Source: Gammaproteobacteria bacterium (lineage in GTDB: Bacteria; Pseudomonadota; Gammaproteobacteria; Xanthomonadales; Wenzhouxiangellaceae). From it: a DNA stretch of 34,126 nt. Of the stretch, positions 1-34,126 are shown in pieces (position 1 is the stretch's first letter; each line of letters opens with the position of its first letter). The notes beneath the pieces were generated by a model, which saw only the letters and a list, made by a program, of their open reading frames with translations, had not been told where the DNA came from and did no database searches. The translations under genes and the position numbers were made by a program. The DNA is taken from positions 1 through 34,126 of the forward strand of contig PWJA01000085.1 in NCBI GenBank assembly GCA_003560975.1, read 5' to 3'.

Positions 1-2244
1 ACCTACGGTCGCGACCAGGTCGCCCAGATCATCACCTACGGCACGATGGCCGCCAAAGCCGTCGTGCGCGACTGCGGCCGGGTCCTGGGCTACAACTACG
101 GCTTCGTCGACTCGATCGCCAAGCTGATTCCGAACAAGCTGGACATGACCCTGGCCAAGGCGCTCGACGAAGAGCCGGATCTCAAGCGCCGCTACGAGAA
201 CGAGGAAGACACCCGCTCGGTGCTGGACCTGGCCCGTTCGCTGGAAGGCCTGGCCCGCAACGCGGGCAAACACGCCGGCGGCCTGGTCATCGCGCCCGGC
301 CCGCTGACCGATTTCACGCCGCTCTACACCGAGCCCGACGGCCATTCCGTGCTGACCCAGTTCGACAAGAACGACGTCGAATCGGTTGGGCTGGTCAAGT
401 TCGACTTCCTGGGTCTGCGCAACCTGACCATCATCGACTGGGCCCTGCGCGCGGTCAACGAGCGCCGCGAAAGCGAAGGCCTGGAACAACTGGACTTCGA
501 CGACCTGCCCCTGGACGACACCAGGGCGTTTGCGCTGTTGCAGGCGGCCCATACGACGGCCGTCTTCCAGCTCGAATCGCCCGGCATGAAGGAGCTGCTG
601 CGCAAGCTCAAGCCCGACAGCTTCGACGACATCGTGGCCGCCGTCGCGCTGTATCGCCCCGGTCCGCTCGATGCCGGCATGGTCGATGAGTACATCAATC
701 GCAAGCACGGCAAAGCGCCGGTCAGATACCCCCACCCGCTGTGCGAGCCCATCCTCAAGCCGACCTACGGGGTGATCCTCTACCAGGAACAGGTCATGCA
801 GATCGCCCAGGAACTGGCCGGCTACAGCCTTGGCTCGGCGGATCTGCTGCGGCGCGCCATGGGCAAGAAAAAGCCCGAGGAAATGGAGCGGCAGCGCGAG
901 ATTTTCGTGCGCGGGGCGAGCGAGAACGACATCGACCAGGAGCAGGCCGACGCCATCTTCAACCTGATGGAGACCTTTGCCCGCTATGGTTTCAATAAAT
1001 CGCATTCGGTGGCTTATGCCCTGGTCGCGTACCACACGGCCTGGCTCAAGGCCCACTACCCGGCCGAGTTCATGGCCGCCGTGCTGTCGGCCGATCTGGA
1101 CAAGACCGACAAGATTGCCAACCTGATCGAAGACTGCAAGGCCATGGGCCTGGAAATCCTCCCGCCCGATCTGAACCGTTCCCGCTACCGCTTCCACGTG
1201 GAAGACGGCGCCATCCGCTTCGGGCTGGGCGCGATCAAGGGTGTGGGCCAGGGCGCCATCGAGAACCTGCTCGATATCCGCGAGCGGCTGGGAAAATTCG
1301 ATTCCCTGGGCCAGTTCTGCCGCGAAATCGATCTGGCCCGCCTGAACCGGCGAACCCTGGAAAGCCTGATTCGGGCCGGCGCCGGAGACTGCATCGATCC
1401 CAACCGGGCCGCGCTCATGCAGGCCTTGCCCGACATCCTGGCCGAAGCCGAACGATTCCAGAGCGACCGCGAGGCAGGACAGGCCAGCCTGTTCGGAGCC
1501 GGCGCAGGGGCCACCGACACCGCCAGCGCGGCGAACGCTCAGCGGCCGGCCGAGAACTTCCGCGCCCGGCCCTGGACCAACCTGCAGCGTCTGAAGGCCG
1601 AGCGCGAAACCCTGGGGCTGTACCTGTCCGGACACCCGCTCGACGATCTGCGCGAGGAACTGGCTGCGTTCACCAACATGGGCCTGGCCCAGCTGTCGGG
1701 CACCGCCCTGGGCGACAACGGCAACGGCCGGGGCAAGGGGCGCAACCGGGGCGTGGAAATGACCCTGGCCGGCATGGTGATGGCGGTTCGGAAACGTCCC
1801 GGCAAGGGCGCGTTCATCGCGCTCGACGACGGCACCGCCCGGATCGAGGTCGCGGTCTTCGATCGGCTGCTGAACCAGGTAGCCGATCGCCTGACCAACG
1901 ACGCGATCCTGGTGGTCCGCGGCCGCGTGGAGGCGGACGACTTTCGCGGCGGCGTGCGCATGGTCGCCGAGGAAATCCTGAGCATCGACGAGGCCCGGGC
2001 CCAGTTCGCGCGCGGCCTCGAAATCGACATCGAGACCGCCGCCGGGACCAGCCTGGACCGCGACCTGGCGGCCGCCCTGCAGCCCTATCGGTCCGGCACG
2101 ACCCCGGTGCTGGTGCGTTACCGCAACGATCGCGCCCAGGCCTTGATCCGACTCGGCGAGGACTGGCAGGTCATGCCTTCTGCCGAACTGCTGGCGGCCA
2201 TCGGGGGGCTGGAGGGAATCCGCTCGGCCCGCCTGAGGTACTAA
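1..2244 (+). CDS. dnaE: DNA polymerase III alpha subunit, C-terminal part (5' end outside window)
   Basis: This is the catalytic subunit of the replicative polymerase. The frame is open from base 1 (TYGRDQVAQI...), so about 747 C-terminal residues are present and the PHP domain and first catalytic aspartates lie outside the window. Visible are the polymerase-core motif VKFDFLGLR, whose Asp (codon 403-405) matches the third catalytic Asp of E. coli DnaE; the fingers segment LYQEQVMQIAQ with RRAMGKKKPEEM; and YGFNKSHSVAYALV. Further on are the QASLFG beta-clamp-binding motif (1480-1497) and an OB-fold (about 1756-1990, GVEMTLAGMV...ARIEVAVFD). Alignment to E. coli DnaE is continuous from memory. 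The stop overlaps the stop of the convergent minus-strand gene by 4 bp. Identity is secure. Confidence 0.97.
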   Translation, partial: TYGRDQVAQIITYGTMAAKAVVRDCGRVLGYNYGFVDSIAKLIPNKLDMTLAKALDEEPDLKRRYENEEDTRSVLDLARSLEGLARNAGKHAGGLVIAPGPLTDFTPLYTEPDGHSVLTQFDKNDVESVGLVKFDFLGLRNLTIIDWALRAVNERRESEGLEQLDFDDLPLDDTRAFALLQAAHTTAVFQLESPGMKELLRKLKPDSFDDIVAAVALYRPGPLDAGMVDEYINRKHGKAPVRYPHPLCEPILKPTYGVILYQEQVMQIAQELAGYSLGSADLLRRAMGKKKPEEMERQREIFVRGASENDIDQEQADAIFNLMETFARYGFNKSHSVAYALVAYHTAWLKAHYPAEFMAAVLSADLDKTDKIANLIEDCKAMGLEILPPDLNRSRYRFHVEDGAIRFGLGAIKGVGQGAIENLLDIRERLGKFDSLGQFCREIDLARLNRRTLESLIRAGAGDCIDPNRAALMQALPDILAEAERFQSDREAGQASLFGAGAGATDTASAANAQRPAENFRARPWTNLQRLKAERETLGLYLSGHPLDDLREELAAFTNMGLAQLSGTALGDNGNGRGKGRNRGVEMTLAGMVMAVRKRPGKGAFIALDDGTARIEVAVFDRLLNQVADRLTNDAILVVRGRVEADDFRGGVRMVAEEILSIDEARAQFARGLEIDIETAAGTSLDRDLAAALQPYRSGTTPVLVRYRNDRAQALIRLGEDWQVMPSAELLAAIGGLEGIRSARLRY

Positions 2245-3194
2245 AAGCCCGCGGCCCGCCAGTCTCGATTGATCAACAGTTTTCCGCTGGCGTAGCAGGC
2301 GTTGAGAAACACCGATACGTTGGCCTCGGGCTGACCCGATTCGGCAATCAGTTCGGTCAGGTCCACCGGACCCCGCAAGAGAATCTGGGCGAGACGATGC
2401 AGGGACTCGTTCTGCATCGCCTCCGACGGAACCTGCGCGAGCATGAACTGCAGCTCGGCGTTCAGATCGGGATGCAGGCGACCCGGCAGCTGGGCCAGAC
2501 CGGCGTACCATTTCAGCTCGCTCAGCGGTCGTTGGCGGTGTCCCTGGATCCGCTCGACCAGCTCGGCGCTGGTCAGTGACACTCCCGCCGAATCCGGCAA
2601 TGGACGAGCGAACTGGCCGGGATCGAGATCGCCAATCGAGCCATCGTAAAACCAGGCGCCCGAGCCCGGATCGATCAGCAGCAGCGGCCAGCCCGACTCG
2701 GTCAGAACCACCGGACCCTGCCAGGTCTGACGACGCAAGTGGTCGGCCAGGGTCAGTCGGGCCGCTTCCATGGGCGTGGGAACCGCCCTGGCGCTTGCGT
2801 CTTCGGCGACACCGCCCTCGGCCGGCGAACCGTCAGCGGCGCTCTCCGGCACCGAACCGGCCGACGCAGCCGTCTCGCCTGCGGCCAGTCGGTTCAGGAG
2901 GCCCAGAAACTCGCGCGCCCGCAGCGGTTTGAGCAACAGCGAATCGGCCGCGAAGTGCTTGTCGACGCTCAGCGCAACCAGCCGGGTCGAGTGCTTGTGC
3001 AGTTCCGACCACGACTCCCGCCCCTGCTCGGAATCCACGTCAATGATCGTGACGTCTCCGCCAACGCCATCCTGCAGTTCCCAAAGCACGCCGCTGCTGC
3101 GCCCGTTGACCAGGTTGAGCAACGAACGCATCACCATGCGATCCTTGGCCCCGGCATGGATTACGGACAAGTACAGGGTTTCGGTTTCGGGCAT
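2241..3194 (-). CDS. Hypothetical protein with receiver-like N-terminus
   Basis: A 317-residue protein I cannot assign to a named family. Residues 1 to about 105 alternate hydrophobic strands and helices (LYLSVIHAG, VTIIDVDSE, TRLVALSVD, LLKPLRAREFLGLL), like a response-regulator receiver fold; LLKPLR resembles the conserved Lys-Pro region, but the acidic phosphorylation site is not clearly placed. An Ala/Ser/Glu/Pro-rich linker (about 106-140) follows, then a C-terminal region that includes a helical, winged-helix-like end (HRLAQILLRGPVDLTELIAESG). It may be a degenerate receiver joined to an effector, but that is inference. It lies 79 bp downstream of the methylthioinosine phosphorylase gene on the same strand, so it could be the tail of that operon. 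Its stop overlaps the dnaE stop. Confidence 0.75.
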   Translation of the reverse strand: MPETETLYLSVIHAGAKDRMVMRSLLNLVNGRSSGVLWELQDGVGGDVTIIDVDSEQGRESWSELHKHSTRLVALSVDKHFAADSLLLKPLRAREFLGLLNRLAAGETAASAGSVPESAADGSPAEGGVAEDASARAVPTPMEAARLTLADHLRRQTWQGPVVLTESGWPLLLIDPGSGAWFYDGSIGDLDPGQFARPLPDSAGVSLTSAELVERIQGHRQRPLSELKWYAGLAQLPGRLHPDLNAELQFMLAQVPSEAMQNESLHRLAQILLRGPVDLTELIAESGQPEANVSVFLNACYASGKLLINRDWRAAGF

Positions 3195-3230
3195 CAGGCG
3201 TTGACCATCATTCGACTATTGAACCACCAC

Positions 3231-3246
3231 ATCCTCCCCCGAGGAT
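3231..3246. other. Short inverted repeat between two minus-strand genes
   Basis: ATCCTC, a CCCC loop, then GAGGAT: a perfect 6-bp stem in the 79-bp gap between the methylthioinosine phosphorylase stop and the receiver-like gene. No T tract follows on either strand, so it is a weak attenuator or processing-hairpin candidate at best. Confidence 0.3.
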
Positions 3247-3273
3247 AGCCGAAACCAGGATGCACAGGAGTCA

Positions 3274-4014
3274 TCACGCCAGCAGGCCGGGCGAGAATCG
3301 CCGGAGCACGGCGGCCACGCGCTCCATTGCCCGCTGCAAAACCCGGTGGATTTCATCGATACTGATCGGGTCGGCCTGCAGCCCGGCCCCGGGATTGGCC
3401 ACTACGCACAGGCTCGCGTAATCCAGCCCGGCCTCGCGCGCCAGAGCCGCCTCGGGCATGGCCGTCATGCCGACCAGCGTGCAGCCGTCTGCGGCCAGGC
3501 GCGCCACCTCCGCGGCCGTCTCCAGACGCGGACCCTGGGTTGCGCCGTAGCAGCCGCCATCGACCAGCTCGATATCGGCGGCGGCAGCCGCGGCAAGCAG
3601 GCCGCGCCGGGTCGGCCCGGCGAAGGGGTCGGCGAACTCGATGTGCTCCAACGGTGCCTCGGCATCGTCGCTGAACGTATGCACCCTGCCCCAGGTGTAG
3701 TCAATCAGCTGGTCGGGCAGCACCAGCGCCCCGGCTGGCAGGTCCGGACTGACCGCTCCCACGGCATTCAGCGCGATGACGTGCCGGACACCGAGGGCCT
3801 TGAGCGCGGCGATGTTGGCGCGGTAGTCGATCCGGTGCGGCGGGATTCGATGCGGGCGCCCGTGGCGAGCGAGAAACCAGGCCTCCATGGCGCCCAGGTC
3901 AACCCGCACCGGCTCGGCCGACGGCGCGCCCCAGCGCGTCGAGGAGTTGCCGGACTCGACCGGCTCGAACAGATCGAGCGCGCCGGTGCCGCCGATCACG
4001 CCCAGCCGGCTCAT
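3274..4014 (-). CDS. S-methyl-5'-thioinosine phosphorylase (MTAP/PNP family)
   Basis: A 246-residue member of the purine nucleoside phosphorylase / MTA phosphorylase family. The N-terminal phosphate-binding GGTGALDLFEP, RHGRPHRIPPHRIDYRANI, the ALNAVGAV core and the GPRLET and VGMTAMPEA substrate-pocket segments are all visible. In Pseudomonas the homologue next to nagZ (PA3004) cleaves 5'-methylthioinosine to hypoxanthine and methylthioribose-1-phosphate. Here the same nagZ neighbourhood, plus an adjacent hypoxanthine phosphoribosyltransferase overlapping by 4 bp (ATGA), supports that specificity over methylthioadenosine. It would act in the cytosol in recycling the polyamine by-product. MTA phosphorylase is the alternative; residues alone do not settle it. 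Confidence 0.88.
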   Translation of the reverse strand: MSRLGVIGGTGALDLFEPVESGNSSTRWGAPSAEPVRVDLGAMEAWFLARHGRPHRIPPHRIDYRANIAALKALGVRHVIALNAVGAVSPDLPAGALVLPDQLIDYTWGRVHTFSDDAEAPLEHIEFADPFAGPTRRGLLAAAAAADIELVDGGCYGATQGPRLETAAEVARLAADGCTLVGMTAMPEAALAREAGLDYASLCVVANPGAGLQADPISIDEIHRVLQRAMERVAAVLRRFSPGLLA

Positions 4015-4586
4015 CGACGCTCCTCCGGCGGCACGGGCTCGGCGGGCAGCGCCCAGATCTCGTCAAGCTGGCGCCAATAGCCGTGCCAGTCCATGCCGCA
4101 GCCGAACACGTAGCGATCCGGTACCGACAATGCGGCGTCGTCGACCCAGTCGCGAGCCAGACCCCGGGCGTGGTCCTTGACCGTCAATACCGCCGTAAGC
4201 ACGTCTTCCGTACCCTCTTGGAGCAATTTGTCGCGAACGGCCTGAAGGGTATAGCCTTCGTCGAATATATCGTCCACCAGCAACACGGTGCCGGTCAGGC
4301 GCTCCGGCCAGCGCACCCAGTGCAGATCGCCGGCGCTGGTTCGCCCACGGTAGCGGGTCGCGTGCACGTAGTCCATCAGCAGCGGCCGCTGCATGCGCCG
4401 GGCCAGTTCCACCGCCGGGTACATCCCGCCGTTCATGAGCGTCAGCAGGGTGACCCGTTCCCGGTCGCGCAGCCGATCGGTCAAGCGGGCGGCCTGCCCG
4501 TCGAGCGCCAGCGCAACGTCAGCCGAGCTGACGATTCGCGTCGCACCGGCCGGCCATTGGCCCGGCCACTGCTCAGCGCGACTCAT
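4011..4586 (-). CDS. hpt: Hypoxanthine-guanine phosphoribosyltransferase
   Basis: This type I phosphoribosyltransferase (191 residues) converts hypoxanthine or guanine plus PRPP to IMP or GMP. The PRPP-binding loop VLLVDDIFDEGYT is complete, preceded by the TLMNGGMYPAVEL loop and the basic RYRGRTSAG flexible-loop region that covers the active site. The C-terminal PDRYVFGCGMDWHGYWR segment is where this family stacks the purine base. Its start lies inside the end of the MscS gene (14-bp overlap) and its stop overlaps the phosphorylase start by ATGA, so translation is probably coupled. The pairing gives a direct route from methylthioinosine to IMP. Confidence 0.92.
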   Translation of the reverse strand: MSRAEQWPGQWPAGATRIVSSADVALALDGQAARLTDRLRDRERVTLLTLMNGGMYPAVELARRMQRPLLMDYVHATRYRGRTSAGDLHWVRWPERLTGTVLLVDDIFDEGYTLQAVRDKLLQEGTEDVLTAVLTVKDHARGLARDWVDDAALSVPDRYVFGCGMDWHGYWRQLDEIWALPAEPVPPEERR

Positions 4587-5703
4587 CGAGGGCCTCCTGT
4601 TCCTCCTGTTCCCGCGCCATCCGTTCGGCCTGCTCGAGTTTCACCGTTCGAGTCGGGAAGGCGATCTCGGCACCGTGCGAGGCAATGATCTCGCCGATTT
4701 TCAGCAAAACGTCTTCGCGGACGGCATGGTAGATCGTCCACACCTTGGTGTGGGTAAAGCAATAGACCATGATGTCGAGCGAATGCGGCCCGTAGACATT
4801 GAAGTGGACCATCGTGGTCTGGCTGGTGTCGAGGTCTTCGTGGGCCAGAATCATGGCCCGGATATCGTCGACGACGGCCGGCAGCACGTGCTGATCCTCG
4901 TAGCGGATCCCGACGTGTTCGAAGATCCGGCGGTGGGTCATGCGCGAAGGGTTTTCAACCGTGATCGTGGCAAAGGTCGCATTGGGGACGTACATCGGCC
5001 GCTTGTCGAACTTGCGGATGGTGGTCATGCGCCAGCCGATTTTCTCGACCGTACCCTCGATCTCCTGGTCCGGCGAGCGCACCCAGTCCCCGACCGAGAA
5101 GGGCCGGTCCATGAACACCATGAAACCGCCGAAGAAATTCGCCAGCAGATCGCGCGCGGCCAGACCGACCGCGATCCCGCCGACGCCGCCGGCGGCGAGG
5201 AAGCCGGAAATCGGGATTTCCAGGATGCTCAGCGTGGTCAGCGCGCCGGTCAGAACGACGGCAATCCGGACGATCCGGGCCAGAACGCTGGTCGTGGTGA
5301 TGTCGAAGGATTCGTTGCGCTTGATCCGTTCGGCCACGTAGGCGCGCTCGAAGCCGGTGGTCAGACGGAAAAAGAACCAGGTCGCGGCGACCACCAGCCC
5401 CAGCTGCTGCAGGGCGGCAAGAAATTCGCCGGAGAAGTAGACCATCTCGGTGTGCGGAGTCATCACGCGCGCCGCCATCACCAGGCCCTGCCACCAGATC
5501 AGCAGCGAGATCGGCCGCTTGCCCGCATAGACGATCGCGTCGTCCCAGTGGCGCCGGGTCTTGCTGGCGAACTGCTCGAGGCGATTGATGAAGTGACGAT
5601 ACAGAAACTCCAGCAACAAGGCCGCCAGGATGACGAGAAAGGCCTGCAGCACCCAGCCCGGTATGCCGACCGTTCCTCCAATGGTTTCGAGATATTCCGT
5701 CAT
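4573..5703 (-). CDS. MscS-family mechanosensitive channel
   Basis: A small-conductance mechanosensitive channel of the inner membrane, thought to open under hypo-osmotic tension. The frame extends upstream, but the ATG at 5703 (MTEYLETIGG) is chosen because it overlaps the nagZ stop as ATGA; that gives 376 residues. An N-terminal hydrophobic helix (VLQAFLVILAALLLEFLY) is followed by two to three further membrane segments. The pore-lining helix is typical: GFLAAGGVGGIAVGLAARDL, then LANFFGGFMVFMDRPFSVGDWV. The cytoplasmic beta domain has the usual EGTVEKIGWRMTTIRK. The C-terminus is charged (EQEEQEALDESR). No extra sensory domain is seen, so this is an MscS/YnaI-like protein of unknown gating threshold. 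Confidence 0.92.
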   Translation of the reverse strand: MTEYLETIGGTVGIPGWVLQAFLVILAALLLEFLYRHFINRLEQFASKTRRHWDDAIVYAGKRPISLLIWWQGLVMAARVMTPHTEMVYFSGEFLAALQQLGLVVAATWFFFRLTTGFERAYVAERIKRNESFDITTTSVLARIVRIAVVLTGALTTLSILEIPISGFLAAGGVGGIAVGLAARDLLANFFGGFMVFMDRPFSVGDWVRSPDQEIEGTVEKIGWRMTTIRKFDKRPMYVPNATFATITVENPSRMTHRRIFEHVGIRYEDQHVLPAVVDDIRAMILAHEDLDTSQTTMVHFNVYGPHSLDIMVYCFTHTKVWTIYHAVREDVLLKIGEIIASHGAEIAFPTRTVKLEQAERMAREQEEQEALDESR

Positions 5704-6731
5704 TGCTCGTTTTGACTCAACAGACTCAGTGATTCTCGCCAGGCGCGAAACTCCGGCACCAGCAGTTGTTCGGTCATGCTCGACAGGGCCCGACCGTGAA
5801 GCCGCCCCAGGGTCTCCGCATTCAGCCCCGGCAGATCCGGGTTTTTCGTCAGGACTTGCATTGCCGAATCGGGATTGCACACCAGGACCAGGTCACAGCC
5901 GGCGTCCAGCGCGGCGGCGAGGCGATCGTCCAGATCCCCGACCGGACCCGCCCCGGCCATGTCCAGATCGTCCGACACGACCAGTCCGGCGAATCCCAGG
6001 CCGCGGCGCAGTTCCCCGCCGATCCAGCGCGAGGAAAACCCGGCCGGCAGCGGGTCCACTGCCGGATAGCGAACGTGGCCCATCATCACCGCGCTCAGTT
6101 TGTCGACCAGGCGCGCGAACGGCAGCAGATCCACCTCCAGCGCCTCTCGCGGGCGCGGATCGGTCACCACCTCGAGGTGCGAGTCCGCCACCACCGAGCC
6201 ATGGCCGGGAAAATGCTTGGCGCAGGCGGCCATGCCCGCGTCTTTCATTCCGGCCAAATAGTAACCGCCCAGGTCGGCGACCGTGGCCGGATCGCGCGAC
6301 ATCGCCCGATCACCGATGACCCGACTGCCGCGATCCAGATCCAGCACCGGCGCCCAGCTCAGGTCCACGCCCAGACCAAGCATTTCGGCGGCCATGACGC
6401 GTCCGTGCCGATAGGCCAGGTCGCGCGCCCGATCGGGGCGGCGCTCAAACCACTTCCCGAGCAGCCCCAGGGGCGGCAAAGGCGTCAGCTCCGGGGCACG
6501 AAAGCGCTGCACGCGTCCGCCCTCCTGGTCGACCGTGACCAGCAGCCGCGGCGCTTTCAGGGCCCGGATTTCGGCCACCAGTTCGCGGATCTGGGCGACC
6601 GAGGCGAAGTTGCGCGAAAACAGGATCACCCCGCCCACCGCGGGGTGGCCGAGCAGCTCGCGCCAAGCCGGATCCAGGGCGAGGCCCTCGAATCCGACGA
6701 TCAGGCGGCCTGTAGTGGCTGCGGCGGTCAT
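5700..6731 (-). CDS. nagZ: Beta-N-acetylhexosaminidase (peptidoglycan recycling)
   Basis: A cytosolic glycoside hydrolase family 3 enzyme of 343 residues, which removes GlcNAc from 1,6-anhydromuropeptides. Family motifs are in order: GGVILFSRNF, VTVDQEGGRVQRF, the KHFPGHGSVVADSHLEV His/Asp acid-base loop and the nucleophile region VVSDDLDMAG. There is no signal peptide, as expected for NagZ. It overlaps rlmD upstream (6728-6731) and the MscS gene downstream by ATGA quartets, placing it mid-operon. In organisms with an inducible AmpC, NagZ makes the inducer; no ampC or ampR is seen here. Confidence 0.95.
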   Translation of the reverse strand: MTAAATTGRLIVGFEGLALDPAWRELLGHPAVGGVILFSRNFASVAQIRELVAEIRALKAPRLLVTVDQEGGRVQRFRAPELTPLPPLGLLGKWFERRPDRARDLAYRHGRVMAAEMLGLGVDLSWAPVLDLDRGSRVIGDRAMSRDPATVADLGGYYLAGMKDAGMAACAKHFPGHGSVVADSHLEVVTDPRPREALEVDLLPFARLVDKLSAVMMGHVRYPAVDPLPAGFSSRWIGGELRRGLGFAGLVVSDDLDMAGAGPVGDLDDRLAAALDAGCDLVLVCNPDSAMQVLTKNPDLPGLNAETLGRLHGRALSSMTEQLLVPEFRAWRESLSLLSQNEQ

Positions 6732-8056
6732 GATCGCTCGAACAGGGCGATGGACTCGACGTGGGCGGTATGCGGAAACATGTCGGCGATTCCGGCGCTG
6801 ACCAGGCCGTAGCCATGGTCGCGCACCAGCGCCCCGGCATCCCGGGCCAGGGTGGCCGGGTTGCAGGAAACATACAGCACCCGGCGCGCACCGCTGGCCG
6901 CAACCACGGGCAGAATCTCGAGGGCGCCCGACCTCGGCGGATCAATCAAGACACCATCAAATTGCATTTGAAACCAATCAGTTGCTGAAACATCTTCAGA
7001 AAGATCGGCAACTTCAAAACGGGTATTTTCGATTCCGTTGCGGGCGGCGTTGGCGCGCGCCGCATCGATCAGGGATGCCACCCCCTCCACCCCGACCACC
7101 GTGGCCGCGAAGCGCGCCAGAGCAAGACTGAAGTTGCCGAGACCGCAAAACAGGTCAAGAACGCGATCGGACGGCCCGGGCGCCAGCAGCTCGATTGCCC
7201 TGGCGATGAGTTTCTGATTCATCTCGGCGTTGACCTGGACGAAATCCTGGGGGTGGAAGTTCAGGGTCAGGTCCAGGTCGTCGATCCGATAGTCCAGCTG
7301 GTGCTGCTCCGGCCACAGCAAATGGACGGTATCCGGGCCCTTGGACTGCAGATAGACGGCGATGCCCTCTTCGTCCGACCAGCCCTTCAATATCATCAGG
7401 TCCGCCGGCTCGAGCGGCCGCAGGTGGCGGATGACGATCGCCGAGCCGGCGTCGCCGCTGGCCGTTTCGATCTGCGGCACAGCGTCGGCCACGCTCAGCC
7501 GGCCGAGCAGGTTCGACAGACTCTCCAGGCGTTGACCGAAGTCCGGATGGAGAACGCGACAGTGGCCGACGTCGGCCACGAACCGCCCCTGCTTTTCGCG
7601 GAACCCCACCAGCACCCGCCCCTTGCCGTCCACCCAGCGCGCGCTCAGCCGGGCGCGGCGGCGATACCCCCAGGGCGTTCCTGTCAGCGGCTCCAGCCAC
7701 TCCCGCGGCGTCACGCCTCCGATCCGCTCGAGGTTGTCGACCAGGCGCTTGTGCTTGAAACGAACCTGGGCCGCGTACTCCAGGTGCTGCAGGGCGCAGC
7801 CGCCGCACTGCTCGAACCATGGGCAGGGCGGTTCAACGCGCTCGGCCGAGGCCTGCACGAGTTCGGTGCAGACGGCTTCGTCAAAGCGGCGGTTGCGGGC
7901 GATCAGGCGGGCATTGACGACTTCACCGGGCAGTGCTCCGTGAACGAAGACCGCCTTGTCGCCGACCCGACCCACCCCGCGCCCGTCGTGGCTGAGGTCG
8001 CTGATTGCAACAGTGATCGGCTCCGCCGGCAGGCGGCGGCGTTGTCTTCGTCCCAT
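6728..8056 (-). CDS. rlmD: 23S rRNA (uracil-1939-C5) methyltransferase
   Basis: A 442-residue SAM-dependent RNA methyltransferase. It begins with a TRAM RNA-binding domain (about 12-70). Four cysteines that bind a 4Fe-4S cluster follow: C78, C84 and C87 (PCPWFEQCGGC) and C166 (GHCRVLH), the E. coli RlmD arrangement. The SAM site is VLDLFCGLGNFSLALA, the catalytic Cys is C398 in VLYVSCNPATLARDA, and DPPRSG is present. The length matches the family. It is probably the first gene of the overlapping cluster running to the phosphorylase. A patch near 6941-7035 is strikingly AT-rich yet leaves the protein intact (see findings). Confidence 0.95.
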   Translation of the reverse strand: MGRRQRRRLPAEPITVAISDLSHDGRGVGRVGDKAVFVHGALPGEVVNARLIARNRRFDEAVCTELVQASAERVEPPCPWFEQCGGCALQHLEYAAQVRFKHKRLVDNLERIGGVTPREWLEPLTGTPWGYRRRARLSARWVDGKGRVLVGFREKQGRFVADVGHCRVLHPDFGQRLESLSNLLGRLSVADAVPQIETASGDAGSAIVIRHLRPLEPADLMILKGWSDEEGIAVYLQSKGPDTVHLLWPEQHQLDYRIDDLDLTLNFHPQDFVQVNAEMNQKLIARAIELLAPGPSDRVLDLFCGLGNFSLALARFAATVVGVEGVASLIDAARANAARNGIENTRFEVADLSEDVSATDWFQMQFDGVLIDPPRSGALEILPVVAASGARRVLYVSCNPATLARDAGALVRDHGYGLVSAGIADMFPHTAHVESIALFERS

Positions 8057-8118
8057 TCGGAGCGCCTGATTGGTTCATGCGAATCGGCCGGCCGCTGGCG
8101 CGCGCCGGCCGATCCGGA

Positions 8119-8703
8119 TCATTTCTGTGTCCAGGAGCCGTCCGACTGCTGGTAGTGCCAGCCCGACCGCGCGTTGGCGATCCACTGCCGGGCGAAGGTC
8201 TCGCGGATTTCTTCCTCCCACTCCGGATGACCGTTGGCAACGGCGATCTCCCGGTAGACGGCGCGGCGATCGCTGTTTTCCTCGCCCACCACGCGTTCGA
8301 GATTTCGCCGCTCCGCCAGCGCGACGGCGCCGCGATCGCGAATGGCGATCAAACCATCGTTGTCCAGCCCGATGGCGCCGGCATCCAGCCAATCGGCCAG
8401 GTGCTGTCGATGGCGCTCGGCCATTCTTTGCTTGATCGACTGGATTTGCGGGGTATCGATGTTGATGTTCGGCGCCTGCGCGTGCGCGGAGGCGATCAAC
8501 AGGTCCGACCAGCGAAAACCCGTCGCCGGCGGATCGGACGGCGCTTCCGGCGCGCTTCGGGGGTCATCGCCGAGCACGTCCTGAATGAAGCGGTCAGCAG
8601 CGCGCTCCGCGGCGGCTTCCGGAAAGTAGACGTTGATCGTCACGCACGCCGCCAGCATCAGCACGGCGGCAATCGAGAACAGATTCATCACACGAAGGGT
8701 CAC
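8119..8703 (-). CDS. YdbL-like DUF1318 lipoprotein
   Basis: A 194-residue predicted lipoprotein. The GTG at 8703 is chosen because AGGAG sits 7 nt upstream; an internal ATG at 8688 is the alternative. The signal segment ends in the lipobox LMLAAC, and the CVTINVYFPEAAAERAADRFI that follows is the hallmark of the YdbL/DUF1318 family. The remainder is charged and helical (IQSIKQRMAERHRQHL). In enterobacteria ydbL sits next to a large AsmA/TAM-like protein gene (ydbH) and a small lipoprotein gene (ynbE); neither is in this window. It is longer than E. coli YdbL because of a linker after the lipobox and a C-terminal tail. Its molecular role is not known to me. Confidence 0.85.
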   Translation of the reverse strand: MTLRVMNLFSIAAVLMLAACVTINVYFPEAAAERAADRFIQDVLGDDPRSAPEAPSDPPATGFRWSDLLIASAHAQAPNINIDTPQIQSIKQRMAERHRQHLADWLDAGAIGLDNDGLIAIRDRGAVALAERRNLERVVGEENSDRRAVYREIAVANGHPEWEEEIRETFARQWIANARSGWHYQQSDGSWTQK

Positions 8704-8812
8704 GACATGCTCCTGACGGCCCTGAGCCGTTTATGTATGGTCAAGCGTCATGCTGCGCCACGGCGCTTGAACCGAGACTGAATAGTGTATCCCACCCGCG
8801 CCCGCGCGCGGC

Positions 8813-10177
8813 TCAGATCGCGGCCAGGGCCTCGGCCAGGGTACGAAACCCGCGCACGGTCATGCGCGCCTTGACGCCCTTGAGGTTGCCTTCGGGCACC
8901 AGGGCCTGATCAAAGCCCTGACCGGCGGCCTCGCGCAGGCGTTCCTCCCCGTTATAGACCGGCCGCAGCTCACCGGCCAGGCCGATCTCTCCGAATGCCA
9001 CCAGGCCGGAGGGCAACGGCTTTTCCCTGAGCGAGGATTTCAGGGCCAGCGCAATGGCCAGGTCGCTGGCCGTCTCCGTGATCCGGATTCCGCCGGCGAC
9101 ATTGATGAACACGTCCTGATCACCGATCTGGATTCCGGCATGGCGGTTCATCACCGCCAGCAGCAAGGCCAGCCGGTTCGGGTCAATCCCGACGGCAACC
9201 CGTCGCGGGTTGGACAGGCTCGACGGCGCGACCAGGGCCTGGACCTCGACCATCAGCGGGCGCGTACCTTCCCGGGTGACCAGCACGCAACTGCCCGGAG
9301 CGGGTTCGGAAGCACCGGACAGGAAGATCGCCGACGGGTTGCCGACCGCCTTCAGGCCACGATCGGTCATGGCGAAAACGCCCAGTTCGTTGGCGGCGCC
9401 GAAGCGGTTCTTCACCGCCCGGATCAGCCGGTAGCGGCTGCCGGAGTCGGATTCGAAGTACAGAACGGCGTCGACCATATGCTCCAGAACCCGGGGCCCG
9501 GCCAGAGCGCCCTCCTTGGTCACGTGTCCGACCAGGACCACGGCACATCCGGTCTGCTTTGCGAACTGGACCAGGCGCGCGGCGCATTCACGGACCTGGG
9601 CGACCGCTCCGGGCGCCGACTGCAGCGCCTCGGTCCACAGGGTCTGAATGGAATCCAGAACCATGAACGCGGGCCGCCGCTCGGCCGCCGTGGCCAGAAT
9701 GACTTCGAGGCTGGTCTCGGTCAGGCAGTCCAGCCGCTCGGGCTGCAGACCCAGTCGACGCGCGCGCATGGCGACCTGGGCGGCAGATTCCTCTCCGGTG
9801 ACGTACAGGCTGGTACAAGCCTGCGCCATCGCGTCCTGGACCTGCAGCAGCAAGGTTGATTTGCCGATTCCCGGATCCCCGCCGAGGAGCACGACCGAGC
9901 CGGGCACCATGCCGCCGCCCAGGACCCGATCGAGTTCGCTCAGGCCGCTGGACAGGCGCCGAACCGAGTCCTCGGCCCCGACCTCGGCCAGGCTCACCAC
10001 CCGGGCCGACGCGGTGCCGGTCCAGTTCCCGCGTCCCTTGGGGCCCTTCGAGCCCGCGCCGGTAGCTGGCGCTTCCTCGAGCGAGTTCCACGCGTTGCAC
10101 TCGGGGCATTGCCCGGTCCACTTCGGGAAACTGGCGCCGCATTCGCGACAGGTGTAAGTTGCCTTTGCCTTCGCCAT
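8813..10177 (-). CDS. radA: DNA repair protein RadA
   Basis: A 454-residue RecA-like ATPase that promotes branch migration during recombinational repair. The start at 10177 (MAKAKATYTCRECG) gives the expected N-terminus; the longer open frame upstream runs into pspF. A C4 zinc finger (C10, C13, C24, C27) is followed by Walker A GGDPGIGKSTLLLQ, Walker B with VLDSIQTLW, the RadA-specific KNRFGAANELGVF motif and a C-terminal Lon-protease-like domain (IGDQDVFINVAGGIRITE...). Only 18 bp separate its start codon from that of divergent pspF, so at least one of the two promoters must lie inside the other gene. Confidence 0.96.
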   Translation of the reverse strand: MAKAKATYTCRECGASFPKWTGQCPECNAWNSLEEAPATGAGSKGPKGRGNWTGTASARVVSLAEVGAEDSVRRLSSGLSELDRVLGGGMVPGSVVLLGGDPGIGKSTLLLQVQDAMAQACTSLYVTGEESAAQVAMRARRLGLQPERLDCLTETSLEVILATAAERRPAFMVLDSIQTLWTEALQSAPGAVAQVRECAARLVQFAKQTGCAVVLVGHVTKEGALAGPRVLEHMVDAVLYFESDSGSRYRLIRAVKNRFGAANELGVFAMTDRGLKAVGNPSAIFLSGASEPAPGSCVLVTREGTRPLMVEVQALVAPSSLSNPRRVAVGIDPNRLALLLAVMNRHAGIQIGDQDVFINVAGGIRITETASDLAIALALKSSLREKPLPSGLVAFGEIGLAGELRPVYNGEERLREAAGQGFDQALVPEGNLKGVKARMTVRGFRTLAEALAAI

Positions 10178-10195
10178 TTCGATTATTGTAAGCCG

Positions 10196-11179
10196 ATGAT
10201 CCGCGATGAACAGCCCGTGATCGGCGAGTCTCCGGCCTTTCTCGAGATGCTCGACCAGGTCTCGCGTGCCGCCCCCATGGACCGGCCCTTGCTGATTGTC
10301 GGCGAGCGCGGAACCGGCAAGGAGCTGGTTGCCGAGCGCATTCACTTTCTCTCGCCCCGCTGGGATCAGCCCCTGGTCAAGCTCAACTGCGCCGCCATCA
10401 GCGAGAGCCTGCTGGAGTCGGAGCTGTTCGGCCACGAGGCCGGTTCATTCACGGATGCCACCCAGCGCCGTCTCGGACGCTTCGAGACCGCCCACGGCGG
10501 CAGCCTGTTTCTCGATGAACTGGCCAACACCACGCCGGCGGTACAGGAAAAAATCCTGCGGGTGATCGAATACGGCCAGTTCGAGCGCCTCGGCTCGTCG
10601 CGCACCACGACCGTCGATGTCCGCCTGATCGGCGCGGCCAACGTGGATCTGGCGGCGCTGGCCGAACAGGGCCGTTTCCGCTCCGATCTGCTCGATCGGC
10701 TGGCCTTCGACGTGATCACGCTGCCGCCCTTGCGCGCCCGCCGCGAAGACATCCTGCCCTTGGCCGAGCACTTCGCCATGCGCATGAGCCGGGAACTGGG
10801 CCGCAGCCTGTTTGCCGGGTTCGATCCCGCCATCACGGCGCGCCTGCTCGACCACCCCTGGCCGGGCAACGTGCGCGAACTCAAGAACGTGGTCGAGCGC
10901 ACGATTTATCGCCACGAAGCGGCCGACGAACCGGTCAGCGATATCGTCCTGGACCCGTTCGATTCGCCCTGGCGGCCGGCAAGCCAGACCGCGCCGAAGG
11001 CGCAGATTCCCGATCCGCCGCTGGACCTGCGCGACCATCTCAACCAACAGGAAAAAGCGCTGGCCCAGCGCGCGCTCGATCTCAGCCGCGGGCATCAGGG
11101 CCAGGCGGCCGAACTGCTCGGCCTGACCTATGATCAGCTCCGGGGCATTCTGCGCAAGCACGGTCTGGCCGGCCGCTGA
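10196..11179 (+). CDS. pspF: PspF-type sigma54-dependent activator with altered GAFTGA loop
   Basis: A 327-residue bacterial enhancer-binding protein lacking an N-terminal sensor domain, as in PspF. The ATG at 10196 gives the PspF-like start (MIRDEQPVIGESPAFLEML). Walker A GERGTGKE spans 36-43 and Walker B LFLDELA includes D107, collinear with E. coli PspF. The sigma54-contacting loop at 83-88 reads GSFTDA instead of GAFTGA. Sensor residues and arginine-finger region (GRFRSDLLDRLAFDVITLPPLR) are present, as are HPWPGNVRELKN and a C-terminal Fis-type helix-turn-helix (QAAELLGLTYDQLRGILRKHG). No pspA, pspB or pspC lies nearby. A regulator of some other sigma54 regulon remains possible. Confidence 0.88.
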   Translation: MIRDEQPVIGESPAFLEMLDQVSRAAPMDRPLLIVGERGTGKELVAERIHFLSPRWDQPLVKLNCAAISESLLESELFGHEAGSFTDATQRRLGRFETAHGGSLFLDELANTTPAVQEKILRVIEYGQFERLGSSRTTTVDVRLIGAANVDLAALAEQGRFRSDLLDRLAFDVITLPPLRARREDILPLAEHFAMRMSRELGRSLFAGFDPAITARLLDHPWPGNVRELKNVVERTIYRHEAADEPVSDIVLDPFDSPWRPASQTAPKAQIPDPPLDLRDHLNQQEKALAQRALDLSRGHQGQAAELLGLTYDQLRGILRKHGLAGR

Positions 11180-11206
11180 AGCCGCCGTTCGCGGGTACCC
11201 TCCCCG

Positions 11207-11716
11207 TCAAGTCCGTCGGCCCGATCGCGACCGGGGATGGCTGCGCGTGGGCACGGTCCAGAAAATCACCGCAATCACCACCAGTACCAGACCGACCGAA
11301 AGACCGAACCAGACCCGGTTGTCCGGACCGGGCACCAGCACCGATCGGGCAGGACGGGCCGGATCGTAGTACACCGGCACCGGCTCACCCGGTTTGTACA
11401 ACACCAGCTCCTCGCGTGCCTTGATTTCGGTCTTGTCACCCAGACGGCGGCTCAGGCGCACGCGATCGTTGCCAAAGCGCTGGCCACCCACTTCGTATTC
11501 GTAGTCGACCCTGATGCGCCAGCCCGGACCCGTTCTGGCGCCGTCGACCGGCACCGCGGCCGCCTCGATCACGGTTCCGCTCACCGTCGGCCATGCGAGG
11601 CTGGCCTGCCCTTCCAGCAAGAGGTTGGCACGGTCAAAAATCAGGACCGTCCCCATCAGCAGCACCAACACTGCAGCAATGCGACGAATCCGTTTCTGTC
11701 CGGGACGTTCCGGCAC
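11207..11716 (-). CDS. DUF3592 membrane protein
   Basis: A 169-residue protein with an N-terminal membrane helix (IAAVLVLLMGTVLIF) and a C-terminal one (VWFGLSVGLVLVVIAVIFWTV) flanking an extracytoplasmic beta domain. The middle reads WPTVSGTVIEAA...VDYEYEVGGQRF...PVPVYYDPARPARSVL, the characteristic DUF3592 pattern. Translation starts at GTG (11716) with a strong AGGAGG five bases upstream. It converges on pspF with 27 bp between the stops. Function is unknown; such proteins are widespread and usually stand alone. Confidence 0.85.
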   Translation of the reverse strand: MPERPGQKRIRRIAAVLVLLMGTVLIFDRANLLLEGQASLAWPTVSGTVIEAAAVPVDGARTGPGWRIRVDYEYEVGGQRFGNDRVRLSRRLGDKTEIKAREELVLYKPGEPVPVYYDPARPARSVLVPGPDNRVWFGLSVGLVLVVIAVIFWTVPTRSHPRSRSGRRT

Positions 11717-11821
11717 GCAAACCTCCTCGCGAAAATCGCTCGAGAATGTGTCAGCCCTGCAGGATACCGCCGTCAGTCATCCCTGCGTGATGGTCTGGGC
11801 CCTGTACCTTCGGCGGCAAGC

Positions 11822-11998
11822 TCAGCGATCGGCAGCCGCTTCGGCCGCGCGCAGTACCCGCAGCACGTTCCCGCCCCACAGCGCCCGGATCTCGTCTTCC
11901 GAATAACCGCGACGCAACAATTCCCAGGTCACGTTGATGGTCTCGGAGGCATCATCCCAGCCTTCGACGCCGCCACCGCCGTCGAAATCGGACCGGAC
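11822..11998 (-). pseudogene. 3' stump of a membrane dipeptidase (peptidase family M19)
   Basis: In one minus-strand frame the sequence reads SDFDGGGG, VEGWDDASETINVTWELL and RRGYSEDEIRALWGGNVLRV, then a TGA at 11824-11822. This is the conserved C-terminal end of renal-type dipeptidases. Upstream in that frame the similarity stops abruptly at about 11996, exactly where the stop of the CpeT-DUF1330 gene falls, and no further M19 sequence is visible. Roughly 57 of an expected 350-400 codons remain and no start is available. The fragment still has good codon structure and no internal stop, which suggests a recent deletion or replacement. Nothing else is seen in 11717-11821. Confidence 0.8.
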
Positions 11999-12948
11999 TA
12001 GCGGGCATACTCCGGAACCGGGACGGCCGGCAGTACCAGCACCTCGAATTCGGAGATTTCGGAGCGCAGCGGAATGATTTCCTCCTGGTACTGCGGGTCG
12101 TACCAGAACTCGCGCGCCGCCGCCAGACAGGGGAAATGCGAAATCACCACGCCCCGGCCGGCCGGCGGATCACCTTCGAACACCTCAAGCGCCGGCGACA
12201 CCGCCATCCAGTAGCCACCGGTTCGGGGATACAAGCCCGATTCCATCAGAGCCTGAGCGTAGGCGCCGAAGGCGGCCCGATCCTCGATCGTGCCGAAAAC
12301 CAGCATCCGCACCGGGTCGTCGCACACCGGCGCGTCGGCATCCAGGCGCACAAACCGATAGCCGCCGGCGGCCGGACCCCACACCAGGCTGCCGTCGGCG
12401 GCGAATCCGCGATCCCAGTTCATCGCCCCGTCCGCTTCCAGAACAAACCGGGATACCGCATAGCTGGCGCCCCGATGACCGTTCCGGCAGCGCGCGCCGC
12501 GGGTCTGCCCTTCGAAACGGTCCGGCCCGGTGCGCGAGATTTCCAGCGCGCAGCCCTCGATGGCCTCGAGACCGTTCAGATCAAACTCCGCCAGGCGATC
12601 GGGCGCTTCCCAGGCGCCGATCAGCGCCTCGCCATCGCCAATCCGGAACGGCTGCGCCACGATGGTTCCATCCGGTTCGAGGTGATGACGGCTCATGCGC
12701 TGCAGGTACGGCGCCTCGGCACCCGCCATCCAGGCTTCCAGGTACAGCCAGCGCTCGTCAGCCGACGAGGAGGGACGCTCGGCGATATGCCAGATCACCT
12801 CGGCGTAGCGATCGTCCTGGCGCGCCTGGGCCGCGGAGCTGAACGATCCAGTCCGCAAGTCCACGTATCGATCGAGCGCATCTTCGGCTGCAAGCGCAGA
12901 AGCGAGCCAGAGAATCGCTGCAGACAGCGAGAACAAGCGTGCAAGCAT
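11998..12948 (-). CDS. Exported CpeT-like domain fused to a DUF1330 domain
   Basis: A 316-residue protein starting at 12948 (MLARLFSLSAAILWLASALAAED), with a clear signal peptide cleaved near ALA-AED. Residues about 25-210 match the CpeT/CpcT family: YVDLRTGSFSSAAQA, ERWLYLEAWM..PYLQRM, IEGCALEI, FEGQTRGARC, then MNWDRGFAADGSLVWGP and GGYRFVR. Residues about 220-312 match DUF1330 (MLVFGTIEDRAAFGAYAQALME, RGVVISHFPCLAAAREFWY, YQEEIIPLR). In cyanobacteria CpeT and CpcT are phycobilin lyases; here the protein is exported and no phycobiliprotein gene is seen, so that role is unlikely. I know of no function for the fused form. Its stop abuts the dipeptidase stump. Confidence 0.83.
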   Translation of the reverse strand: MLARLFSLSAAILWLASALAAEDALDRYVDLRTGSFSSAAQARQDDRYAEVIWHIAERPSSSADERWLYLEAWMAGAEAPYLQRMSRHHLEPDGTIVAQPFRIGDGEALIGAWEAPDRLAEFDLNGLEAIEGCALEISRTGPDRFEGQTRGARCRNGHRGASYAVSRFVLEADGAMNWDRGFAADGSLVWGPAAGGYRFVRLDADAPVCDDPVRMLVFGTIEDRAAFGAYAQALMESGLYPRTGGYWMAVSPALEVFEGDPPAGRGVVISHFPCLAAAREFWYDPQYQEEIIPLRSEISEFEVLVLPAVPVPEYAR

Positions 12949-12981
12949 GGCGGGGCACTCCCAAATGACCGGACAAATACC

Positions 12982-12987
12982 ATTATA
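12982..12987 (-). promoter_or_regulatory. Candidate -10 box for the CpeT-DUF1330 gene
   Basis: TATAAT on the minus strand, which would place a transcription start about 27 nt before the ATG at 12948. No good -35 hexamer lies 16-18 bp upstream, so this is only a plausible element in the 177-bp divergent intergenic region. Confidence 0.4.
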
Positions 12988-13125
12988 CGACGCTGGAATT
13001 TCCCAACGCCTTGCCGCGCGCTGTCCGCATCGGGCATGATTGCGTTCGTGGGGCCGTGGTGCGCAGCTTCTGCTTGCCGCTTCCAGCGTCTGTTTCGACC
13101 ATACTGACCAACAAGGCATGATCCA

Positions 13126-14040
13126 ATGACCAGCCCGTCTGCTTTCCTCGTCATTCGGCAGCTACTCAAGATCGCGCTGCTCGTCTCCGTGATCGCCCTG
13201 GTATCGGCCTGCGCCGCGACCGCCCCGGATTCCCCATCGGCGGGACACGGATCCGACGATCTCGACGTTCGCCTGGAACCGGCATCGGCTGAGGTTCAGC
13301 AGCACTCCCCGCTGGGCCATCCGCTGGCGGCGAGTCCGGCCGAGCTGCAATCGGTACTGGCAAGCCTGCGTTATGTCGAGTCCGGCCTGCTCGCCGGAAG
13401 CAGCGAGCAGCCCGTGTTTGCTGCCGACGAGCTGCAGGATCTCGTTCCGGCGTTGCAAAGCGCCCTGGCTGCGGCCACGCCCGGCCAGCAGGTTCGGTTT
13501 GCCTCGTTTACCCGGCGCGGAGGCGCGCTCGGACAACAGCGAAAGACCGAAGGAGTGGTTTTTGTCGACCGCGCCGATCGTCTGAATCTGGCCTTCGTGG
13601 ACATCCACGAATTCGCCGGACCGGACGAGGATTTTTTCCGCTTCCTGGAACTGACCGACCGCGACCCGCTGATCACCAGACCCAGCCTGATCGCGCTGCA
13701 CAGTGACCACCCCGGCCACCGCTCGCTCACGGAACAGGAACGTCAACCGCTCCCGCTCTGGATCCGGGCGGACCTTACCGCTGTCGCTGCCGAGCCGGAT
13801 CGAACCGAACACCCAGTCGCTGCCGATGAGCCGGTAGCGTCCGAAGTCCAGGCCGATCCGGTGGCGTCGGAACCCGCGCCCCCGGCAGCTGCCCCTGCCC
13901 CGCCGTCCAGCGAGGTCGACCGCATCGAACTCCAGGTTCGTCAACGGCTGCAATTCCTCAAGGAACTTCACGAAGACGGGCTGATCAGCACCGAAGAATA
14001 CGAGCAGCAACGGCGCGAGGTTCTGCAGCGTCTTGACTGA
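13126..14040 (+). CDS. SHOCT-domain lipoprotein
   Basis: A 304-residue predicted lipoprotein of unknown role. The N-terminal hydrophobic segment ends in VSAC (lipobox, Cys about residue 29). Residues about 60-200 form a domain I do not recognise beyond a mixed alpha/beta pattern (ELQSVLASLRYVESGLL, QQVRFASFTRRGG, FVDRADRLNLAFVDIHEF). An Ala/Pro/Val-rich linker follows (about 215-265), then a C-terminal SHOCT motif (LQFLKELHEDGLISTEEYEQQR), a short helical hairpin often found at protein ends. Its promoter must lie in the 177-bp region shared with the divergent CpeT-like gene. Confidence 0.82.
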   Translation: MTSPSAFLVIRQLLKIALLVSVIALVSACAATAPDSPSAGHGSDDLDVRLEPASAEVQQHSPLGHPLAASPAELQSVLASLRYVESGLLAGSSEQPVFAADELQDLVPALQSALAAATPGQQVRFASFTRRGGALGQQRKTEGVVFVDRADRLNLAFVDIHEFAGPDEDFFRFLELTDRDPLITRPSLIALHSDHPGHRSLTEQERQPLPLWIRADLTAVAAEPDRTEHPVAADEPVASEVQADPVASEPAPPAAAPAPPSSEVDRIELQVRQRLQFLKELHEDGLISTEEYEQQRREVLQRLD

Positions 14041-14132
14041 ACGCGACACGACGAAAAACAATCGCCGGGCCGCGTTCGCCTGGCCCACCACCACCCCGGC
14101 GATCTGCTGGAGTGCCGGGGTACCGTTCGCCC

Positions 14133-15641
14133 ATGAGCAGCGATAGTCAGGCGCACGCCGACGAGTACTCTCGTCGGCAGCGCATCGGCCTGGTCGGCGG
14201 ACCCGCGGCCTTTCTCCTGATTGTCCTTCTGCCCGCACCCGAAGGCATGGCGCCGGCGGCGTGGGCCACGACGGCCGTCGGCACCTGGATGGCGACCTGG
14301 TGGATCACGGAGGCCATTCCCATTCCGGCCACCGCGCTGTTGCCCCTGCCCCTGTTCCCCCTGCTCGAAATCGGCACCATCACCCAGGCCGCCAGCCCCT
14401 TCGCCAATCCGCTGATCTTTTTGTTCATGGGCGGGTTCATGATTGCCATCGCCATGCAGCGCTGGAAACTGCATCGCCGCATCGCCCTGGGCATCATTCT
14501 TCGCGTCGGCACACGCCCCGGCGCCATCATCTTTGGCTTCATGCTGGCCTCTGCCTTCCTGAGCATGTGGGTCAGCAATACGGCCACGGCCCTGATGATG
14601 CTCCCGATCGCCATGTCCGTAGTCAACCTGAGCAAGAAGCTGCCGCAGACCACGGCGCAGGAAAAACGGGCCTTGAACCATTTCGCAATCGTTCTGGTGC
14701 TGAGCATCGCCTATGCCTGCAATATTGGCGGCATGGGGACCCTGATCGGGACCCCGCCCAATGCCTTGCTCGCGGCTTTTGTCCTCGAAAACTACGGGCT
14801 CGAGATCGGTTTTGCCCAATGGATGATGCTTGGAATTCCGCTCGTGGTGGTCGGCTTGCCGCTGGCCTATCTGCTGCTGGCCAGGCTCAGTTTCCCGGTC
14901 CACCTTCGAGAATTGCCGGGCGGAGCCGACATCATTCGCGAGGAGCACGCCCGGCTCGGACCGATTTCTCCCCAGGAGACCAGGGTCGCCCTGGTTTTTG
15001 CGACCACGGCCCTGCTGTGGATCTTTCGCAAGCCCCTGGAAGGCCTCGTTCCCGGCATCAGCGATGCGGGAATCGCGATTGCCGCCGGTCTGGCCCTGTT
15101 CGTGATTCCGGCGAACCTGAAAAAAGGTCAGTTCCTGCTCGACTGGGAAGCGACCGAGAAAATGCCGTGGGGGATTCTGATCCTGTTCGGCGGCGGCCTG
15201 AGCCTGGCGGCCGCCTTCAGCCGGACCGGACTGGACGAATACGTGGGCCTGCTGGTGGTCGGATTCGAGGCCTGGCCGACGCTGCTGCTGCTGGGTTTCA
15301 CGGTCGTGGTGATCCTGCTGCTGACCGAAATGACCAGCAATACCGCCACAGCAGCCGCGTTCTTGCCGATTCTCGCGGCCGCGGCCATCGGCATCGGGGA
15401 GAATCCGCTGCTGTTCATCATCCCGGCGGCGCTGGCCGCATCCTGCGCGTTCATGCTGCCGGTGGCCACGCCCCCCAACGCCATCGTCTATGGTAGTGGT
15501 CTGCTCACCATTCCCATGATGATCCGGGCCGGTCTGTGGCTGAACCTCGCGTTCATTCTGATCGTCATTTCCGCGACCTATCTGCTGCTGCCCTGGGTTT
15601 TCGATGCGGTGCCGGGAGTGATTCCGGAATGGATACGATGA
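14133..15641 (+). CDS. SLC13/DASS-family anion symporter
   Basis: A 502-residue inner-membrane transporter of the divalent anion:Na+ symporter family. The ATG at 14133 (MSSDSQAHADEYSRRQRIGL) follows a partial Shine-Dalgarno. The two family signatures are present: SNTATALMMLP in the first half and TSNTATAAAFLP in the second, each followed by the hydrophobic re-entrant region, together with GTPPNALLAAF and ATPPNAIVYGSGL. About eleven to twelve membrane segments can be read. Likely substrates are dicarboxylates such as succinate, or sulfate; the sequence does not decide. The stop overlaps the next gene's start region, so the phosphatase gene is probably cotranscribed. Confidence 0.9.
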   Translation: MSSDSQAHADEYSRRQRIGLVGGPAAFLLIVLLPAPEGMAPAAWATTAVGTWMATWWITEAIPIPATALLPLPLFPLLEIGTITQAASPFANPLIFLFMGGFMIAIAMQRWKLHRRIALGIILRVGTRPGAIIFGFMLASAFLSMWVSNTATALMMLPIAMSVVNLSKKLPQTTAQEKRALNHFAIVLVLSIAYACNIGGMGTLIGTPPNALLAAFVLENYGLEIGFAQWMMLGIPLVVVGLPLAYLLLARLSFPVHLRELPGGADIIREEHARLGPISPQETRVALVFATTALLWIFRKPLEGLVPGISDAGIAIAAGLALFVIPANLKKGQFLLDWEATEKMPWGILILFGGGLSLAAAFSRTGLDEYVGLLVVGFEAWPTLLLLGFTVVVILLLTEMTSNTATAAAFLPILAAAAIGIGENPLLFIIPAALAASCAFMLPVATPPNAIVYGSGLLTIPMMIRAGLWLNLAFILIVISATYLLLPWVFDAVPGVIPEWIR

Positions 15642-16528
15642 ACCAGACCGAGCCGGCCCGAAAGAAAAACGGCAAGCCGCTTCGGCCCGGCTCACGTGCC
15701 CGCTTTCTGTTGTGCTCGGATCTCGATCGGACCCTGATCCCCAACGGACTGCAGCCTGAATCGCCCCGGGCGCGCCCCCTGCTGCGCGGGCTGGTCAGGA
15801 AGGCGGCGGTCTGCCTGGTCTATGTCACCGGCCGCAACCAGGCCCTGGTCGAGGAGGCCATCGCGCAGTACCAGCTGCCCTGGCCGGACGCGGTGATCGG
15901 CGATGTGGGTACCCGGATCTGGTCCACCCTGGACGGCAAGTGGTCGGCATGGCAGCAGTGGGAGGACTTGATCGCCCGCCAATGGCCGCCGGATGCTCCC
16001 GATCGCATTGCGGCGGAAGCGAAAAAGATCGGCGGAATCCGGCGCCAGCCCGAAGACCGGCAGTCCCGGTTCAAGCAAAGCTACACCTGTGGACTGGCGG
16101 ATCTGGACGCGCACTGCGCCGGGCTTCGCAGCCGCTTGTCCGATTGCGGCCTGGAGGTCAACATCATCGGCAGCATCGACGAAGTCACCGACCAGGGGCT
16201 GATCGACGTTCTTCCGGGGGCGGCGACCAAGCAAAGCGCCATCGAAATGGTCATGTCGGCCTGGGGATTCCACCACTGGAACACCATCTGCGCCGGCGAC
16301 AGCGGCAACGATCTGCCGTTTCTGACCTCGGCGCTGCAGGCGGTGCTGGTGGCCAACGCCACCGACCGGGTACGCCAGCGCGCCGTCAGCCTGGCGGCTC
16401 AGCAGGGTCAGAGCGCGAACCTGTATATCGCCCGCGGCGGCTTCTGGGGGATGAACGGCAACTACTCGGCCGGCGTACTCGAAGGCATGGCGCACTATGT
16501 TCCGCAAATCAGAAACATGCTGGAATAG
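15629..16528 (+). CDS. HAD-superfamily sugar phosphatase, sucrose-phosphate-phosphatase-like
   Basis: A 299-residue HAD IIB phosphatase. Motif I is SDLDRTLIP, motif II is YVTGRN, motif III includes the Lys of AATKQSAIEM, and motif IV is GDSGNDLPF. The cap and the RGGFWGMNGNYSAGVLEGM tail resemble sucrose-6-phosphate and mannosylfructose-phosphate phosphatases. The ATG at 15629 has GGGAG ten bases upstream; an ATG at 15638 overlaps the transporter stop as ATGA and is equally possible. Such enzymes finish compatible-solute synthesis, but no partner glycosyltransferase is in the window. Another phosphorylated sugar as substrate is possible. Confidence 0.85.
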   Translation: MDTMNQTEPARKKNGKPLRPGSRARFLLCSDLDRTLIPNGLQPESPRARPLLRGLVRKAAVCLVYVTGRNQALVEEAIAQYQLPWPDAVIGDVGTRIWSTLDGKWSAWQQWEDLIARQWPPDAPDRIAAEAKKIGGIRRQPEDRQSRFKQSYTCGLADLDAHCAGLRSRLSDCGLEVNIIGSIDEVTDQGLIDVLPGAATKQSAIEMVMSAWGFHHWNTICAGDSGNDLPFLTSALQAVLVANATDRVRQRAVSLAAQQGQSANLYIARGGFWGMNGNYSAGVLEGMAHYVPQIRNMLE

Positions 16529-16547
16529 GCGCCGCGCTCGATCGAAC

Positions 16548-16561
16548 TTGACCTGCATCAA
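16548..16561 (+). promoter_or_regulatory. FNR/ANR-type binding site
   Basis: TTGACCTGCATCAA matches the FNR/ANR consensus TTGAT-N4-ATCAA at nine of ten positions. Its centre is about 41.5 bp before a start inferred near 16596, where CAGAAT (16584-16589) is a possible -10 box: the class II activation geometry. It precedes the exported thioredoxin-like gene. Confidence 0.65.
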
Positions 16562-16621
16562 AGCGAACCCAAATCCCGCCCGCCAGAATACGGCTCGGAT
16601 CCCTGCTGTTTCCCACTGCCC

Positions 16622-17023
16622 ATGTGTTTCAAGCCACTTCCCCGCCGGCTCGGCCGCGCACTGACCACCTTGCTGCTCGTGGTGTTCGCCGCAGCGCCGG
16701 CGCTTGCCGAACAAGAGCCACTGAACGGGCTCACCATGCACGTGTTCATGAGCGAGACCTGCCCGCACTGTCGGGCGCAGAAACCGTTTCTGGCCGCGCT
16801 CGATGCCAACCACCCGGAACTGGAGGTTCGTCATCTGGAGATCATGACCACGCGCGAACACCACGACCTGTTGCGCAACATGGCCTCGCTGCATGACGTG
16901 CAGCCAGGCTCGGTGCCGATGATTTTTGTCGGCGGCAAGGTCTGGACCGGCGACAGCCGCCAGATTCGCCGTGAAATCGCCGATCACGTGGAGGCCTGCC
17001 TGAGCAACGGCTGCCCGCGCTAG
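16622..17023 (+). CDS. Exported thioredoxin-like protein with CPHC active site
   Basis: A 133-residue periplasmic protein. The signal peptide (MCFKPLPRRLGRALTTLLLVVFAAAPALA) should be cut before EQEPLNG. The thioredoxin-fold active site ETCPHCRAQKPF is at 47-50, and the cis-proline loop is GSVPMIFVGGKVWTG. The CPHC dipeptide resembles DsbA-like oxidants more than the CGPC of thioredoxin. Two further cysteines close to the C-terminus (ACLSNGCPR) could form a second redox pair. No Shine-Dalgarno is obvious before the ATG. An FNR-type box lies 60 bp upstream, so expression is probably linked to low oxygen. No dedicated redox partner gene is adjacent. Confidence 0.85.
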   Translation: MCFKPLPRRLGRALTTLLLVVFAAAPALAEQEPLNGLTMHVFMSETCPHCRAQKPFLAALDANHPELEVRHLEIMTTREHHDLLRNMASLHDVQPGSVPMIFVGGKVWTGDSRQIRREIADHVEACLSNGCPR

Positions 17024-17029
17024 CGCGGG
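17014..17029. other. 16-bp perfect palindrome over a stop codon
   Basis: CCCGCGCTAGCGCGGG spans the TAG of the thioredoxin-like gene, just before the convergent GntP-family gene ends at 17042. It lacks a T tract. It could act as a shared 3' hairpin for both transcripts. Confidence 0.4.
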
Positions 17030-17041
17030 AAACAGCGCCGA

Positions 17042-18421
17042 TCAGTACAGGAGGACGCTGACCGCAATGGCGGCGATGGTAGCGGCAATCGGCACCAGAA
17101 CCGTCACCACGAAGATGTCGCGATAGGCTTCGGCGTGTTTCAGGCCCATGATCGTGAGCATGGCGATCACCGCCCCGCTGTGCGGCAGGGAATCCAGACC
17201 GCCCGAGGCAATCGCCGCCACGCGGTGCAGAACGGCCGGATCCACGCCCAGGGCGAGATAGTTCTCGGCAAAGGTCTGCAGAAAGATTTGCAGACCGCCC
17301 GAGGCCGAACCGACGATGCCCGAGACCACGCTGACCGAGACCGCGGCCGACACCAGCGGCGGCAGATCCAGCGCCATGACGCCCTGGGCAAAGGCGGCAA
17401 AGCCGCTGGTCTGGGTCACTACGCCTCCGAACCCGATGACCGCGGCCGTGTTGAGCAGCGGCATGATGCTGTCGTTGGCGCCAGCGCCCAGTGCCTCCAG
17501 GGCGCGTCTGCGCAGATCGGCAAACAAGGCGATACAGACCACCGAGCCCAGCAGCAAGGCGAAACTGGGCCAGATCACGGCCTGGGTGTTGGCAAAAGCG
17601 ACCAGGCTTCCGATCAGCGGCGTCTGGTCGTCGACCCATCCGACGGCGGTCAGCACACGCGGCACGATGATGCTGCCGAGCACCGTCAGCAGGGGAAGCA
17701 TCGCCAGGTTCCAGGCCGGCGCATGGCGAACCTCCGGGCCCATCTTTTCCATGGCCGCATCCTGGGGATTGGCAACGTAGCCTTCGCCACGCGCTCTTGC
17801 CCGCCGCCACTGATCCTCCAGATAGGCCCAGCCGCCAAGCCCCATGACCAGCGCGGCCGTGAGCCCGGGAACGACGCCGGCAAACAGGTCCGTACCCAGG
17901 GCCGAGGCGGCGATGACGTTCTGGATCGACGGCGTGCCGGGCAAGGCGGTCATGGTGAAGGTGCCCGCACCCAGCGCGGCGGCCCCGCAGAACAGGCGCT
18001 TGGGCAGATTGGACTGGCGCATCAAGGCAATGCCGAGGGGGTACATCGTGAAAATGACGACAAACACCACGACGCCGCCGTAGGTCAGTGCAGCACAGAC
18101 CAGCACCGTGACCAGCAGCGTCCGGCGCGCGCCCAGGCGGGCGATGACGGCCTGGGCAATGGCCGTTGTCGCACCACTCGCGGCCATCATCTTGCCGAAA
18201 ATGGCGCCGGTCAGGAACAGAACGAAAAACTGGCCGGCAAAGCTGAACGCGCCGAGCGGGCCAAAGGCGAAGTGCTCCAGAAGGATGCCGTCGATCGCCA
18301 GACCGTTGCTCAGGCCAACGATCAGGCTGGCCGAGAGCGCGGCAACGAGAATGTTGACCCCGCGCAGGGCCATCAGAATCAGGGCTGCCAGCCCCAGCAG
18401 CAGGCCGATGTTTCCGGTCAT
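17042..18421 (-). CDS. GntP-family permease
   Basis: A 459-residue inner-membrane transporter starting at 18421 (MTGNIGLLLGLAALILMALRG). About twelve hydrophobic segments and the family pattern are visible: FVLFLTGAIFGKMMAASG, TYGGVVVFVVIFTMYPLG, FTMTALPGTPSIQNVI, GANDSIMPLLNTAAVIGFGGVV and ASGGLDSLPHSGAVIAML. GntP proteins are proton symporters for gluconate, other hydroxy acids or short organic acids. The GTPSIQN variant with a long cytoplasmic loop (DQWRRARARGEGYVANPQ) resembles members not tested as gluconate carriers. It is divergent from the aspartoacylase-family gene. No gluconate kinase is near, so the substrate is open. Confidence 0.88.
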   Translation of the reverse strand: MTGNIGLLLGLAALILMALRGVNILVAALSASLIVGLSNGLAIDGILLEHFAFGPLGAFSFAGQFFVLFLTGAIFGKMMAASGATTAIAQAVIARLGARRTLLVTVLVCAALTYGGVVVFVVIFTMYPLGIALMRQSNLPKRLFCGAAALGAGTFTMTALPGTPSIQNVIAASALGTDLFAGVVPGLTAALVMGLGGWAYLEDQWRRARARGEGYVANPQDAAMEKMGPEVRHAPAWNLAMLPLLTVLGSIIVPRVLTAVGWVDDQTPLIGSLVAFANTQAVIWPSFALLLGSVVCIALFADLRRRALEALGAGANDSIMPLLNTAAVIGFGGVVTQTSGFAAFAQGVMALDLPPLVSAAVSVSVVSGIVGSASGGLQIFLQTFAENYLALGVDPAVLHRVAAIASGGLDSLPHSGAVIAMLTIMGLKHAEAYRDIFVVTVLVPIAATIAAIAVSVLLY

Positions 18422-18439
18422 GTCTTGTCTACCCCGAAA

Positions 18440-18466
18440 GGCCCGGCTTTGCGCGGGCTTTTTGTT
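18440..18466 (+). terminator. Candidate intrinsic terminator upstream of the aspartoacylase-family gene
   Basis: GCCCG and CGGGC form a 5-bp GC stem around an 8-nt loop, followed by TTTTTGTT on the plus strand. No plus-strand gene ends nearby. It lies between the GntP start and the next gene's start and may block read-through into the latter, or act as a leader hairpin for gntP on the other strand. Confidence 0.45.
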
Positions 18467-18507
18467 CTCGACCGGTGGCCCGGGCCGGCCGGTCGGCGTC
18501 TGCCCCG

Positions 18508-18513
18508 TACAAT
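18508..18513 (+). promoter_or_regulatory. Candidate -10 box for the aspartoacylase-family gene
   Basis: TACAAT lies 32 bases before the TTG start, just downstream of the candidate terminator. The -35 region is GC-rich with no consensus match. Confidence 0.35.
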
Positions 18514-18545
18514 AGCACTCGAATCGGACAGGAAGACCTCGAACA

Positions 18546-19613
18546 TTGGCTACCGGAACCACCTACCGCAACCGTCCCATCACCATCGGCACTACCGAGA
18601 TCCGTCCCGGCGAGCGGCGCCAGCTGGAACTGGAAGTCGGACGTTTCTACACCTACACGCCGACGACCATGCCGGTCCAGGTGATTTGCGGCCAGAAGGC
18701 CGGTCCGGTGATGTTCGTCAGCGCCGCCATCCACGGCGATGAGCTCAACGGCGTGGAGATCATCCGCAGGCTGCTTCGGGTGCCGGAACTCGATCGCCTG
18801 CGCGGCACGCTGATCGCGGTTCCGATCGTCAATCTCTACGGTTTCATCAACACCAGTCGCTATCTGCCCGACCGGCGCGATCTCAACCGCAGTTTTCCCG
18901 GCTCCGAGACCGGCTCGATGGCCGCGCGCATCGCCAATCTGTTCATGCGCGAGATCGTGCAACGCTGCAGCCACGGAATCGACCTGCACACCGGCGCCAT
19001 TCACCGCAGCAACCTGCCGCAGATTCGGGCCAATCTCGATGATGCACATACTCTGGATCTGGCCCGCGCCTTCGGCACGCCGGTGATCCTCAACAGCGCC
19101 ATTCGGGACGGTTCGCTGCGGGCCTCTGCGGCCGAACTGGACGTCCCGATCCTGCTCTACGAGGCCGGCGAAGCGCTGCGCCTGGACGAATTCTGCATCC
19201 GTGGCGGAGTCGAGGGAATCCTGCGCGTGATGCGCATGCTGGGCATGCTGCGCAAGAGTCGACGCAAGCCGCCGCCCGAGCCCATTGTGGCGCGCTCGAG
19301 CGCGTGGGTGCGCGCTCCGCAAAGCGGCGTGTTTCGCGTCTACGTCGGCCTGGGCGAACGGGTCGTGCGCGACCAGACCGTACTCGGCGCCGTCTCCGAT
19401 CCGTTCGGCAAGCGAGAGAAGGAAATCCGCGCTCCGTTCAGCGGAATCGTCATCGGCCGGCTCAACCTGCCGCTGGTCAACGAGGGCGATGCCATCTTTC
19501 ACGTCGCCCGCTTCCACCGCACCGATGTGGCGGTAGAGCGGATCGAGGGCTACCAGGAAACCATGGAAGCCGACGACTTTCCGTGGACCGATGGCCCGAA
19601 CGGGGATCCCTGA
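18546..19613 (+). CDS. Succinylglutamate desuccinylase/aspartoacylase-family zinc hydrolase
   Basis: A 355-residue metallohydrolase. It starts at a TTG (18546) with AGGAAG upstream; no ATG fits better. The zinc ligands are H63 and E66 (AAIHGDELNG) and H148 (GIDLHTGA). Substrate-carboxylate residues sit in RRDLNRSFPG, and the general-base region is ILLYEAGEAL. A C-terminal barrel-like domain (RAPQSGVFRVYVGLGERV...IRAPFSGIVIGRL) resembles a lipoyl-type hammerhead, common in this subfamily. Related genes often accompany rimK-type ligases, but none is here. The substrate is probably an N-acyl amino acid, and the divergent GntP carrier could supply it; that link is speculative. Confidence 0.87.
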   Translation: MATGTTYRNRPITIGTTEIRPGERRQLELEVGRFYTYTPTTMPVQVICGQKAGPVMFVSAAIHGDELNGVEIIRRLLRVPELDRLRGTLIAVPIVNLYGFINTSRYLPDRRDLNRSFPGSETGSMAARIANLFMREIVQRCSHGIDLHTGAIHRSNLPQIRANLDDAHTLDLARAFGTPVILNSAIRDGSLRASAAELDVPILLYEAGEALRLDEFCIRGGVEGILRVMRMLGMLRKSRRKPPPEPIVARSSAWVRAPQSGVFRVYVGLGERVVRDQTVLGAVSDPFGKREKEIRAPFSGIVIGRLNLPLVNEGDAIFHVARFHRTDVAVERIEGYQETMEADDFPWTDGPNGDP

Positions 19614-19626
19614 CGCCCGGCCGCGG

Positions 19627-19649
19627 CGATGACGGAAGCACCGTCATCG
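19627..19649. terminator. Hairpin between convergent genes
   Basis: CGATGACGG, loop AAGCA, CCGTCATCG: a perfect 9-bp stem between the stops of the aspartoacylase-family gene and the cupin gene. No T tract on either strand, so termination would depend on other factors; it may stabilise both 3' ends. Confidence 0.4.
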
Positions 19650-19682
19650 GCCACGATCGGGCGCCCATTCATCCGGGGCTAC

Positions 19683-20195
19683 TCAGTGTTCGTAGCCTTC
19701 GGTATCTTCGTAGCGTTGATGCACGGTATCGGCATCATGCTCGGGCGGCGCGTAGAAGGTATAGAGCTTGAGCGCGTCGTCACCGGCGTTTTCTACCGTA
19801 TGCCAATAGCCGGCCGGGATCATGATGCCGTAGCCCGAAGTTGCGGTGGCCACGAAGTCCAGATCCTCCCGGGTTTCGCCCATCTGCACCCGGGCCGTAC
19901 CCGCCTCTACGCGAAAGAACTGGTCGTGGTTGTTGTGGACCTCCAGATCGATGACTTCGCCGGGTTCCAGCGACATCAGCACCATCTGGAAAAACTCGCC
20001 GGTCCAGCGCGTGTCACGGTAGTTCTCGTTTTCAACCGTCAATGTCTCGATATCGAACACCCAGGGCTTCTTGCCCTGATCCCCACTGTCACCATACATC
20101 TGGGTCGAAGGTTCGTAGGCCTGGGCCATGAGCGGCATGGCCAGCAGCGATACGGCCATCGAAAGGGATTTGAGGCTTTTTGTGGCAATTGACAT
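19683..20195 (-). CDS. Exported cupin-domain protein
   Basis: A 170-residue protein starting at 20195 with GGAGGAA placed correctly upstream. The signal peptide (MSIATKSLKSLSMAVSLLAMPLMAQA) is followed by a single cupin barrel. Motif 1 reads HNNHDQFFRVEAGTARVQMG and motif 2 reads GYGIMIPAGYWHTVENAG, so the usual metal ligands (two His and a Glu-like position, then His of YWH) are mostly in place. It resembles secreted cupins annotated as mannose-6-phosphate-isomerase-like proteins, although a periplasmic location argues against that reaction. The C-terminus is acidic and His-rich (PPEHDADTVHQRYEDTEGYEH). Confidence 0.83.
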   Translation of the reverse strand: MSIATKSLKSLSMAVSLLAMPLMAQAYEPSTQMYGDSGDQGKKPWVFDIETLTVENENYRDTRWTGEFFQMVLMSLEPGEVIDLEVHNNHDQFFRVEAGTARVQMGETREDLDFVATATSGYGIMIPAGYWHTVENAGDDALKLYTFYAPPEHDADTVHQRYEDTEGYEH

Positions 20196-20311
20196 GGTGG
20201 ATTCCTCCATGGAATCGTTTGAGTTTGAGCACTGGACGCTAGCATGATTGCCGTTGCTTTGATGCAAAACCCCTCGAATCAGACCTCGAAACAGCGCCAC
20301 CGGAGGCCATC

Positions 20312-21082
20312 ATGACCCGCTCGATCGGCGTTGATGCTGCCCTGGATCCGGACCTGGCAAGGTTGTTGACCCAGGCCCGCTCGGTCGTCGTACTGACCGG
20401 TGCCGGGGTTTCCGCAGAATCCGGCGTGCCCACCTTCCGGGACGCCCAGCAAGGCCTCTGGGCCCGCCACGACCCCATGGCGCTGGCGACGCCGGAAGGA
20501 TTTGCGCGCGACCCCGCGCTGGTGTGGGACTGGTATCAGTGGCGAAGGGAGCTGATCGCAAACACCGCGCCCAACCCGGGCCATCGGGCCATCGCCGAGC
20601 TGGCCGAGCGGATCCCGGACCTGGTCGTGATCACCCAGAACGTGGACGGTTTCCACCAGCTGGCCGGTTCGGGCACGGTTCTCGAACTGCACGGCAACAT
20701 CCAGCGCAGCATCTGCTCTCGAACGCGTCGCGACATTCCGCCGAGCTGGCTGCACGAGCACGCCGACCGCTCGCCCGTTCCCTCCCCCCATCATCCGCAC
20801 GGCCTGGCTCGGCCGGACGTGGTCTGGTTCGGCGAAACGCTGGATGAGGTGGTGCTGGGTGATGCGTTTGCCGCCGCCCAGCGTTGCGATCTCATGATCG
20901 TGGCCGGAACCTCCGGCGTGGTCCATCCGGCTGCCTCGATCCCGGTCGTGGCCGTCGAGCACGGAGCCCGGATGATCGAGATCAATCCGGTGGAAAGCGA
21001 ACTCAGCCAACTGGCCGAATGGCATCTGGTCGGCCCCTCGGCCACCTGGCTGCCGCGCCTGGTCGAAATACTCGTGGAATGA
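20312..21082 (+). CDS. Sirtuin-family NAD-dependent protein deacylase with degenerate zinc module
   Basis: A 256-residue SIR2 homologue with GGAGG before the ATG. The NAD-binding GAGVSAESGVPTFRD (30-44), TQNVDGFH (108-115), catalytic H127 (ELHGNI) and VVWFGE (170-175) are intact. Y75 and R78 (WYQWRR) are the pair that recognises succinyl or malonyl lysine in CobB/SIRT5-type enzymes, so a desuccinylase role is likely. The zinc module is abnormal: of the usual two Cys-X-X-Cys pairs only C135 remains (ICSRTRR), and the second pair is replaced by PSPHHPHG. Enzymatic competence is therefore uncertain. No acetyltransferase or acyl-CoA synthetase gene is adjacent. Confidence 0.9.
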   Translation: MTRSIGVDAALDPDLARLLTQARSVVVLTGAGVSAESGVPTFRDAQQGLWARHDPMALATPEGFARDPALVWDWYQWRRELIANTAPNPGHRAIAELAERIPDLVVITQNVDGFHQLAGSGTVLELHGNIQRSICSRTRRDIPPSWLHEHADRSPVPSPHHPHGLARPDVVWFGETLDEVVLGDAFAAAQRCDLMIVAGTSGVVHPAASIPVVAVEHGARMIEINPVESELSQLAEWHLVGPSATWLPRLVEILVE

Positions 21083-21090
21083 GCATCCTT

Positions 21091-21096
21091 TATAAT
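21091..21096 (+). promoter_or_regulatory. Candidate -10 box for tdh
   Basis: A perfect TATAAT 8 bp after the sirtuin stop, giving a short leader of about 22 nt before the tdh ATG at 21125. No clear -35 hexamer is found at the standard distance. It suggests that tdh has its own promoter. Confidence 0.45.
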
Positions 21097-21124
21097 TCGC
21101 CGATTGAATCGTCGGAGAAAGCCA

Positions 21125-22177
21125 ATGACCGCTACCATGCGTGCCCTCGTCAAGGCCAAAGCAGCGCGCGGGCTGGAGATGCGGGAAGTGCCCAAGCCCG
21201 CTGCCGGGGCCAACGAGGTCCTGGTGAAGCTGGCTAAAACGGCCATTTGCGGGACCGACCTGCACATCTACCAGTGGGACGACTGGGCCCAGCGCACGAT
21301 CAAGCCGCCGCTGATCATCGGGCATGAGTTTGTCGGCCATATCGTCGAGGTCGGCGACGGCGTGCGCGGTTACGCCGAGGGCCAGCGGGTTTCCGCCGAA
21401 GGCCACGTGGTCTGCGGGGTATGCCGCAACTGCCGGGCCGGCAAGCAGCACCTGTGCCCGTACACGGAAGGCATCGGCGTCAACCGGGACGGGGGATTCG
21501 CCGAGTACGTCGTCGTTCCGGCCAGCAACCTGTGGCCGATACCGGACGAGATTCCATCCGAGCTGGCCGCATTCTTCGATCCTTTCGGCAACGCCGCGCA
21601 CTGCGCGCTGCAGTTCGACCTGGTCGGCGAAGACGTACTGATCACCGGCGCCGGGCCCATCGGCATCATCGCTGCGGGGATTGCCAGGCACGTCGGCGCG
21701 CGCCATATCGTCGTCAGCGACGTCAACGACTATCGGCTGAAGCTGGCCGCCGACATCGGCGCGACCCGGACCATCAACGTGACCCGCGAGAATCTGCGCG
21801 ACGTGCTCGGAGAACTGAAGATCGACGGATTCGACGTCGGCATGGAAATGTCCGGCCACCCGCAGGCCTTCGATGACCTGCTGCACTGCATGTACCACGG
21901 CGGACGGGTCGCCCTGCTCGGCATTCTGCCCAAGGGCGCGGGCGTGGACTGGGACCAGGTCATCTTCAAGGGCCTGCAGGTCCACGGCATCTACGGACGA
22001 CGCATGTACGAGACCTGGTACAAGATGACCCAGATGCTGCTGACCGGCTTCCCGCTGCACAAGGCCCTGACCCACCAGCTTCCGATCGACGACTTCGAGA
22101 CCGGCTTCGAGCTGATGGCGGCCGGCGAGTGCGGCAAGGTCGTGTGCGACTGGACCGGCGAAATCCGGGCCGCCTGA
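21125..22177 (+). CDS. tdh: L-threonine 3-dehydrogenase
   Basis: A 350-residue zinc-dependent medium-chain dehydrogenase that oxidises L-threonine to 2-amino-3-oxobutyrate with NAD+. The ATG at 21125 has GGAGAAA upstream; an ATG at 21137 would match the shorter E. coli N-terminus. Catalytic zinc residues are C42 and the GHEFVGH histidine/glutamate. The structural zinc site is CGVCRNCRAGKQHLC. The Rossmann motif is GAGPIGIIAAG, and FDPFGNA and VGMEMSG match E. coli Tdh closely. The product is unstable and normally passes to Kbl, encoded at 23992-25185 on the same strand beyond two opposite-strand genes. Confidence 0.95.
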   Translation: MTATMRALVKAKAARGLEMREVPKPAAGANEVLVKLAKTAICGTDLHIYQWDDWAQRTIKPPLIIGHEFVGHIVEVGDGVRGYAEGQRVSAEGHVVCGVCRNCRAGKQHLCPYTEGIGVNRDGGFAEYVVVPASNLWPIPDEIPSELAAFFDPFGNAAHCALQFDLVGEDVLITGAGPIGIIAAGIARHVGARHIVVSDVNDYRLKLAADIGATRTINVTRENLRDVLGELKIDGFDVGMEMSGHPQAFDDLLHCMYHGGRVALLGILPKGAGVDWDQVIFKGLQVHGIYGRRMYETWYKMTQMLLTGFPLHKALTHQLPIDDFETGFELMAAGECGKVVCDWTGEIRAA

Positions 22178-22206
22178 ACGGCCTGATCAACTACCTGGTC
22201 GAGCGA

Positions 22207-22755
22207 CTAGCGGGACGGCCGATAGATCTTGTCCGGATCGAATCGCGGCTGCCACGGCAGGCCTTCGTTCTGCCAGCCGTTTTTCAGGCGCATGCCGGCG
22301 CGTTCGCCTTCGGCAATCCGGTCGCCCTGGAATCCATGGCGCACGTAGAGCACGTTGGGGAACCCGGCCTCGCGCAGGTAGGCCGCGCTGGGCTCCCCGC
22401 GTGCGCTGCCGGATCGGCACATGGTGATGATGGTGGTCTCGCGATCCAGGCCGCGCTCGACCAGCGCGGCCTCGACTTCCGCGGCAAAATCGGGGTTGCG
22501 CGGCAGCGGAAAGCCACCGCGGTCGGCGTTCCAGCCATGGCGATCGACCAGCAGAAACGGAATGTTGATATCGACGCTGTCGGTCCAGCCGATGAACATG
22601 ATTTCCACCGGGTCGCGCACGTCGACGAACAACACCGGCTCCTCGCCATGCTCTGCCCGTTCAAACGCCTCGGCTGCAGAGATGCCATAGTCACCGGCCT
22701 GCGCCGACGCGCTCAGCGCCCACGCCAGGGCCAACATACTCAGAAACCGCGCCAT
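22207..22755 (-). CDS. Exported rhodanese-domain protein
   Basis: A 182-residue protein starting at 22755 behind a GGAGGAAGC ribosome-binding site. The signal peptide (MARFLSMLALAWALSASAQA) is followed by a single rhodanese domain. VLFVDVRDPVEIMFIGW is the N-terminal CH2A-like element, and the active-site loop is MCRSGSARG with the catalytic Cys. Periplasmic rhodaneses transfer or sense sulfane sulfur; this one has an extended C-terminus (GMRLKNGWQNEGLPWQPRF). The GFQGDR...NGWQNEGLPW ending is shared with rhodaneses found near redox or c-type cytochrome genes, although none is here. It may be cotranscribed with pldA, 44 bp upstream. Confidence 0.87.
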   Translation of the reverse strand: MARFLSMLALAWALSASAQAGDYGISAAEAFERAEHGEEPVLFVDVRDPVEIMFIGWTDSVDINIPFLLVDRHGWNADRGGFPLPRNPDFAAEVEAALVERGLDRETTIITMCRSGSARGEPSAAYLREAGFPNVLYVRHGFQGDRIAEGERAGMRLKNGWQNEGLPWQPRFDPDKIYRPSR

Positions 22756-22799
22756 GCTTCCTCCATTGAGCCTTGAACGGCCCGAAATCGTATCACCAA

Positions 22800-23864
22800 T
22801 CAAAACTGGAACATCGACACCCCGGCGCTGACCGTGGTCTGCTTGTGGTTGTAGTCCAGCAAACTCTCACCGTAGCCGCTGAATACCGAAAAGAAGGCGT
22901 GCAGATCACCGACCAGGGGAAAGTGATACCCCAGCCGAACCATACCCTTCCCGGTGGACGGATTCAGGCGGGCGTTGAGTTCGATTCGGCGCTGGTTCAG
23001 GTGATGAATGACGCGCAGATCGCCGTTGCCAAGAAAGTCGTCGATGTCCGGATTGTCGTCGGGGTCTTCGGTCAGCACGCGCAGCCAGGGGCGCAGATAA
23101 ACCTCGGTGTTGGGACCTTCGAAGCCGAAGTTGGCGTACAGCCGATTCCAGCTGCGCGAGATCCCCAGCGCCGAACCGCGCCCGTTGGACTGGTGCTTGA
23201 GCCCGATGCTGAGCATGCGCCAGCGCCAGCGCTCCGTCAGGGGAGCGCCGATTCGCCAGACCGAAAACAGCTCGGGCATGTAGTTGGTTTCGCGAAACGG
23301 CGACGACTCACTGCCGTTGTAGGCCTGCCAGTAGGCCGTCTGGGTATACGCAAACCACAGATCACCATTCCCGGCCAGCGGATTGTCCCAGAGCTTGGTG
23401 CGAAAACTCAGGCGAAAATACGCCTCCAGCGAGTCCAGCGGGAATCGGTCGATGGCTTCGGTGGTCGGCGAATCCGGTAGCTCGTTGGGCGAAGTGCTGT
23501 AGCGCAGCGGCACGGCCAGCAGCGGCTGAAACAACCGGATTCGTCCACGCCCGCTGTGGGTCTGATCATCGAGCTCCCAGAACAGGTTCATGCGCGAGGC
23601 ATCCGGCACCGGCTCGGTGGACTCGGCGACCGGCTCGCCTTCGTCGGCGGCCTGGCCTTCAGACTCCACCGTGCGGACCTCGTTGAGATCCTGGCCGGCC
23701 AGGCGGTCGAAGCAGACCAGGCGGAGGTCCGGATCACGCAGCTGCGCGCAGCGCTGGAAATGCTCCCTCAGCTCGTCCGTCTGATCGGCCCAGAGCGGTG
23801 CCGCAACCAGCACGCAGGCCAGACTGAGCAGCGGCCAATGGAAACGAAGAGTGGTCAATTTCAT
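22800..23864 (-). CDS. pldA: Outer-membrane phospholipase A
   Basis: A 354-residue outer-membrane beta-barrel lipase that hydrolyses phospholipids misplaced in the outer leaflet. The start at 23864 (MKLTTLRFHWPLL) gives a normal signal peptide ending LWA-DQT. The catalytic block GLKHQSNGRGS...SRSWNRLYANF contains the His and Ser matching E. coli H142 and S144. The conserved YTQTAYWQAYN strand supplies the Asn of the catalytic site, and Phe ends the chain as expected for barrel assembly. The pre-barrel region carries a Cys pair (RCAQLRDPDLRLVCFDRLAG) seen in xanthomonad-like homologues, and an acidic linker (about 70-90). Confidence 0.93.
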   Translation of the reverse strand: MKLTTLRFHWPLLSLACVLVAAPLWADQTDELREHFQRCAQLRDPDLRLVCFDRLAGQDLNEVRTVESEGQAADEGEPVAESTEPVPDASRMNLFWELDDQTHSGRGRIRLFQPLLAVPLRYSTSPNELPDSPTTEAIDRFPLDSLEAYFRLSFRTKLWDNPLAGNGDLWFAYTQTAYWQAYNGSESSPFRETNYMPELFSVWRIGAPLTERWRWRMLSIGLKHQSNGRGSALGISRSWNRLYANFGFEGPNTEVYLRPWLRVLTEDPDDNPDIDDFLGNGDLRVIHHLNQRRIELNARLNPSTGKGMVRLGYHFPLVGDLHAFFSVFSGYGESLLDYNHKQTTVSAGVSMFQF

Positions 23865-23896
23865 CAAATGATCCAGCCGGTACCACGCCAATCGGG

Positions 23897-23902
23897 ATTA
23901 TA
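23897..23902 (-). promoter_or_regulatory. Candidate -10 box for pldA
   Basis: TATAAT on the minus strand about 33 bases before the pldA ATG, in the 127-bp region divergent from kbl. The -35 position is GC-rich without a consensus match. Confidence 0.4.
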
Positions 23903-23991
23903 ACCGTCCATCGCGCAGCCGGCCCACCACCCGTGCTTTCGGCGCATGCCCTAAAATGCCGGCTGGAACCGACAACCCTGAGAGCACAGCC

Positions 23992-25185
23992 ATGTCCGAT
24001 CCAGCTTTCCTCAAGCGCCTGCGCGACGAACTGGACCAGATCGACCGCGACGGACTGTACAAGCGCGAACGCGCCATCACCACACCGCAGCGCGTGGCGA
24101 TCCGCACCCGCGAGCGGGGGGAAGTGCTGAATTTCTGCGCCAACAACTACCTCGGCCTGGCCGACCATCCGAAAGTCATCGCCGCAGCCGCCCAGGCGCT
24201 GGACGAGTACGGCTTCGGACTGGCCTCGGTGCGCTTCATCTGCGGCACCCAGGACCTGCATCAGCGCCTGGAACGCAGCATCGCGGAGTTCTTCGGCAAA
24301 GACGACAGCATCCTGTATGCGGCCTGCTTCGACGCCAACGGCGGGCTGTTCGAGCCGCTGCTGGGGCCGGAGGACGCGATCATCTCCGACCAGCTCAACC
24401 ACGCCTCGATCATCGACGGCATCCGCCTGTGCAAGGCCGAGCGCCACCGTTATCCGAATTCCGACATGGACGCGCTGGAGACGATACTGCAGCAAACCCA
24501 GGACAAGCGCACCCGCATGATTGCCACCGACGGGGTGTTTTCCATGGACGGCTACGTCGCCAGACTGGACAAGATCACCGCCCTGGCCGAAAAGTACGAT
24601 GCGCTGGTGATGGTCGACGACTGCCACGCCACCGGCTTTTTCGGCCCGACCGGACGCGGCTCGGCCGAATACCACGGCGTGCTCGACAAGGTCGACATCT
24701 TCACCTCCACCCTGGGCAAGGCGCTGGGGGGCGGCATGGGCGGATTTACCGTGGCCAGCCAGCCGGTGATCGACCTCCTGCGCCAGCGCTCGCGGCCCTA
24801 CCTGTTTTCCAACTCGCTGGCTCCGCCGCTGGTCGCGGCCAGCATCGAGGTCCTGCACATGCTGTCGGAGTCCACCGCACTGCGCGATCGCCTGGAGGAG
24901 AACACGACCTTCTTCCGCAAGGCCATGAGCGATGCCGGTTTCGACATCAAGCCCGGCGACCACCCCATCGTGCCGGTGATGCTGTACGACGCCCCCCTGG
25001 CCCAGAAAATGGCCGAGGAACTGCTCGCCGAAGGGATCTACGTGATCGGTTTCTTCTCCCCCGTGGTACCCAGGGGCGAGGCCCGCATCCGCACCCAGAT
25101 TTCAGCCGCGCACACGCGCGCGCAACTGGAGCAGGCGGTGGCTGCCTTCACCAGAGTCGGCAAGCGCCTGGGCGTGATTGGTTGA
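23992..25185 (+). CDS. kbl: 2-amino-3-ketobutyrate CoA ligase (glycine C-acetyltransferase)
   Basis: A 397-residue PLP-dependent alpha-oxoamine synthase that converts 2-amino-3-oxobutyrate plus CoA to glycine and acetyl-CoA. The ATG at 23992 gives the expected N-terminus ([17 protein letters not shown]). [28 protein letters not shown], the PLP-contacting [11 protein letters not shown] and Schiff-base K243 ([10 protein letters not shown]) are all present. [14 protein letters not shown] closes the active site. Length and motifs match E. coli Kbl. It works with Tdh but is not in one operon with it here. Confidence 0.96.
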
Positions 25186-25238
25186 GCCGGACTTCGCGTT
25201 CAAAGGCCAGAGCAGCAAACGCCCGACTGGGCAAGCGA

Positions 25239-25289
25239 CTAGTGGGCCATGCTGCTAATTAGGTAACGCTCAGCCGCATGGCCCACTAG
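25239..25289. repeat. Perfect 14-bp inverted repeat with AT-richer loop
   Basis: CTAGTGGGCCATGC (25239-25252) and its exact reverse complement (25276-25289) flank a 23-nt loop. Inside the arms, GCT (25254-25256) and AGC (25272-25274) add three pairs after one mismatch, and CTAATTAG (25255-25262) is itself palindromic. It lies between the convergent stops of kbl (25185) and the antiporter gene (25306). No T tract follows on either strand, so it is not a classical terminator. A bidirectional terminator, a protein-binding site or one copy of a small dispersed palindromic element are possible. A 4-bp hairpin (GCCCGACTGGGC, 25221-25232) lies just before it. Confidence 0.7.
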
Positions 25290-25305
25290 AGGACCGAAGC
25301 CACAG

Positions 25306-26619
25306 TCAGCGCCGCTTAGGCACCACCAGGGCCATGATCGGCCTCGCCGTTGCGCCGTGCACCAGGACCGACAGCAGGACGGTAGCCAGGACGAGCGCCC
25401 AGACTTCGCGCGCGCCCGGAAAATCGGCATGGTGAATGGCGTAGGCCAGGTAGTACAGCGAGCCCACGCCGCGAATGCCGAAAAACGCGATCGCCCAGCG
25501 TTTGCCGCGCGGCAGGTCCGCGCCGGCCAGGCCAAGCCAGCCGGTGATCGGGCGCACGACGAACACCAGCAACGCCGCAACCAGCCACAGCGCCGGCGTC
25601 ATCGCGGCCAGCGCGCCGGTGGCGACATAGGCACCGACGGCGAACATCAGCACCGCGATCATGACGCGCTCGGCCTCTTCGGAAAAATCGTGCAAAGTTG
25701 CGTGGTACTCATGGTTGCATTCCACCTGGCGAAACACGCAGGCGGCCACGAACACCGCGATGAAACCATAGGCGGAGGCAATCTCGGTCAGACCGTACGG
25801 CACCAAGGTCAGCGCCAGGGCGAGCAATCCGGTCGTGGAACTCGTCTTCCTTCGGCTGGCCGACAAACCAAAAATCAGCTTGCCAATGACCCAGCCGGTG
25901 GCCGCACCCACCAGCGTCCCGACTGCGATCTTGTATATCACGTCGATGACGATCCAGCCGGCCAGCCAGTCCGACGGGGCCAGGCCGACTACAGCCAGCG
26001 CGATCGCCAGGTTGGTGAACGGGAAGGCCAGGCCGTCGTTCAGACCGGCCTCCGTGGTCAGGGCCAGACGCGCCTTGGAATCGTCCGGCTCGGTCGGCGA
26101 GGTCGTCTGGACGTCGGCGGCCAGCACCGGGTCGGTCGGCGCGATGACGGCTCCGAGAAGCACCGCGGTGGCCGGCACCAGCCCGGCCAACCACCACCCC
26201 AGCCACGCCGCGGTAACGATGGTCAGCGGCATGGTGATCGCCAGCAGACGCCAGCTGTGCGTCCAGGTCTGCCAGGAAAACGGACGGTTGATCTTCAGTC
26301 CGACGGAGGTAAGGGCGATGATCACGCCCAGTTCGGTCAGGCGCTTGGGCCAGGTCGATTCGGTGACCAGGTCCGGCAACTCGGGCGCCCACGGCATCAG
26401 AAAGACCGCCAGCCCGGCCCCTACGTACAGCAACGGCGCCGACACCAGCCTGAGCGAGCTGACCAGGCGCGGCAACAGGGTGGCAACCAGGACGATCAGG
26501 CCGATCAGCAGCAGGCCAATGTCATAGCCAGCGACTGCAAAAAACGACCAATCCGCATGTTCCAGCAGGCGCTGAGCGTCGTACTCCGAAACATCGCTGC
26601 GCGCGAACGGATCGGTCAT
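25306..26619 (-). CDS. CPA1-type cation/proton antiporter
   Basis: A 437-residue inner-membrane antiporter with about twelve to thirteen hydrophobic segments. The NhaP-type ion-binding motif is ALTTEAGLNDGLAFPFTNLA (Asn-Asp), with APTDPVLAADVQTTSP in the unwound helix region, ELGVIIALTSVGLKINRPF early and FFGIRGVGSLYYLAYA late. It probably exchanges Na+ or K+ for protons across the inner membrane. It has no large cytosolic regulatory tail. Its start overlaps the CBS protein stop by ATGA (26616-26619), so the small CBS protein may provide regulation in trans. It is the last gene of the DUF1538 operon. Confidence 0.92.
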   Translation of the reverse strand: MTDPFARSDVSEYDAQRLLEHADWSFFAVAGYDIGLLLIGLIVLVATLLPRLVSSLRLVSAPLLYVGAGLAVFLMPWAPELPDLVTESTWPKRLTELGVIIALTSVGLKINRPFSWQTWTHSWRLLAITMPLTIVTAAWLGWWLAGLVPATAVLLGAVIAPTDPVLAADVQTTSPTEPDDSKARLALTTEAGLNDGLAFPFTNLAIALAVVGLAPSDWLAGWIVIDVIYKIAVGTLVGAATGWVIGKLIFGLSASRRKTSSTTGLLALALTLVPYGLTEIASAYGFIAVFVAACVFRQVECNHEYHATLHDFSEEAERVMIAVLMFAVGAYVATGALAAMTPALWLVAALLVFVVRPITGWLGLAGADLPRGKRWAIAFFGIRGVGSLYYLAYAIHHADFPGAREVWALVLATVLLSVLVHGATARPIMALVVPKRR

Positions 26620-27029
26620 TGCTCGTCGAGGTCCGCCAGGCCACCCATGACCAGGTGATCGTAATCGACGATGCCGATCACCTCGCCGGCCGAATCGATC
26701 ACCGGAGCGGTGGTCAGATCGAACTGATCGAGCAGACGCGCACAGTACTTGACCTGCATGTCCGGGCGCACCGCCAAGGCCGGTTTGTTCATGATCTCGT
26801 AGACGTTGACCCGGTCAGGCGCACGATTCTTCGACAAGACCTTGCGCGCGATGTCGGCCAGCAAGACCAAACCATGCTCGTCGTGTTCGTCGCGTTTCTG
26901 GATGATGAGAACGGTGGCCCTGCTCTCCTTGAGCCGGCGCAGCGCCTGATCCACGGTCGTCATTCCGTCCACGCGGAAGAAACGGTTGTGCATGACATCA
27001 CGCACCCGGATTGCGGTTTTCTCGTTCAT
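26616..27029 (-). CDS. CBS-pair protein
   Basis: A 137-residue cytosolic protein consisting of two CBS motifs. The first begins VRDVMHNRFFRVDGMTTV and includes RATVLIIQKRDEHDEHGLVLLADIARKVL. The second begins VYEIMNKPALAVRPDMQV and ends APVIDSAGEVIGIVDYDHLV. Such pairs bind adenine nucleotides and switch partner proteins. It is nine bases downstream of the P-II-like gene and overlaps the antiporter start by four bases, so an energy-state regulator of the antiporter or of the DUF1538 proteins is likely. An acidic stretch (KRDEHDEHG) interrupts the first repeat. Ligand and partner are inferred. Confidence 0.88.
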   Translation of the reverse strand: MNEKTAIRVRDVMHNRFFRVDGMTTVDQALRRLKESRATVLIIQKRDEHDEHGLVLLADIARKVLSKNRAPDRVNVYEIMNKPALAVRPDMQVKYCARLLDQFDLTTAPVIDSAGEVIGIVDYDHLVMGGLADLDEQ

Positions 27030-27038
27030 TTTGATTCC

Positions 27039-27389
27039 TCAGATTTCTTCCTGTATGGATTCGGAAAGTTCCTCGATCTGGTGACGCACACCGAGTGCGT
27101 CCTCCACGTCGAGCTGGATGACGATGCCGGTGCCGGGCGTATCGTCGAATTCACCGACGCGGGCAATGGTCTCGAGCACCCGGCGCGCGCGATGTTCCTC
27201 GACGAGAAAAAGCAGCACGTCGCGCTGTGCCGTGATCTCCAGCCCGAAGATCCCGCGCGTCTTTTTCATGCCTTCGCCGCGCGCATGACTGATGATGGTC
27301 GCGCCCATGGCGCCGGCATCGCGGGCCGCATCAAGCAGCTCGTCGCAGTGGCTGGATTCGGAAAAAGCAAGGATCAGTTTGAATTTCAT
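27039..27389 (-). CDS. P-II-like regulatory protein
   Basis: A 116-residue small protein with the ferredoxin-like P-II fold pattern: MKFKLILAFSESSHCDELLDAARDAG (beta-alpha), GATIISHARGEGMKKTRGIFGLEI (T-loop region) and QRDVLLFLVEEHRARRVLETIARVGEFDDTPGTGIVIQLDV. The T-loop is shortened and lacks the Tyr-51 uridylylation site of GlnB, so it belongs with the divergent P-II-like proteins that sit beside transporters. The GTGIVIQLDVEDALGV segment takes the place of the usual GkIfv region. It lies between the second DUF1538 gene and the CBS gene. It probably gates one of those membrane proteins in response to a nucleotide. Confidence 0.85.
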   Translation of the reverse strand: MKFKLILAFSESSHCDELLDAARDAGAMGATIISHARGEGMKKTRGIFGLEITAQRDVLLFLVEEHRARRVLETIARVGEFDDTPGTGIVIQLDVEDALGVRHQIEELSESIQEEI

Positions 27390-27411
27390 GGATGCACTCC
27401 CAGGCGAGCGG

Positions 27412-28188
27412 TCATTCGGAGGTTGAGTCGGATTGAGCCCTCGAGCGTCGGGCCCTCCATTCAGCAATCTGCCCATACGCCATCACGGTAATGATGGGAA
27501 ACAGACAGGCCAGCGCGATCATGCCAAAGCCGTCCATCACGGGCGAACGACCCGGAATCGAGGAAGCCAGACCCAGGCCGAGGGCGGCAATGATCGGCAC
27601 GGTAATCGTCGAGGTGGTCACCCCACCCGAATCGTAGGCCAATGGAATGATGTTTCGCGGCGAACGAAAGGTCTGGAGAATCACGACCAGGTAGGCAGCG
27701 ATCACGAAGTACTGCAACGGCCAGCCCATCACGATGCGCCATGCGCCCAGGGTAATGCCAAACGCCATACCGATCGCGACGGCAATGCGCAGCGTGAAGG
27801 GATGGATTACACCACCGGAAATCTCTCCGGCCTTGATCGAGACCGCGATCAACGAGGGCTCGGCGATGGTGGTGCTGGCGCCAATCGCGAAGGCAAACAG
27901 GTAAATCCAGTAGTAATGCGACCAGTGGCGTTGCGCGCCCTCGGCCAGGGCGGGCAGAAACGCTTCGTCGGATAGCTGCTCGGCCATTATCGAGCCCAGC
28001 GGAAACAGGGCACTTTCCAGCCCGAACAGAAACAGGGCCAGGCCGAGCAGCACCAGTACCAGCCCCAGCAGCACGCGGCGCAGATTCCGGATCCGCTGCC
28101 GGATGACGAGATACTGGAAACCGAAGATCACCGCCACGATCGGAACGAGATCGAGCAAGGTCTCGCGAAGAATGGTCATCAGTTGCAT
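27412..28188 (-). CDS. DUF1538 integral membrane protein (second of pair)
   Basis: A 258-residue membrane protein starting at 28188 (MQLMTILRETLLDLVPIVAV). About seven hydrophobic segments are visible. Two conserved signatures stand out: GASTTIAEPSLIAVSIKAGEI and [20 protein letters not shown], the latter followed by GRSPVMDGFGMIALACLFPI. The polar residues inside membrane segments (Ser/Thr/Asp/Glu) are what an ion or solute pathway would need. The immediately upstream gene encodes a paralogue with the same signatures, so the two may form a heteromeric transporter. The C-terminus is basic then acidic (EWRRARRSRAQSDSTSE type). No biochemical function is known to me. Confidence 0.87.
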   Translation of the reverse strand: MQLMTILRETLLDLVPIVAVIFGFQYLVIRQRIRNLRRVLLGLVLVLLGLALFLFGLESALFPLGSIMAEQLSDEAFLPALAEGAQRHWSHYYWIYLFAFAIGASTTIAEPSLIAVSIKAGEISGGVIHPFTLRIAVAIGMAFGITLGAWRIVMGWPLQYFVIAAYLVVILQTFRSPRNIIPLAYDSGGVTTSTITVPIIAALGLGLASSIPGRSPVMDGFGMIALACLFPIITVMAYGQIAEWRARRSRAQSDSTSE

Positions 28189-28201
28189 GGTCGGTCGCTC
28201 A

Positions 28202-28945
28202 TCAGTAGGCCAGGATTCCAAAGGCCAGCACGAAAATGATCGGCATGACCGAGGCGAAAGCGATCAATCCAAATCCGTCGAGCAAGGGACTGCGTCCGCG
28301 AATGGCTGTGGCCAGGCCGACGCCCAGCGCGGTCACCAGGGGCACGGTGATGGTCGAGGTCGTCACCCCGCCGCAGTCGTAGGCAATGCCAATGATCTGT
28401 GTAGGCGCAAACACGGTCATGATCAGCACCAGCGCGTAACCGGCAATGATCATCAGGTGCAGCGGCCATCCCTTGAGAATTCGGAACACCCCGACCACGA
28501 CCGCAGTGCCAACCGACAGGGCCACCACCATTCTGAGTCGAGCCGCGAAGGCGTCCTGGGCTGCTTTGTCTGGATCGATCAGCCCGCCCTCGGCCATGAC
28601 GATGGCCGCCTGCCCGGCCACCGCAATCAGCGCCGGCTCGGCCACCGTGGTGCCGAACCCCAACGCAAAAGAGAACAGGAGCAACCAGAAGACCGATCCC
28701 TTGGTTGCAAACGCATGGGCCAGGTTCTCGCCGACCGGGAACAGTCCAACCTGCAATCCCTGGACGAACAGCGTCAGGCCCACCACAACGCTCAGCAAGC
28801 CCAGGCCCAGGTCGATCAGCGTGACCTCCTCCGGCAGGGGCTGGCGGATCACCACGAACTGGAAGAAGCCGACGACCAGCAAAACCGGGGCAATATCGCG
28901 CAGGCTGTCCAGACTCTGGCGTAGCAGGGCATAAAAGAAGAGCAT
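28202..28945 (-). CDS. DUF1538 integral membrane protein (first of pair)
   Basis: A 247-residue paralogue of the next gene. The N-termini align residue for residue (both with a VIRQ after the first helix), so the ATG at 28945 is well supported. The shared signatures are [19 protein letters not shown] and [20 protein letters not shown], then [20 protein letters not shown]. About seven membrane segments are visible. It is the first gene of the minus-strand operon continuing through DUF1538, P-II-like, CBS and antiporter genes with gaps of 13, 22, 9 and -4 bp. Its start codon overlaps the annotated start of the divergent monooxygenase by two bases. The promoter must therefore lie within the monooxygenase 5' region. 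Confidence 0.87.
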
Positions 28946-30593
28946 GTTTCAGCTAACATCAGGCTCCGGCACCGCGACTGCCACAGCCCAACAACGTTTC
29001 CCGCATCACGTGACTGCTCCACATGCTAAACGAAGTTCAGACGGCGACGGGCATTCCGTTCGTATCCTGATCATCGGCGCCGGATTTTCCGGCATCGGCC
29101 TGGCGATTCGCCTCAAACAGGCCGGGATGAAGGATTTCCTGATCCTCGAAGCCGAGGGCGGCGTCGGCGGTACCTGGTGGGTCAACCGTTACCCGGGCTG
29201 CGCCTGCGACGTGCAGTCGCACCTGTATTCGCTCTCCTTCCAACCCAAGACCGACTGGTCGCGCACCTTTGCTCCGCGCCACGAAATCCAGACCTACCTC
29301 GATCAATGCGTCAAACAGCACCGGCTGGGCCGGCACATCGCTTTGAACAGCCGGGTAGAGGAGGCGGTCTGGGACGAGGAAAAACGGCTGTGGTCCGTGC
29401 GCGTCCGGGGCGGGCGCGAATACCGGGCCAGGGTTCTGGTCTCGGCCATCGGCGGCCTGTCGCGGCCGGCCTGGCCGAACATTCCCGGGTTGAGCGAGTT
29501 TCCGGGGCCGGTGGTGCATTCCCAGGCCTGGCCGGACTCGCTGGACGTGGCCGGCAAGCGGGTCGCGGTGATCGGCACGGGCGCCTCGGCCATCCAGTTC
29601 GTGCCGCACCTGCAAAGACAGGCCGACCGGCTCGACCTCTACCAGCGCAGCGCCCAGTGGATCCTGCCAAAGCCGGATCGCTCGATCGTGCGCTGGCGGC
29701 AGGCCCTGTATCGTCGCTTCCCGCCGGCCCGCCGGCTGAAGCGCCTGGGTCTGTTTCTGCTTCTGGAAACCCGCCTGCCCGCCTTCACCCGCTTTCCGCG
29801 GCTGACCGCCCTGCACCGCCGCAAGGCCCGGCGCCATCTGGAAAGCCAGGTCTCCGACCCGACGCTGCGGGCCAGGCTTACCCCCGACTACGCCATGGGC
29901 TGCAAGCGCGTTCTGATGTCGAACGATTACTACCCCGCTGTGGCCGGGCCCAACGTCGAGCTGGTGGCCGGCGGCGTGGAACGCATCGAGGGAAACACGC
30001 TGATCGACCATCGCGGCCGCAGGCGTCCGGCGGACCTGATCGTGCTCGGCACCGGTTTTCGCGCCGCCGAGCCCGTCCCCGAAGGTCTGATCCGGGGCCA
30101 GGACGGGCGCGATCTGGCCCGCTGCTGGTCGCAGGGCCCGCGCGCCTACAAAGGCACCGCCGTCCCGGGTTTCCCGAACTTCTTCACCCTGCTCGGCCCG
30201 AACACCGCGCTCGGCCACAACTCGGTCCTTCTCATGATCGAAGGCCAGATCCGCTACCTGGTTTCCGCCCTGGGCTGGATGGAGCGGCACAAGGTAGACC
30301 GCCTGGAAGTGCGCCCGGAGGTGGAGGATCGCTGGGACCGGCGCCTGCAACGCCGCCTGAAGCGGACCGTCTGGAACACCGGTGGATGCAGCAGCTGGTA
30401 CCGACATCCCGAAAGCGGCCGCATTCCGACCCTTTGGCCGCGCTTTACCTTCACGTTTCGCTGGCTGCTGCGGCGCTTCGATCCTGCCGCCTACACGGTC
30501 GTCGCACGGGAGCCGGTCGAGGATGACCTCAGACCCGGTCCGGCCGCACCACCCGACATTCGCTCACCGACACCAGGCCGATCTGGCGACTGA
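28944..30593 (+). CDS. Flavin-containing monooxygenase, Baeyer-Villiger type
   Basis: A 549-residue FAD/NADPH enzyme. The FAD Rossmann motif is [14 protein letters not shown] and the NADPH motif is [12 protein letters not shown]. Between them [13 protein letters not shown] matches the Baeyer-Villiger fingerprint FxGxxxHxxxW[PD]. [21 protein letters not shown] is the usual flavin-contact region. The enzyme would insert oxygen into a ketone or oxidise a heteroatom; substrate unknown. The ATG at 28944 overlaps the divergent start codon and has a weak ribosome site; a GTG at 29010 would leave 527 residues and room for promoters. The 3' end overlaps the convergent SbtB-like gene by 65 bp. Confidence 0.88.
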
Positions 30594-30840
30594 CCACCTC
30601 GAACACCGATTCGAGCACTCGCTCGGCACGGTCCGGAGCCACTACCGCAAGGACGGCAACCATGCCCCCGGCCGCGCTGATCTCGCCCTCGCGCGTCCAC
30701 GGCCCGGAGCGGCCCTGTCCGCCGAGCACCGGCAGCACCGTGTAGCCGGTGACCCCGGCCCGATCCAGCTGACGCGACAGCGCGCGCAGGGCCGGAGTTT
30801 CGATGATGATTTCGATCCGGCTGGCCGGATGAGTCTGCAT
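30529..30840 (-). CDS. SbtB-like P-II family protein
   Basis: A 103-residue P-II homologue. The fold is readable as RIEIIIETPALRALSRQLDRAG, then the T-loop GYTVLPVLGGQGRSGPWTREG, then [27 protein letters not shown] and [11 protein letters not shown]. The T-loop and the DRAERVLESV helix are close to SbtB and to carboxysome-linked P-II proteins rather than to GlnB. The C-terminal Cys-based loop of cyanobacterial SbtB is absent. The start is one base after the SbtA stop (TGACATG), implying translational coupling. In cyanobacteria SbtB binds adenyl nucleotides and inhibits SbtA. The coding end lies inside the monooxygenase gene on the other strand. Confidence 0.88.
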   Translation of the reverse strand: MQTHPASRIEIIIETPALRALSRQLDRAGVTGYTVLPVLGGQGRSGPWTREGEISAAGGMVAVLAVVAPDRAERVLESVFEVVSRQIGLVSVSECRVVRPDRV

Positions 30841-30841
30841 G

Positions 30842-31804
30842 TCAGCCTCCAGGCAGCAACTGGGCTGCGGTCAGGTACAGCGATATGCCGATGGCGAGGT
30901 TGAACGGAAAGGTTACACCCAGGGCGAGGGTCAGGTACACCGCCGGATTGGCCTCGGGCAACGCCACGCGCATGGCCGCCGGGACCGCGATATACGATGC
31001 CGAAGCGGCCAGCGTGGCCAGAAGCGCAACCCCGCCGTGCGACAGCCCCAGGACCCAGCCGGTGGTCAACCCGAGCACCGCACCGAGCAGGGGCATGAGC
31101 ATGGCGAACAACACCAGCCCGACGCCCAGCACGCCGCGGCTGCGCAACAGGTTGCGCCCGGCGACCAGGCCCATGTCCAGCAGGAACAGGCACAGCACGC
31201 CCTTGAACGGGGCGACCAGGAACGCCTCGACCTCGGCCATGCCGGCCGGTCCGGTGACCCATCCGATCACGAAAGCGCCGAGAAGAAGAACGATCGAGCC
31301 GTTCAGGGCGATCTCGCGCCACGGCAGGCCCTCCCCCGGCCGCGCGCGGCCCCGGGCCAGCCACAGCGCGGTGAGAATCGCCGGAGCTTCCATCGCCGCC
31401 GCCACCGCCACCAGCCATCCCTCGTAGTCGATTCCGGCCGAGCGCAGCAGCGATGTGGCCGCGACAAAGGTGACGATGGAGATCGATCCGTAATGTCCGG
31501 CCACCGCCGCGGCATCGACCCGCTCAAGCCGCGTCATGGCGCGCAGCAGCGCGTAGGCCAGCAGCGGAATCAGCGCCGACAGGGCCACCCCGGCGACCAG
31601 GGCCAGGCCGAGACGAGGGTCGGCTCCGGCAACCGCCACTTCGACCCCGCCCTTGTAGCCGATGGCAAACAGCAGGTAGATCGACAAGCCCTTGGCCACC
31701 GCCTCGGGGATGCTCAGGTCGGAGCGCAGGCCGGCTGCAACCAGTCCGAGCACGAAGCTCAGAACAATCGGTGAAATCAGGTTCTGAAGCGCCAGTTCCA
31801 GCAT
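30842..31804 (-). CDS. sbtA: SbtA-type sodium-dependent bicarbonate transporter
   Basis: A 320-residue inner-membrane protein with about ten hydrophobic segments in an inverted-repeat arrangement. The family blocks are NLISPIVLSFVLGLVAAGLRSDL, YLLFAIGYKGGVEVA, AVAGHYGSISIVTFVAA, GVLCLFLLDMGLVAGRNL and ASASYIAVPAAMRVALPEANP with LTLALGVTFPFNLAIGI. These are hallmarks of SbtA (formerly DUF897), which imports bicarbonate with Na+. The downstream P-II partner supports this. No carboxysome or RubisCO gene is in the window, so the carbon may feed carboxylases or serve pH control. It lies 10 bp after the E1 gene. Confidence 0.9.
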   Translation of the reverse strand: MLELALQNLISPIVLSFVLGLVAAGLRSDLSIPEAVAKGLSIYLLFAIGYKGGVEVAVAGADPRLGLALVAGVALSALIPLLAYALLRAMTRLERVDAAAVAGHYGSISIVTFVAATSLLRSAGIDYEGWLVAVAAAMEAPAILTALWLARGRARPGEGLPWREIALNGSIVLLLGAFVIGWVTGPAGMAEVEAFLVAPFKGVLCLFLLDMGLVAGRNLLRSRGVLGVGLVLFAMLMPLLGAVLGLTTGWVLGLSHGGVALLATLAASASYIAVPAAMRVALPEANPAVYLTLALGVTFPFNLAIGISLYLTAAQLLPGG

Positions 31805-31814
31805 GGAGGCAGTC

Positions 31815-34049
31815 TCAATCCAGCCTCAGCAAATCCCGACAGCCCCGTAGCATGGAGGCCTCCGAGGCCAGCACCAGGTTGGCCGCATCGGCCAGCGGGA
31901 TATAGCAGTCGGCGCCGCTCAGGCGCTGCAGCGGCCGGTCGGCCACGCCGGCCTCGACCAGCGCGGTCACCACGCCCTCGCCAACCCCGCCGTCGGGTCG
32001 GCCCTCGTCGAAGATCAACACGGCCCGGCAATCGGCCGCGTGGGCGGCGACCGCCTCGCGCGGCAGGGGCTTGAGCCAGCGCAGGTCGAGGACGCGGACT
32101 TCGATACCCTCTTCGGCCAGGGCGGCGGCACAGCGCAGCGCCATGGGCACACCGTTGCCGTAGGTCACGATGAGCAGGTCGCGCGCCTCGGGCGCATACA
32201 GACGCGGCTCGAAGGGCACCAGCGCCTCGCCCGGGGCCGGATACGGAAACAGCCACTGACCGTCGTCCGGACGGTGGAGATCCTTGGTCATGTACAGCGC
32301 AATCGGCTCGAGAAACGCACACACCCGACCATCGACCACGGCCAGGGCGAGCAGCGTTCGCAGCATCCTCGCCGCATCGTCGCCGCGCGACGGGCAGCCG
32401 ATCACCAGCCCGGGGATATCGCGCAGGGCCGCGATGGCGTTGTCGTTGTGGAAGTGGCCGCCAAAGCCGCGCTGGTAGCCAAGACCGGCAATCCGCATGA
32501 CCAGGGGGTTGCGGAACTGACCGTTGGAGAAAAACTGCAGCGAGCAGGCCTCGCCGCGAATCTGGTCGCAGGCGTTGTGGAAATAGGCCAGGTACTGGAT
32601 CTCCGGAATCGGCAGATAGCCCATGTTGGCATAGCCCTGGGCAAGCCCGAGGATCGTGGTCTCGTCGAGCAGGGTGTTGAACACGCGTCGCTGCCCGAAC
32701 TGCTCCATCAAACCCCGGGTGACGGTGTAGACGCCGCCTTTGCGCGCCACGTCCTCGCCGAACAGCAGAGCCTGCGGGTATTGGATCAACAGGTCGCTCA
32801 ACGCCCGGTTGATCTGGATGGCGAGGTGCCGGGTCGCCTGTGCTTCGGGCAGGCGCGCCGCGCTACCGTAGATCGCCTCGCGCGCAACCGGATCCGGCGA
32901 ACGCCGCGCCTCGGCCACAACCGCCTCGCACGACAAGGGCGCGAGCGGGGCCGTGATTTCCTCGAGACTGTCCAGCCGCGGCTGGCGGTCGGCGCGATCA
33001 GCCTCGTCCAGACAGCGCTGGCGCAGCTGCTCGTAGCGCCGTCGAATCGAGGCCGGATTCATCAGGCCGCGCGCAACCACCTGCTCGGCCGAGCGCAGCA
33101 GGGGATCCCGCGCCTCGCAGCCGGCCAGTTCCTCGGCACTCCGATACTCGATTTCGAAATCGGTGCCCGCATGGCCCATCAGGCGCGTGGTGCGCAGGTG
33201 CAGAAACGTCGGCGCGCGGCGCTGGCGGCACTGTTCGATGGCCGCCTCCACCGTGGCGAAGGCACCGGCCAGATCGAGCCCGTCGGCAAAGCGGTAGGTG
33301 AGCCCGTGCCGGCGCGCCATGGCGTCGTGAATCCAGTCGCGCGGCGTGGGCACGGAGATGCCCAGTCCATTGTCTTCGCACACGAACAGGATGGGCACTG
33401 GAAGATTCTGGTGACGCGACCAGGCGCAGGCGTTGAACGCGGTCTGGGCCGCGGCGTGGTTCAGGCTGGCATCGCCGAAGCTGCAGATCACTATGCTGTC
33501 TTTGGGCACCGGCAGTTCATGGCCATCGCGCCCGCCGCGGGCAATGGCGAGCGCGGTGCCCACGGCCTTGGGCAGGTGCGAGGCAATGGTCGAGGTCTGG
33601 GGTAGCACCCACAGCGGGCGGCTGCCCCAGACCTTGTGGCGGCCGCCCGACGCCGGGTCCAGACGCGAGGCGGCAAAAGAGAGGCAGGTATCGCGCACAA
33701 AATCCAGATCCGGGCGCTTGCGGTAGCGCTCGGCCATGAAGGCGCCGGATCGATAGTGCAGAAACGCCGGGTCGGTGATCCGGCTCAGGCGTCCGAGCAG
33801 CCCGTTGCCCTCGTGCCCGGACGAACCGATGGTGTAGAAGACCTTGTTTTCGGCCCGCTTGACCCGCGCCATGAGATCGAGCTGGCGCGACAGCATCTGG
33901 CTGTCGAACAGTTCGAGCAGGTCTGCCGGGGCGATATCGCCGGCAGGCGTTGGCGCCAGGCGGCCGTCCTCCATCGCCTGCAGGTGATCCAGAAACGCTG
34001 CATCGACAACCTGAGCACGATCGAGACGTCGGGCGGCGGACTGAGGCAT
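31815..34049 (-). CDS. Fused alpha-beta 2-oxoacid dehydrogenase E1 component
   Basis: A 744-residue thiamine-diphosphate enzyme from the ATG at 34049; an in-frame TTG at 34061 would add four residues. Residues about 40-370 form the E1-alpha domain, with YTIGSSGHEGNGLLG and the ThDP motif GDASLNHAAAQTAFN...CEDN, then TTRLMGHAGTD as the phospho-loop equivalent. Residues about 400-744 form E1-beta (LLFGEDVARKGGVYTVTRGL, TLLDETTILGLAQGYANMG). The catalytic glutamate of E1-beta falls in that GEDV block. Fused E1 proteins of this type are annotated as branched-chain 2-oxoacid dehydrogenases; the substrate is not proven. No E2 or E3 gene is visible, but upstream sequence is cut off. Confidence 0.9.
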   Translation of the reverse strand: MPQSAARRLDRAQVVDAAFLDHLQAMEDGRLAPTPAGDIAPADLLELFDSQMLSRQLDLMARVKRAENKVFYTIGSSGHEGNGLLGRLSRITDPAFLHYRSGAFMAERYRKRPDLDFVRDTCLSFAASRLDPASGGRHKVWGSRPLWVLPQTSTIASHLPKAVGTALAIARGGRDGHELPVPKDSIVICSFGDASLNHAAAQTAFNACAWSRHQNLPVPILFVCEDNGLGISVPTPRDWIHDAMARRHGLTYRFADGLDLAGAFATVEAAIEQCRQRRAPTFLHLRTTRLMGHAGTDFEIEYRSAEELAGCEARDPLLRSAEQVVARGLMNPASIRRRYEQLRQRCLDEADRADRQPRLDSLEEITAPLAPLSCEAVVAEARRSPDPVAREAIYGSAARLPEAQATRHLAIQINRALSDLLIQYPQALLFGEDVARKGGVYTVTRGLMEQFGQRRVFNTLLDETTILGLAQGYANMGYLPIPEIQYLAYFHNACDQIRGEACSLQFFSNGQFRNPLVMRIAGLGYQRGFGGHFHNDNAIAALRDIPGLVIGCPSRGDDAARMLRTLLALAVVDGRVCAFLEPIALYMTKDLHRPDDGQWLFPYPAPGEALVPFEPRLYAPEARDLLIVTYGNGVPMALRCAAALAEEGIEVRVLDLRWLKPLPREAVAAHAADCRAVLIFDEGRPDGGVGEGVVTALVEAGVADRPLQRLSGADCYIPLADAANLVLASEASMLRGCRDLLRLD

Positions 34050-34108
34050 GGCTTTTTTCAACCGCAGGGGGCGCAGATGCAGGCAGGTTACTTCAAATTG
34101 GGGCTTTT

Positions 34109-34126
34109 CGGGTTACGGGTTACGGG
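34109..34126. repeat. Tandem heptamer repeat at the window edge
   Basis: The last 18 bases are two full copies plus a partial copy of a 7-bp unit (CGGGTTA). The array continues outside the window, so its length is unknown. It lies 60 bp upstream of the E1 gene. Confidence 0.6.

Follow-up and report, generated by a model that had tools for sequence, protein, structure and literature searches.

A probably exported CpeT-DUF1330 fusion protein in a Wenzhouxiangellaceae bacterium and its possible role in a catabolic pathway

Introduction

What does a CpeT protein do outside phototrophs, where it bears the name of a bilin-lyase family with no phycobiliprotein to serve? The question is raised by a gene in the window (the whole stretch of DNA analysed here, 34,126 nucleotides), the product of which joins a CpeT domain to a DUF1330 domain. 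Our analysis links this gene to a catabolic cassette in related bacteria, and the link makes the annotation testable. If the substrate is a tetrapyrrole, the cassette is a candidate gene set for the bacterial breakdown of bilins or of chlorophyll- or heme-derived maleimides.

In the open-licence literature, outside which subscription papers mostly fall, no paper names CpeT together with DUF1330, none joins CpeT, Proteobacteria and chromophore lyase, and none joins chromophore lyase with TonB-dependent. In the same literature, CpeT with "non-cyanobacterial" led only to cyanobacteria and their phages, as judged by listing, and the phrase "tetrapyrrole catabolism" was not found in connection with bilin or maleimide degradation by bacteria.

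Results

The fusion gene and its ortholog

The gene and its parts are as follows.

11998..12948, minus strand: CpeT-DUF1330 fusion gene (open frame, Pfam, ortholog in L002/L040, purifying selection)
12886..12948, minus strand: probable Sec-type signal peptide, residues 1-21 (by eye; the ortholog has a similar leader)
12346..12852, minus strand: CpeT domain, residues 33-201 (Pfam, alignments, fold match)
12028..12291, minus strand: DUF1330 domain, residues 220-307, with C274 inside and C209 just ahead (Pfam, fold match)

From position 12948 down to 11998, the minus strand of the window holds a single open frame of 316 codons plus a stop, with no internal stops. The frame remains open for 57 codons 5' of the selected ATG at 12948; we preferred this ATG because the leader begins there and a GGGAG-like ribosome site lies just upstream. 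The CpeT-like domain claimed by the initial annotation was recovered by Pfam as PF06206 over residues 33-201 (97.6 bits, cut-off 21, E 1.1e-27), and the DUF1330 domain claimed for the same protein was confirmed in the same frame as PF07045 over residues 220-307 (37.5 bits, cut-off 23, E 3.1e-9). The fusion protein had no match to NCBIfam up to E 10. Residues 1-21, read by eye, form a Sec leader, and the N-terminus of the ortholog also carries a hydrophobic leader, ending in an AxA-like site; the protein is thus likely to be exported, as first annotated.

The window genome (hereafter G000; 3.08 Mb, 99% complete) has one CpeT match and one DUF1330 match, and both are the fusion gene. The initial annotation had seen no phycobiliprotein gene in view, and this extends to the whole assembly: a profile search with PF00502, the phycobilisome domain, returned no matches in G000 or in G001, a Wenzhouxiangella metagenome-assembled genome (MAG) of the same genus. 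Among 61 relatives, PF00502 scored above its cut-off in two (G034:C49:48715-49032 and G046:C1:70006-70329), and G046 also carries CpeT genes.

The ortholog lies on contig SKKM01000145.1 of the Wenzhouxiangella MAG, which is letter-identical to G001:C247 over the compared stretch. It shares 68% identity with the window protein over residues 6-307, where the contig stops; residues 268-315 lie on a further contig, and an exact 121-base overlap joins the two. Comparison of the two genes gave dN 0.27 and dS 1.10 overall, with dN/dS of 0.28 for CpeT and 0.10 for DUF1330, which is the slower-evolving part and is 85% identical between the two proteins. The fusion gene is under purifying selection. The alternative that two separate genes had been split by a sequencing error was tested and fails, given the same fusion in a second Wenzhouxiangella genome and an overall dN/dS of 0.25.

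Within the family, 2 of the 43 genomes contained the fusion; neither the 61 relatives nor 369 genomes sampled from the class yielded a further CpeT-DUF1330 fusion. CpeT itself is scarce in the phylum sample, occurring in 4 of 398 genomes with our own counted; in two of these four, CpeT is a solo gene and no cassette gene lies closer than about 10 kb. Two candidates for a further fusion were rejected: a match in G302 reads by eye as a VOC-VOC-DUF1330 lipoprotein, and a row from G059 covering residues 146-311 has a stop inside and no CpeT by Pfam, and reads as adjacent DUF1330 genes. In the plasmid set, one record matched P0001 and two matched the CpeT protein of G041. The Aeromonas record among these (L122, NZ_AP026896.1), which carries a CpeT gene and is filed as a plasmid, is probably a chromosome, since it is 4.9 Mb long.

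Predicted fold and conserved residues

The AlphaFold2 model was built from an alignment of the window protein, its ortholog and 14 cyanophage CpeT rows, the latter taken from 21 loci that a cyanophage query found in viral contigs. Its mean pLDDT was 77.9, with the CpeT region mostly near 90 and DUF1330 in blocks of 38 to 76; a two-sequence model (pLDDT 41) was left unused. Foldseek matched the model to 4o4s (CpcT with phycocyanobilin, E 5e-11), 6lix (CRL, E 1e-9), 5hi8 (phage CpeT, E 4e-5) and 2fiu (E 7e-4). With VIA-align, model residues 20-204 superposed on 4o4s with Z 23.0 and an rmsd of 2.3 over 181 residues, and the Z scores were 21.3 for 6lix and 17.2 for 5hi8. The CpeT region is therefore predicted to adopt a calyx-shaped beta-barrel fold.

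The DUF1330 part, where model confidence is low to middling, matched 2fiu (Z 10.5, rmsd 3.0 over 96) and 3lo3 (Z 10.0), which we take to be members of the DUF1330 family. The heme-degrading monooxygenase IsdG (1xbw) scored Z 8.9, level with many other barrels. The model suggests a dimeric alpha-beta-barrel fold for this region.

The initial annotation had pointed to two conserved Cys regions, and C133 and C154, as well as R84, indeed did not vary among the 15 bacterial CpeT proteins aligned; D179 is nearly invariant. All 14 cyanophage rows retain Q41, Y81, Q83, C133, C154, Y163, D179 and W190 among others, and R84 is not retained in them. By sequence alignment, D179 corresponds to D163 of CpcT and R84 is also aligned with a CpcT residue; the pocket residues of CpcT presumably hold the bilin. 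A further pair, C209 and C274, recurs in the ortholog and in three other DUF1330 proteins (L028, L029, L072) whose sequences, read by eye, suggest export or anchoring, and is absent from the ordinary DUF1330 rows of the alignment. The predicted fold would allow the binding of a tetrapyrrole or lipid in the periplasm, the role put forward as possible in the initial annotation.

A scan of viral contigs with the bacterial CpeT alignment found no relative. The annotated phage set contained 15 CpeT records, all of cyanophages by name or host.

The locus in the window

The fusion gene stands among the following neighbours.

11822..11992, minus strand: C-terminal remnant of an M19 membrane dipeptidase gene, about 56 codons (PF01244 positions 270-318)
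11207..11716, minus strand: DUF3592 protein, left flank (order the same in L108 and L110)
13126..14040, plus strand: SHOCT-like protein, right flank, divergent (26.2 bits, just below the cut-off of 27; order the same in L108 and L110)

In G001 (L110) the corresponding order is RadA, PspF, DUF3592, M19 dipeptidase, SHOCT and DASS, with an intact M19 gene of 408 aa, and G005 (L108) has the same gene order, its M19 being split over two frames. In the window, the fusion gene occupies the place of M19 residues 1-350 and only the tail remains; beyond this remnant the window genome has no M19 match. The window gene is an orphan among core genes, away from the operon described below. These arrangements suggest that the fusion gene was moved or copied from the operon, presumably in that direction, and replaced most of the dipeptidase gene.

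Contig C20 of the window genome carries PuuE1, PuuE2, isochorismatase, HapK, SDR, PuuE3, CitE, MaoC and the first half of ACAD, at 75-95% identity, and ends inside ACAD. No cassette CoAT2 was found in the window genome (best match 35%). From this missing gene the window genome had been read as lacking the cassette, a reading dropped when a PuuE3 search located the cassette on C20.

The catabolic cassette in relatives

We compared 16 stretches from 12 genomes. In G001 (L040) the run begins at HapK (11752) and continues with SDR (12065), PuuE3 (12904), CitE (13767), MaoC (14656), ACAD (15303), CoAT1 (16469) and CoAT2 (17758), and the fusion gene is its last member; as called, it has a TTG start and a four-base overlap with the CoAT2 stop. 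Divergent from the run lie genes for an isochorismatase-fold hydrolase, PuuE2, PuuE1, a membrane protein without a Pfam match, an FAD amine oxidase, cytochrome c and DUF1838. Farther out are genes for an amidase and an AMP-binding ligase, and MmgE/PrpD genes, of which Pfam identified one and the other was read by eye. The next contig, joined by the 121-base overlap, adds an SSF symporter, a DUF3598-like protein, a methyltransferase, DUF1838, VOC-CpeT, a TonB receptor and a VOC protein. An early reading of the conserved neighbours as an ABC exporter, drawn from gene sizes, was rejected when Pfam identified CoA-transferases, an acyl-CoA dehydrogenase and a hydratase.

The FAD amine oxidase of L040 (6215-8100, minus strand) has, by eye, a twin-arginine-like leader, and its gene overlaps that of cytochrome c; to our mind this arrangement recalls periplasmic nicotine oxidoreductase systems. 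In G041 and G059, LeuC/aconitase-like genes, recognized by eye, stand some 7 to 9 kb away from PuuE1 (L044 17581-18840 and L046 9505-10773); their products could hydrate a substituted maleate.

The eight-gene run from HapK to CoAT2 is whole in G001, G006, G041, G048 and G059 and partial in G000, G012, G022 and G028. It terminates in a CpeT gene in G041 and G059 as well, and CpeT is the next called gene past CoAT2 in G046 and G055. A CoAT2 match of at least 56% identity occurs in 11 of the 61 genomes. The next gene is CpeT in five of these (G001, G041, G046, G055, G059) and another gene in four (G012, G028, G048, G051), and the contig ends there in two (G006, G022). CpeT is thus a frequent but optional part of the cassette, being next in 5 of 11 genomes and absent from that place in 4. 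In G012 nothing fills the slot: about 70 bases separate CoAT2 from the end of an SSF gene. DUF1330 genes separate from CpeT lie about 6 kb (G041, G059) and about 14 kb (G048) from PuuE1, as raw distances.

Across the 61 genomes, CpeT and PuuE3 (at least 60% identity) were both present in 9, with CpeT only in 4, PuuE3 only in 2 and neither in 46 (Fisher, p 2e-6), and the corresponding counts for CoAT2 (at least 56%) were 8/5/3/45 (p 5.5e-5); with G006, a weak partial match, dropped, they became 8/4/3/46 (p 2e-5) and 7/5/4/45 (p 4e-4), and all these p-values are too small, because the genomes are related and the identity cuts were set after the lists had been viewed. A close PuuE3 is missing in 4 of the 13 CpeT genomes.

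Enzymes of the cassette

PuuE3 is close to the PuuE allantoinase 3cl6 (E 2e-63), and PuuE1 is farther from it (E 2e-19). Against the NCBIfam PuuE model, PuuE3 scored 238.3 bits, below the equivalog cut-off of 424.6. The isochorismatase-fold protein is nearest to N-carbamoylsarcosine amidohydrolase. MaoC matched RipB/Ich best in NCBIfam (E 4e-72; 241.7 bits, below the equivalog cut-off of 340), and its best match among solved structures was beta-methylmalyl-CoA dehydratase. CitE matched RipC best (E 1e-67; 228.5 bits, below the equivalog cut-off of 375) and, among structures, citrate lyase-type proteins. The two best NCBIfam matches of CoAT1 were glutarate and then mesaconate CoA-transferase, below their equivalog cut-offs. 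CoAT2 is nearest to formyl-CoA and hydroxymethylglutarate CoA-transferases, and benzylsuccinate CoA-transferase subunits were matched too. ACAD matches many acyl-CoA dehydrogenases and the amine oxidase matches L-amino-acid or monoamine oxidases; since these matches are spread over many enzymes, both proteins are uninformative on the substrate.

Two CpeT lineages and domain shuffling

A tree was built from 19 CpeT domains, leaving out the solo protein of G014, G051a and two VOC-CpeT rows. The fusions of the window and G001 group with solo gammaproteobacterial and cyanophage CpeT. The other side of the tree holds CpeT proteins with a different C-terminal part of about 110 residues; the split has 100/99 support, with long-branch warnings. 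In G041, G046, G055 and G059, which belong to three other families, the slot CpeT is of this second subfamily. Two CpeT lineages therefore occupy one slot, since the slot proteins of those four genomes fall on the other side of this split. The C-terminal part of the G041 protein, the one second-lineage protein scanned, gave no DUF1330 match in Pfam. In G689, of another class, a second-lineage CpeT adjoins a TonB receptor and stands one gene from an FAD amine oxidase.

Leader-bearing proteins mix a few domains in several ways: CpeT-DUF1330 (window and G001), VOC-VOC-CpeT (one VOC and CpeT by Pfam, the second VOC by eye), VOC-VOC-DUF1330, and DUF1330 on its own, carrying the Cys pair. Both VOC and DUF1330 fold as small barrels, and from this we suggest that the partner of CpeT, rather than CpeT itself, may do the acting.

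Proteins combining VOC and CpeT (547-579 aa) were located at L041 4929-6575 (minus), L056 5494-7137 (minus) and L058 762-2501 (plus). In these three genomes of the genus they are encoded next to DUF1838 and a TonB receptor; Pfam was run on the one in L041. The VOC-VOC-DUF1330 lipoprotein of L086 (9839-11311, minus; by eye) comes from another family, and its DUF1330 is 46% identical to that of the window protein.

Discussion

We tentatively propose, as a plausible reading that falls short of probable, that the fusion product, a two-domain protein, is exported and plays an accessory part in a catabolic pathway: its calyx binds the substrate and its DUF1330 part dimerises and may act, with a tetrapyrrole as the favoured substrate. 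In the periplasm, the CpeT calyx would bind a substrate or intermediate that is bulky and amphipathic; the dimeric alpha-beta-barrel domain would make the protein dimerise and may also act on the ligand, although catalysis by DUF1330 is a conjecture. PuuE-like hydrolases would open a cyclic amide or imide, and the isochorismatase-fold amidohydrolase would remove nitrogen. The resulting substituted succinate-type acid would undergo CoA transfer, dehydrogenation, hydration and C-C cleavage, as in itaconate/mesaconate degradation. Both the membership of the fusion protein in this pathway and the order of the reactions are inferred.

Substituted maleimides and hematinic acid are described as oxidation products of chlorophyll and heme in PMC7318184, which also states that earlier literature places such maleimides in senescent leaves and lake sediments and reports that none were detected in the leaves of that study. 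Since substituted maleimides are known as tetrapyrrole oxidation products, a linear tetrapyrrole or its fragments would be the likeliest substrate, and yet, taken by itself, a tetrapyrrole substrate is a doubtful conjecture. A more far-reaching and rather improbable version holds that a bilin-binding calyx was recruited at least twice independently into a pathway mineralising linear tetrapyrroles or their maleimide/succinimide fragments. The exported fusion would capture the pigment, which the barrel would perhaps cleave, ring opening and deamination would fall to PuuE-like imidases and the amidohydrolase, and central metabolites would be reached by a Rip-like CoA route.

The same pathway role might be played on a substrate other than a tetrapyrrole, which we regard as somewhat unlikely. 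Candidates are other natural products with a nitrogen-containing ring, alkaloids, terpenoid amides and purine-like compounds, and CpeT would then serve as a hydrophobic pocket of a general kind. In favour of this, calyx folds accommodate a variety of ligands, rings like that of allantoin are opened by PuuE-type enzymes, and the amine oxidase/cytochrome c, amidase, MmgE/PrpD, TonB receptor and VOC genes of the G001 island suit many compounds. Against it, the nearest folds are those of the bilin lyases CpcT and CpeT and of CRL, which is homologous to them, and the slot has been filled from two distinct lineages of CpeT. It is unlikely that the window copy stands outside the pathway, as a moved gene with a task of its own in the envelope or in the handling of heme or bilin, such as a lone gammaproteobacterial CpeT may have. 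Its orphan site in place of the M19 dipeptidase and its own ribosome site would fit such a task, as would the solo CpeT genes of G032, G036, G645 and G740, which have no cassette within about 10 kb on either side. One of these, at L119 (8566-10341, plus strand), lies about 110 bases behind a hemE-like gene recognized by eye, a possible tetrapyrrole link. The dN/dS of 0.25 speaks for use in general and not for which use. On the other side, most of the cassette is retained in the window genome, and the other fusion copy found closes the cassette.

With no PF00502 match in the genome, and so no acceptor detected, the protein is unlikely to work as a phycobiliprotein lyase, and an active bilin lyase for an unrecognised acceptor protein is very improbable. 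D179 and R84 do align with CpcT residues, but the phycobilisome domain has no match in G000 or G001, and phycobiliprotein assembly is cytosolic, whereas this protein looks exported. We give just as little weight to an assembly chimera in the window contig (C69). The assembly is fragmented (286 contigs) and the junction with the M19 remnant is abrupt; against this, two chimeric joints would be needed within about 1.2 kb, and both flanks follow the gene order of G001 and G005. Nor was the gene pulled in from G001, since it is 68% identical to that copy, the sole other one found.

The proposed accessory protein can be compared with several known systems. With the T-type bilin lyases CpcT and CpeT (PF06206; 4o4o, 4o4s, 5hi8) it shares the calyx fold (Z 23.0 and 17.2). 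CpcT was matched at E 2e-4 in phmmer with the window protein alone and at E 2e-34 with a profile of 15 CpeT rows, and C133, C154, Y81, D179 and W190, among others, are common to all 14 cyanophage CpeT rows. Unlike these lyases, the fusion protein is apparently exported, is joined to DUF1330 and comes from a genome without detected phycobiliproteins. CRL, the CpcT homolog of the Arabidopsis chloroplast (6lix, 6liy), has an alignable WDRGF-VWGP-G-Y-F segment (Z 21.3) and binds bilins; unlike the fusion protein it is a plastid protein, and to our knowledge it has no DUF1330 part. The DUF1330 domain is above the profile cut-off of its family (PF07045; 2fiu and 3lo3, Z 10.5 and 10.0), and unlike ordinary DUF1330 it is among the few members that carry an additional pair of cysteines and look exported or anchored.

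The operon in turn resembles the itaconate/mesaconate degradation system (RipABC and mesaconate CoA-transferase) in its MaoC, which is similar to RipB/Ich, its CitE, which is similar to RipC, and its CoAT1, for which mesaconate CoA-transferase is the second-best match. Unlike RipABC, it adds ring hydrolases, an amidohydrolase and an acyl-CoA dehydrogenase, and its matches lie below the equivalog cut-offs. PuuE3 is likewise close to PuuE allantoinase (3cl6, E 2e-63) and below the equivalog cut-off, and the operon has three paralogs together. The CpeT-DUF1330 fusion is a real and rare joining of two known domains.
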